Both the position numbers and the translations under genes were made by a program. The notes beneath the pieces were generated by a model that was not told where the DNA came from, did no database searches, and saw nothing but the letters and a program-made list of their open reading frames with translations. Source: Eubacteriaceae bacterium (GTDB lineage Bacteria > Bacillota > Clostridia > Eubacteriales > Eubacteriaceae). From it: a DNA stretch of 42,423 nucleotides. Below, one piece after another: positions 1-42,423 of the stretch; positions within the stretch are counted from its first letter, which is position 1; each line of letters begins with the position of its first letter. The stretch spans positions 1 to 42,423 of the forward strand of contig JAENWK010000010.1 of the NCBI GenBank assembly GCA_016650045.1, in the 5' to 3' direction.

Positions 1-110
1 AATAGATATACTTGTATATATGAGGTGTATCATAACATAAATTTTATTTTTTTTCTACACGATTTGATAAATTTATTAAAATAATACTCTTCTGAATTGA
101 TCAACTAAAA

Positions 111-165
111 AAAATGGTAAAATATCATTACTAAAAGATATCTTTTAGTAATGATATTACCATTT
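111..165 (-). terminator. Intrinsic terminator after the M18 aminopeptidase gene
   Basis: A long inverted repeat is centred on GATATC at 137-142. It has 19 continuous pairs, then a two-base bulge and about eight more pairs. Read on the minus strand it is followed by a run of eight T, as expected for a Rho-independent terminator of the aminopeptidase gene that stops at 232. Confidence 0.75.
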
Positions 166-231
166 CCAGGTTATTCTTATTTTTTTAAAATCAAGAAGCT
201 ATTTTATTGTTAGGCAAAGATATGATTTATT

Positions 232-1665
232 CTAATTTAAAAAGGCTTTGTAACCTTTGAAGCACATGTAAACATCCACCTTAGATACCAATTCGAAGGG
301 TGAATGCATACTTAATAGTGCCGGGCCGCAATCGAGTACGTCCATGCCGTATTCTGCCAGGATATGGGCAATGGTACCGCCGCCGCCAAGATCAACTCGG
401 CCTAATTCTCCCATTTGCCACACCACTCCGGCATCATCTAAGGTTTTTCTCATTTTTCCCATAAATTCAGCATGGGCGTCATTGGACCCTGACTTTCCTC
501 TGGAACCACCGTATTTGGAAAGGACTATCCCTTTTCCAATATATGGCGCATTGAGTTTATCGTGTGTTCCTGTGTAATTCGGATCCACCCCAGCAGTGAC
601 ATCTGCTGAAAGCATTTCAGAATGCATAAAACAACGTCGTAATGCTAATTCTGGCTTAGTAATACCCATAAGATCAATAACTTCAGCCACGGAATTTTCA
701 AAAAAATGAGATTGCATACCTGTATTGCCATAGCTGCCAATTTCTTCCTTATCCGCTAAAATAACACAAAGTGTGCGTTTTGGATTTTCCTGGTCTAAAA
801 TGGCCTTAAGGGCAGTGTAAGCACATACACGATCATCTTGACCGTAGCCGCCTACAAGACTTTCATCAAAACCAACATTGCGACCAGGACCTGCTGGCAC
901 GACTTCCAATTCAGCAGTAGCAAAGTCTTCTTCCCTCAACCCATACTTTTCAGAAAGCAATTTTAGTATGTTGAGTTTTACCCCTTCTTTAATGTCTTTT
1001 TCATTAAAAGGCTGACTGCCTACAATAAGGTTTAATCCTTCTCCCGTAATGCCTTCGCTCATTTTTTTTGTATTTTGCTCTTGTGAAAGATGTGGTAAAA
1101 GATCAGTGATGCAAAAAACAGGTTCATCTGCTGCTTCACCAATAGAAATATCTATGATTTCGCCGTCTTTTTTTACCACAGCTCCATGCAGCGCAAGTGG
1201 AATGGTTACCCAATGGTATTTTTTAATCCCTCCATAATAATGAGTCTTAAAGAAAGCCATATCATCACATTCATACAGCGGTGATGGTTTTAAATCTAAT
1301 CGTGGTGCATCAATGTGAGCTCCGACAATGGCCATGCCATTTTCAATAGAGTCTGATCCGGCAATGAATAATACAACCGCTTTTTTCTTGTGAATCATGT
1401 AAATTTTATTTCCAGGAACAATCTTACCAACCTTAAGGTAGTCCTCCAGTGATTTAAAGCCAGCATCTTCTGCCATTTTAACGCTGATTTCTGCACACTT
1501 GCGTTCCGTTTTCCCACGGCTAATGAAATCTATATAGTCATCGTTAATCATTTTAATGGCAAGAGTGTCTTCACTGTCCAAGTCTTTCCAGGCACTCTCC
1601 CATTTTTTAGTTAACTGATCCTGTAATAAGACTCCCGGACTTTTTTCTTTCTCCTCAATCATCAT
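232..1665 (-). CDS. M18 family aspartyl-type aminopeptidase
   Basis: This is a 477-residue cytosolic metallo-aminopeptidase of the M18 family, which removes N-terminal, often acidic, residues from peptides using two metal ions. The metal-site motifs appear in order: AHIDAPRLD near residue 116, GQDDR in the middle, ADKEEIGS, SADVTAGVDP and MHSPFE near the C terminus. The length matches the family (about 430-490). The start is an ATG pair 11 bases after an AAGGAG sequence. It lies 59 bases downstream of the YnzC-repeat gene on the same strand with no clear promoter between, so co-transcription is possible. A strong terminator follows it. The substrate cannot be read from sequence. Confidence 0.9.
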   Translation of the reverse strand: MMIEEKEKSPGVLLQDQLTKKWESAWKDLDSEDTLAIKMINDDYIDFISRGKTERKCAEISVKMAEDAGFKSLEDYLKVGKIVPGNKIYMIHKKKAVVLFIAGSDSIENGMAIVGAHIDAPRLDLKPSPLYECDDMAFFKTHYYGGIKKYHWVTIPLALHGAVVKKDGEIIDISIGEAADEPVFCITDLLPHLSQEQNTKKMSEGITGEGLNLIVGSQPFNEKDIKEGVKLNILKLLSEKYGLREEDFATAELEVVPAGPGRNVGFDESLVGGYGQDDRVCAYTALKAILDQENPKRTLCVILADKEEIGSYGNTGMQSHFFENSVAEVIDLMGITKPELALRRCFMHSEMLSADVTAGVDPNYTGTHDKLNAPYIGKGIVLSKYGGSRGKSGSNDAHAEFMGKMRKTLDDAGVVWQMGELGRVDLGGGGTIAHILAEYGMDVLDCGPALLSMHSPFELVSKVDVYMCFKGYKAFLN

Positions 1666-1724
1666 ATGCTATATTGCTCCTTTTTTAGTCTTGCTTTTCA
1701 TTTTTAAAGTTTGCTCTTTGCAAC

Positions 1725-2180
1725 TTAACCTTTTGTTTTTTTAGCTAATTCTTCAGCTTTGCCATAAGCACCTTTGTCAGTGTCAGCTTTTTTTAGGTTT
1801 TCCTTAGCAAATTCTTCTGCATCGCCATAGGTACCTTCGTCATTACCAGCTTCTTTTAGGTTTTCCTTAGCAAATTCTTCTGCCTGGTCATAAGTACCTT
1901 CGTCAGTGCCCTTTGATACGTTAAGATTAAGAGGATTCGCACGTTTGTTGACATCAGCTTTTTTTGTAGGATCTTCTGAAATTACCCCGCCACCTTCATT
2001 TTTGGTTTCCATCGATAATTCTTCAGCTTCATAATAGGTTGAATCTTCTCCGCCAGCTTCACTTTTGGTTCCCTGAGCCAGACCTTCTGCCTTACGATAA
2101 CTCGATTTTTCTCCGCCAGCTTCATTCTGAGTTTCCATTGCTAATTCTTCAGCTTTGTTATAGGTTCCATTGTTTTCCAT
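1725..2180 (-). CDS. Possible separate repeat protein from an internal start
   Basis: This is an alternative product of the gene above, beginning at the internal ATG at 2180 (MENNGTYNK) and 151 residues long. Its support is the strong Shine-Dalgarno sequence AAAGGAG with eight-base spacing, unexpected inside a coding region. It would consist only of the TYxxAEE repeats: Glu-rich, probably helical, soluble. Whether it is made as a separate protein cannot be decided here. Confidence 0.4.
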   Translation of the reverse strand: MENNGTYNKAEELAMETQNEAGGEKSSYRKAEGLAQGTKSEAGGEDSTYYEAEELSMETKNEGGGVISEDPTKKADVNKRANPLNLNVSKGTDEGTYDQAEEFAKENLKEAGNDEGTYGDAEEFAKENLKKADTDKGAYGKAEELAKKTKG

Positions 2181-2390
2181 TTCATTATCTCCTTTGTTTT
2201 TTTTATTTTGGCATTGTGGCTCATCTACAATTTCAATTAAATCCAGCTGTTCCCGACAGCTTTTTCTAATAGCTTTAAGATACTCAGCTCGAAGGGCTCG
2301 TTGCTCCTCGAGCTCAACCGCACTTAATGGCATTACCTTTTTTTTATTAGCCAATTCGTTAATACGCCTTATTTTTTCCTTCGTTATCAT
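1725..2390 (-). CDS. YnzC-like (DUF896) domain fused to an acidic repeat region
   Basis: The 221-residue protein has two parts. Residues 1-57 match the small YnzC/UPF0291 (DUF896) family, a helical hairpin protein of about 75 residues in Firmicutes: ITKEKIRRINELA, then EEQRALRAEYL and IRKS. Residues 72-221 hold about six imperfect repeats built around TYxxAEELA or TYxxAEEFAKEN, joined by Glu/Gly/Asp-rich linkers, with no signal peptide or membrane segment. An AAAGGAG sequence lies eight bases before the internal ATG at 2180 (residue 71), and an A8 run precedes it. One extra A would end the YnzC part at a TAA just before that ATG. This may therefore be two genes joined by a one-base loss, or a slippage site. 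The function of the repeat part is unknown. Confidence 0.75.
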   Translation of the reverse strand: MITKEKIRRINELANKKKVMPLSAVELEEQRALRAEYLKAIRKSCREQLDLIEIVDEPQCQNKKNKGDNEMENNGTYNKAEELAMETQNEAGGEKSSYRKAEGLAQGTKSEAGGEDSTYYEAEELSMETKNEGGGVISEDPTKKADVNKRANPLNLNVSKGTDEGTYDQAEEFAKENLKEAGNDEGTYGDAEEFAKENLKKADTDKGAYGKAEELAKKTKG

Positions 2391-2513
2391 AAAAATCCCC
2401 TTTCGTTTAAACTTCCTTACCTAGTATTATATACTATTAGAAAAAAAATGATAGATAAAATCAATACTTCTTTCTGTTAATTTTCTATATACTGCGATTA
2501 TTCACCCATAAAA

Positions 2514-3818
2514 TTATAATTGAATCATGTCTTTTTCTAACAATCGCTGCAGACTTAGAATAAGCCCCAGCTTTCCATGATAATGGGTTAGTCCACCCTG
2601 AAAATAAACAATATAGGGTTCCCGCATGGGCGCATCTGCCGAAAGCTCAATGGAAGAACCCTGAATAAATGCTCCGGCAGCCATAATGATGGGGTCATCA
2701 TAACCCGGCATGGCCCATGGCTCAGGTGTTACACGGCTATCCACTGGTGCCGCCTCCTGAATGGCCTTGCAAAATACCTTTACTCCCTCAGGAGTTCCTA
2801 AACGAACGCTTTGGATAATATCACTTCGATAATCCATGGCATCAGGACAAACGGCATACCCTAATTTTTTATAACAAGCAGCCAAAAGCACTGCGGATTT
2901 AAGGGCCTGAGCAACGATCGTGGGAGCTAAAAACAATCCCTGCAGGAAAGTACGATTAATCCCCAGCGTCGCACCAGTTTCCCTGGCTACCCCAGGTGCT
3001 GCGAGGCGACAAGCAGCCAGGTGGACAAGGTCAGATCTTCCTGCCACATAACCACCGGTAGGTGCTAATCCCCCACCAGGGTTTTTAATTAGAGAACCTG
3101 CCATAAGATCTGCTCCAATTGCCACTGGCTCCACAGAATCCAAAAATTCACCATAGCAATTATCAACAAAAATGATCACATCTTTATTTACTAAACGGAT
3201 CTTTAGGATGATTTTCTTTATGGCATCCATGGTTAAGGCCTTACGCCAGCTATATCCGGTGGATCGTTGCAGATAAATCATTTTCGTTTTTGGTGTCATA
3301 GCTTTTAGAATTGCGCACTCGTCAAAACCACCATTTTCAAGTAATTCGATTTGGCCATAGGAAACCCCAAAATCCTTGAGGGTTCCTTCTCCCTGGCTTT
3401 TTCCTCCTAATCCAATCACTGTTCGAATGGTATCATAGGGGGAACCAGAAATGGCCAAAAGATGATCTCCTGGCCTGAGAACACCATAGAGGGCTAAGGA
3501 AATGGCATGGGTTCCTGATGAAATATGAGGGCGCACCAAAGCATCCTCTGCACCAAAAACATCAGCATAAATCTTTTCAATAATTTCCCGCCCGATGTCA
3601 TCATAGCCATAGCCTGTTGCCACTGCAAAATGACGATCGCTTAATCCTGCTTTTTGCATTGCTTTTATAACCCGATACTGGTGGAGTTCTCCCATCAAAT
3701 CCAGGGCTTCAAGTGAATCGAGGATTTCGCCTTCAATTGATTCCACAAAATCAATAATCGTTGGATCAATATTAAATTCTTTTTCCAGATAATCTTTTAT
3801 GTCTTTCTTCTTATTCAA
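2514..3818 (-). CDS. PLP-dependent methionine gamma-lyase family protein (YnbB-like)
   Basis: The 434-residue protein belongs to the Met_gamma_lyase family (formerly called aluminium resistance protein), fold type I pyridoxal-phosphate enzymes related to cystathionine and methionine gamma-lyases. Visible family features are the RPHISSGTHAI segment near residue 96, the IFVDNCYGEF Asp that would contact the cofactor ring, and the GSLIKNPGGG loop whose Lys is the expected Schiff-base residue. The length is typical. It is the last gene of the mutL-miaA run, 85 bases after miaA. In many clostridia hfq lies near this position, but none fits here. The physiological substrate of the family is not settled, so the name reflects homology only. 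Confidence 0.88.
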   Translation of the reverse strand: MNKKKDIKDYLEKEFNIDPTIIDFVESIEGEILDSLEALDLMGELHQYRVIKAMQKAGLSDRHFAVATGYGYDDIGREIIEKIYADVFGAEDALVRPHISSGTHAISLALYGVLRPGDHLLAISGSPYDTIRTVIGLGGKSQGEGTLKDFGVSYGQIELLENGGFDECAILKAMTPKTKMIYLQRSTGYSWRKALTMDAIKKIILKIRLVNKDVIIFVDNCYGEFLDSVEPVAIGADLMAGSLIKNPGGGLAPTGGYVAGRSDLVHLAACRLAAPGVARETGATLGINRTFLQGLFLAPTIVAQALKSAVLLAACYKKLGYAVCPDAMDYRSDIIQSVRLGTPEGVKVFCKAIQEAAPVDSRVTPEPWAMPGYDDPIIMAAGAFIQGSSIELSADAPMREPYIVYFQGGLTHYHGKLGLILSLQRLLEKDMIQL

Positions 3819-3903
3819 AAATGCTGCTCTCTTTCTTTTGATTACGGTTTTTATATATTTTTAAGGGCCTACAAATCCAGGGCAATATCCTTTAACCTCA
3901 TTT

Positions 3904-4860
3904 TCAATCCATAAAACGAAAATTCGATAATATATCCAAGCATTCTTTCACAAACTCGTCAAGGCTGCGTTTTTCATTCATTTCAATCCAATGAATACGC
4001 TCATCCTTTCGAAACCATGTCATTTGGCGTTTGGCAAAATGTCGGGTATTCTGTTTTAAAACGGTCAGAACTTCTTCCAAAGTTGCATCGCCATTTAAAA
4101 AGGGCCTTAATTCCTTATACCCAATGGCTTGAAGAGATGTTAAATCCCAATCATAGCCACGATCTAAAAGGGACTTAGTTTCATTAATTAAGCCCTTCTC
4201 TACCATTTTATCCACCCGATGATTAATCCGATAATATAAATCTTCCCGGGGCCATTTCAAACCAATGAGCTCATAGTCATAGGGCAACTCCTCGGTGCTT
4301 GCTTTTTCATCAAAATAGGATTTGGGTTTCCCGGTAACCTCATAAATTTCAAGGGCGCGTATGACTCGCTTTACGTTATTTGGGTGTACTGTTTGAGCTG
4401 TTAGAGGATCAACATCTTTCAAGCGCTGATGCAGAGCCTCACTCCCGAGCATTTCAGCTTCAGCAGATAATCGCCATCGGACCTCTTCACTCTCATCCTT
4501 TTCCCGAAAACCCCACGGAAGGGTTAAAGCATTAATATATAACCCGGTTCCCCCGACAACAATGGGAAGTTTTCCCTGGGATACAATGTCAGCAATGAAC
4601 TTTAATGCCGCTTCCTTGAATTTTGCCACACTGTATTCCGCACTAGGTAAAATACAATCCACCAAATGATGGGGAATCCCTTCCATTTCACTGGGTGTTA
4701 CCTTAGCTGTTCCAATACTCATGTATTTATAAATTTGCATGGAATCGGCTGAAATAATTTCTCCGTTCAGCGCTTTTGCCAGCGCCACCCCAAGAGCCGT
4801 TTTGCCACTGGCTGTTGGTCCAATCAAGACCAGAACCCGGGGCTTTTTTATTTTCGTCAT
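3904..4860 (-). CDS. miaA: tRNA dimethylallyltransferase MiaA
   Basis: MiaA transfers the dimethylallyl group to N6 of A37 in tRNAs that read codons starting with U, which supports reading accuracy. The 318-residue protein shows the P-loop GPTASGKTALG at residues 14-24, the DSMQIYKYMSIGTAK substrate segment, and GGTGLYI in the middle. A TWFRKDERIHWI segment near the C terminus is typical. The ATG follows the mutL stop by one base, so translation is probably coupled, as in the classical mutL-miaA arrangement. Confidence 0.96.
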   Translation of the reverse strand: MTKIKKPRVLVLIGPTASGKTALGVALAKALNGEIISADSMQIYKYMSIGTAKVTPSEMEGIPHHLVDCILPSAEYSVAKFKEAALKFIADIVSQGKLPIVVGGTGLYINALTLPWGFREKDESEEVRWRLSAEAEMLGSEALHQRLKDVDPLTAQTVHPNNVKRVIRALEIYEVTGKPKSYFDEKASTEELPYDYELIGLKWPREDLYYRINHRVDKMVEKGLINETKSLLDRGYDWDLTSLQAIGYKELRPFLNGDATLEEVLTVLKQNTRHFAKRQMTWFRKDERIHWIEMNEKRSLDEFVKECLDILSNFRFMD

Positions 4861-4861
4861 T

Positions 4862-6751
4862 TCACACCACCCGTTTAAATAATTTCATTAATTCATATTC
4901 TCTGAGCCGAGTAATAATCGGCCGTCCATGGGGACAGGTAAAGGGATTATCCAACCTCATCAGACCTTCTAAAAGTCCATGCATTTCCTGATTGGTCAGT
5001 GTTTGTCCGCCTTTGACAGCGGCTTTACAGGCCATAAGAATAATTTTATCTTTTATTTTTGAAGAATAAAGCCATTGACCTTCTTGATGAACCGCTTCAA
5101 TTTCTGAAAGGTCTTCGTTAATCAGGTTTTTCAGCAGATCACTGCTTTGGGGTTCTCCCAAAAATACCGGGACACTCCGAATAATCAAACTATCTTCTCC
5201 AAAAACATCACAATCATAACCTAATTTTTTATAGGTCTCCAGGGTATTCAAAATCTTTTCAATATCTTTAGGACGTATTTTTAAGGTGATTGGTGCCATC
5301 AGACCCTGGCTGGGAATAACAGCTCCGCAATCAAAAACGTCTTCCAACTCCCGGGTTAAAAAAGCTTCATGTGCGGCGTGCTGATCAATTAAATAAATTT
5401 CTTTAAGCCCTTCCAAAAGAATATAGGTATTAAAAAGCTGTCCAATAATTTTCATTTTTGTAAAATCTGGACGTGCCGCCTTGATTTGAGGTGATGAAAC
5501 CTTATCCTTTATTCTAAATGCTCCTGGGTTTTCAGCAATTTTTTCCAACCCTTTTTCTTCAAATAGGGTGGTCTGCGAAAAGTTCTGACCTTCAGAATTA
5601 TCTTTGTTGACTTTTAAGTTATTCAAGGTTTGATTTTTCTCTAAATCAAACCTATCAGGGTTTGATATTCCCTTTGGCAATTCTTTTGGCTCATTATTAT
5701 GTTCAGAAGGAACATTTTTTACTTTTGACTTTTGATTTTCCCAACCGCCAATATCCACCACTAGGTTTGCATCCCGCAATGTTTCTCGGATTCCCTGTTT
5801 AAACAAAAGCATGACCAGGCTTTCATTTAAAATTTTAATCTCAGTTTTGGCCGGATGAATATTGACATCCAGCATTCTTCCCGGAAGCTCAATAAACACT
5901 ATCCCAAAGGGATGCTGATGCTTCATGGTGTACCCTTCATAGGCACTGTCAAGTGCCTGGGATAAATGACTATTTTTTACATAACGACCGTTAATAAAAA
6001 AAATCTGATCCTCTCGATGACTTCTCATAGTGGTTAACTCACCGATAAAACCGGTAAGTTTCATGGGGCTATTTTCAAATTGGATGGGAATGAGTTGTGA
6101 TGCAACTTTCTCTCCGTATAGCGTACTGATCACATCCGAAAAATTTCCAGAGCCTGGAGTATTGAGAACACTTCGTCCATTAGAAATTACATGAAACGCA
6201 ACCTTTGGGTTTGATAATGCCAGTTTTTCCAATAAATCCCGAATCAAGTCTTCTTCTTTTTTATCCTTTTCTAAATGTTTTCTCCTGGCTGGGGTATTAT
6301 AAAAAAGATCCCAAACTTTCATTTCGGTGCCATGACTGTAAGAACACACCCGCTGGTCAACCAGTGTGCCACCTTCAAAGAGAGTAATGCTGCCAACCTC
6401 TTCGCTATCATTACAGGTAGTTACCTGGACCCGAGCCACAGCCGAAACACTGGAGAGGGCTTCTCCGCGAAACCCCAGGGATTCAATGGTCTCTAAATCA
6501 TCAATTGAGGTCAGTTTACTGGTGGCATGACGTTTAAACGCCAGGGGCACCTCATGATATGCAATGCCGCAGCCATTATCCCTAACGATCATTTTATTTT
6601 TTCCACCGGCTTCAATGTCTACGGTGATTCGCGTTGCCCCGGCATCAATGGCATTTTCTACCAATTCCTTAATGACAGAAACCGGACGAATTATCACCTC
6701 ACCTGCAGCTATTTTATTAATTGTATCCATGTTCAACATTTTAATTTTCAT
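4862..6751 (-). CDS. mutL: DNA mismatch repair protein MutL
   Basis: MutL couples mismatch recognition by MutS to strand removal. The N-terminal GHKL ATPase motifs are present: ELVENAIDAGAT, DNGCGI, and FRGEALSS. The C-terminal dimerisation domain contains DQHAAHE and CPHGRPI. An ACKAAVKGG segment replaces the usual ACKAAIRAN-like region. The middle, about residues 330-430, is a poorly conserved linker. I chose the ATG at 6751 (MKIKMLN). A TTG two codons earlier is possible. No Shine-Dalgarno sequence is visible, and an extended -10 lies at 6759-6767, so the mRNA may be leaderless. No mutS precedes it here; lon is the neighbour, separated by a terminator. Confidence 0.95.
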   Translation of the reverse strand: MKIKMLNMDTINKIAAGEVIIRPVSVIKELVENAIDAGATRITVDIEAGGKNKMIVRDNGCGIAYHEVPLAFKRHATSKLTSIDDLETIESLGFRGEALSSVSAVARVQVTTCNDSEEVGSITLFEGGTLVDQRVCSYSHGTEMKVWDLFYNTPARRKHLEKDKKEEDLIRDLLEKLALSNPKVAFHVISNGRSVLNTPGSGNFSDVISTLYGEKVASQLIPIQFENSPMKLTGFIGELTTMRSHREDQIFFINGRYVKNSHLSQALDSAYEGYTMKHQHPFGIVFIELPGRMLDVNIHPAKTEIKILNESLVMLLFKQGIRETLRDANLVVDIGGWENQKSKVKNVPSEHNNEPKELPKGISNPDRFDLEKNQTLNNLKVNKDNSEGQNFSQTTLFEEKGLEKIAENPGAFRIKDKVSSPQIKAARPDFTKMKIIGQLFNTYILLEGLKEIYLIDQHAAHEAFLTRELEDVFDCGAVIPSQGLMAPITLKIRPKDIEKILNTLETYKKLGYDCDVFGEDSLIIRSVPVFLGEPQSSDLLKNLINEDLSEIEAVHQEGQWLYSSKIKDKIILMACKAAVKGGQTLTNQEMHGLLEGLMRLDNPFTCPHGRPIITRLREYELMKLFKRVV

Positions 6752-6758
6752 AATCAAT

Positions 6759-6767
6759 ATTATAACA
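6759..6767 (-). promoter_or_regulatory. Extended -10 promoter of mutL
   Basis: The minus strand reads TGTTATAAT, a perfect extended -10 element (TGnTATAAT), with no good -35. Transcription would start within a few bases of the chosen mutL start codon. Confidence 0.5.
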
Positions 6768-6855
6768 CTTCAAACAAAAATTTCATTAAAAAAATTAATC
6801 AATCTTTTTGATTGAATGGTTTATTGTTTTTATCCTTTCACTTTTTTTAAACTTA

Positions 6856-6890
6856 AAAACAGGAGCTGTCCTAAGACAAACTCCTGTTTT
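6856..6890. terminator. Bidirectional intrinsic terminator after lon
   Basis: AAAACAGGAG (6856-6865) pairs with CTCCTGTTTT (6881-6890), with an inner TGTC/GACA pairing in the loop. T-runs follow on both strands. It ends the lon transcript on the minus strand. Confidence 0.85.
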
Positions 6891-6908
6891 TATTGTTATT
6901 CTTTTTAA

Positions 6909-9299
6909 TTAACTGTTTTTTAAATTTAATTGAACCTTTGATCCTCCACCGGGTTGGTTGAAGACAAGCTTGCATTCAGGAAGTTCAACCCCAAGGGCTT
7001 CACGTAAAACATCTTCAATGGTTGACACATGGATAATGGTCAGTGCGTTACGTACTTCTTCTGGAATGTCCATAACATCCTTTTCATTTTCCTTTGGCAA
7101 GAGTATTTTTGTAATACCGCTACGTTGAGCAGCAATTACTTTTTCTTTAATCCCACCAACTGGAAGCACTTGTCCACTTAGGGTAATTTCACCGGTCATG
7201 GATAGCTTAGAATCAACAGCTTTACCTAAAATCAAAGAGGCTAAAGCTGTTGTCAGGGTTACACCGGCGGATGGACCATCCTTTGGTGTGGAACCTGAAG
7301 GTACATGTATGTGAGTGTCATAGGAAAAGAAATCAAAACCATTGGTGAGTTCTCCTAATCGTGATCGAATAAGACTCATAGCGATGGTTGCACTTTCCTT
7401 CATAACATCACCCAGTTGTCCGGTAAGGGTAAGCTTGCCGCTTCCAGGCATTAAACTTGCTTCGGTAAAGAGAATTTCTCCGCCAACAGCTGTCCATGCC
7501 ATACCGGTAACCACGCCAGGTTTGTTATTTTCTCCTGCTTTTTCATGTCGACGGGTTTTATTTCCTAAAACATCCCCGATATTCTTTATGGTTACGACGA
7601 AAGGCAGCTCAACAGTTTTTGACACAATTTTTGCTGAAAGTACGCGCGCAATTTTAGCCAATTGTTTGGTTAATCCACGGACACCGGCTTCGGCAGTATA
7701 ATTTTCTACGATGGCTTCAATGGCCGTTTCTTCAATTTGCAGCATTTGATCGGTAAGACCATGATCCTTTAAAACTTTTGGCAATAAATGATCGATGGCA
7801 ATACGTTTCTTTTCGCCGTTGGTATAGCTGGAAAGCTGAATGATTTCTGCACGATCAAGCAAAGGTGCGGGAATGGTGCTTAAATCATTGGCTGTGGCAA
7901 CAAAGAAGACTTCTGACAAATCATAGGGTACTTCCAGATAATGATCTGTGAAAGTGCAATTTTGTTCAGGATCCAGTACTTCCAGTAACGCTGATCCGGG
8001 ATCTCCATTATAGGACATTCCCATTTTATCAATTTCATCCAGAATAAACACTGGGTTTTTGGCATCAGCATTACCGATTCCTTTAATGATTCGTCCTGCC
8101 ATGGCTCCCAAATAGGTTTTTCGATGACCACGGATTTCAGCTTCGTCTCGAACGCCGCCTAGGCTGACTCTCACATATTTTCGGTTGAGAGCTTCGGCGA
8201 TACTCTTACCAAGACTGGTCTTTCCGGTGCCCGGAGGCCCCACCAATAGAAGAATGGAGCCTTGTTTGTCTTCTTTGAGTTTCATAACAGCTAAATGTTC
8301 AATGATTCTTTTCTTAACATCGTCAATACCGAAATGATGTGCATCCAGTACTTTACGAGCGTGATCAATATCAATTTCTTTGATTTCACTTACCCAGGGA
8401 AGCTCTAACAATTGATCAAGATAATTCATGATCACATTACTCTCTCCGCTGTTGGGTTGTGCGTTTTCCATTTTCCGAACTTCTTTAAGGGCAATTTTTT
8501 TGACGTCTGCAGGCATATCCGCTTCCTGGACACGCTTACGGTAATCAATTTCCTCTTCAAGATCGCCTTCTAATTCTCCTAGCTCCGCCTGAATATTTTT
8601 CATCTGTTCGCGAAGCATGGCTTCTCGATAGGTTTTATCTTTTCGTTGTGAGTATTTCTTGCTGATTTCCAGTTGCAAATGAACTGAATCTTTTTCACGA
8701 ATAATATAATCAATAAAGCTGAGGGTACGTTCCTTTAAAGAATCAATTTCAAGCAACATTTGTTTTGTTTTTAAAGGAAGACCCATCATAGGCACAGTAT
8801 ATCCCATAATTTCTTCTAAGGATAATAAACCATCAAGAATGCTGATAAAATATTTTGCCCCTTTAAAGTTATGGCTTAGTTCCTTCATTAATCCCTTAAT
8901 ATAAAGGATCATTTCCTGTTCTTCATCCGCATTCACATCCAAAATATCTTCCTGGACGGTGTAGGATGCAGTGATTTGTTTTTCCTCAAAAGTAAAATCC
9001 AAAACCTTTACTCGATTTATGGTGGTAATATCAATGATAAAACCATTATCTGATTTTTGTATATTATCAAACTTCATCAGTACGCCAATACGATAGAAAG
9101 AATCAGCGGTTAATTGTAGAAGCCCTTTATAATCCTTGGTTGATAATCCAATGGCCAGGGTATTGTTTTTTACGATGAGTTCTTTAATGTTTTTCCCAAT
9201 TTCCTCGTTAACAAAAATCCGATTGGCAATGCCAGGATAAATCACGGTTTCCGTAATAGGGATCAGTGGTGCATTTTTAATTTCTAAATTATTATTCAT
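6909..9299 (-). CDS. lon: ATP-dependent endopeptidase Lon (LonA type)
   Basis: Lon is a cytosolic AAA+ serine protease that degrades misfolded and selected regulatory proteins. The 796-residue protein has the N-terminal substrate-binding domain (about 1-200), a coiled-coil region (about 215-290), the AAA module with Walker A GPPGTGKT and Walker B PVFILDEIDKM, and the C-terminal protease domain. That domain has the catalytic Ser in KDGPSAGVTL and Lys in GGIKEKVIAA. Size is normal (B. subtilis LonA is about 774). It begins 39 bases after the MarR gene, so the two are probably one operon read from the promoter at 9812-9840. Confidence 0.97.
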   Translation of the reverse strand: MNNNLEIKNAPLIPITETVIYPGIANRIFVNEEIGKNIKELIVKNNTLAIGLSTKDYKGLLQLTADSFYRIGVLMKFDNIQKSDNGFIIDITTINRVKVLDFTFEEKQITASYTVQEDILDVNADEEQEMILYIKGLMKELSHNFKGAKYFISILDGLLSLEEIMGYTVPMMGLPLKTKQMLLEIDSLKERTLSFIDYIIREKDSVHLQLEISKKYSQRKDKTYREAMLREQMKNIQAELGELEGDLEEEIDYRKRVQEADMPADVKKIALKEVRKMENAQPNSGESNVIMNYLDQLLELPWVSEIKEIDIDHARKVLDAHHFGIDDVKKRIIEHLAVMKLKEDKQGSILLLVGPPGTGKTSLGKSIAEALNRKYVRVSLGGVRDEAEIRGHRKTYLGAMAGRIIKGIGNADAKNPVFILDEIDKMGMSYNGDPGSALLEVLDPEQNCTFTDHYLEVPYDLSEVFFVATANDLSTIPAPLLDRAEIIQLSSYTNGEKKRIAIDHLLPKVLKDHGLTDQMLQIEETAIEAIVENYTAEAGVRGLTKQLAKIARVLSAKIVSKTVELPFVVTIKNIGDVLGNKTRRHEKAGENNKPGVVTGMAWTAVGGEILFTEASLMPGSGKLTLTGQLGDVMKESATIAMSLIRSRLGELTNGFDFFSYDTHIHVPSGSTPKDGPSAGVTLTTALASLILGKAVDSKLSMTGEITLSGQVLPVGGIKEKVIAAQRSGITKILLPKENEKDVMDIPEEVRNALTIIHVSTIEDVLREALGVELPECKLVFNQPGGGSKVQLNLKNS

Positions 9300-9338
9300 T
9301 TTTTTCTCCTTATCCTCTCGCTCTCATTTTTTTTATTG

Positions 9339-9758
9339 CTAAAGGATTTTGTTTAATAGTGTGATCAATTGATTCAGTTCAGCATCGGTAAGACTATTTC
9401 TAATATGGTCTATGAAACGTATTTGCATTCTTTCCTGAGCTCTGGCAATTAATTTGCCTTTAGGGGTCAGATATATATAATAGACTCGACGATCTTCTGC
9501 GGAACGCTCCCGGTAAACACAGTCCATTGAAATAAACTTACTGATCAATTCAGTAATCGTTGGCTTTGAATTACAGGTTTCCTGAGCCAATTGGCTAAAA
9601 GTCACCTTATCCTTTTGATCGATAATTCTCAGGTAATAAACCTGTTTTAATGTCATATCTTGTGCCTGACATTCGCAATCCTCATTTTTAAGAAGATCCG
9701 CTTCAATCTGAAGCAACTTATGATAGGCCTTATATAACTCAATTTTCTTACATACCAT
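9339..9758 (-). CDS. MarR-family transcriptional regulator
   Basis: The 139-residue protein is a winged-helix regulator of the MarR family, which usually binds a palindromic operator as a dimer and releases it on binding a ligand or on oxidation. The HTH region is VTFSQLAQETCNSKPTITEL and the wing contains RSAEDRRVYYIYLTPKG, both typical. Three Cys residues stand out: two in EDCECQ near residue 28 and one in the HTH. They could sense thiol or metal stress, but this is speculation. It lies directly upstream of lon and downstream of a consensus promoter with a palindrome (9782-9802), so autoregulation of a marR-lon operon is likely. Confidence 0.85.
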   Translation of the reverse strand: MVCKKIELYKAYHKLLQIEADLLKNEDCECQAQDMTLKQVYYLRIIDQKDKVTFSQLAQETCNSKPTITELISKFISMDCVYRERSAEDRRVYYIYLTPKGKLIARAQERMQIRFIDHIRNSLTDAELNQLITLLNKIL

Positions 9759-9781
9759 AACATCACCTAACCAAACTTTAT

Positions 9782-9802
9782 TAGTTAGCTTTAACCTAAC
9801 TA
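9782..9802. promoter_or_regulatory. Putative MarR operator
   Basis: The inverted repeat TAGTTAG - 7 bases - CTAACTA is perfect in its 7-bp arms. It lies 10 bases downstream of the -10 of the marR-lon promoter, where a bound repressor would block transcription. Binding by the adjacent MarR protein is inferred. Confidence 0.6.
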
Positions 9803-9811
9803 CTTAAAATT

Positions 9812-9840
9812 ATTATAGCCCTCTCCCTGACAATTGTCAA
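9812..9840 (-). promoter_or_regulatory. Consensus sigma-A promoter of marR-lon
   Basis: On the minus strand TTGACA (9835-9840) and TATAAT (9812-9817) are separated by exactly 17 bases, a perfect consensus. The -35 lies inside the palindrome TGACAATTGTCA, and an AGCCCT/AGGGCT inverted repeat encloses the element. Confidence 0.88.
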
Positions 9841-9918
9841 GAAAAGGGCTATTGGTAAATTATTTATTAAGAATTATTTAAACTGATTTGAAATCTCACG
9901 AACTTCTAGCTGGGTGCT

Positions 9919-10446
9919 TTACTCAGTGTATAGCATCAGTCCAAAATAAGTAACTTTATTTGGACCATTATTATAAGTCATATTATACGCACGTGACAAC
10001 TGGACCACATCAATTCCCGCCGCTTCCAGGGATGGAATTGCTTCAGTTGGAAATCGACAGGGTTCATCAGTTAAAATGGCGCACTCTTTACAAATGGAAC
10101 AGGTTCCGGCTGAAAAAAAGAGACAATCAATTCCCTTTGATTTTTCTTCTTTCATTATTTCTTGAATTTTTTCTCGAAATTTAAGCCCACCATCAACCAT
10201 ACCTTCATAGTCATACTTATCTTCAACTTCGTAAACGTTTGAGAAAAGCAATCCCTTTTTATAGCTCAGTATAATATCTTTATACGCATCCAAATCACCT
10301 ACAGATGGTGGGCACATATGATTTTTACCATAAAACCCACAATAATTATCCGCACAACGATCTCTTATTTCCTGGGTAATTTGAATTGAATTCAGATCAA
10401 TATCAACCACTTCGAAAAATTTTTCGGCAATAAGCAATTCTTTCAT
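9919..10446 (-). CDS. DUF2284 metal-binding protein
   Basis: The 175-residue protein has the DUF2284 pattern of conserved cysteines: CADNYCGFYGKNHMC near residues 29-43 and CSICKECAILTDEPC in the second half, probably holding a metal or iron-sulfur centre. Members of this family are often found in anaerobes near corrinoid methyltransferase genes, which fits the position here. The longer frame starting upstream at 10482 is rejected because a -10 element overlaps it and AGAAGGGA precedes the ATG at 10446. It follows the methyltransferase operon after a terminator-like hairpin but has its own promoter. The reaction is unknown; reductive activation or electron transfer is a guess. Confidence 0.78.
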   Translation of the reverse strand: MKELLIAEKFFEVVDIDLNSIQITQEIRDRCADNYCGFYGKNHMCPPSVGDLDAYKDIILSYKKGLLFSNVYEVEDKYDYEGMVDGGLKFREKIQEIMKEEKSKGIDCLFFSAGTCSICKECAILTDEPCRFPTEAIPSLEAAGIDVVQLSRAYNMTYNNGPNKVTYFGLMLYTE

Positions 10447-10480
10447 TTCTACTTCCCTTCTTAATAAATTTAATAGCCAC

Positions 10481-10509
10481 ATTGTAACAAATGAAAGGGG
10501 TGTTGTAAA
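10481..10509 (-). promoter_or_regulatory. Promoter of the DUF2284 gene
   Basis: On the minus strand TTTACA (10504-10509) and TACAAT (10481-10486) are separated by 17 bases. The start of transcription would fall about 30 bases before the ATG at 10446. Confidence 0.65.
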
Positions 10510-10550
10510 CCTCTTAATAAATGGTTATGGCTGATTTTTCAATACTCGAA

Positions 10551-10586
10551 AACAAATCCCGCCATTTCGCAATGACAGGATTTGTT
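10551..10586 (-). terminator. Terminator-like hairpin after the methyltransferase operon
   Basis: AACAAATCC (10551-10559) pairs with GGATTTGTT (10578-10586), with an inner CATT/AATG stem. The T-tract after it on the minus strand is short (TTTT), so termination may be partial. Confidence 0.5.
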
Positions 10587-10604
10587 TGTAATCATCGTGA
10601 TTAT

Positions 10605-11408
10605 TTATTTTTTTATAAACGCATTTTTTGCTCCAGTGGTATATTTGCGGCAAAACCGGTCCTTGCCCAAAAGCAATTCAGTCGCTTTTAAAGATTCAAT
10701 CAAAGGTACATTATCCGGATTAACCACTGCTGAATCCATGCCTGCTTCAACCGCCAGGGTGAGAAAGGTTCTGTTGACTAATGCCCGGTTTGGCAGACCA
10801 AAGGAAATATTACTCAGCCCCCCGGTAATATGGGCTTCCGGATAGGTCTTTCGAATGGCTCGAATGGATTCAAAGGCAATGAGTCCTGCCTTCTGATCCG
10901 TTGCAACCGCCATAATCAGTGGGTCGATAAACACTTTACTGTCTGTAATCCCAGCCGCACGTGTGGCCTTGAAAATATTTTCAAGTACAATCATCCGCTC
11001 TTCCACCGTTTTTGGCATCCCGGACTTAGATTCATCCAATGCTAACGCAATCACATTACAGTCACGTTCTTTAATAAACGGAATGAAACTTTCCAGTCGT
11101 TTGGGATCACCATTAATGGAATTGATCAATGGTGTAGCTTTCACTGCATGAATGGCTTCTTTAATGACTTCTGGGGTAGAACTGTCAATGCAGATGGGTA
11201 TATCAGTTACTGATTGCACCACATCAATCAGCCACAGCATATCTTCTTTTTCCCTGGAAGGATCAGTACCGGCATTGACGTCCAAATAATCCGCCCCTGC
11301 CTGGGCCTGGTCCAAAGCTGTTTTTTTAATCAGCTCTGCATCCCGGTCAATGATTGCCTGCTGGATGATTTTTCGTGTGCCATTAATTTTTTCTCCGATA
11401 AATATCAT
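10605..11408 (-). CDS. Methyltetrahydrofolate:corrinoid protein methyltransferase
   Basis: This is the second methyltransferase of a corrinoid methyl-transfer system. It passes the methyl group between a methylated corrinoid protein and tetrahydrofolate, supplying methyl-H4folate to the Wood-Ljungdahl pathway. The 267-residue protein is a pterin-binding TIM barrel with the MeTr signatures in order: IGEKINGTRK at residues 4-13, YLDVNAGTD, ICIDSS, INSINGD, IDPLIMAV and the pterin loop GGLSNISFGLPNR. AcsE, MtvA and MtgA share this fold. A role in demethylation is preferred over the acetyl-CoA synthase operon because of the neighbours. It follows the UroD-family gene by 15 bases and should be in the same transcript. 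Confidence 0.88.
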   Translation of the reverse strand: MIFIGEKINGTRKIIQQAIIDRDAELIKKTALDQAQAGADYLDVNAGTDPSREKEDMLWLIDVVQSVTDIPICIDSSTPEVIKEAIHAVKATPLINSINGDPKRLESFIPFIKERDCNVIALALDESKSGMPKTVEERMIVLENIFKATRAAGITDSKVFIDPLIMAVATDQKAGLIAFESIRAIRKTYPEAHITGGLSNISFGLPNRALVNRTFLTLAVEAGMDSAVVNPDNVPLIESLKATELLLGKDRFCRKYTTGAKNAFIKK

Positions 11409-11423
11409 GAATGTCTCCCTGTA

Positions 11424-12578
11424 TTATTTCCAATCATTGGTTGCTTTAAACATGGCAACCATATTTTCGTGTTTGGTGTTTCCCGGTGCATCACATCCTG
11501 CTGTAATAAACAAACCTTTTGGTCCGAGATCGTCAATTAATTTTGTTACATAGTCTCGTACTTCTTCTGGTGATCCTGTTGCCAATAATGGTGCTGGTAC
11601 ATCGCCCATTAAGCAATAGTTGTCTCCCAATTTTTTTCGTGCTTCCCGCATATCCGTCATGCCGTCAAGATTCAGGATAATTGATTTTTCTGGGAATTCT
11701 GAAAAATGTTCAATATCGCGATCCCAACACTGATCTAAATGAAATGTCGGATTTTTTCCATAGGACAATACTTGATCCCCGGATGCTTTTATATAAGGCC
11801 ATACCAGTTTATTCCAAATTTTAGGAGACAGCATTGCTGAAGCTGTGCGCCATCCACCAATCCAACCACTCACTATATCTGGATTATCTTTATTAGCTTC
11901 CAAAGTTTTAGCCGCTGCAGATTTATTTGCTTCAAAAATAATATTTGATACCTCTACCAATTTATCGGGCATTTTATAACAATCCATATAAAATGCACTC
12001 ATGGATCGAACTCCGCATAAGAGCTCAAAAGGAATTTGGGCTGGTTGAATGTCTGGAGAATTGATGCTCACAATCCCTAATTCTTTTCCTTTTTCTCTAA
12101 TAGCATCTACATTTTCACCGAAAACTTGCAAATATTTTCCAAAATACTCCAAATCGATCACTTTTGGAAGCATTGTGTTAAACCAGGTTTCATAGCCCTG
12201 AGTTAACAGCAAATCGTAATCCTCTTTTTCCATAATTTTTGTTTCCAGAACTTGCCATAACGATGTATCAGATAACTCAATACCAGGTCGCTGAATCTTT
12301 GACAACCAAAGGAGTGTCAGATATGCTGCCATGTTGAAACCCATTGGATTATTATCAATGCATCCAACCGGGCCTGCTTCTTCCTCCAGTCTTTTTACAT
12401 AATCATATTGGGCATAGGCTCCTTTAACAGGATCCGCAATATACTCAGCCAGTGTCATTCCCATTTGAATGGGAGCTGGTGCTATCCCCATGTAGCAACT
12501 AACGGGTCGATCATTTTCACAATGAATTGTTTTATAAACCATATCTAAATTGGAATTAAATTTTTCATAAGTTGCCAT
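11424..12578 (-). CDS. Uroporphyrinogen decarboxylase-family corrinoid methyltransferase (MtaA/MtbA/MtvB-like)
   Basis: The 384-residue protein has the UroD-type barrel used by zinc methyltransferases that exchange methyl groups with corrinoid proteins. Candidate zinc ligands are H280 and C284 in FHLDQCWD and C362 in ITAGCDAP. C-terminal sequence GDVPAPLLATGSPEEV is typical of the family. In acetogens such proteins serve as substrate-specific first methyltransferases, for example in O-demethylation of methoxylated aromatics. The substrate here cannot be told from sequence. The start at 12578 (MATYEKF) is chosen for the AAGGAGATG Shine-Dalgarno; the longer frame runs into the preceding corrinoid gene. 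It starts one base after that gene's stop codon, so translation is coupled. Confidence 0.85.
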   Translation of the reverse strand: MATYEKFNSNLDMVYKTIHCENDRPVSCYMGIAPAPIQMGMTLAEYIADPVKGAYAQYDYVKRLEEEAGPVGCIDNNPMGFNMAAYLTLLWLSKIQRPGIELSDTSLWQVLETKIMEKEDYDLLLTQGYETWFNTMLPKVIDLEYFGKYLQVFGENVDAIREKGKELGIVSINSPDIQPAQIPFELLCGVRSMSAFYMDCYKMPDKLVEVSNIIFEANKSAAAKTLEANKDNPDIVSGWIGGWRTASAMLSPKIWNKLVWPYIKASGDQVLSYGKNPTFHLDQCWDRDIEHFSEFPEKSIILNLDGMTDMREARKKLGDNYCLMGDVPAPLLATGSPEEVRDYVTKLIDDLGPKGLFITAGCDAPGNTKHENMVAMFKATNDWK

Positions 12579-12579
12579 A

Positions 12580-13197
12580 TTACAACATCTCCTTACATAA
12601 GCTAACTGCCGATTGGGCATCGTTCCCAAATGCGTCAGCACCGGTGTATCTCACTACTGTTTCATCAGTAGGTCCGCCGCCAATAATAATCTTAACCTGA
12701 TCCCTTAAACCGGCATCTTTAACTGCATTAATAGTATTTAAAATCGAATCATAACAGGTAGTCAATAAACAGGATAATGCCAGAATGGGAGCTCCGGATT
12801 CTTTAAGCGCTTCAACAAATGCTTCCGGTTTGGCATCAACCCCAACATCAATAACATCAAAGCCTCCTGATTTAAGCATGACATAAACCAGATCTTTGCC
12901 TATATCGTGGATATCCCCTTCAACCGTTCCCAACACTACCTTGGCCAGAATATCCCCGGTTTTTCCATCTAAATAGGGTTCCAGCATTTCGCCGACTTCC
13001 TTAAACATCGCTCCGGACATCATTAAGTCTGATACAAAGTAGTCTCCATTGGAAAATCTCTCCCCAACATCGACCATTCCAGCTTCACATTCTTTAAGGA
13101 TACTCAGAGGCTCTGTTCCCGCATCCAATTCTTTTTGAACAACTTCCATTAACTCATCCATTTCCAGATTTGCTAATAATTCACTTATTTTCGCCAT
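12580..13197 (-). CDS. Corrinoid protein of methyltransferase system (MtvC/MtmC-like)
   Basis: The 205-residue methyl-carrier protein has an N-terminal helical cap (about 1-85) and a Rossmann-type cobalamin-binding domain. The base-off/His-on motif EGDIHDIGKDL gives the lower axial His, with LSCLLTT and IIGGGP completing the pocket. It shuttles a methyl group on cobalt between the UroD-family enzyme and the H4folate methyltransferase encoded directly downstream. The start at 13197 follows GGAGGAAGAAAA. A GTG five codons earlier is less likely. A hairpin at 13227-13258 separates it from the upstream small gene. Confidence 0.93.
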   Translation of the reverse strand: MAKISELLANLEMDELMEVVQKELDAGTEPLSILKECEAGMVDVGERFSNGDYFVSDLMMSGAMFKEVGEMLEPYLDGKTGDILAKVVLGTVEGDIHDIGKDLVYVMLKSGGFDVIDVGVDAKPEAFVEALKESGAPILALSCLLTTCYDSILNTINAVKDAGLRDQVKIIIGGGPTDETVVRYTGADAFGNDAQSAVSLCKEML

Positions 13198-13226
13198 TTT
13201 TTCTTCCTCCACACCTTAATTTATTA

Positions 13227-13258
13227 ATACCAATGTCTCTAAACGATTCATTGGGTAT
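13227..13258 (-). other. Intercistronic hairpin upstream of the corrinoid gene
   Basis: ATACCAATG (13227-13235) pairs with CATTGGGTAT (13249-13258) with one bulged base and a 13-base loop. It sits in the 67-base spacer between the His/Cys-tail gene and the corrinoid gene. No T-run follows, so RNA processing or mRNA stability is more likely than termination. Confidence 0.45.
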
Positions 13259-13264
13259 TATCAT

Positions 13265-13747
13265 TTAATGAGAATGTTCACATTTTTCTTCTGTATGATG
13301 TTCATGGCAAACCGGACACTTTTCCCCATGATAACCAGGGTCTTTTGTATTGCTATGAGCATGCTCGTTATAATCGGTCATCAGTTCATATACACTGCAG
13401 GTTCTCTCTAAAGCCATTTGAAAATATTGAATACTCTTTTCTTTGTTTAATCCGCTAATAATGGCATTAAAAGTCAAATGCCCTTCTAAACTGGATCCCC
13501 CTGTTTTCAATATTTCGGAATTGATAGGCAAGTCATAACGGATACAACTGAGTTTAATAAAATTATTATTCTCAAGTTCCAGTAAACCTTTGATATGGCC
13601 GATCACAACCTTTTCAGCTTTTTCTAATTGTTCAACATATTTCTCGATAAAATAGGAACTCATTTCCTGCCATCTTTTATCTGGCATCTTTTTTCTTGAA
13701 ATGAATGTTACCTCAAGTGCCAATGTTTCGAATTCATTCTGATACAT
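13265..13747 (-). CDS. Small protein with a His/Cys-rich C-terminal tail, partner of a CobW-like GTPase
   Basis: I do not recognise a named family with confidence. The 160-residue protein has a mixed helix/strand body (about 1-125), including a Glu/Lys-rich helix near residues 30-55. It ends in a metal-binding tail: C144, C147, H148, H150, H151, C156, H158 and H160, in CPVCHEHHTEEKCEHSH. There is no signal peptide or membrane segment. TAGGAGG precedes the ATG. It lies 15 bases after the GTPase gene and upstream of the corrinoid and methyltransferase genes. His-rich tails are common in CobW/HypB/UreE-type metal chaperones, so a role in metal or corrinoid handling for the methyltransferases is inferred. 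Confidence 0.65.
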   Translation of the reverse strand: MYQNEFETLALEVTFISRKKMPDKRWQEMSSYFIEKYVEQLEKAEKVVIGHIKGLLELENNNFIKLSCIRYDLPINSEILKTGGSSLEGHLTFNAIISGLNKEKSIQYFQMALERTCSVYELMTDYNEHAHSNTKDPGYHGEKCPVCHEHHTEEKCEHSH

Positions 13748-13762
13748 TCGATGCCTCCTATA

Positions 13763-14359
13763 TTAACCTTCTAGAATTTTTTTAATTATTCCAGAGTCAC
13801 CATCGTTTACATTTATTCTAAAAATCGAAACATCTTTATTATATTTGCGAATGACTCTTACCGATTCTTCCATTTCGAATGCTGTGGCAACGTCAATTTT
13901 ATTAATGATCACCGCATTGGCCAGTGGAATGGATGATTCCAGGTATGGTTCCAGCACGGCTTCAAACATGTCTACTCGCAAAGGATCCATAATGAAAATA
14001 TTTTTAATTTTTTGGGCCGAATACCCACTGTGTTCCAGTGGTTTATAAAGAGCTGATGGATCCGATGCTCCTGAAGGCTCTAATAAAATAAAGTCAAGAT
14101 CGTAATTATTTAATAATTGATGAATGGTTTCTTCTAGACTTATGGCCAGTGTACAACATATACAGCCTCCAAATATTTCCCAAACATTAAATCCCATTTT
14201 TTTCATCTGCAAATTATCAATGCCAATTTCGCCGACTTCATTAACAATAATGCCACATTTCTTGGAACTTTCAGATAAAACCTGGGCACACTTTAATAGC
14301 AATGATGTTTTTCCGGATCCCAGAAAACCGGTAAACAATATTAATTGTGGATATTTCAA
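13763..14359 (-). CDS. CobW/HypB/UreG-type GTPase, GTPase domain only
   Basis: The 198-residue protein is a G3E-family P-loop GTPase, a group that includes metal and cofactor chaperones (CobW, HypB, UreG, MeaB). Motifs: Walker A GFLGSGKT at 11-18, NEVGEIGID around 40-48, the CobW metal site GGCICCT with C66, C68 and C69, LLEPSG near 95, and the base-specificity NKID. Typical CobW proteins have about 300-400 residues with a C-terminal domain; that domain is missing here. I chose the TTG at 14359, giving KYPQLILFTGF as in other family members, with GGGAAGG upstream. A GTG at 14377 is possible but overlaps the operator. It is the first gene of the methyltransferase operon. Confidence 0.82.
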   Translation of the reverse strand: MKYPQLILFTGFLGSGKTSLLLKCAQVLSESSKKCGIIVNEVGEIGIDNLQMKKMGFNVWEIFGGCICCTLAISLEETIHQLLNNYDLDFILLEPSGASDPSALYKPLEHSGYSAQKIKNIFIMDPLRVDMFEAVLEPYLESSIPLANAVIINKIDVATAFEMEESVRVIRKYNKDVSIFRINVNDGDSGIIKKILEG

Positions 14360-14375
14360 TTCCAACCGCCTTCCC

Positions 14376-14391
14376 ACTTATACGTACAAGT
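14376..14391. promoter_or_regulatory. Palindromic operator of the methyltransferase operon
   Basis: ACTTATACGTACAAGT is a 16-base palindrome with one mismatched pair. It lies 12 bases downstream of the -10 at 14404-14409. It shares TGTACGTA (minus strand) with the promoter of the gntR operon at 15868-15875, at almost the same distance from the -10. The nearby GntR/UTRA protein is the natural candidate to bind it. Confidence 0.65.
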
Positions 14392-14403
14392 AAGTATAAA
14401 TAC

Positions 14404-14432
14404 AATATAACCCTCTGTAAACGTTTTGTCAA
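14404..14432 (-). promoter_or_regulatory. Promoter of the corrinoid methyltransferase operon
   Basis: On the minus strand TTGACA (14427-14432) and TATATT (14404-14409) are 17 bases apart, close to consensus. It lies between the terminator of the gntR operon and the GTPase gene. Confidence 0.85.
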
Positions 14433-14441
14433 TGGTTAAAT

Positions 14442-14474
14442 AAAAAAAGTCGAATGAACAAAATTCATTCGACT
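14442..14474 (-). terminator. Intrinsic terminator after gntR
   Basis: AGTCGAATGAA (14448-14458) pairs perfectly with TTCATTCGACT (14464-14474) around a five-base loop and is followed on the minus strand by a T-run. It abuts the gntR stop codon. Confidence 0.92.
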
Positions 14475-15200
14475 CTAAAATATTCTCTTATCTTTACTGT
14501 CTTTTGGGGTTGACGCTTTGATGCTTAAATATTTGGGACTTACATAAAACCAGGCATATTCGAGGATTTTATTGGTGGCTTCATTTTTAATAATTTCTGT
14601 GATCTCAAAAATCGGTTCATTGATCTTTATATTAAGTCTTTCACAAATTTCTTCAGATGGCATCGTGACCGAGATATTAAGCGATTTATCCAAAACGAAT
14701 GCCAGCTTTTCTTCAACAGGCTTAAGATAATTGGCAAATTTAAGCATATCTTCAATCACAGGCTGATTATGAACATAGGGTAGATAAATGATTTCCATGG
14801 CAATTTCTTTTTTATCCGAACACAATACTCTAACGACTTCTACGGCCTTCTGATTATCGTCAAGATTAAGGATGCGATCAATCTGTTTTGGTGGAAACAT
14901 CACTTTAACCGATAATAATTTTACGCGATCAATATGGGTATTCAACCCGTCATATTTATTAAACTTAAATTGGAAAATATCCACCTCGGGTTTGCAAACA
15001 AAATTCCCTTTACCCGGCACCGAATAAATATAACCTTCATTGGACAAAAGGGATAAACTCTTGCGTATGGTCATTCGGCTTGCTGAATACTCATTCATTA
15101 ATGAGGTTTCAGAATTCAGCATATCACCCGGTTTAAGCTTACTTTTTAGAATCTTTTCTTTTAAACTTGTTACAATCGCTAAATATAAAACATCACTCAT
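14475..15200 (-). CDS. GntR-family (HutC/UTRA type) transcriptional regulator
   Basis: The 241-residue protein has an N-terminal winged helix (about 1-70), with SASRMTIRKSLSLLSNEGYI forming the recognition helix and wing and KGNFV following. A UTRA ligand-binding domain (about 90-235) has the typical KKEIAMEIIYLPY strand. HutC-type regulators normally repress their targets until a small effector binds the UTRA domain. It overlaps the second corrinoid gene by four bases (ATGA) and is therefore translated from the same mRNA. It probably controls both its own operon and the adjacent methyltransferase operon through the shared TGTACGTA site. The effector could be a methylated growth substrate; this is inference. 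Confidence 0.9.
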   Translation of the reverse strand: MSDVLYLAIVTSLKEKILKSKLKPGDMLNSETSLMNEYSASRMTIRKSLSLLSNEGYIYSVPGKGNFVCKPEVDIFQFKFNKYDGLNTHIDRVKLLSVKVMFPPKQIDRILNLDDNQKAVEVVRVLCSDKKEIAMEIIYLPYVHNQPVIEDMLKFANYLKPVEEKLAFVLDKSLNISVTMPSEEICERLNIKINEPIFEITEIIKNEATNKILEYAWFYVSPKYLSIKASTPKDSKDKRIF

Positions 15201-15850
15201 TCACCTTTTTCTCCTTCTATTTTTTTCCGGAGATAAACTTCACAATATTTGATACCTTCGTAAAAATTATTGGTCATAAAATCAATTTGCGGAATTCTAA
15301 CATACTCATTATTGACAACGGCACCGCCTAATAAAAAACGACGATTTTTCAGAAGTTTTTCTTTTTCCAAGGCAATTCCCAATTCTTCAATAAAGCCAAT
15401 GGAATTAATCATTACGCAACTGACCGCAATAATATCCGGATTATGTTGTTTAACGGCTTCAATAAATTTTTCAACTTTAACATCAACCCCCAGGTCTATG
15501 ACTTTGATTCCTTTGTTTTCAAGGGCATCCACCATTAAATCCTTACCGATGTCATGGATGTCATCATAAATTGTTCCAATAATAACCGTTCCCAGTGGTT
15601 CTGAAGGCTTTTGGCTATCCTTGGAAATATTTGCCGCTTCAAATATGTTTTTAGCCATCATTCCCGAGACGATAAGATCTGCGATAAAACATTCGCCATT
15701 TTCATACTTATTACCAATTTCCGCCAAACCATCCATGACCACATCATAAAGACTTTGGGAATCAATCCCGTTGCGAATTAATTGGTCTGCACAAGCCTCT
15801 GCTTCATCTAACTTTAAATCGACAATGAATTCTTTTAGTTTTTCCTTCAT
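15197..15850 (-). CDS. Second corrinoid (cobalamin-binding) protein
   Basis: The 217-residue protein has the same two-domain plan as the corrinoid protein at 12580: a helical cap (about 1-80) and a cobalamin-binding domain with YDDIHDIGKDL (lower-ligand His), VSCVMINS and LLGGAVV. The sequences are clearly diverged, for example GECFIADLIVSGMMAKN against GDYFVSDLMMSGAMFKE. It is the first gene of a two-gene operon with gntR and has no methyltransferase beside it. It could serve the methyltransferases downstream as an alternative carrier, or act in sensing. ATG follows a weak AAGGGGAAAAG Shine-Dalgarno. Confidence 0.88.
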   Translation of the reverse strand: MKEKLKEFIVDLKLDEAEACADQLIRNGIDSQSLYDVVMDGLAEIGNKYENGECFIADLIVSGMMAKNIFEAANISKDSQKPSEPLGTVIIGTIYDDIHDIGKDLMVDALENKGIKVIDLGVDVKVEKFIEAVKQHNPDIIAVSCVMINSIGFIEELGIALEKEKLLKNRRFLLGGAVVNNEYVRIPQIDFMTNNFYEGIKYCEVYLRKKIEGEKGE

Positions 15851-15867
15851 CTTTTCCCCTTAACTCT

Positions 15868-15875
15868 TACGTACA
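15868..15875. promoter_or_regulatory. Putative GntR operator core upstream of the corrinoid-gntR operon
   Basis: TACGTACA on the plus strand (TGTACGTA on the minus) is identical to the core of the palindrome at 14381-14388. It lies 14 bases after the -10, against 15 at the other promoter. Flanking symmetry is weaker here. Confidence 0.5.
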
Positions 15876-15889
15876 TATCTGTATGCCTG

Positions 15890-15918
15890 ATTGTATCATA
15901 ATTATTTTTATAGTTAAA
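15890..15918 (-). promoter_or_regulatory. Promoter of the corrinoid-gntR operon
   Basis: On the minus strand TTTAAC (15913-15918) and TACAAT (15890-15895) are 17 bases apart. The -35 is weaker than at the methyltransferase operon. Confidence 0.55.
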
Positions 15919-16074
15919 GACTCTTATCTCATCTATTTTATAAAAAATTCAAATAGATTCCTTTGTGAGTGTCTAATTCTGCTTGTAAATCCGTATTTTT
16001 TTAATTCAACACGATATCTTGCCTTAAGACAATCCTTGATTAACCATAAATTTTCAATCTTTTCACTGTAGATA

Positions 16075-16103
16075 TTGACAAAAATTGACAGTCAGGCTAT
16101 GAT
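16075..16103 (+). promoter_or_regulatory. Promoter of the parvulin gene
   Basis: TTGACA (16075-16080) and TATGAT (16098-16103) are 17 bases apart. A second TTGACA follows ten bases after the first (16085-16090). Confidence 0.8.
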
Positions 16104-16145
16104 CTTTAGAGAATAAAATTATTTACAATGTTAAAGGAGATTATT

Positions 16146-16901
16146 ATGGAAAAAACCGTTATGGCAACCGTTGAAGGTAAAACAATTTACAGCTCGGATT
16201 TAGATATCTTAATTAAACAATTACCTCAAGAACAGGCAAACCAGTTTTTAACTCGTGAAGGACGTCGTCAGCTATTAGAAGAGCTCATCGCCCAGGAGCT
16301 TTTTTATTTAGAAGGCAAGGAAGCAAAAGCTGAGGAAACCGAAGAATTTAAAAAAATGGTTAAAAATGCAGAAGAAAAACTTTTAAAAACACATATGATC
16401 GCACAATTTATGAAAGATATTACCATTCCGGAAGAAGACATTCAGAAGTTTTACAGTGAAAATCCTGATCAATTCATAGCCCCGGACAGTATTCGTGCAA
16501 GCCATATTCTCTTACCTGCTGAGCAACAGGCCATCGACATTATTGCAGAAATTAAAGCAGGTAAAACCTTTGAAGATGCTGCTAAAGAATATTCTGTTTG
16601 TCCATCAAAAGACAATGGCGGAGATTTAAGCTATTTCTCCAAAGGACAAATGGTTCCAGAATTTGAAGCGGCTGCCTTTGCTCTAGAAGTGGGTCAAATG
16701 ACTGAAGTTCCTGTAAAAACCCAGTTTGGTTTTCATGTGATCAAATTGACTGATCGAAAAGAATCGCAAACCATTCCCTATGACGAAATAAAAGATAATG
16801 CCGGAAGCTTCCTGTTACGGCAAAAACAAAATATTGCATTTATCGGCAAGGTCGAAGACCTTAAGAAAAAATACAAGGTTGAAATTCAAAACGGTTTATA
16901 A
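16146..16901 (+). CDS. Cytoplasmic parvulin-type peptidyl-prolyl cis-trans isomerase
   Basis: The 251-residue protein has an N-terminal SurA/PrsA-like helical segment (about 1-110) and a parvulin domain (about 115-210). That domain shows IRASHILL, EYSVCPSKDNGGDLSYFSKGQ and TQFGFHVIKL, the standard rotamase signatures. Unlike PrsA it has no signal peptide or lipobox, so it should act in the cytoplasm as a folding catalyst or chaperone. The start at 16146 follows AAAGGAG; an in-frame ATG six codons earlier lies before this site. It is a single-gene unit with its own promoter and a shared terminator. Confidence 0.9.
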   Translation: MEKTVMATVEGKTIYSSDLDILIKQLPQEQANQFLTREGRRQLLEELIAQELFYLEGKEAKAEETEEFKKMVKNAEEKLLKTHMIAQFMKDITIPEEDIQKFYSENPDQFIAPDSIRASHILLPAEQQAIDIIAEIKAGKTFEDAAKEYSVCPSKDNGGDLSYFSKGQMVPEFEAAAFALEVGQMTEVPVKTQFGFHVIKLTDRKESQTIPYDEIKDNAGSFLLRQKQNIAFIGKVEDLKKKYKVEIQNGL

Positions 16902-16906
16902 AAAAA

Positions 16907-16926
16907 GGCGGAGATTAATCTCCGTC
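16907..16926. terminator. Bidirectional terminator between convergent genes
   Basis: CGGAGATT pairs with AATCTCCG (16909-16924), extended by one wobble and one G-C pair. T-rich tracts follow on both strands. It ends the isomerase gene on the plus strand and the small membrane-protein gene on the minus strand. Confidence 0.85.
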
Positions 16927-16941
16927 TCTTTTTCTATTTTC

Positions 16942-17121
16942 TTATTCTTCTATTTGTTTCTCTTTTTTACAGCATTCCTGGTGATGGCATTTATGGGCAC
17001 AAATAATCCCACCAATAAAAACAATTTTAACCAATGCCATAGCCGCTAAACATCCCATAACCATATGTTTATGATTAGCTAAGCAACATTGACCTTCTTC
17101 TTTTTTTTCATGACTATACAT
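16942..17121 (-). CDS. 59-residue Cys/His-rich single-span membrane protein
   Basis: The short open frame begins with an ATG seven bases after GGAGG and reads MYSHEKKEEGQCCLANHK. One hydrophobic helix follows (about residues 21-42, with KIVFIGGIICA), then a cluster CAHKCHHQECCKK and an acidic end. It has seven Cys and five or more His residues flanking a single membrane span, which suggests metal binding at the membrane or a structural small protein. I do not recognise the family. The ribosome binding site, convergent terminator and clean frame support a real gene. No function is assigned. Confidence 0.65.
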   Translation of the reverse strand: MYSHEKKEEGQCCLANHKHMVMGCLAAMALVKIVFIGGIICAHKCHHQECCKKEKQIEE

Positions 17122-17234
17122 TTTTTTCCTCCTGTATTCTATTTTCTGTTTTGCCTTACGACAATATCTAATATTTTTGATTATACCCTTATACTCCTTA
17201 ATCTACGCATAATTTCTGATTTAATATATTTTAA

Positions 17235-17399
17235 TTGAAATTAAGCCCGAAGAGCTATCACTTTTATGATGAAATTAATCTTCATAGACTTCAACACATT
17301 CTCTTTATCGATGAACGTTTTACCCAAAACATTGATCAACGAGGTCAGGGACTTGCAGCATTTATGAGCGCCGCTATTGGAGTTTATTGTTCCAACTAA
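17235..17399 (+). pseudogene. Relic of a TipA-type MerR regulator (TipAS domain C terminus)
   Basis: A 54-codon open segment ends at a TAA at 17397. Its last part reads HFYDEINLHRL, then DERFTQNIDQRGQGLAAFM and AIGVYC. This matches the end of TipAS domains, where a thiopeptide-binding helical fold finishes with a D-RFT-NID...GLA-F...AI-YC pattern. No start codon with a ribosome binding site, MerR DNA-binding domain or remaining TipAS helices are present upstream, and a stop lies at 17232. It therefore looks like the remnant of a deleted regulator gene. Confidence 0.6.
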
Positions 17400-17420
17400 A
17401 CAAAAGTGTCTTATCTAAAA

Positions 17421-17454
17421 GAAACCATCACAACAAATCAGTTGTGATGGTTTC
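17421..17454. terminator. Bidirectional terminator downstream of the DJ-1/PfpI gene
   Basis: GAAACCATCACAAC (17421-17434) pairs perfectly with GTTGTGATGGTTTC (17441-17454) around a six-base loop, with T-rich tracts on both sides. Confidence 0.92.
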
Positions 17455-17467
17455 TTTTTATTCCAGC

Positions 17468-17989
17468 TTATTTCTGTTGTCTTAAAACCTTAATATAATC
17501 CTTCATGTACTCAGGCAAATCTGGGGGACGGCGACTGGAAACAATGTGGCCATCAATAATGGACGGGGTATCATGCCAGATTGCTCCTGCATTGGTCATA
17601 TCATCCCTAATTCCAGGGGTGCTGGTAACATGAATGCCTTTAAGAATGCCTGCTGAAATCAGAACCCAACCAGCATGACAAATCTCTCCAATGACACGTT
17701 TACGGGTGTTCATATTGCGAACCATGTCAAGTACCACCGGGAAACGTCTTAACGCATCCGGAGCCCAACCTCCCGGGACCAATAACCCATCATAGTCATC
17801 AGGGTTAATGTCAGTGAAGGCAAAATCAGAAATACAGGGAACCCCATATTTTCCAATATATTTTTTTCCAGCTTCTTCTCCGACAATATGAATGGTAATG
17901 CCTTCTTCACGCAGGCGAAGAACAGGATACCATAATTCAAGATCTTCAAAATCATTACTGATCAGTGCGATTATCTTTGTATTTTTCAT
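17468..17989 (-). CDS. DJ-1/PfpI family protein
   Basis: The 173-residue protein belongs to the DJ-1/PfpI superfamily of glutamine-amidotransferase-like folds. The nucleophile elbow GEICHAG places the reactive Cys at 104 followed by H105. E15 in NDFEDLE is the conserved acidic partner, and LVPGGWAPD is the usual glycine-rich loop. Members act as glyoxalases, deglycase-like proteins, chaperones or proteases; which applies here is unclear. ACAGGAGG precedes the ATG. It is separated from pyrE by a palindromic repeat element and is probably a single-gene unit. Confidence 0.88.
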   Translation of the reverse strand: MKNTKIIALISNDFEDLELWYPVLRLREEGITIHIVGEEAGKKYIGKYGVPCISDFAFTDINPDDYDGLLVPGGWAPDALRRFPVVLDMVRNMNTRKRVIGEICHAGWVLISAGILKGIHVTSTPGIRDDMTNAGAIWHDTPSIIDGHIVSSRRPPDLPEYMKDYIKVLRQQK

Positions 17990-18045
17990 TATTTTTTCCT
18001 CCTGTTAATTAAAATTCATCTAGCATAGCAAAACGGATACTCCTC

Positions 18046-18143
18046 GCTGTCTGCTTATACTAAACAATTTTTCCACTCTACGTCGGACACTCTACGAGAT
18101 GTCCGCCTAAGACGTTACTAAATTGTTTGTATAAGCAGACAAC
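18046..18143. repeat. Palindromic repeat element, copy 1
   Basis: This 98-bp element has terminal inverted repeats CTGTCTGCTTATAC / GTATAAGCAGAC continuing into AAACAATTT / AAATTGTTT. The conserved centre holds CCACTCTACGTCGGACA and GTCCGCCTAAGACGTTAC, which form an inner stem. A second copy lies at 33854-33950. Two pairs in the outer stem differ in a compensating way (C-G here, T-A in the other copy), so the base-paired structure appears to be conserved. It sits between pyrE and the DJ-1 gene. No open frame is inside. Confidence 0.85.
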
Positions 18144-18191
18144 AAGGTAACAAGGGTACAATAACTCTTCAAAAATCGTTAAACTAAACTT

Positions 18192-18767
18192 TTAAGCGTT
18201 TCCTCTTGAGCCTGGCTTTACAACTGCAATTTTTCCGGCTTTGCATATTGGGCATTCATCAGGTTCCCATGCGGTAATTTCAAGCTTAATCGCCGCATAA
18301 ATCGGCATGTTAATTTCAACACCGGCCGCACGTCGATCGGCAATACAGGCAACCCCTAATACTTCAGCCCCCATTGCTTCCAATACTTTCTTTGTTTCAA
18401 TGGTGGATTTTCCAGTCGTTACAACATCTTCGGTAATAATTACTTTTTCTCCGGGTTTAATTTCAAAACCTCGGCGCAACTCCATTTCCCCATCTTTTCT
18501 TTCGGTGAAAATAGATTCTTTTCCTAATTGACGACCAATTTCATAGGATACAATGACACCACCCATGGCTGGACCAACCACCTTGTCAATTTCCAAGGCT
18601 TTTAATTGCTCAACCACTGGAGCCAGTACCTTCGCTGCTTCATCAGGAAAACGCAATACCTTTGCACACTGTACATATTGGTCGCTGTGTTTCCCGGAGG
18701 ATAGTAAAAAATGTCCTTCTAAAAAGGCATCGGTTGATTTTAATACGTCTAATACTTGCTTACTCAT
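18192..18767 (-). CDS. pyrE: Orotate phosphoribosyltransferase
   Basis: PyrE joins orotate and phosphoribosyl pyrophosphate to form orotidine 5'-phosphate. The 191-residue protein contains the PRPP-binding motif [14 protein letters not shown] near residue 115 and [13 protein letters not shown] in the N-terminal part. A C-terminal CPICKAG follows and is common in clostridial PyrE. The start at 18767 (MSKQVLD) is preceded by GAGG; the frame could extend four codons upstream. It is the last gene of the pyr operon, 32 bases after pyrD. Confidence 0.95.
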
Positions 18768-18799
18768 ACCATTCCTCATTTCGTATTTTATTTAATTGG

Positions 18800-19705
18800 C
18801 TATATAATACCACGGATTTCTGAAATATTGGATAAACCTTCTTTTTGACAATAGATTTCCAGTCCTTCTATCATTTCAACGGGAGCCATTGGATTATTAA
18901 AATTCATGGTACCCATCTGGATACACGTGGCCCCGGCCATAATAAATTCCAGAGCATCCTCCCAGGTACTGATTCCTCCCATGGCCATGACAGGAATTGT
19001 TACTGCCTGACAGACCTGATGGGTCATTCGTAAAGCAATGGGCTTTACAGCAGGACCTGATAAACCTGCATAGAGGTTATTAAAAACGGCCGATTTCTTT
19101 TTATAATCAATGGCCATTCCCTGAAGGGTGTTAATTAAAGAAATTCCTTTTGCTCCGGCAATTTCACAGGCTAGGGCGATCTCTGAAATCGCATCACCAT
19201 TGGGAGATAATTTCACCATCACAGGATGTTTAGAAAGTTCAACCACTTTTTTTGTGATATCACCTGCGGTGGTGGCCTTGATTCCATAGGCCATGCCGCC
19301 GGCCTTAACATTGGGGCAGGAAATATTTAATTCAATGAGCTGGGCATCAACGGCATTTAATTTTTCAATAGCCTTGAGGTAGGATTCTTCATCCTTTCCT
19401 CCCACATTAATAATGGTGACCGTGTTAACATCTTTGAGATGAGGCCATTCATTTTTGATAAACGCATCAATCCCCGGGTTTTCCAGACCGATGCTGTTCA
19501 TCAGCCCTGCCGGTGTTTCCCAGAGGCGTATGCCCTTATTTCCAGCTTTTGGCTCTAAGGTTAGTCCCTTGGTGCAAAGCCCGCCTAATTTTTCCAAATC
19601 ATAAAAAGCTTCATATTCCCGACCAAAACCAAAGGTGCCGGATGCGGAAATGACCGGATTTTTAAAGAGGATTTCATTAAACATGGTTTCTAAGCATTTA
19701 CTCAT
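18800..19705 (-). CDS. pyrD: Dihydroorotate dehydrogenase, class 1B catalytic subunit
   Basis: The FMN-dependent subunit oxidises dihydroorotate to orotate. At 301 residues it matches the class 1B PyrDB type, which uses NAD+ through PyrK. Visible motifs are SASGTFGFG at the flavin phosphate end, the catalytic Cys in ELNISCPN, VKLSPN, and the MAMGGIS and ATCIQMGT loops at the end of the barrel. It overlaps pyrK by eight bases, so both subunits are produced together. Confidence 0.96.
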   Translation of the reverse strand: MSKCLETMFNEILFKNPVISASGTFGFGREYEAFYDLEKLGGLCTKGLTLEPKAGNKGIRLWETPAGLMNSIGLENPGIDAFIKNEWPHLKDVNTVTIINVGGKDEESYLKAIEKLNAVDAQLIELNISCPNVKAGGMAYGIKATTAGDITKKVVELSKHPVMVKLSPNGDAISEIALACEIAGAKGISLINTLQGMAIDYKKKSAVFNNLYAGLSGPAVKPIALRMTHQVCQAVTIPVMAMGGISTWEDALEFIMAGATCIQMGTMNFNNPMAPVEMIEGLEIYCQKEGLSNISEIRGII

Positions 19706-20399
19706 AAAATACCTCTTCTCTTAAAAATACCGGGCCATCCTTACATACTTTTTTATTCCCTGATTTGGTTTCACAGGTGCACCCTAAACAGGCACCGATG
19801 CCACAGGCCATATGCGCTTCCATGGAAACATAGACCTTATTTTCTGGTGGCACCATATTGGCAACAGCCGCCATCAGCATTTCGGGCCCGCAGGTCATCA
19901 CAACCTCGCCGGGGTTTACCTTTAAACGATTAGTAATGATTCCGCCAATATCCAGAATCACCTCATCAGCCATGGACTCAAAGGCTTCAACCCCGTATGA
20001 ATTTTCTCGAAACCCTAAATAAACGCGACAGGTTCCCTGGGGATTTTTTTCTTTATATTTCTTGACCAGATAATGAAGTGGTGCCACTCCGATACCTCCG
20101 CCAACCACACAGAGGTCTTCGCTCACTTCGGGAAAGCCATTGCCATAGGGACCTTGGATTTCCACGTTATCGCCGGGTTTTAGTCGTGATAAAATTTCGG
20201 TGCCTTTGCCTACCACCTGATACAGAAATGTGAGTTGTCCGGTCTCATAATCATGAACGCTGATCGGTCTGGATAATAGGGGATCTTTATCCCAGGCCCG
20301 CAGCATAAAAAACTGTCCCGGTAACACCGCTCCGGTAAAATCAACGCTCATTTTATAAATTAATGGGATCAGGCAATCATTACTTTGAATTATAGCCAC
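19698..20399 (-). CDS. pyrK: Dihydroorotate dehydrogenase electron-transfer subunit
   Basis: PyrK carries FAD and a [2Fe-2S] cluster and passes electrons from PyrD to NAD+. The 233-residue protein has the FAD-binding RPISVHDYE near residue 40, VVGGGIGVAPLHYL for nucleotide binding, and a C-terminal cysteine cluster CGIGACLGCTC followed by a fourth Cys in KVCKDGPVF. The start is GTG with GGAGG eleven bases upstream. It overlaps pyrF by ten bases. Confidence 0.95.
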   Translation of the reverse strand: MAIIQSNDCLIPLIYKMSVDFTGAVLPGQFFMLRAWDKDPLLSRPISVHDYETGQLTFLYQVVGKGTEILSRLKPGDNVEIQGPYGNGFPEVSEDLCVVGGGIGVAPLHYLVKKYKEKNPQGTCRVYLGFRENSYGVEAFESMADEVILDIGGIITNRLKVNPGEVVMTCGPEMLMAAVANMVPPENKVYVSMEAHMACGIGACLGCTCETKSGNKKVCKDGPVFLREEVFYE

Positions 20400-21250
20400 T
20401 TTAGAATATCCTCCTTCATGGCAATGGTAGCCTTTCGCACATGTTGTGCAAAGCCTTCATCCTCACAGCCGCCTTTTTGATGGGCGGTAATAAGACCACG
20501 GGATGAATTGACAACCGCACAACGGGATTTTTTTAATATTTTAGCAATGTCCTGGCCCGTGCCACCCTGGGCACCGTAACCTGGCACTAAGAAAAAGGTA
20601 TGTGGACATTGATCCTGAATGGCTTCAAATTCTTCTGGTCGGGTTAAACCAACCACCGCACCAATGGCACTGAATCCGCTTTCACCCATAAAAGCTTTTC
20701 CCCATTTTTCTATTTTATCCCCGATGATTTGATAAACCGATTGGCCATTGACCATCAGATTTTGCAAATCCACTGCTGACGGGTTTGATGTCCGCTGGAG
20801 AATAAAAATTCCTTTATTGTGATTCTTTATATAAGGATAATAGGGAGCAACCGCATCTTCTCCCATATAGGCGTTAATCGTCATAATATCCACTTCAAAG
20901 TCCCCGGTAAAATGGCCTTTGGCATATTGATCTCCGGTGGAAGAAATATCTCCGCGTTTCACATCACCAATCACAATTTTTCCTTTATTTCGGGCATAGC
21001 TCACGGTTTCACTATAGGCCTTTAATCCATCCAGACCCAGAGCTTCATAGCATGCGATTTGGACCTTGTAGGTGGCTGCCAGATCTGCGGTGGCATCAAT
21101 AATTTTTTTATTAAACTCAACGATCTTTTCACCATCCGACCAGTCTTTTGCAAGTAAATATTTTGGTAAAAATTTAAGGGTTGTGTCAAGGCCCACACAA
21201 ATTGGGCCCTTCTCAATAGTCTCTTTATATAGTCGATCGATAATCATCAT
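20390..21250 (-). CDS. pyrF: Orotidine 5'-phosphate decarboxylase
   Basis: PyrF makes UMP by decarboxylating OMP. The 286-residue length and the GDVKRGDISSTGDQY active-site segment place it in the longer PyrF subfamily (type 2), distinct from the roughly 240-residue E. coli type. ICVGLDT near the start and FLVPGYGAQGGT near the C terminus complete the phosphate site. The start is the first ATG of MMIID, after GAAGGG. It overlaps the end of pyrC by 26 bases. Confidence 0.95.
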   Translation of the reverse strand: MMIIDRLYKETIEKGPICVGLDTTLKFLPKYLLAKDWSDGEKIVEFNKKIIDATADLAATYKVQIACYEALGLDGLKAYSETVSYARNKGKIVIGDVKRGDISSTGDQYAKGHFTGDFEVDIMTINAYMGEDAVAPYYPYIKNHNKGIFILQRTSNPSAVDLQNLMVNGQSVYQIIGDKIEKWGKAFMGESGFSAIGAVVGLTRPEEFEAIQDQCPHTFFLVPGYGAQGGTGQDIAKILKKSRCAVVNSSRGLITAHQKGGCEDEGFAQHVRKATIAMKEDILKWL

Positions 21251-22397
21251 ATTTTACGTTTCCCTTCACAATGGTCATTAATATTTTGCCCTTAAGAGTC
21301 TCTCCGCCAAAGGGGTTGTTTTTGCTTTTAGATATGAACTCTTTGGGATTTATTTTTCCTTCCCAATTTAAATCAACCAGGACTAAATCCGCTGGATAAC
21401 GTTCTTTAATAAGACCTGCCTTTAGACCCAAACGTTTGGCTGGGCCCTCACTTAACATTTCACTGAGTTTTTCAAGCTTGATCCCATTTTGTTCAAACAC
21501 CGTATAATACATGGAAAAAGCAATTTCAAAATTATCGATTCCCGGCGCACCCTTTTTCTTGTCTTCTTCCGAATGAGGGGCATGATCGGTACCGAACATA
21601 TCAATCACCCCATCCTTAATGCCTTCAATGAGGGCACGACGATCAGGATAGGTTCTAAAGGGTGGGTTTACCTTATATTCCATGGCCGATGCAAAAAGAT
21701 GGTGGGGGGTTACCTCACAGGTAATGTCTAAACCCTTATCTTTTGCTAAACCAATGGCTTCTAACGTATCTTTCTTACTAATGTGGCACACATGCAGGTG
21801 TCCCCCAACCTTTTCCAGCAGTTCAATATCCCGTTTCACCAATGAGGTTTCTGGTTGGCAATGGGTTAAAAGAATAAAATCATAAACCGTTGAAGCTTCC
21901 AGGCCTTTTATCATAATATCTTCTCTTAAAATAGAAACACCATCGTTTGAAAAAACGTTGGTAAATGGGCGCAGTGAATCGAAATCCACCATGTCATCTT
22001 CTCCAAAATTCCTGGTTAACGCTGATACTTGAATTAATTGACAAAGGTCTAATTCAGAAGCCTTCATTCGGTTTTTTTTAAGATCACCGGGGTTATCAAT
22101 AATGGGCTTAGTATTGGCCATGGCAACCAGTGAAGTAAACCCACCTTTTAGAGCAGCTTTCATGCCCGTTTCCATGGTTTCCTTATATTCAAAACCAGGA
22201 TCTCTGAGATGGCAGTGCATATCAATAAAGCCTGGCAGAAGTGCATATCCTCCACCATCAATTTCCTCATCAAATTCTACCCGAACCAAGCCTTTTTCCT
22301 TGTAAACTTTTTTGATTTTTCCATCTTCAATTAAAATTTTTCCAGGTCGCCGTCCAGCCGCATCAATAATTTCAATATTTGTAATCAGTGTTTTCAT
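21225..22397 (-). CDS. pyrC: Dihydroorotase
   Basis: Dihydroorotase closes carbamoyl aspartate to dihydroorotate. The 390-residue protein is of the class I type, with the metal-binding DMHCHLRDPGFEYKE segment near residue 55. Later come HCQPE and HVCHISKKDT with His ligands, and FGTDHAPHSEEDKK with the catalytic Asp. The start at 22397 (MKTLITN) follows GAGGG; the longer frame upstream lies in the pyrI gene and is rejected. Confidence 0.95.
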   Translation of the reverse strand: MKTLITNIEIIDAAGRRPGKILIEDGKIKKVYKEKGLVRVEFDEEIDGGGYALLPGFIDMHCHLRDPGFEYKETMETGMKAALKGGFTSLVAMANTKPIIDNPGDLKKNRMKASELDLCQLIQVSALTRNFGEDDMVDFDSLRPFTNVFSNDGVSILREDIMIKGLEASTVYDFILLTHCQPETSLVKRDIELLEKVGGHLHVCHISKKDTLEAIGLAKDKGLDITCEVTPHHLFASAMEYKVNPPFRTYPDRRALIEGIKDGVIDMFGTDHAPHSEEDKKKGAPGIDNFEIAFSMYYTVFEQNGIKLEKLSEMLSEGPAKRLGLKAGLIKERYPADLVLVDLNWEGKINPKEFISKSKNNPFGGETLKGKILMTIVKGNVKYDDYRSTI

Positions 22398-22413
22398 TTG
22401 ACCCTCATTCTTG

Positions 22414-22848
22414 TTATTCTTTTTCCATAAAGGTGGTATAGGCATCACAATACTCACAGCGATATTGTTTTTTCTCTTCATTTACCAGAAAAAATTTTAT
22501 TTCTTTAACATCTTCGTGCTGGGTAATGCACCGGGGATTTTTGCATTTCATAATCCCTTCAACAACTTTCGGTAAGTTCAGCGTAATTTTCTTGTACATT
22601 TCGCCATCTTTAACAAAGTTAATGGTGACATTGGGATCAATCAAACCCAATACATTCATATCAATTTGTATGTCTGTTTCAATTTTAATCAAATCTTTTT
22701 TTTTCATTTTCTTACTGGGAATATTTTTCAAAAGCACGACCACATCATCAATATCATTGAGGTGGAGTTCCTTATATATTTCAAAGCCGTGTCCCGCTTC
22801 AATATGGTCAATAATAATACCCTTTTTCAACTTCGATACATTAATCAT
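22414..22848 (-). CDS. pyrI: Aspartate carbamoyltransferase regulatory subunit
   Basis: PyrI binds nucleotides and zinc and gives allosteric control to PyrB. The 144-residue protein has the N-terminal allosteric domain (about 1-95), starting with [16 protein letters not shown], and a zinc domain with four Cys: CKNPRC near residue 103 and CEYC near 132. It overlaps the end of pyrB by eight bases, consistent with a fixed stoichiometry. Confidence 0.95.
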
Positions 22849-23770
22849 TGTCTTCCTCCACGCCTAATAGTTTTGCAATGAGAGCCATCCGTACGTACAT
22901 TCCGCACTTAGCCTGCTTAAAGTAAACCGCTCTGGGGTCATCATCCACCTCAGTAGCAATTTCATTCACCCGCGGCAAGGGATGCATCACAATCATATCT
23001 GTTTTGGCTTTTCTCATTTTCTTTTTATCTAAAATATAATAATCTTTTAACCGAAGATATTCTTCTTCACTGACAAAACGTTCCCGTTGGACTCTGGACA
23101 TATAGAGAATATCAAGATCTCCAATGACTTCATCAAGGTTCGTAGTCTCCTGATAGCACTCAGGATTCAATTGACTGAGAATATTTTCAGGCATTTTCAA
23201 TTCTTTAGGAGAAATAAAAATAAAGGTAATTCCATGATAACGGTTCAATGTCTTGACCAACGAGTGAATGGTTCTGCCAAAAAGGAGGTCCCCGCAAACA
23301 CCAACCACATGATTATCACAACCACCCTTATATTTTCGAATGGTCAGTAAATCCGTTAATGTCTGGGTCGGATGCTCATGTCCGCCATCCCCTGCATTGA
23401 TAATGGGCATTTCTTTAGCAAACTTTGATACCAGCCGGGCGGTACCTTCTCTGGGGTGACGAATCACAGCAATATCAGAATAGCATTCAATGGTGCGGAT
23501 GGTGTCACCCAGACTTTCTCCTTTGGATACCGATGAATTGTTGGGATCATCAAATCCAATGATCTCCCCACCCAGGCGTAACATTGCCGCCTCAAAGCTA
23601 AAACGTGTTCGCGTGGATGGCTCATAAAAAAGGCTGGCCAATAATTTCCCCTTACAAACTAAAGAATAACCCTTTGGGTTTGTAATAATATTATCAGCCA
23701 GCTCCATTATTGATTCAATTTCTTCTATTTGAAAGTCGCCAGGTTCAATGAGATGTCTTCCTTTTAACAT
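22841..23770 (-). CDS. pyrB: Aspartate carbamoyltransferase catalytic subunit
   Basis: PyrB catalyses the committed step, aspartate plus carbamoyl phosphate to carbamoyl aspartate. The 309-residue protein shows the carbamoyl-phosphate motif [12 protein letters not shown] near residue 50, [11 protein letters not shown] near 130, and [10 protein letters not shown] near the C terminus. AAGGAGG precedes the ATG. It is the first gene of the pyrBICFKDE operon. Its 150-base leader holds a small open frame and an attenuator-like hairpin. Confidence 0.96.
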
Positions 23771-23794
23771 GGTGTTCCTCCTTCATTTTCTCGG

Positions 23795-23851
23795 TTATGG
23801 GCAAAAAACAAGCCGCCTAAAAATAATAGCGGCATACTTTGCAACAGGCAT
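23795..23851 (-). CDS. Putative pyr operon leader peptide
   Basis: An 18-codon open frame, MPVAKYAAIIFRRLVFCP, begins with an ATG three bases after TAAGGTAGGAAT and ends at a TAA 24 bases before pyrB. It runs straight through the terminator-like hairpin at 23812-23833 and its T-run. In E. coli pyrBI a translated leader peptide overlapping a terminator couples UTP level to read-through. The same layout here is inferred, not shown. Confidence 0.55.
   Translation of the reverse strand: MPVAKYAAIIFRRLVFCP
23803..23833 (-). terminator. Attenuator-like terminator in the pyrB leader
   Basis: On the minus strand GCCGCT pairs with GGCGGC around a T-rich loop and is followed by TTGTTTTTTG. It is placed between the promoter and pyrB within the leader-peptide frame. 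No clear PyrR-binding sequence was recognised. Confidence 0.7.
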
Positions 23852-23930
23852 TTATTCCTACCTTAATGTAACGTTTATTTCATACCTTTTAAACAACGCA
23901 CTTTAATTTTAAGCATACTTACTTATAGTA

Positions 23931-23959
23931 ATGATAATTTAAATCAAAGAAATTGTCAA
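23931..23959 (-). promoter_or_regulatory. Promoter of the pyr operon
   Basis: On the minus strand TTGACA (23954-23959) and TATCAT (23931-23936) are 17 bases apart. The expected start, near 23924, gives a leader of about 150 bases before pyrB. Confidence 0.85.
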
Positions 23960-24051
23960 TGCTCTTTAATGGAACGTAAAGGTGAACTTCAGATAATATT
24001 TATAGAAGTAAACTTCATTAAATGATATGATTTATAAAAAAGGAGGGTTAA

Positions 24052-24948
24052 ATGATGTATTTCGTAACCTATCAATACAACGGACTTAGTGAAGCTGGAC
24101 TGCTCACTGAAAATTCTAAAAAAGTAATTCCCATTACAGCTCTTGGCAAACTAATGGGATGCGATCTTCCTGTAGCTCTAATTGATTTTATTCCCCTGGC
24201 CACCAAGGAATTATTATTGGATATTCGTAAATTCATGACTGAAAACTCAGGTTTAGGCATTGATCTCAGTCATATCACGCTTTTGGCGCCCATTCCTGAA
24301 CCACCAAGAAATATTTTCTGTATTGGGAAAAACTATGCTGACCATGCAAAAGAAATAAAAAACATTCCATCAATGGGAGAAATTCCTGAATATCCTATAT
24401 ATTTTTCAAAACTCCCGACTTCAATTACTGGACCTGATACTGCTATTCTTTCCCATGCCGATACAACTGAAAAAATTGATTATGAAGTTGAATTAGCCGT
24501 CATCATCGGGAAAAAAGGAACAAATATTTCTAAGATCGACGCTGAAGAATATATTTTTGGATACACCATTGCCAATGATATTTCTGCCAGAGATCTGCAA
24601 AAAAAGCATTCTCAATGGTTTAAAAGCAAAAGTCTGGATACCTTCTGCCCCCTTGGGCCTTGGATTCTCCATAAGGAATCCTTGCCCATTCCCTTCGATA
24701 TTGCATTGACCTGTCGTGTGAATGGTGAGGTTCGACAGCATTCCACTACCGGAAACATGATATTTGATATTCCAACCATTATAAGCGATTTATCCCAGGG
24801 ATTGACCTTGCTTCCCGGAGACATCATTCTCACGGGAACACCTGCTGGCGTTGGTTTTGCCAGAAATCCGCCGGAGTTTTTAAAACAGGGGGATGTTCTT
24901 GAGTCCGAAATTGAAAAAATCGGACTTCTAAAAAACATCATTGATTAA
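24052..24948 (+). CDS. Fumarylacetoacetate hydrolase family protein
   Basis: The 298-residue protein has an N-terminal cap (about 1-75) and the FAH catalytic fold. FCIGKNYADHAKE opens the domain, DYEVELAVIIG supplies two Glu metal ligands, and NDISARDLQ a third ligand. LLPGDIILTGTPAGVG closes the active site. Family members include acylpyruvases, 2-keto-4-pentenoate hydratases and oxaloacetate tautomerases; the substrate cannot be decided. AGGAGGG precedes the ATG pair. It is transcribed divergently from the pyr operon and stands alone. Confidence 0.9.
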   Translation: MMYFVTYQYNGLSEAGLLTENSKKVIPITALGKLMGCDLPVALIDFIPLATKELLLDIRKFMTENSGLGIDLSHITLLAPIPEPPRNIFCIGKNYADHAKEIKNIPSMGEIPEYPIYFSKLPTSITGPDTAILSHADTTEKIDYEVELAVIIGKKGTNISKIDAEEYIFGYTIANDISARDLQKKHSQWFKSKSLDTFCPLGPWILHKESLPIPFDIALTCRVNGEVRQHSTTGNMIFDIPTIISDLSQGLTLLPGDIILTGTPAGVGFARNPPEFLKQGDVLESEIEKIGLLKNIID

Positions 24949-24969
24949 TTTGGCCTCAGCGGCATAGAA

Positions 24970-25008
24970 AAATCGTCTCAGAGATGCATTGCATTTCTAA
25001 GACGATTT
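24970..25008. terminator. Terminator between the convergent FAH and ABC-permease genes
   Basis: AAATCGTCT (24970-24978) pairs with AGACGATTT (25000-25008), continued inside by AGA-GATGCA / TGCAT-TCT. A T-run follows on the minus strand, so it mainly ends the ABC operon. Confidence 0.8.
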
Positions 25009-25014
25009 ATTACT

Positions 25015-25821
25015 TTACCCTTGAATTGGGAGACGTTTATATTGAAAAATGGCTATGGATCCAGCAAAGAGAAGCAGAATAGTCACTGCAAAGACTGTTG
25101 AAATCATAGTAATATTCGCCTCACCTTTGATAATGGCAAGACCATTAAAGAGACTGTATAATGAATATTTTTTTAGAAATGCCAAACTTTGTGCCATCCC
25201 TCCAAACATGTCGAACAAAAAGAAAAGAATGGGAATCCCTGCTCCAAATAACAATGATAAATTTGTGTTATTAAAAACGCAGGAAAAGAAAAAGCAAATC
25301 ATACCAATGGTCATTGTCATGAGACATGCAGAAAGATTCAGTTTTGAAAAAATCAAAACATCCAAAACCCCTTTAAAAAGAGATGCACTTACGCCAATCC
25401 CGACAATATAGAGAATAATAAATAAAAACATAATCGAAAGAAGCATATACAGTCCCTGGGTGAAAATGATTTTAATTCGGCTATTGGGAGTGGATAATAA
25501 ACAGGCGAAAGATCCGTCATCAACCCATTTTACAACTAGCCGATTCCCTAGAATAATGCAATATACCATGGGGAAGAGATAAATTAAGAATCCATAATAC
25601 AAACTGGCAATAAAACCGGTTAGCCCTGCATCCACTGTGCTAAAACCCAAAGCATTGACAAGCGATACTGGAAGCAGTGACATCATGTCCATAAAAGCAC
25701 CAATACCACTTGGATCATACATAAAAATGATGACCGAAAGATAGATCGACATCATCACCACAAAAACAAGCAACAAAATAATATTATTTTTTAAATCCTT
25801 TAATAGTAATGGTAAACTCAT
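25015..25821 (-). CDS. ABC-2 type transporter permease
   Basis: The 268-residue protein has about six hydrophobic segments (near residues 13-32, 65-90, 110-130, 145-170, 180-200 and 240-260), as in ABC-2 exporter permeases. The start of the gene overlaps the end of the ATPase gene by four bases (ATGA), so the two subunits are made together. The pair probably exports a small peptide, lipid or drug. Substrate and symbol are not assignable. Confidence 0.82.
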   Translation of the reverse strand: MSLPLLLKDLKNNIILLLVFVVMMSIYLSVIIFMYDPSGIGAFMDMMSLLPVSLVNALGFSTVDAGLTGFIASLYYGFLIYLFPMVYCIILGNRLVVKWVDDGSFACLLSTPNSRIKIIFTQGLYMLLSIMFLFIILYIVGIGVSASLFKGVLDVLIFSKLNLSACLMTMTIGMICFFFSCVFNNTNLSLLFGAGIPILFFLFDMFGGMAQSLAFLKKYSLYSLFNGLAIIKGEANITMISTVFAVTILLLFAGSIAIFQYKRLPIQG

Positions 25822-26714
25822 GCTTTTTGCATCTCCTTGCCGTAATATTTCAAAAATATTTCTTCCAAAGTTTGAGCATTTGAATTAAAAACTATAACCT
25901 TTTCTTTGGAAAGCACTTTTACCAAAAGATCAATATGATCTCCGGCAGCAGTGATTTCATAATTATTTTCCGCCAATTTTTTAAAACCGAACCCATACCT
26001 TTTTAGCTCTTCAAGATTTGGCGGTGCTCCAAATTTCACCAGGTAGGACTTGGTTTCAGCTGATTTCAATTTAATGGCCTCATTCTGCTCTACAATATGC
26101 CCTTCTTTAATAACCGCCACACGATCACAGGTTCGTTCAATTTCTCCAAACTTCTGTGATGCGATTAAAATTGTTTTTCCCCGTTTTTTCTCTTCTAAAA
26201 TTAAATCCACAAAACGGGTTTGCATCCTTGGATCAAGGTTGCTGGTAGGCTCATCAAGAAGCAATACTTCGGGGTCGTGCATAAAAGCCGTTACAATGGC
26301 TAACTTTTGCTTCATTTCTATTGACAATCGTTCAATTTTTCCTCGGGTCTCTAATTCAAAACGCTCAATTAAGGCCTCTCTAATTTTTTGATTTTTCTGG
26401 GTTTTTCCACGCATATGTGCCATAAAATTAAGAAACTCGTTGACCCGCATATTTTCAAAAAAAGCTAGTTCACCGGGAATATAGCCAAGGTTTTTCTTTA
26501 TTGTCGCCGCTTTTTTTGCACAATTTAACCCTGCAATGGTCGCAACACCTTTGTTTAAACGGCTAAATCCCATAAGCATACTGATGGTTGTGGTTTTGCC
26601 TGCGCTTTCTGGGCCCATACAACCAAAAACCTCTCCTTTTTGAACCTTAAAATTTAAGTCAAATATTCCTTTCCCATTAGAATATTTAAGAGTGGCATCC
26701 TTCACTGCAATCAT
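25818..26714 (-). CDS. ABC transporter ATP-binding protein
   Basis: The 298-residue ATPase drives the adjacent permease. Walker A is GPESAGKTT near residues 34-42, the signature is degenerate (RLSIEMKQKLAI, where LSGGQ is usual), Walker B is VLLLDEPTSNLDP, and the switch region ILIASQKFGEIERTC follows. The C-terminal 80 residues form an extra domain as in exporters of the BcrA/CcmA type. AAGGAGAG precedes the ATG. An 89-base spacer separates it from rsmA, with no strong promoter seen. Confidence 0.92.
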   Translation of the reverse strand: MIAVKDATLKYSNGKGIFDLNFKVQKGEVFGCMGPESAGKTTTISMLMGFSRLNKGVATIAGLNCAKKAATIKKNLGYIPGELAFFENMRVNEFLNFMAHMRGKTQKNQKIREALIERFELETRGKIERLSIEMKQKLAIVTAFMHDPEVLLLDEPTSNLDPRMQTRFVDLILEEKKRGKTILIASQKFGEIERTCDRVAVIKEGHIVEQNEAIKLKSAETKSYLVKFGAPPNLEELKRYGFGFKKLAENNYEITAAGDHIDLLVKVLSKEKVIVFNSNAQTLEEIFLKYYGKEMQKA

Positions 26715-26803
26715 TCTATTCTCTCCTTTTTAAATCAAAATTCAATTTTCGGACTATTTATTTTCCTGATTCTACTTGATTTTAAAAGCACATTATTTTA
26801 TTA

Positions 26804-27679
26804 TTAAACGTCCATAGACGCTTCAAAAGCATAAAGACCATTGGCTATTTTTGCAAACTCAGATCCGGTTAACATTTCTCCTCGAATTCCAGGAGCAATT
26901 CCGCATTCTTCTAAAACTTTGAGAATGGTTTCTTTTTCAAAATCAGTATTCATTGTCAGTCCGTTAATCAAGGTTTTTCGCCGGTTAAGAAAGCTCGCTT
27001 TAACAACTTTAAAAAACAACTTTTGACTTTCTAAATGGATTCTGGGTTCAGTAAGTTTTTTAAATGAAACCACAATGGAATCAACTTTTGGTTTCGGCAT
27101 AAAAACATGGGAAGGAACGTTAAAATCAATGGTAACATCTGAATAAAACTGAGCAGCGATACTCAGCGAGCCATAGGCTTTGGTTCCCGGTTTTCCGCAA
27201 AGTCGTTCCCCTACTTCTTTCTGTATCATAAAAGTCATTCTTTCAAAACAAAGATCTGACTCCAGGAAACCCATAATAATTGGAGTTGTTACATAATAGG
27301 GCAGGTTTGCCACGATTTTAAGGGGCATCTTTCCTAAATCATCTCCAAGGATTTCCCGAATATTTGTTTTAAGTATATCTCCCTGAATAATTTCAACATT
27401 AGTACAATCAGCCAGAGTTTCTTTTAGCACCGGTATCAGTTTTCTATCAATTTCGATACTAACCACTTTTTTCGCACATTCACTAAGCACTTGGGTCATG
27501 GTTCCAATACCGGATCCAATTTCAAAAATAAGGTCCTCTTCCCCAACCTCTGCAGCCTCAACAATTTTTCTTACAATATTTTCATCGGTGAGAAAGTTTT
27601 GTCCAAAACGTTTATTAAAATGCAAATCATATTTTCTTAATATGGTGTCAATCACCCGTGGCGATGTTAATTTTTCCAT
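26804..27679 (-). CDS. rsmA: 16S rRNA (adenine1518-N6/adenine1519-N6)-dimethyltransferase
   Basis: RsmA (KsgA) dimethylates two adjacent adenosines in helix 45 of 16S rRNA during 30S maturation. The 291-residue protein shows KRFGQNFLTDENI near residue 23, the SAM motif FEIGSGIGTMTQ, GDILKTN and the catalytic NLPYYVTTPI. VPSHVFMPKPKVDS in the C-terminal half is typical. GAAAGGAAA precedes the ATG. It is often near housekeeping genes; here it stands between the ABC pair and the HAD gene. Confidence 0.96.
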   Translation of the reverse strand: MEKLTSPRVIDTILRKYDLHFNKRFGQNFLTDENIVRKIVEAAEVGEEDLIFEIGSGIGTMTQVLSECAKKVVSIEIDRKLIPVLKETLADCTNVEIIQGDILKTNIREILGDDLGKMPLKIVANLPYYVTTPIIMGFLESDLCFERMTFMIQKEVGERLCGKPGTKAYGSLSIAAQFYSDVTIDFNVPSHVFMPKPKVDSIVVSFKKLTEPRIHLESQKLFFKVVKASFLNRRKTLINGLTMNTDFEKETILKVLEECGIAPGIRGEMLTGSEFAKIANGLYAFEASMDV

Positions 27680-27886
27680 AAGTTTCCTTTCATTTTTGAA
27701 GTTAATGCTAACAAGAACATTCGCGACAATTTAGTCATTATACCCTTTATTTTCTGACTCGTGAAGTCTTTTAGTTTAGAATATCTTCATAGTTTGTAAT
27801 TCATTTGTAAATTTCCCGACTCTGATTTCAACTCAGCAATCATATTTATTGGTCCTGCAAAATTTGACATAGGCACAAATAAAAAA

Positions 27887-27913
27887 AGACATCCATCGAT
27901 TCAACAAATGTCT
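27887..27913 (-). terminator. Intrinsic terminator after the HAD gene
   Basis: AGACAT (27887-27892) pairs with ATGTCT (27908-27913) and a run of seven T follows on the minus strand. The stem is short with a 15-base loop. Confidence 0.6.
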
Positions 27914-27927
27914 CTCTGTTTAACTCT

Positions 27928-28599
27928 CTAAGTCGATGCATTCTTTTTTAGTTCTAAATAGGCGTTTTTATTTTTCACAATATCAATGACATCCCATAGG
28001 TTGTCAATCATATAGGTTGGATGACAACGTTCCAAGGCAAGGGCTGTATTATATCCCCATCTAACAGCGACAACATCCACACCTACTTTATGACAAGCAT
28101 CGATATCCCGGGTTTCATCACCAATGTACAGCATTTCTGAAGGATCAAGATCAAATTTTCGCAAAACCTTCTTTATTTTTTTACTTTTAGACATTAAGGC
28201 TGAACACATAATAAATTCAATTTCTTTTTTAAGATTGTAAGTATCCAAAAATTCAGCCACTGTTTTTTTTATATTAGAAGTTAATATCCCAACATGGTTG
28301 GTATCTTTTTTGAGTTCTGTAAAAAAGGAATGAATATCTGGCGAAAAAGCCCGAATCTCACTGGATTCTTCTCGCATAAGCTTTTGCCCTTCACTCAGAG
28401 CCCTTGGCAATCGATAAAAAGGAATATCGACAATCTCCAGGATTTCTTTCATATGAAGATTTTTTATGTGTTGCAGCTCTTCCATGGTTACCGGGCTGTA
28501 TTTATATTTTGATGCGAGCTTATTATATATATTAAAGGCCTTTTCTTCTGTATCGGCAAGGGTGCCGTCAAAATCAAAAACCACACATTTATAGGTCAT
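27928..28599 (-). CDS. HAD-family phosphatase (phosphoglycolate phosphatase/PpaX-like)
   Basis: The 223-residue hydrolase has the four HAD motifs: FDFDGTLADT at residues 8-17 with the nucleophile Asp, LTSNIKKT for motif II, a Lys around KSKKIKKVL, and YIGDETRDIDACHK for motif IV. The cap domain lies between residues 18 and 95. The VRWGYN segment after motif IV is frequent in PGP-like proteins. Substrate is unknown. GAGGAG precedes the ATG. It forms a single-gene unit, divergent from the his operon. Confidence 0.88.
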   Translation of the reverse strand: MTYKCVVFDFDGTLADTEEKAFNIYNKLASKYKYSPVTMEELQHIKNLHMKEILEIVDIPFYRLPRALSEGQKLMREESSEIRAFSPDIHSFFTELKKDTNHVGILTSNIKKTVAEFLDTYNLKKEIEFIMCSALMSKSKKIKKVLRKFDLDPSEMLYIGDETRDIDACHKVGVDVVAVRWGYNTALALERCHPTYMIDNLWDVIDIVKNKNAYLELKKNAST

Positions 28600-28878
28600 A
28601 GATGACTCCTCTTTTATTTTTTAGGGATTATTCTTAGAACCCTTAAGTTTTTCATGCATTTTATTCTCCATGTCTTCCTAGGCCATTCAAAAAATATGGC
28701 CTGGATTTGACCCAATTTCCCACTATCTGTGTACCAGTATACTATAAAATCAACAAGACAAATAGGTTTATTTTGTTAAATAATCAAACTGCCATCATCA
28801 TCTAGCCATAACCGCCTTTATTTATAAAATACATAATCTTTTCGTTTAAACAATATATCAGATGATGTCAGGTGTGAT

Positions 28879-28907
28879 TTGCCTTGAAATCATAAGTGTA
28901 CTATAAT
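28879..28907 (+). promoter_or_regulatory. Upstream candidate promoter of the his operon
   Basis: TTGCCT (28879-28884) and TATAAT (28902-28907) are 17 bases apart. Confidence 0.6.
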
Positions 28908-28936
28908 TAATAAAGATTAAAACCCAATTAAAAGCT

Positions 28937-28964
28937 TTGACAAATCAAGAATACGTGGTAAAAT
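28937..28964 (+). promoter_or_regulatory. Downstream candidate promoter of the his operon
   Basis: TTGACA (28937-28942) and TAAAAT (28959-28964) are 16 bases apart. A TATGAT overlaps just beyond. The start of transcription would be about 40 bases before hisZ. Confidence 0.6.
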
Positions 28965-29012
28965 ATGATTAACACTTTACTAAACTAACGTAATGAAGCG
29001 CAGGAGGTTCTC

Positions 29013-30269
29013 ATGCTTTTAAACTATACCATTGATGGCTTTGAAAATATTCAACATCAAGATTATTACTCACTTCAAAAAATCATTAATAAATTAACCA
29101 ATCTCTATCGACTCTATGGTTATCATCAAATTTCAACCCCAACCTTTGAAACCTATGACCTTTATGTTCATGAGGATTCGATTCCTTGCGATGACCTGTT
29201 TAAGCTTGTGAATCACCAGGGAAAGGTCCTAGTATTGAAACCCGATGCCACATTGCCGGTCACGCGAATGGCTGCCATGAACCATCCAAATCCGGATGAA
29301 ATCATCAAATTCTCTTATCAAACCAATATCTATCGAAATTTTTCCAGCCCGGAAATGATAAAAAAAGAAATTACTCAAATCGGTATTGAATATTTTGGTA
29401 ACGATAGCCCGGAATGCGATGGCGAAGTTATTGGACTTGCTATTCTTTCTTTGCTGGAAATTGGCATTAAGGATATTCACATTGATCTTGGCCATGTTGG
29501 CTTCATAAATTACCTTTTTGAGGAATTGACATTATCATCTTTTGAAAGAGAAACATTGTTCCAATATATTGAAAATAAAAACATCGGCGACATTGCCTGT
29601 TTTCTTAAGCCTCTTAATTTAAGTACTGCTGCAAAAGAAATTATTGTCAAGCTTCCCACTCTTTATGGGGAACCCAAAACAGTGTTAAAAGAAATGAAGG
29701 CTCTATGTCTGAATGAAAAAATGGAAGGGGTCGTTGAAAAGATTTCTGAAATTTACAGTCATCTTGAAGTCATGGGTCTCGCAAACTATATTAGTTTCGA
29801 TCTTGGCTTTACCAATCAAATGAACTATTATTCCGACATCAACTTTAAGGGTTATATTAATAACTGGGGCGAACCAGTGATCAGTGGCGGCCGATATAAT
29901 AACCTCTCTGAAAAATTCGGCATTCCCAGACCAGCCTGTGGCTTTGCCATTGACCTAATGAAAGTTATTGATTATATGGAACAGGAAAATTTATTACCGA
30001 TAGATACTCAAAGCAAGCATGTCATCTTTTATGATGATGCTGATAAAGCGATGGCCTACACCATCGCCAATGATTTAAGAACTCAGAATGAAATTTCCGA
30101 GGTCTTTATGATTAAATCCGACTGGGGATTTCATATCCAATCACTTCGGGAGAATCCTTTATATAAAAATGCAAAAATCTACTTTTTATCTAAAGGTAAC
30201 CTTTGTATTGCCGAGGGTGATCAATATCTTTCCCTGAAATTCAATGAAATAAAAAGAGCGGTGGACTAA
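29013..30269 (+). CDS. hisZ: ATP phosphoribosyltransferase regulatory subunit
   Basis: HisZ is a histidyl-tRNA-synthetase-like protein without tRNA charging activity that forms the active complex with short HisG and gives histidine feedback. The 418-residue protein has the class II core: ISTPTFETYDLY (motif 1 region), LVLKPDATLPVTRM, and IYRNFSSPEMIKKEITQ (motif 2 region). GGRYNNLSEKFG lies near the C-terminal end of the core. GCAGGAGG precedes the ATG. It is the first gene of the operon, adjacent to hisG. Confidence 0.94.
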   Translation: MLLNYTIDGFENIQHQDYYSLQKIINKLTNLYRLYGYHQISTPTFETYDLYVHEDSIPCDDLFKLVNHQGKVLVLKPDATLPVTRMAAMNHPNPDEIIKFSYQTNIYRNFSSPEMIKKEITQIGIEYFGNDSPECDGEVIGLAILSLLEIGIKDIHIDLGHVGFINYLFEELTLSSFERETLFQYIENKNIGDIACFLKPLNLSTAAKEIIVKLPTLYGEPKTVLKEMKALCLNEKMEGVVEKISEIYSHLEVMGLANYISFDLGFTNQMNYYSDINFKGYINNWGEPVISGGRYNNLSEKFGIPRPACGFAIDLMKVIDYMEQENLLPIDTQSKHVIFYDDADKAMAYTIANDLRTQNEISEVFMIKSDWGFHIQSLRENPLYKNAKIYFLSKGNLCIAEGDQYLSLKFNEIKRAVD

Positions 30270-30890
30270 ATGGTGATTCGATTTGCTCTTGCCAAAGGCC
30301 GTGTTGCTAAAAAAGCCATTGAATTATTAACAGAACTTGGCTATGTTTTTGATGATTATTCGGAAAAAAGCCGGAAACTTATTTTCACCGATACCACTGG
30401 TACCATTGAATTTTTTTTGGTAAAATCACCAGATGTACCCACCTATGTTGAAAAGGGTGCTGCGGACATTGGTATTGTTGGTAAGGATGTTTTACTGGAA
30501 CATCCGGCTCAGGTATATGAACTGCTGAATTTAAATATTGGCCGTTGTAAAATGTGTGTTGCCGGCTACGAAGACCGTCCACTTCCCTATGGTAAAAAAA
30601 TGGTGGTCGGTACTAAATATCCTCTGATAGCAAAAACATATTTTAATGCAAAAAATCAATTAGTTGATATTATAAAAATCAATGGTTCTGTGGAGTTGGC
30701 TCCAATCATCGGTTTGTCTGATTGTATCGTAGACATTGTGGAAAGCGGAAATACCCTTAAAGAAAACGGACTTTCCGTACTTGAAGAAATCTGTGACATT
30801 AGTTCATGCCTTATTGTGAATCAAGTGAGCTTAAAAACCAAGCGGGAACTCATTGACCCCATTATTCAGGAGTTTAAAACCCAGCTTTAG
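30270..30890 (+). CDS. hisG: ATP phosphoribosyltransferase, short form
   Basis: HisG starts histidine synthesis by joining ATP and PRPP. At 206 residues it is the short form, lacking the C-terminal regulatory domain and needing HisZ. IRFALAKGRV at the N terminus, the GAADIGIVGKDVL segment and IVESGNTLKENGL (PRPP-binding) are typical. The ATG immediately follows the hisZ stop, so coupling is likely. Confidence 0.96.
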   Translation: MVIRFALAKGRVAKKAIELLTELGYVFDDYSEKSRKLIFTDTTGTIEFFLVKSPDVPTYVEKGAADIGIVGKDVLLEHPAQVYELLNLNIGRCKMCVAGYEDRPLPYGKKMVVGTKYPLIAKTYFNAKNQLVDIIKINGSVELAPIIGLSDCIVDIVESGNTLKENGLSVLEEICDISSCLIVNQVSLKTKRELIDPIIQEFKTQL

Positions 30891-30903
30891 GAAAGGAATC
30901 GAT

Positions 30904-32184
30904 ATGAAACTTATTAATTATAACAAACATACGAATTTGGATACTATTCTCAAACGTAATGAAGATGAACGGGATGATATCCGAAACGCAGTATTAGAAA
31001 TTATTAAAGGCGTAAAAAACGAGGGCAATGCTGCACTTTTATATTATACCAAAGTTTTAGATAAATGCGAACTCACTCATCTCCAGGTGACTGAGGAAGA
31101 AATTCAGGAAGCTTATGATTCTGTTCCTGATGCCATGCTGGATATTATCAGAGAATCGGCTGCTAATATTCGCGCTTTTCATGAAAAACAATTGGAAAAA
31201 ACCTGGACCTATGCCCCAAAATCCGGCGTGATTCTGGGACAGCACATTACCCCCATTGAACGGGTAGGACTTTATGTCCCCGGTGGAAAGGCCACCTATC
31301 CTTCAACCGTCTTAATGGATGCCATTCCTGCTTTAGTTGCTGGTGTTGACTCTCTGGTAATGGTTACCCCTCCGGGTCCGGATGGAAAAATCAATCCTAA
31401 TATTTTAGCTGCCGCCAAAATTGCCAGGGTTCATGAAATTTATAAACTCGGTGGTGCCCAGGCAATTGCTGCCCTGGCCTACGGCACTGAAACCATTAAA
31501 CCAGTAAATAAAATTGTAGGCCCAGGAAATATTTATGTGGCCACAGCCAAAAAAGAGGTTTTTGGGAAAGTCGACATTGATATGATTGCCGGCCCCAGTG
31601 AAATTCTCATTATTGCTGATGAAAATGCCAACCCTGTTTATGCTGCAGCTGATCTTCTTTCCCAGGCTGAACACGATGAAATGGCCATGCCTATTTTAGT
31701 GACCACTTCTGAAACCTTTGCAAACCAAGTGATTGATGAGGTTTATCGTCAAATTGATGCAGATTTAAACCGTAAAGCGATTGCAAAAAAATCAGTGGAT
31801 GATTTCGGTTTCGTCTTTATTGTAAAAAATCTTGACGAAGCCTTTGAACTATCCAACAAAGTCGCTCCTGAGCATTTAGAACTTCTTATTGCCAATCCTA
31901 TGGATTCGCTTGAAAAAGTAAGAAATGCCGGTGCTATTTTTATGGGAGCCTATACCCCCGAGCCTTTGGGTGATTATTTCGCAGGTCCTAACCACACCCT
32001 TCCGACCTCGGGAACCGCAAAGTTTTCGTCACCGTTGGGAGTTTATGATTTTATTAAAAAATCCAGTATTCTTTCCTATTCCAAGGATGCCCTGGAAAAT
32101 GTTTATGAGAAGGTGGCGACCTTTGCGCGATGTGAGGGTTTGGATGCCCATGCGAAAGCAGTTGAAAGGCGGTTTGAAAATTAA
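30904..32184 (+). CDS. hisD: Histidinol dehydrogenase
   Basis: HisD oxidises L-histidinol to histidine in two NAD-dependent steps and needs zinc. The 426-residue protein includes GLYVPGGKATYPSTVL, VGPGNIYVATAKK, IAGPSEILI, SQAEHDEMA, the catalytic VAPEHLEL and AGPNHTLPT. The start at 30904 (MKLINYNK) follows AGGAAAGGA; a longer frame begins within hisG and is rejected. Confidence 0.96.
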   Translation: MKLINYNKHTNLDTILKRNEDERDDIRNAVLEIIKGVKNEGNAALLYYTKVLDKCELTHLQVTEEEIQEAYDSVPDAMLDIIRESAANIRAFHEKQLEKTWTYAPKSGVILGQHITPIERVGLYVPGGKATYPSTVLMDAIPALVAGVDSLVMVTPPGPDGKINPNILAAAKIARVHEIYKLGGAQAIAALAYGTETIKPVNKIVGPGNIYVATAKKEVFGKVDIDMIAGPSEILIIADENANPVYAAADLLSQAEHDEMAMPILVTTSETFANQVIDEVYRQIDADLNRKAIAKKSVDDFGFVFIVKNLDEAFELSNKVAPEHLELLIANPMDSLEKVRNAGAIFMGAYTPEPLGDYFAGPNHTLPTSGTAKFSSPLGVYDFIKKSSILSYSKDALENVYEKVATFARCEGLDAHAKAVERRFEN

Positions 32185-33248
32185 TGAAAAGCCTAGTAAG
32201 AGAAAATATAAAAAATCTCAATGCCTATAAAGTTGATGCCCCTCAATATGAAATCATCGTTAATGCCAATGAAAGCCCCTATGACTTTCCCATGATTTTA
32301 AAACGACAATTTTGCGATGAAATATGCAATACCGATTTAAACCGCTACCCTGAGGCTTGTTTTCCAGAATTATTAAAGGAGCTCAGTGATTATACCGGTG
32401 TTCCTGAGGAAGGCATTATTTGCGGATCTGGATCCGATGAGGTCATTGCCATGATCAATCAGTCTTTTGTCAATGCCGGGGATGTTATTGTTTCACATTC
32501 TCCCTCATTTGCAATGTATGATATTTGGGCAACCATTTCAGATGCCAGACATATTCGTGTTGAAGATTTGCCAGAACACCTGCCGGACATTGATACCATG
32601 ATCAGTAAAGCCTGTGAAAACAATGCCAAGCTAGTCTATTTATGTAACCCCAACAACCCTACCGGCCATACTTTTTCAAGAGAAGATATTCTGAAAATAT
32701 TGGATGCTGTTCCTTCCCTGGTCATTTTGGATGAAGCCTATATTGAATTTTTCGGTGAATCCGGAGTCGATTTACTGACACAGTATCCAAAACTATTAAT
32801 TCTGAGAACTCTGTCTAAGGCTTTTGGCCTAGCTGGAATACGATGTGGTTATGCCCTTGGAAATAAAGAAATCATTGATATTCTCTACAAAGTCAAAGGA
32901 CCTTATAATCTCAATGTTCTCACCCAGAAGCTGGCGGTGATTGCGCTTAAAAATCGGGCGAGTATTTTACGCAATCTTGAAATAGTAAAAGCTGAACGAG
33001 AAAAGGCCATGGCTTTTCTCGAAGAACTCAATGCTTTTAAGATTTATCCTTCAGGTTCGAATTTCATTTATTTTGAATCCCCCCAGGCTGAAGAAATCTA
33101 TGAAGCGCTTTTAAAAAACAATATCCTCATCAAATATTTTAAAGAGGTTGATCGACAACCTGGAAGCATTCGTTTTTCCCTGGGCAAACCACAGGACAAC
33201 CAAAAGATTCTGGCAATTATAAAGGAGGTCGTATACAATGGAGCGTAA
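32184..33248 (+). CDS. hisC: Histidinol-phosphate aminotransferase
   Basis: HisC is a class I/II PLP aminotransferase converting imidazole acetol phosphate to histidinol phosphate. The 354-residue protein has ANESPYDFP near residue 28, CGSGSDEVI, YLCNPNNPTGH, LDEAYIEF and the Schiff-base Lys in RTLSKAFGLAGIRCGY. Its ATG overlaps the hisD stop by one base. Confidence 0.95.
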   Translation: MKSLVRENIKNLNAYKVDAPQYEIIVNANESPYDFPMILKRQFCDEICNTDLNRYPEACFPELLKELSDYTGVPEEGIICGSGSDEVIAMINQSFVNAGDVIVSHSPSFAMYDIWATISDARHIRVEDLPEHLPDIDTMISKACENNAKLVYLCNPNNPTGHTFSREDILKILDAVPSLVILDEAYIEFFGESGVDLLTQYPKLLILRTLSKAFGLAGIRCGYALGNKEIIDILYKVKGPYNLNVLTQKLAVIALKNRASILRNLEIVKAEREKAMAFLEELNAFKIYPSGSNFIYFESPQAEEIYEALLKNNILIKYFKEVDRQPGSIRFSLGKPQDNQKILAIIKEVVYNGA

Positions 33249-33825
33249 AGTAACCCTCAGCCGAACCACCGCTGAAACGGATATCCAATTATCTCTAAAC
33301 CTCGACGGGTCGGGACAGTGTAATGTGACTACCGAGGTGGGATTTTTAGATCATATGCTCACACTTTTCACGAAACACAGCGGTTTTGATTTAACCGTTA
33401 AAGCCACTGGAGACACCGCCGATAATCACCACGCCATAGAAGATATCGGAATCGTTCTCGGCAAAGCTTTTTATGAAGCCCTGGGAGATAAAGCAGGCAT
33501 TAACCGCTATGCTTTTCAGTTTACTCCCATGGATGAAGCCCTTTGTCGGGTCTGTGTGGATATCAGTGGCCGAAGCACTTTGGTTTATGATGTTTCGCTC
33601 ACCCGTGAATTCATTGGGGATTTTGAAACCGAAATGTTGGAAGAGTTTTTTATTGCCTTTGCCAGCAACAGTAAAATGACCCTTCACGTGGCTTCCCTTT
33701 ATGGCACTAACAACCATCATATTGTGGAAGGAATCTTTAAATCTTTTGGGAGAACTCTGAAGGAAGCCTGTGCCATTAATCCCGATAATAAAAACATTCC
33801 TTCAACTAAAGGAATAATAGAATAA
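33238..33825 (+). CDS. hisB: Imidazoleglycerol-phosphate dehydratase
   Basis: HisB dehydrates IGP using manganese sites. At 195 residues it is the single-function type, without the phosphatase domain of enteric HisB. The metal motifs are GFLDHMLTLFTKH, DNHHAIEDIGI and NNHHIVEGIFK. It overlaps hisC by eleven bases with AAAGGAGG upstream. After it the operon is interrupted by a palindromic element. Confidence 0.96.
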   Translation: MERKVTLSRTTAETDIQLSLNLDGSGQCNVTTEVGFLDHMLTLFTKHSGFDLTVKATGDTADNHHAIEDIGIVLGKAFYEALGDKAGINRYAFQFTPMDEALCRVCVDISGRSTLVYDVSLTREFIGDFETEMLEEFFIAFASNSKMTLHVASLYGTNNHHIVEGIFKSFGRTLKEACAINPDNKNIPSTKGIIE

Positions 33826-33853
33826 AAAAATTGCAAAAGTAAGCTGATCCTCA

Positions 33854-33950
33854 CTGTCTGTTTATATGAAACAATTTTTCCACTCTACGTCGGACAGTTC
33901 TTTGAACTGTTCGCCTAAGACGTTACACAATTGTTTATATAAACAGACAG
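33854..33950. repeat. Palindromic repeat element, copy 2
   Basis: This 97-bp copy of the element at 18046 lies inside the his operon between hisB and hisH. The outer stem is CTGTCTGTTTATAT / ATATAAACAGACAG, the inner stem ACAGTTC / GAACTGT. The conserved blocks AACAATTTTTCCACTCTACG and CGCCTAAGACGTTAC are the same as in copy 1. There is no T-run, so it is not a classical terminator. RNA folding could affect stability or expression of the downstream his genes. Confidence 0.85.
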
Positions 33951-34019
33951 CAAGGGCTAAAGGTTATGTGTTTATATATTTTACAATTATTTATAATAAA
34001 ACAATAAGGAGGAACGCTT

Positions 34020-34628
34020 TTGATTGCAATTGTCGACTATGATGTTGGAAATTTAAAAAATGTCTATACTACTCTGGGTGATGTTGGCTTAGAAGGTGTT
34101 ATTACCCGTGATAAGAAAGTTCTGGATAATGCCGACGCCATTATCCTCCCTGGGGTCGGTGCTTTTTCCGATGCCATGGAAAACCTGAGAAAATACGATC
34201 TCATCGATTCCCTGGAATCCAATATAAAAAAAGGCAAAACACTTTTGGGAATTTGTCTTGGTATGCAGCTATTATTTGATAAAAGCTATGAAGATGGTGA
34301 ATTCCAGGGTCTTGGCTATATACCCGGTGAAATTGTCAAGTTTTCCGCCCCGGGACTTAAAATCCCCCATATGGGTTGGAATAATCTTATCATCAACAGG
34401 GACAGTCCCTTAGTTCATAATATTGGCAGTGAGGATTATGTTTATTTTGTTCATTCCTATTATGCCAATCCTGAAAATTTTGATGATGTCGTTGCCTATG
34501 CGGATTACAGCGTTAAAGTACCTGGCATCGTTCAACGGGATAATGTTATCGGTATGCAATTTCATCCTGAAAAAAGCTCAAATGTTGGGCTTCAATTATT
34601 AAAAAACATTAAGGAGATTTTATCATGA
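34020..34628 (+). CDS. hisH: Imidazole glycerol phosphate synthase, glutaminase subunit
   Basis: HisH releases ammonia from glutamine for HisF. The 202-residue protein has IVDYDVGNLKNV at the start, the oxyanion region ILPGVGAF, the nucleophile elbow GICLGMQLLF with the catalytic Cys, and MQFHPEKSS with the His/Glu of the triad. The start is TTG seven bases after AAGGAGG. It is the first gene after the repeat element. Confidence 0.95.
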   Translation: MIAIVDYDVGNLKNVYTTLGDVGLEGVITRDKKVLDNADAIILPGVGAFSDAMENLRKYDLIDSLESNIKKGKTLLGICLGMQLLFDKSYEDGEFQGLGYIPGEIVKFSAPGLKIPHMGWNNLIINRDSPLVHNIGSEDYVYFVHSYYANPENFDDVVAYADYSVKVPGIVQRDNVIGMQFHPEKSSNVGLQLLKNIKEILS

Positions 34629-35347
34629 TTGTATTTCCTGCAATTGACTTAAAAAACGGCAAATGTGTCCGACTTTTACAAGGAAAAAAAGATTCTGAAA
34701 CGATCTATTTTGACAATCCTGTCGAGGTTGCACAAATGTGGGAATCCAAAGGCGCACAATTTTTGCATTTGGTGGATTTAGACGGTGCTTTTGAGGGACA
34801 ACCAAAAAATCTGTCGGTGGTAAAAGAAATTGTTGAAACTTTAAACATTCCCGTAGAGCTTGGGGGAGGCATTCGGAATTTAGAGATAGCCAAAAATTAT
34901 ATTGATATCGGTGTTGCCCGAATCATTATTGGTACCCAGGCTGTAAAGGATTTTGATTTCATTGAAAAACTCTTATCCCTTTACGACGAAAAGGTTTGTG
35001 TCTCCATTGATGCGAAAAACGGCATTGTCTGCATCGAAGGCTGGGTTGAAAGCAGCAATATGGAAGCCCTGGAGCTTGCCAGTAAATTAGAAAGTCTTGG
35101 CCTGACGACCTTAGTATATACCGATATTTCCAGGGATGGCATGATGTCCGGACCGAATTTTGAAATGCTTGGTGTCCTGAATGATCATTTGAACATGGAT
35201 ATTATTGCCTCAGGTGGGGTTTCCAGTGTTGCAGACATGAAACGATTAGAATCAATGGGACTTTATGGCGCCATTACGGGAAAAGCCCTTTATGAAGGCA
35301 CCATTGATCTCGAAAAGCTTATCAAAGAGGAACTGAAAATATGTTAA
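34625..35347 (+). CDS. hisA: ProFAR isomerase
   Basis: HisA opens the ribose of ProFAR to PRFAR. The 240-residue TIM barrel shows [15 protein letters not shown] with the first catalytic Asp, ELGGGIR, and [14 protein letters not shown] with the second Asp. IASGGVSS completes the phosphate site. It overlaps hisH by four bases. Confidence 0.96.
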
Positions 35348-36099
35348 CCAAACGGATTATCCCCTGTCTTGATGTGGATAATGGCAGGGTCGTCAAAGGT
35401 AAAAAATTCATGAATATCCAGGATGTTGCTGACCCTGTGGAACTGGGTCGTTATTACTCAGACCAAGGTGCTGATGAGTTGGTTTTTTACGATATTACTG
35501 CCACCTATGAAAACCGTGATATTTTCATTGATATTGTTGAAAAGGTGGCTGAGGCCATTCGCATTCCTTTTACTATTGGCGGAGGCATAAGTAAAGTTGA
35601 AGATTTTCGCCGTGTGCTGATGGCCGGTGCCGATAAGGTTTCTGTCAACTCTTCAGCTGTTAATAATCCCCAACTCATTCGTGATGCCGCTTTAAAATTC
35701 GGCGCCCAATGTGTGGTGCTTTCCATTGATGCCAAACGCAATGGTCATGGCTCCTGGGATGTGTATGTCAAAGGCGGTCGTGAAAATACCTTTATTGATG
35801 CCATTGAATGGGCAAAACGCGGCCAGGATCTTGGAGCCGGAGAAATCTGTATTAATTCCATTGACGCAGATGGTGTTAAGAAAGGCTATGACCTTGAACT
35901 GAATAAACTGTTATCCGAGTCACTTACCATTCCCATCATCGCTTCTGGCGGTGCCGGAACAATGAAAGATTTTGCAGATGTTTTAAACGTCGGTGCTGAT
36001 GCCGCCTTAGCGGCTTCGGTATTTCACTACAAACAAATACCCATACGTGATTTAAAAAATTATTTATTCAATCAAAAAATACCCATAAGAAAGATATAG
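35341..36099 (+). CDS. hisF: Imidazole glycerol phosphate synthase, cyclase subunit
   Basis: HisF makes IGP and AICAR from PRFAR and ammonia supplied by HisH. The 252-residue barrel has [16 protein letters not shown] with the catalytic Asp, [34 protein letters not shown] and [10 protein letters not shown]. It overlaps hisA by seven bases. Confidence 0.97.
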
Positions 36100-36109
36100 A
36101 AGGTTAACC

Positions 36110-36730
36110 ATGGATTTTTCAAATATAAAATATAATGAAGCCGGACTCGTTCCTGCCATTGTCCAGGATTATAAAACCCGCCAGGTTCTCATGATGGCTT
36201 GGATGAATAAAGAAGCACTCACTCTGACCCTGGATACTAAAAAAGCGACTTTTTATAGTCGCAGTCGTCAAAGTCTTTGGATCAAAGGTGAAAGTTCTGG
36301 AAATACTCAGTCTGTTGTGACTGTGGATTACGATTGTGATGGTGATACTTTACTGCTTCAGGTCATCCCCGCCGGGCCTGCCTGTCATACAGGAAACACC
36401 ACCTGCTTTTATCGCAACCTTTTAACCAATGCGGATTTAGATTCTGGTAATATGGAAATTCTCAGAAATCTAACCAATCTTATTGCAGACCGAAAGATCA
36501 ACCCTGTCGAAGGGTCTTACACCAACTATCTTTTTGAAAAAGGTGTTGATAAAATCTGTAAAAAAATTGGAGAAGAATCTGCTGAAACTATTATTGCCGC
36601 AAAAAATAATGATCCCCAGGAGCTGGCCAGTGAAGCCTCTGATTTAATCTATCATCTTCTGGTTCTTTTAAATAACCAAAACGTGGATTTAGAAGAGATT
36701 TTTAAAGAATTAACCAAACGCCACAAATAA
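36110..36730 (+). CDS. hisI: Bifunctional phosphoribosyl-AMP cyclohydrolase/phosphoribosyl-ATP pyrophosphatase
   Basis: This 206-residue fusion (HisIE) performs the second and third steps of the pathway. The cyclohydrolase part (about 1-110) has [34 protein letters not shown] and the Cys in [13 protein letters not shown]. The pyrophosphohydrolase part (about 115-206) has [19 protein letters not shown] and [15 protein letters not shown]. It is the last gene of the operon; tandem terminators follow after about 190 bases. Confidence 0.96.
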
Positions 36731-36923
36731 TACAACATTATCTGACTTTTTCACCAATCTGGTTGATAAATACGAAAGGCCAATATCTCTCTTTTTTTAT
36801 TTTCCACTGTTTTTTCTTAACATCCAGGATTTCTGTTTTTCACAATGGAAATAAACTTAATTTAACTTAAGCTTAACATGATTCAAAGTTTCTCTAAAGG
36901 TTCAAGTGCTATTATAGTAACAA

Positions 36924-36950
36924 GAGATGAGCATCTCCTCTTTTTCTTTT
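36924..36950 (+). terminator. First terminator after hisIE
   Basis: GAGAT (36924-36928) pairs with ATCTC (36933-36937) around GAGC, followed by TCTTTTTCTTTT. The stem is short. Confidence 0.5.
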
Positions 36951-36966
36951 CATTCCTAATATAAAA

Positions 36967-37000
36967 AGCAGTAGGTCATCCGGATCTGCTGTTTTTTTTT
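36967..37000 (+). terminator. Second terminator after hisIE
   Basis: AGCAG (36967-36971) pairs with CTGCT (36986-36990), with further pairing in the loop, followed by a run of at least nine T. Confidence 0.75.
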
Positions 37001-37079
37001 AGCCACGTTTAAATATTTTTGTTTACAATACACTGGTTCATGATAACTAAACCTATCAAAGTTTTACGTTTCTAAGACC

Positions 37080-37237
37080 CCTAATATTTGGACTATAAAA
37101 CTAGGCAGGTAAGGAGCATGGATGGAAACGGTTACACCATCCAGAGTGAAAAGAGCTTAAATAAGGTAACATTCCTTGTGAGTTTCACATCTTTTAGTGT
37201 GAAATAAAAAGACCATTCCAATTGGAGTGGTCTTTTT
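37080..37237 (+). ncRNA. Candidate structured RNA of unknown class
   Basis: Four successive hairpins are seen on the plus strand. GGATGG/CCATCC (37120-37142) is followed by AAGG/CCTT (37163-37177), TTTCACA/TGTGAAA (37183-37204) and a strong final terminator (37206-37237). No coding frame fits. The 5' end is not defined and the promoter candidates (TTTACA at 37022) are weak. I compared it mentally with common riboswitches, SRP, 6S and tmRNA patterns and found no match. Confidence 0.35.
37206..37237. terminator. Bidirectional terminator downstream of the MoaD-like gene
   Basis: AAAAAGACCATTCC pairs with GGAGTGGTCTTTTT around AATT with one G-T pair. It can end plus-strand RNA and the AOR-MoaD transcript from the minus strand. 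Confidence 0.88.
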
Positions 37238-37373
37238 ATTTTTCCTAACGTCCTTGAATTTATTTAACCAGAATATTTTATTCTTTCCCACAAGAACTTG
37301 GACGTCTATTTCACACTCCATAGTCGGCCTAACCAACTGACTCTGGTTTTATTTGACTGTTTTTTATTTTCTT

Positions 37374-37610
37374 TCAGCCTCCGGCAACTGGAGGAAAAAT
37401 AGCTAAATAACCATCTTTTTTTATGTGAACCGTGAGCATTGCATCGACTTTACCATCAACGCCATCAACAATTATGGCTGCGATTTCAGAAGCTGTAATA
37501 CCTAAATGATCAATGACGTCCTGGCCAGTCATTCCTGGAATATAGTCCATCTCGACAACTTTCCCTCGGCCTTCCCTAAACGTTGCAAATAATTTTATCT
37601 TAATCCCCAT
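37374..37610 (-). CDS. MoaD/ThiS-family sulfur carrier protein
   Basis: The 78-residue beta-grasp protein ends in the double Gly (FPPVAGG) that is adenylated and thiocarboxylated in MoaD and ThiS. MGIKIKLFATFREGRGK at the N terminus is typical of MoaD-like proteins paired with aldehyde:ferredoxin oxidoreductases. It probably supplies sulfur for the tungstopterin of the enzyme encoded upstream. The start at 37610 follows AAAGGAG; the longer frame overlaps the AOR gene and is rejected. A perfect hairpin lies in the spacer. Confidence 0.88.
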   Translation of the reverse strand: MGIKIKLFATFREGRGKVVEMDYIPGMTGQDVIDHLGITASEIAAIIVDGVDGKVDAMLTVHIKKDGYLAIFPPVAGG

Positions 37611-37630
37611 CTTTTCTCCTTTAACGTTTA

Positions 37631-37651
37631 AGGGACGATCAAAGATCGTCC
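37631..37651 (-). other. Intercistronic hairpin between AOR and MoaD-like genes
   Basis: GGGACGATC pairs perfectly with GATCGTCCC around a three-base loop. No T-run follows on the minus strand, so it may protect the upstream mRNA or adjust the ratio of the two products, not stop transcription completely. Confidence 0.65.
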
Positions 37652-37671
37652 CTTTCTGTTTTCTTAAATTT

Positions 37672-39471
37672 TCATAGTAATCCAAGGGCAATTAATCGTT
37701 CTTCAGTAGGTATACCATCTTCGTCCCAACCACGTTCAGCGTAGTAAAGTGGCAGCATTTCATCCAGCTTATGAACCCAACCTTTAGTAGGTCCATCCGG
37801 CATTTCTTCTTCTAAAAATCGTGGTGGCAATGTATCTTCTTCCGGTAAAATACCAGCTTCAAGATTGAAGAGTTTTTCAAGATTCCAGATACGTTCCCCA
37901 GCCAGGAGCAACTCTTCGGCTGACCAGTCGGTACCCAATGTTTCATTGAGCATGTCCGCATATTGTTGCGCTCCCAATGCAAAGGAAGTAAAGAGACATA
38001 ATCCGGAAGAGTCAATAACGGCTGTGAGATCCTGGAATATTTTAACCCAGGTTGGTTTTCCTGCCAGTTCAAAACGGTCCAGTTTTTCTGGCAAGCCAAG
38101 AATTTCAGGCGAAATCAAGTAACCACGAACATGACATCCGCCACGGTTAGAGGTTGCATATTGAAGTCCCATGCCTTGAATCCCACGTGGATCATAGGCA
38201 GGTAAATCCTGTTTTTTAACAGACATCGAGTATTCCGGAACACCATAAAAGTCGGCTAATCGGTAAGAGCCCCGAGCCAACATATCGCCAAAGCCTTCTC
38301 TATTCCCCATTTTCTTAAGCCAATGAATAACAGAATCAGCATTGCCGAATTTCAAGATAACATCATCATCCAACATTTCGTCGGTAATGTATCCTCTTTG
38401 GTATAATTCCATGGCGGCGGCTAATGTAGCACCGGCTGAGATTGTATCTATACCAAGTTCATTACACCAGAAATTGGCATCGATAACGATTTCCATATCG
38501 TTTATTCCTAAATCGCCTGCAAATACCCAAAGAGTTTCATATTCAGGTCCGCCGATACCATCCGGATGTTTCTCGCTCTTTACCCAACGGCCGCAGCCAA
38601 TGGGGCAGTGATGACAAGGGTTGCGTTTCAGTAAATATTTTTCTGTTAAAGTTTCACCGCTGACAGCTTCCGCATTAGGATCACCGCCTGTTTGGAAGTT
38701 ATTCACAGGGTAAACACCATGTTCGTTAATAATATTGACAAGAACAGCGGTGCCGTAGGTTGGAAGTCCTTCGCCGGTAACACCGTTTTCTTTAATTAAT
38801 GACCGACATTCCTTGGTCACTGCTTTTAATCCGTCTGGTTTTGCAATAACAGGTTTTTGATTTCCTGAAACCGTAATGGCTTTCAGGTTTTTAGAACCCA
38901 TAACAGCCCCAACTCCGGAACGACCGGCAGTACGATCATTTTCGTTCATGATGGCAGCCATTTGAGATAATTTTTCACCGGCTGGTCCAATGGTTAATAC
39001 CTTGGAATCCGGATGTTTTTCTTTTAGCATAGCACTGGTTATAGACGTATATTTGCCCCATATATCCAATGCGGGTAAAATTTCAACTTTATCATTTTCA
39101 ATGTTAATGTAAACTGGCAAGTTCGCTTTTCCTTCAACAATGACGGCATCGTAACCGGCATATTTCAGGTATGCTCCCCATTCTCCACCAGAGTTGGAAG
39201 AAGCAATGGTACCTGTTAATGGTGATTTAGTAACGACCATGTAACGTCCACCGGTTGGGGTAGCTGTTCCAGTTAAAGGTCCATTAATAAAAATAATCTT
39301 GTTTTCGGAAGCAAAAGGATCGACTTTCGGATCAACCTCATCTGAAAAAATCTTTGTTCCCAAACCTCGACCGCCAATAAATTTCTTGGCCAGTTCAAAA
39401 TCTAAATCCTCTTTTGTAATAACACCGGTTGTCAAATTGATGCGCAATATTTTTCCCATGTAACCAAACAT
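37672..39471 (-). CDS. Aldehyde:ferredoxin oxidoreductase (tungsten type)
   Basis: The 599-residue enzyme interconverts aldehydes and carboxylic acids with ferredoxin and, in this family, normally contains tungstopterin and one [4Fe-4S] cluster. Cluster ligands are C286, C289 and C293 in NPCHHCPIGC and C492 in SSGLCLF. Pterin-contacting segments are FIGGRGLGTK at 31-40, NGPLTGT at 64-70, DPRGIQGMGLQYATSNRG at 428-445, and the AGRSGVGAVMGSKNLKAI block. Length is that of the family (about 600-615). TAGGAGG precedes the ATG. In acetogens such enzymes allow reduction of acids to aldehydes, for example on the way to ethanol; that use here is inferred. It is co-transcribed with the MoaD-like gene. 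Confidence 0.94.
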   Translation of the reverse strand: MFGYMGKILRINLTTGVITKEDLDFELAKKFIGGRGLGTKIFSDEVDPKVDPFASENKIIFINGPLTGTATPTGGRYMVVTKSPLTGTIASSNSGGEWGAYLKYAGYDAVIVEGKANLPVYINIENDKVEILPALDIWGKYTSITSAMLKEKHPDSKVLTIGPAGEKLSQMAAIMNENDRTAGRSGVGAVMGSKNLKAITVSGNQKPVIAKPDGLKAVTKECRSLIKENGVTGEGLPTYGTAVLVNIINEHGVYPVNNFQTGGDPNAEAVSGETLTEKYLLKRNPCHHCPIGCGRWVKSEKHPDGIGGPEYETLWVFAGDLGINDMEIVIDANFWCNELGIDTISAGATLAAAMELYQRGYITDEMLDDDVILKFGNADSVIHWLKKMGNREGFGDMLARGSYRLADFYGVPEYSMSVKKQDLPAYDPRGIQGMGLQYATSNRGGCHVRGYLISPEILGLPEKLDRFELAGKPTWVKIFQDLTAVIDSSGLCLFTSFALGAQQYADMLNETLGTDWSAEELLLAGERIWNLEKLFNLEAGILPEEDTLPPRFLEEEMPDGPTKGWVHKLDEMLPLYYAERGWDEDGIPTEERLIALGLL

Positions 39472-39512
39472 TTCGTACGCCTCCTAAATTTTATTTATTT
39501 GTAACCACTATC

Positions 39513-39541
39513 ATCATACATAATTCCGGCATTTTTTACAA
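39513..39541 (-). promoter_or_regulatory. Promoter of the AOR operon
   Basis: On the minus strand TTGTAA (39536-39541) and TATGAT (39513-39518) are 17 bases apart, about 40 bases before the AOR start. Confidence 0.65.
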
Positions 39542-39687
39542 TATATTTTTTCTAATTTAATGCAAATTTAAATTTTTAGGTGATATTATCGATACATTTA
39601 TGAAATCCGGTTATTTATACTGAATTTGAAAATATAAACAAACGCAGCTATTTGTAGGTTTAACAAATAAATTTTCCAATAAAAAAA

Positions 39688-39704
39688 AGGTGAATACACC
39701 ACCT
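39688..39704 (-). terminator. Intrinsic terminator after gshAB
   Basis: AGGTG (39688-39692) pairs with CACCT (39700-39704) and a run of eight T follows on the minus strand. The gshAB stop codon is at 39714. Confidence 0.7.
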
Positions 39705-39713
39705 CTTTTCATT

Positions 39714-42029
39714 CTATTTCGCCAAGCCAATTGTTTTTAAAATATTATAACCAAGTCGTCGTTCTTTTCCTTCTAAAGGGTACGCATGCATAACTATCAT
39801 AGGGTTAAAATTCAGTTCGATAATACCATAGGGGGATTGAGGATTTTCGTAGTCTTCAATGATCATATCCACACCACAAAATTTTGCATTAAAGGCTTTG
39901 GCGGCAGCCAAAGCAATGTCGCTAAAATACGGGTGCATTTTGTCTGTATAATCAATACTATCTCCCCCGGTACTGATATTTGAGTTTCCCCGAAGAAAGA
40001 TCATTTCTCCATTGGAAGGGATTGTCTGATCAGTCAGTTCTTGCTGTTTTAAAAACATGATGGACTGCTCATCCAACTCAATTTTTTTAAGTGGACTGGT
40101 TTGTCCGTCACCCCGGTAGGGATGTTCATTTTTCTTTTTAATTAATCCTTCAATGGTTGTCTCTCCGTCTCCGACAACATTGGCTGGTCGTCGATGGAGC
40201 ACTGCCACTACATCATCACCCATGGTGAGAAAGCGAAATTCCAAACCCGGTATAAAGGTTTCAATGAGAATCGCTGTATCATGCTCGAATGCAATCCGAG
40301 CACCTTCTAACAGCTCTTCCATGGTTCCTCCCTGGTTGAAAATAAAAATCCCCAACCCGAAATTCGTAGATTTTGGCTTAATCACAACCTTTTTCCCAAC
40401 ATATTTATGGAGTTTCCGGCTTGCCTCATCAAAAGAAAAAAATTCTTCGCCTTTGGGCACTGGAACTCCATTATCTTCTAGAATCATCTTTGTGACAACT
40501 TTATTCTCCATTAATAATGCTGTAATGTAAGTATCCGCACTTGTTTTTGTGGCCTGTTTTACATATTCTATATGATCACCATTTTTTAAAGCAATGATGT
40601 TTTCAACGGGATCCATGACTGTGACTTTAACGCCGCGTGTCATGGCTTCTTTAATCAAAATTTGCGTGGACATTTCCCAATCCTCAAAGCCCTTGAGTTG
40701 ATAGTGATCTTTTTTACATTCGGCATTATATTTTTTAGCAAGATCCAAATTCGCAGCTATATATCCTTTTTCTGAAATTAACATTTTTAGACGATGAGCG
40801 TAGGTCAGCTTAGGATTTTTTGCGCGGTTTAACATTTCTTCGATACACTGGCCCTGGCCCAAATTCAAATAGTCATTAATTTCAGCTATTTTCCCTAAAA
40901 CATCTTCTGCCCAGGCAGTTTTTAAGGTCCAATGCTGATGATCCAACAGCTCTAACTCAGGATTTAGTCCATGTTCAGCCACATATTTCTCGTTAAGCAG
41001 GGCTTCCTGTTGCCAGGTTTCATAATATTCCTCGCCTTCCAACAATAAAAACAACATAAAAACATGTAAAAAATCAAGGTCGATTTCAGCAATACCGCAT
41101 TTGTCAAAAACATTCAGGTCAATGGTACGAATTTCAACATATTGGATGCCATCCTTTTCCAGGGATTCTAATAAATTTTCGAAATTTTTTGGTTTTAAAC
41201 GGATCTGGGCATAAAGCTCCTTGGCTTCGGAAATATCCCCTCTTTCAATAAATGCATTAACGCTTTCAACAAACTCACTCACTGAATAATAGTTCGGGTA
41301 AAGGTCAACTGTGTTTTTATACCCACTGCAACTCCCATTTCGTGAAGAAATAAGATTTTCGGTTAAAAAAGTATTCTTTCCGATATCATTCATACAATCC
41401 AAACAATCCTGTAAATAGGAATCATGTAAAGCCGGGGTGCACCCCATGAGATAAATAATCAGCCATCGATAGCGCAAAAAATTTCTAGTGACTTTCAGGT
41501 AAAGCTTGTCTTTGAAATCCTTTAGAGTTGCATCACTTTTCGATTCTTTCCAAAGCGTTTCAATAAAATCATCGCTAAACGAAAAATTATAATGGATTCC
41601 TGAAATGAGTTGACGTTTGCCACCGTATTTAGCCATGAGTTTTTCACGATATTTTCGTGGTTTCTCGCCGGCTTTTCCCTGATACTCAGCAATGGGAATA
41701 ACAGAGTCATCAGGTATATCACAGGGCATCGATTGCGGCCAAAAACATTCGTCATTTTCTTCTATTTCAGAAATAACAATATTGGTCAATGCTTCTAAGT
41801 TTTCATAGGTTTCTTTAACAGATGTGAAAACCGATGTTACAATTTCCACCTGACTTTCTGAAAAGTCAGTGGTGATATATGGATTTTCAAGTTTATCTCC
41901 GAAAATTGGTGGGTGCGGTGTTAAGGCGAGTTTTCCTTGTGGTGTAACCCGAAGTCCTTCTCTTTCAATACCAAATCCGGCGCTTAAAATATCCTCAGGT
42001 GTCATTTTATGTTTTAATATTTCAATCAT
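39714..42029 (-). CDS. gshAB: Bifunctional glutamate-cysteine ligase/glutathione synthetase
   Basis: The 771-residue GshF-type fusion makes glutathione from glutamate, cysteine and glycine in one protein. The N-terminal ligase part (about 1-470) has GFGIEREGLRV, SESQVEIVT and SRNGSCSGYKNTVDL. The C-terminal ATP-grasp part (about 490-771) has VIKPKSTNFGLGIF, FIPGLEFRFL, HRRPANVVGDGE and IIELNFNP. I chose the ATG at 42029 (MIEILKHK) with GAAAGG upstream; the longer frame contains the promoter -10 and is rejected. GshF is known in streptococci, Listeria and some clostridia and may have been acquired, though base use looks like the surroundings. Confidence 0.94.
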   Translation of the reverse strand: MIEILKHKMTPEDILSAGFGIEREGLRVTPQGKLALTPHPPIFGDKLENPYITTDFSESQVEIVTSVFTSVKETYENLEALTNIVISEIEENDECFWPQSMPCDIPDDSVIPIAEYQGKAGEKPRKYREKLMAKYGGKRQLISGIHYNFSFSDDFIETLWKESKSDATLKDFKDKLYLKVTRNFLRYRWLIIYLMGCTPALHDSYLQDCLDCMNDIGKNTFLTENLISSRNGSCSGYKNTVDLYPNYYSVSEFVESVNAFIERGDISEAKELYAQIRLKPKNFENLLESLEKDGIQYVEIRTIDLNVFDKCGIAEIDLDFLHVFMLFLLLEGEEYYETWQQEALLNEKYVAEHGLNPELELLDHQHWTLKTAWAEDVLGKIAEINDYLNLGQGQCIEEMLNRAKNPKLTYAHRLKMLISEKGYIAANLDLAKKYNAECKKDHYQLKGFEDWEMSTQILIKEAMTRGVKVTVMDPVENIIALKNGDHIEYVKQATKTSADTYITALLMENKVVTKMILEDNGVPVPKGEEFFSFDEASRKLHKYVGKKVVIKPKSTNFGLGIFIFNQGGTMEELLEGARIAFEHDTAILIETFIPGLEFRFLTMGDDVVAVLHRRPANVVGDGETTIEGLIKKKNEHPYRGDGQTSPLKKIELDEQSIMFLKQQELTDQTIPSNGEMIFLRGNSNISTGGDSIDYTDKMHPYFSDIALAAAKAFNAKFCGVDMIIEDYENPQSPYGIIELNFNPMIVMHAYPLEGKERRLGYNILKTIGLAK

Positions 42030-42104
42030 TCTGGTCGGCCTTTCTCTTAATGTACAGAGGAAATGTTGATTACTGTGTTGTATACTGTACTGAAATTTTT
42101 CTGT

Positions 42105-42113
42105 ATTATACCA
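42105..42113 (-). promoter_or_regulatory. Extended -10 promoter of gshAB
   Basis: The minus strand reads TGGTATAAT, a perfect extended -10. No strong -35 is seen. The 5' leader would be about 70 bases. Confidence 0.6.
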
Positions 42114-42329
42114 CATAATGAGTCGCTATAATCTTTTCTAATTCCCTTTTCTTTTTAAGCAATTAACAATACGATCCCTGCTTCAAAATCACAATTCAAA
42201 TAAAATTTTATTCGAAAATCAATTTTCTTTAATGATTGTATATAGTTTAAGATTTTTAAAAATATCTTAACCTAGTATTTTCTGATTGTATAGCTTCCTT
42301 AGTTTTAATATAATAGGAATATAATGATT

Positions 42330-42367
42330 AAAAAACTGCCCTAATCTCAAAAATGAAATTACGACAG
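42330..42367 (-). terminator. Intrinsic terminator after the tRNA
   Basis: CTGCC pairs with GACAG (one wobble pair), continued inside by AATCTC / GAAATT. Six or more T follow on the minus strand. It lies 17 bases after the tRNA CCA end. Confidence 0.65.
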
Positions 42368-42384
42368 CCGTTATTAATGATTAA

Positions 42385-42423
42385 TGGTCGGAGTGAGAGG
42401 ATTTGAACCTCCGGCCTCATGGT
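42385..42423 (-). tRNA. 3' part of a tRNA, possibly tRNA-Pro, cut by the window edge
   Basis: The minus strand shows the T arm GGAGG-TTCAAAT-CCTCT, the acceptor strand CACTCCG, discriminator A and an encoded CCA. Five variable bases (AGGCC) and the anticodon-stem strand CCATG precede it. The anticodon is outside the window. An acceptor pairing with CGGAGTG and discriminator A resembles tRNA-Pro, but identity is uncertain. Confidence 0.75.

Follow-up and report, generated by a model that had tools for sequence, protein, structure and literature searches.

The window, a 42,423-nucleotide stretch of DNA from an Acetobacterium-like member of the Eubacteriaceae, carries two adjacent genes that probably encode a COG0523 (CobW-type) metallochaperone divided over two proteins, one that likely loads metal into the substrate methyltransferase of the same operon. 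Both open reading frames are on the minus strand. The first encodes a stand-alone G3E/COG0523 GTPase (13763..14359) and its stop codon is separated from the start of the second by 15 bp. The second encodes a partner of 160 amino acids, with a predicted detached CobW-type C-terminal domain (residues 1-125, 13373..13747) followed by a His/Cys-rich tail (residues 126-160 plus the stop codon, 13265..13372). This tail has 8 His and 3 Cys in 35 residues and ends in CPVCHEHHTEEKCEHSH, in agreement with the preliminary description of a His/Cys-tailed protein encoded next to the GTPase.

Read from a TTG codon at 14359, the GTPase is 198 amino acids long and begins MKYPQLILFTGF. It possesses the Walker A motif GFLGSGKT, a CxCC motif within GGCICCT, EPSG with the Walker B Glu, and the NKID motif. 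The frame is open up to a GTG at 14377, which would give a protein of 204 amino acids. The TTG is preferred because close orthologues have 196-200 amino acids, because the ribosome site GGGAAGG lies past the GTG, and because a palindrome overlaps the GTG. PF02492 (Pfam) matches residues 13-185 with an E-value of 1.5e-32 and 113 bits against a cut-off of 20.7, and a search of PDB sequences aligns residues 7-195 of E. coli YjiA to residues 13-198 (E 3.9e-14). The reading frame stops near the end of the CobW G-domain, with no C-terminal domain in the same chain, although most COG0523 proteins, if not every one, have it there. The motifs, the length of about 198 residues, and the missing C-terminal domain had all been noted from the letters of the DNA, and all are borne out here.

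The predicted structure of the GTPase aligns with UreG (Z 16.9, residues 10-204) and HypB (Z 16.2, residues 7-204), and as modeled the protein is a complete small G3E-type fold with the COG0523 CxCC motif. Walker A and CxCC are present in 54/54 split GTPases, and an NKxD pattern in 49/54. Scores against named families are below the cut-offs: 65.5 bits for TIGR02475, CobW of cobalamin synthesis (cut-off 332.1), and 36.7 bits for TIGR00073, HypB (cut-off 121.2).

The partner has no match in Pfam (up to E 1, including CobW_C, PF07683), in NCBIfam, or among PDB sequences. Its AlphaFold2 (AF2) model has pLDDT values >90 over most of residues 1-125, with a predicted domain at residues 6-124 of the order beta-alpha-beta-beta-beta-beta-alpha, and the tail is modeled with low confidence. 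The best three Foldseek matches of the model are chains of YjiA (E 0.0038-0.011, probability 1.00), and VIA-align places the domain on the YjiA C-terminal domain, residues 217-318 (Z 6.3). Generic ferredoxin-like domains, including the lid of M20 peptidases, outscore YjiA in VIA-align (Z 8.4). These domains have no link to the partner by sequence or context, and their resemblance is therefore taken as generic fold similarity and not as kinship.

Profile comparisons give a strong match to one group of full-length CobW-type proteins and a weak one to canonical CobW_C. A profile of 23 family members matches residues 260-315 of full-length CobW-like Eubacterium proteins of 362 amino acids (E 6e-6). 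With hhalign, the partner aligns to the methyltransferase-linked group of full-length CobW-like proteins with a probability of 93% and an E-value of 3e-7. The hhalign match to canonical CobW_C is weak (probability 9.6%), and its score of 22.3 exceeds all 20 column-shuffled controls (maximum 17.7). In that alignment, the GHIKG motif of the partner falls on the 'RAKG' position of CobW, and GH[ILV]K is found in 56/56 partners. From the YjiA fold match and the profile match to the C-termini of full-length CobW-like proteins, we conclude that the partner is predicted to be a divergent CobW-type C-terminal domain on a chain of its own, the very domain that the GTPase lacks. The preliminary description had allowed that the small protein might belong to an unrelated known family; fold and profile both direct it to the CobW type instead. 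A frameshifted full-length CobW is ruled out, as the start of the partner is conserved in its own right and dozens of genomes have the partner as a separate reading frame. A chance reading frame is likewise ruled out by the conservation of the small protein among Eubacteriaceae.

In the tail, C144, C147, and H151 are kept in the close family. Another group of pairs has its His-rich stretch at the start of the partner, at the position where canonical CobW proteins have theirs, between their two domains. A clear His-rich stretch is missing from 18/56 partners, so the tail is inessential to the family. At two loci (L116 7439-8168 and L162 7009-7745), the partner is split again, and the GHIK domain and the His-rich part are separate reading frames.

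The order of genes from the GTPase onward is partner, corrinoid protein, URO-D methyltransferase, and methyltetrahydrofolate methyltransferase, all on the minus strand. Corrinoid protein 1 (12580..13197) contains B12-binding and B12-binding_2 domains. The substrate methyltransferase (MTI; 11424..12578), the proposed client of the pair, is assigned to the URO-D family by domain match, and the solved structure closest to it in sequence is CdmB. The methyltetrahydrofolate:corrinoid methyltransferase (MTII; 10605..11408) is assigned by its pterin-binding domain. A DUF2284 gene (9919..10446, minus strand, family match), predicted to encode a metal-binding protein and recurrent in these clusters, lies beyond MTII. 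On the other side of the GTPase are a GntR/UTRA regulator of the cluster (14475..15200, minus strand) and corrinoid protein 2 (15197..15850, minus strand), both family matches, and the second corrinoid protein is kept adjoining the GntR gene in other loci.

Three elements stand between the GntR gene and the GTPase, which for this reason appears to open the operon. The GntR gene is followed by a terminator-like hairpin of 14 pairs and then a T run (14446..14476, minus strand). Ahead of the GTPase is a promoter-like site, TTGACA-17-TATATT (14404..14432, minus strand). Both are consensus matches only, and no enrichment is seen over the whole region. The third element is an operator-like pseudo-palindrome, ACTTATACGTACAAGT (14376..14391), located past the -10-like element and ahead of the GTPase ribosome site. 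The pair had been described as lying inside a methyltransferase operon ahead of the corrinoid protein and the methyltransferases; that order is right, and the correction is that the operon seems to start at the GTPase.

The palindrome is expected by chance 0.01 times, even allowing 2 mismatches. Its pattern, ACTTRTACGTAYAAGT, has an exact match in 25 loci and is just upstream of the GTPase ribosome site wherever this was checked among type-I GTPase genes. Judged by its sequence and position, it is likely a putative operator for the GntR/UTRA protein encoded in the cluster. Folding of the palindrome as DNA gives no signal (z 0.08), and an Rfam search of the window and four related loci gives no match.

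The pair is conserved as a unit. The small protein is found in 24/40 Eubacteriaceae genomes, and the GTPase reading frame is directly upstream of it in 29/31 loci examined. One of the two exceptions is at a contig edge, and the other (L076) has a GTPase nearby on the opposite strand. Searches with GTPase and partner profiles also find divergent pairs in Clostridia and other Bacillota; these keep both the gene order and the GHIK motif, and their His-rich stretch is sometimes in front of the domain and sometimes absent. A co-occurrence search across acetogens and methylotrophs had been suggested at the outset; across Bacillota the two genes are conserved together and directly consecutive at essentially all sites.

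The pair is also closely linked to substrate methyltransferases. Fifty-five split-pair loci were fetched, and since L046 is the same as L079, 54 are distinct. An MTI gene of the URO-D family or MtaB type is in the fetched flanks of 51/54, compared with 0/20 full-length CobW control loci, all from Clostridia and phylogenetically unmatched. This linkage is not circular, because the loci were picked by their proteins and not by context. The linked genes are of the URO-D family at 40 loci and MtaB at 11. The loci without MTI are L112, which has a corrinoid protein and MTII only; L167, where the sole match resembles a folate-pathway gene; and L178, which is at a contig end. Seen from the methyltransferase side, in Eubacteriaceae a pair is within 6 kb of 15/15 complete MtaB genes and of all 16 URO-D MTI loci of the window type. 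One or the other of these methyltransferases is at 31/32 small-protein sites in this family, and the remaining site (G026) adjoins another URO-D gene.

This linkage bears on the view that the pair is a metal-sparing or metal-allocation device, like the Zur-regulated YciC/ZigA, that is co-transcribed by chance and has no dedicated client. Members of COG0523 often act in zinc starvation (PMC2770081). His-rich tails can store metal, which would suit such a device. The near one-to-one linkage to MTI genes and the conserved operon position speak against it, and the operator-like palindrome, as far as its sequence indicates, fits the GntR of the cluster rather than Zur. A general metal-sparing role is thus quite improbable, and a dedicated client remains the better account.

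Several clusters vary in their surroundings. L041 has a second, divergent split pair (15672-17037) 5 kb downstream of the first and beside a further set of methyltransferase genes; the partner protein of this second pair continues past the GHIK domain with an additional C-terminal region. In L043 (10827-11231), and similarly in L044, L046, and L047, a short corrinoid-protein-like reading frame is found between the pair and MtaB; in L043 it has 135 amino acids, of which only a B12-binding_2 domain is recognized. The corrinoid protein and URO-D methyltransferase are tandemly duplicated beside the pair in L072 (2995-6522). Genes of DUF1638 recur beside pairs (L112, L163, L165, L166, L169, L171-L173, and L206) and also occur next to the fused CobW gene in the window's own genome.

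Full-length counterparts are found in the same setting. In Eubacterium and A. paludosum, full-length CobW-like proteins adjoin URO-D genes, and the A. paludosum locus also has corrinoid-protein and MTII genes. Contig C167 of the window's own genome encodes a fused CobW (PF02492 and PF07683), with genes for a corrinoid protein and a URO-D protein on one side and DUF1638, RACo, and additional URO-D genes on the other. The niche is thus shared by split and fused CobW-type forms. A single reading frame of L166 (8442-9575) joins the partner domain to DUF2284, the family of the window gene at 9919..10446, and this fusion ties the window gene to the chaperone system.

The likeliest mechanism, by analogy with CobW/YjiA/ZNG1 and with UreG and UreE, would have the two proteins act as a complex. 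The His/Cys tail of the detached C-terminal half would collect a divalent metal, and the GTPase would load that metal through its metal-binding CxCC motif. The C-terminal half would recognize the client. Hydrolysis of GTP would then insert the metal into the URO-D-type or MtaB substrate methyltransferase of the same operon.

A role for the pair at the corrinoid protein has to be weighed against this, the pair being either a cobalt chaperone or a GTPase like MeaB, gating or loading cobalamin. The corrinoid protein is present at 44/54 distinct split-pair loci, and for this reason it is only partly separable from MTI as a client. MeaB is among the G3E proteins that the GTPase model resembles, but UreG and HypB are closer to the model in fold. 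Eight pairs (L115, L117, L118, L119, L122, L168, L175, and L177) are beside a URO-D gene with neither a corrinoid protein nor MTII in the flank, and these make the substrate methyltransferase the neighbor that varies least and the likelier client. MttB systems also need corrinoid proteins, yet a one-query search of the fetched flanks finds no MttB near the pairs in the 54 distinct loci. The CxCC motif and His/Cys tails are, moreover, metal sites and not corrinoid sites. Service to the corrinoid protein is accordingly unlikely.

A further proposal is that the pair reactivates oxidized corrinoid in place of RACo. It arose from the statement in the preliminary description that the window has no RACo-type activator, which is true of the window and misleading for the organism: the same genome has RACo genes outside the window, and at L165, L166, L170, and L174 RACo and a split pair share a cluster. 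Neither protein has a RACo, Fer2, redox-active Fe-S, or ASKHA domain match in Pfam. With RACo encoded at these other sites, this role is highly improbable. As for the split chaperone proposed at the same time for cobalt, corrinoid, or the zinc methyltransferase, homology and linkage give good support to the view that the two halves would act together. The methyltransferase is the best fit among its targets, and delivery of cobalt or corrinoid fits less well.

Some O-demethylase methyltransferases contain zinc, and E-X27-C-X39-C is the zinc-ligand pattern of the O-demethylase literature. This pattern is present in the window MTI, but its relatives share only the last Cys; it was dropped as proof of zinc and serves as a lead only. 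MtaB is established as zinc-dependent (Sauer and Thauer 1997, cited in PMC2770081), but CdmB of A. dehalogenans, the nearest solved relative of the window MTI, works without zinc (PMC13222342). Zinc is therefore a best guess for the likeliest metal and not a result.

A wider reading can be offered tentatively. The tailed C-terminal domain would be a previously unrecognized family that, together with a minimal G3E GTPase, forms a dedicated maturation factor for the substrate methyltransferases of corrinoid systems, including MtaB of acetogens, with DUF2284 as part of the same metal-delivery machinery. If so, the methanol and methyl-transfer operons of acetogens (Acetobacterium and the Eubacterium limosum group), used in C1 bioproduction, hold a dedicated metal-loading factor whose C-terminal half is unnamed in the annotation libraries searched (Pfam and NCBIfam). 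COG0523 proteins, whose clients are mostly unknown, would gain a testable client. The pair would also offer a natural separation of the GTPase from the client-recognition or metal-store domain, useful for studies of mechanism, and would be relevant to the transfer of methanol methyltransferases into other hosts.

Part of this setting is known. Haas et al. 2009 (PMC2770081) describe a COG0523 subfamily 13 whose genes, in methanogens and certain clostridia, cluster with those of corrinoid methyltransferase systems, mtaA, mtaB, and mtaC among them, with zinc-dependent enzymes among its neighbors; a split C-terminal domain is not described for COG0523 in the sections at hand. A keyword check of papers on the methanol operons of E. 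limosum and B. methylotrophicum finds no mention of CobW. The clustering of COG0523 GTPases with corrinoid methyltransferases is thus established, and the split form, the identity of the partner, and the tight linkage appear undescribed.

Compared with known systems, the pair resembles subfamily 13, whose members are G3E GTPases with CxCC beside corrinoid methyltransferases, as here with MTI at 51 of the 54 loci; the difference, as far as the sections at hand go, is the detached C-terminal partner. E. coli YjiA (PDB 1nij, 4ixm) resembles the GTPase in G-domain sequence and the partner in C-terminal-domain fold, but YjiA is one chain, whereas the pair is two genes with a His/Cys tail. The CobW-related selenoprotein NF041053 is also a short, stand-alone CobW-related GTPase (195-position model), but the window GTPase has Cys instead of Sec and reaches 69.5 bits where the cut-off is 180 (NCBIfam). 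We know of no link between NF041053 and the partner described here. MeaB/MMAA is likewise a G3E GTPase acting on a B12 system; MeaB serves mutases and, to our knowledge, has neither CxCC nor a His tail. UreG with UreE, and HypB, share with the pair a small G3E GTPase and a separate metal-binding protein, and these two proteins, UreG and HypB, give the best alignments to the GTPase model; UreG relies on its separate partner UreE as metallochaperone, according to the same sections (PMC2770081). Unlike UreE, the partner here is of the CobW C-terminal type, and the GTPase has the CxCC of COG0523 and falls far below the HypB cut-off.

Follow-up and report, generated by a model that had tools for sequence, protein, structure and literature searches.

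The window analysed here, a stretch of 42,423 nucleotides from a Eubacteriaceae genome, carries two copies of a palindromic repeat, one in the spacer between pyrE and a DJ-1/PfpI family gene (copy 1) and the other in the spacer between hisB and hisH (copy 2). We named the conserved strand of the repeat F; in each copy it corresponds to the minus strand. The genes and the parts of each copy are arranged as follows.

17468-17989, minus strand: DJ-1/PfpI family gene, downstream of copy 1 in the pyrE reading direction
18015-18188, minus strand: copy 1, whole element aligned to a 175-position profile, inverted ends decayed
18032-18158, minus strand: copy 1, conserved core (hairpin and its flanks)
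18046-18072, no strand: copy 1, outer stem, one arm (the left arm of the initial annotation)
18073-18118, no strand: copy 1, inner bulged helix and apical hairpin, CCACTC...CGTTAC
18119-18142, no strand: copy 1, outer stem, second arm
18192-18779, minus strand: pyrE, adjoining copy 1
33238-33825, plus strand: hisB, adjoining copy 2
33820-33995, minus strand: copy 2, whole element, with inverted ends that have decayed but can still be recognised, TAAATAATTGTAAAA and TTTTGCAATTTTTTT
33839-33966, minus strand: copy 2, conserved core
33880-33926, no strand: copy 2, inner bulged helix and apical hairpin
34020-34628, plus strand: hisH, adjoining copy 2

The initial annotation had described palindromes of 98 bp (18046-18143) and 97 bp (33854-33950), and both lie where it placed them; the blocks CCACTCTACGTCGGAC and CGCCTAAGACGTTAC that the two were said to share match letter for letter. 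Block CCACTCTACGTCGGAC occurs twice against 0.04 occurrences expected by chance, a count reached in none of 100 shuffles, while CGCCTAAGACGTTAC alone is weaker, with 3 of 100 shuffles reaching two. The two outer-stem changes from C-G to T-A (GCTTATAC/GTATAAGC against GTTTATAT/ATATAAAC) are real, as is the difference in the inner stem, which still pairs in each copy. Both copies fold strongly on each strand (z of -8.5 to -9.6, with none of 200 shuffles equally stable), and the window holds no match to a described RNA family at the Rfam gathering threshold. The extent of the feature required revision: the palindrome is present, but alignment of the copies with their flanks places it in the interior of a longer unit of about 172 bp, with recognisable ends at approximately 18015-18188 for copy 1 and 33820-33995 for copy 2. 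The inverted ends of copy 1 retain 8 of 15 matches each, close to the 7.6 or so expected by chance.

The repeat extends far beyond these two copies. An exact pattern found five copies in the window's genome and one in G008 among 101 genomes searched, the single named match being Acetobacterium bakii DSM 8239. A covariance model built from six copies, a search of the kind that the initial annotation had proposed, gave matches at E ≤ 0.01 in 17 of 19 Acetobacterium genomes, 14 of them strong, and no match in any of the 48 genomes from the rest of the order; with stricter filters, 16 of 67 genomes of the order match, and all 16 are Acetobacterium. Best matches are weak in G002 (8.1e-6), G011 (1.0e-3) and G015 (3.5e-7) and may be something else; these top matches (L026, L027 and L025, respectively) were left out of the strong members, and L026 reads as a different palindromic family. 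Row counts from the model run too high because palindromes match on both strands, and the 44 rows at E ≤ 1 in the window's genome reduce, when read through, to some 23 places with E ≤ 0.01 and three weaker ones. In the 1.6 Mb of G009 that was read, there are 71 non-overlapping profile matches, 56 of them full-length. The element is thus a short, non-coding, multi-copy unit of 172 bp, as a MITE should be, and with hundreds of copies that retain their pairing, the family is neither confined to the two window copies nor made up of further copies that no longer fold. A phage or plasmid origin was rejected, copy 1 having no blastn match in either collection, and one exact core pattern searched in viral contigs gave no match. 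As a separate observation, the hisB-hisH spacer of G008 (L245) contains a short bare palindrome, CTGTCGGTTGATATCAACCGACAG, which resembles the outer stem of the window subfamily minus its centre and adjoins another element copy containing a run of N.

The ends of the element consist of the 15-bp TAGGTAATTGCGAAA and its reverse complement and are best preserved in G009, where 223 such ends occur at no more than one mismatch against two for a reversed control pattern, giving these copies the terminal inverted repeats of a MITE. They also have its target-site duplications: direct repeats of 9-12 bp (mode 11) stand beside 47 of the 56 full-length copies and are absent from nine, against a mean of 0.5 and a maximum of 3 in 200 trials with mispaired flanks. 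No duplication is visible in the two old window copies. Short derivatives that retain the ends and have lost the hairpin also occur, several with a duplication visible by eye (one of 66 bp at 388629 and one of 70 bp at 319675 among them), and the hairpin is therefore dispensable for insertion. The ends seemed to cluster by strand midway along the G009 chromosome; this proved to be an artefact, since minus-strand matches occur there too. Empty sites exist for both window copies. The pyrE-side copy was found in 1 of 19 genomes, and the corresponding spacer, 202 bp long in the window, measures 49 bp in A. bakii; element matches lie in or around the hisB-hisH spacer in 6 of 19 loci, and in several loci without the element this spacer is about 14-15 bp by eye, or 22 if counted from an earlier GAATAA.

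Across 67 genomes of the order, the end pattern occurs in 16 Acetobacterium genomes and in one other, G047, from another family, which has the 15-bp end at six places close to contig ends (C13, C16, C43, C52, C75 and C97) and where we looked for a relative of the transposase described below and found none. Next to the end pattern lies an insertion sequence of 1750-1761 bp in five relatives, G012 (two copies), G016, G003, G015 and G014. It carries the same ends and the same duplication length as the 172-bp element, so that the matching transposase sought by the initial annotation exists and the family shares its ends with an autonomous element, as MITEs do. Duplications of 11-12 bp flank eight of the ten copies laid out, the exceptions being a G003 copy that starts at a contig end and a G015 copy without a duplication. 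The transposase has 489-499 amino acids, with DUF772 above the Pfam cut-off in all three proteins examined and DDE_Tnp_1 above its own cut-off in one of them. Its closest NCBIfam model is IS1182 (NF033551), matched over the C-terminal part at 61 bits against a cut-off of 270, which falls outside that family as modelled; the insertion sequence would be a divergent IS1182 branch or belong to a neighbouring family.

In a protein search, relatives of this transposase at E ≤ 1e-20 occur in 12 of 67 genomes, full-length in the same five and as broken remnants in G009, with none found in G000. No intact relative was found in the window's genome or in the copy-rich G005, G008 and G010, and the link between insertion sequence and element therefore rests on ends and duplications. 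At the left end, 21 of 24 positions agree between the two; at the right end, only 13-14 of 24 agree beyond the shared first bases. Taken together, ends and duplications identify the insertion sequence with the DUF772/IS1182-like transposase as the likely mobiliser in trans, whose action on the element we infer. Other origins and other partners were considered and discarded. The core scores against the interior of the insertion sequence within the range of its shuffles, which speaks against the MITE as an internal deletion; PF01609 transposases in general yielded 30 kept loci, none with a pair of ends; and the ends were missing from the multi-copy DNA of the 1.6-Mb portion of G009 that was read. 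It was only the end pattern that led to the partner. G014 contains at least ten near-identical insertion sequences and no copy of the hairpin repeat; at one locus there (L211, G014:C1:1018694 onwards), three insertion sequences stand in tandem at an exact spacing of 1761 bp, which corresponds to 1750 bp plus a single 11-bp TTTAATTTTAA between copies.

The copies lie preferentially between genes, as the initial annotation had asked to be checked. With genes called in G009 by a simple ORF caller, 44 of 56 copies are intergenic (ORF overlap below 20%) against 8.5% of random placements. Where the genes on both sides run in one direction (43 copies), the element stops 13-31 bp short of the following start in 25 cases and overlaps it in two others. 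These 43 copies show no orientation bias, strand F having the direction of the genes in 23 and the opposite one in 20, so that the fixed strand of a functional structured RNA is not seen. Insertion sites are largely not common to different species. In one case, L035 (G001) and L038 (G003), the element occupies the same spacer in opposite orientations, reflecting either separate insertions or an inversion.

Compensating changes are general in the family. We aligned 137 copies, leaving out matches cut by a locus end, matches not spanning model positions 45-150 and those more than 10 off a length of 175; composite copies are under-represented because of these exclusions. The G009 copies are unselected and were found by sequence profile, whereas those from elsewhere are the best-scoring matches of each genome and not a random sample, and since the model includes structure, pairing figures outside G009 lean towards good model matches. 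Subject to that leaning, 96.7% of outer-stem cells are paired in the 79 copies outside G009; sliding the partner by 1-3 columns lowers the figure to 34-48%. Taken one genome at a time, G000, G008, G016, G005 and G010 all have more outer-stem pairing than any of their 200 shuffles, and 15-30 both-sided changes compare with 2-19 broken cells. The young G009 copies do not surpass all of their shuffles in the outer stem (2 both-sided changes, 63 half changes and 27 broken), and the ends of the element pair at the level of shuffles, apart from a slight excess in the pooled set. Shuffles and slides rule out chance pairing; the covariation goes beyond chance and is compatible with selection as well as with hairpin correction. 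At one pair, the inner helix is G-C, A-T or C-G largely by genome, with G008 mixed, and the conserved bulges and a mismatched loop persist in the hairpin.

The interior of the element is a separate core of about 127 nt, its fold a single long hairpin with bulges. The outer stem is still 95.9% paired in the 28 copies whose ends, taken together, retain at most 18 of 30 matches (chance about 15). Across 60 old copies, the mean majority fraction is 0.87 for the paired core, 0.79 for the unpaired core, 0.77 for the right single-strand flank, 0.63 for the left and 0.50-0.54 for the ends. Three of six pairs of copies in the same spacer have a core identity of 0.87-0.90 against 0.38-0.58 at the ends; the other three, at 0.63-0.73 in the core and 0.38-0.50 at the ends, may be separate insertions. 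Since insertion needs working ends, the constraint on copies with dead ends and a live core must have acted once they were in place, through selection or through a correcting process. There is clear evidence that the folded core outlives the mobility of the element, and something constrains it once it has landed. Single mismatches in the core of strand F are more often G-U than A-C (93 against 43 cells, 55 against 33 distinct cases, with nine systematically odd pairs left out), an excess that the ends lack (153 against 182), and this weakly suggests that strand F itself folds. Counted over all core pairs in the mRNA sense of the surrounding genes, there is no G-U excess (145 G-U against 138 A-C), and the mismatch bias thus gives no evidence for a role of the core in host mRNA.

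Given these results, we consider it very probable that both window repeats are old copies of one Acetobacterium MITE family, moved in trans by a transposase, with core and pairing kept. The initial annotation had left the choice between a MITE-like family and selection for a folded RNA or cruciform. The first is supported by the ends, target duplications, empty sites and matching transposase; of the second, the conserved fold stands, through compensation and a core that outlives the ends, in a form compatible with RNA or DNA and with selection or correction. We propose that the IS1182-like (DUF772) transposase of the 1.75-kb insertion sequence would have recognised the TAGGTAATTGCGAAA ends and transposed the 172-bp unit into AT-rich intergenic DNA, in many cases immediately before a ribosome-binding site, creating a target duplication of about 11 bp. 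Ends and duplications would then have decayed, with core and pairing retained through compensatory changes. Selection for a folded transcript or DNA hairpin may have kept the core, beyond what hairpin-templated repair or conversion between copies would achieve, and the element may modulate the operons that contain it. Several points sit uneasily with this reading, namely the missing intact transposase relative in the window's genome and in several copy-rich ones, the limited right-end agreement, the insertion sequences of G014 without the repeat, the nine full-length copies without a duplication, the scarce compensation in young G009 copies, the hairpin-less insertions and the three same-spacer pairs with low core identity.

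The strongest competitor, which we regard as a serious prospect somewhat short of probable, is a MITE without host function in which hairpin-templated replication errors or inter-copy conversion, not selection, restored the pairing. Copies that lie in either orientation, show no G-U excess in the mRNA sense and can dispense with the hairpin are what it predicts, and the uniformity of the inner helix within species could be the product of conversion. It accounts poorly for the conservation of unpaired core and flanks in old copies (0.79, 0.77 and 0.63 against 0.50-0.54 at the ends), for bulges and a mismatched loop that have stayed uncorrected, and for changes in young G009 copies that mostly remain so.

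A succession of source elements, each spreading with its own paired stems, which would make the compensated differences original to the copies, appears rather unlikely. One genome does contain both CTTAGGCG copies of the window subfamily and TATAGGCG copies, and some same-spacer copies, one pair of them in opposite orientation, look like separate insertions; stems differ almost copy by copy, however, and this explanation fails on the conserved core beside decayed ends within single copies. More doubtful again is a core that acts in cis as a host RNA, such as an attenuator or a processing or stability element, selected in each operon. The strong fold on either strand, the 25 of 43 co-directional copies just before a start and the persistence of the core beyond the ends would suit such a role, and transcripts of related MITEs are processed or alter decay according to PMC10969869; the even split of strand F (23 with genes, 20 against), the balanced mRNA-sense mismatches, the missing Rfam match in the window and the sites largely unshared between species all count against it. 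A REP-like or integron-like element moved as a single-stranded hairpin by an HUH or tyrosine recombinase is highly improbable, for although many intergenic copies with imperfect hairpins and conserved mismatches recall such systems, the element has 172 bp, inverted ends common to a DDE-type insertion sequence and target duplications of about 11 bp, and loss of the hairpin does not stop insertion. Within the MITE reading that we prefer, a bolder version can be offered only tentatively: the 127-nt core would be a genuine structured genetic part, foreign in sequence to the IS1182-like transposon between whose ends it was captured; it would have spread through the genus and would now be held by selection at many intergenic sites where those ends are dead, with an inner helix that shifts by lineage (G-C, A-T or C-G at one pair) as if tracking a trans-acting partner.

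A second repeat unit, containing GGGCAGTCGCCAACTACAAGC, occurs in 18 of 19 genomes, with up to 53 matches in G001 (examples are G001:C1:125142-125332 and G001:C24:137084-137271, and loci L337, L340, L357 and L334). It is found inside either arm of the hairpin, alone in tandem at a spacing of 85 bp, and inside a different palindromic family. Variation in the number of second units at one locus takes only the form of absence against presence (G005 against G018 and G010). Another palindromic repeat, GTACCGA...CAATTGTTAATC...GGTAC, is present in at least three genomes (L026, L236 after pyrE in G007, and L335) and once hosts the second unit nested within it.

Acetobacterium is a main model for acetogenesis, and one of its genomes would hold about 140 strong intergenic hairpins, scaled from 56 in 1.6 of 4.04 Mb. 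Such hairpins, often no more than 31 bp from a start codon, would affect operon maps, the reading of RNA-seq data and strain engineering. Within the family, copies range from young ones whose ends are intact to old ones of which only the core is left, and this gradation allows a copy-by-copy test of whether folded MITEs gain a host function. We found no description of this Acetobacterium family in the openly licensed literature, and an earlier description elsewhere is possible. The kind of element is known (a MITE; compare ERIC, Correia, BOX and bcr1), and what is new is this family, its candidate transposase and its modular architecture. Among known repeats, bcr1 shows compensatory folding, ERIC is a 127-bp near-palindrome, Correia/NEMIS elements duplicate a TA target, and REP/BIME palindromes have neither inverted ends nor target duplications. 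REP palindromes measure 20-40 bp (PMC3733652), and the present element, with 172 bp, inverted ends and duplications of about 11 bp, is of a different kind. ERIC resembles it as an intergenic palindromic repeat with a conserved centre (PMC10969869), whereas an autonomous partner with matching ends was found for the Acetobacterium element. Correia/NEMIS of Neisseria, according to the same source, are MITEs with inverted ends beside genes and foldable transcripts, which RNase III cleaves; they differ in ends, size and target duplication. The bcr1-bcr18 repeats of the Bacillus cereus group are likewise MITE-like, folded and intergenic, lying in UTRs and within operons (PMC3446304), and differ in host group, sequence and ends. 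The partner transposase has its best model in the IS1182 family (NF033551), far below the cut-off. A likeness in architecture, by description, may be seen in BOX of Streptococcus pneumoniae (with RUP and SPRITE), whose many small intergenic folded repeats are modular, with a unit that can be tandem, nested elements and ends that have been compared with an insertion sequence (PMC3049150). The second unit in hairpin arms and in tandem recalls these BOX elements, whereas the Acetobacterium element has one bulged hairpin core, a second unit at 85-bp spacing and, in its young copies, clear target duplications of about 11 bp.
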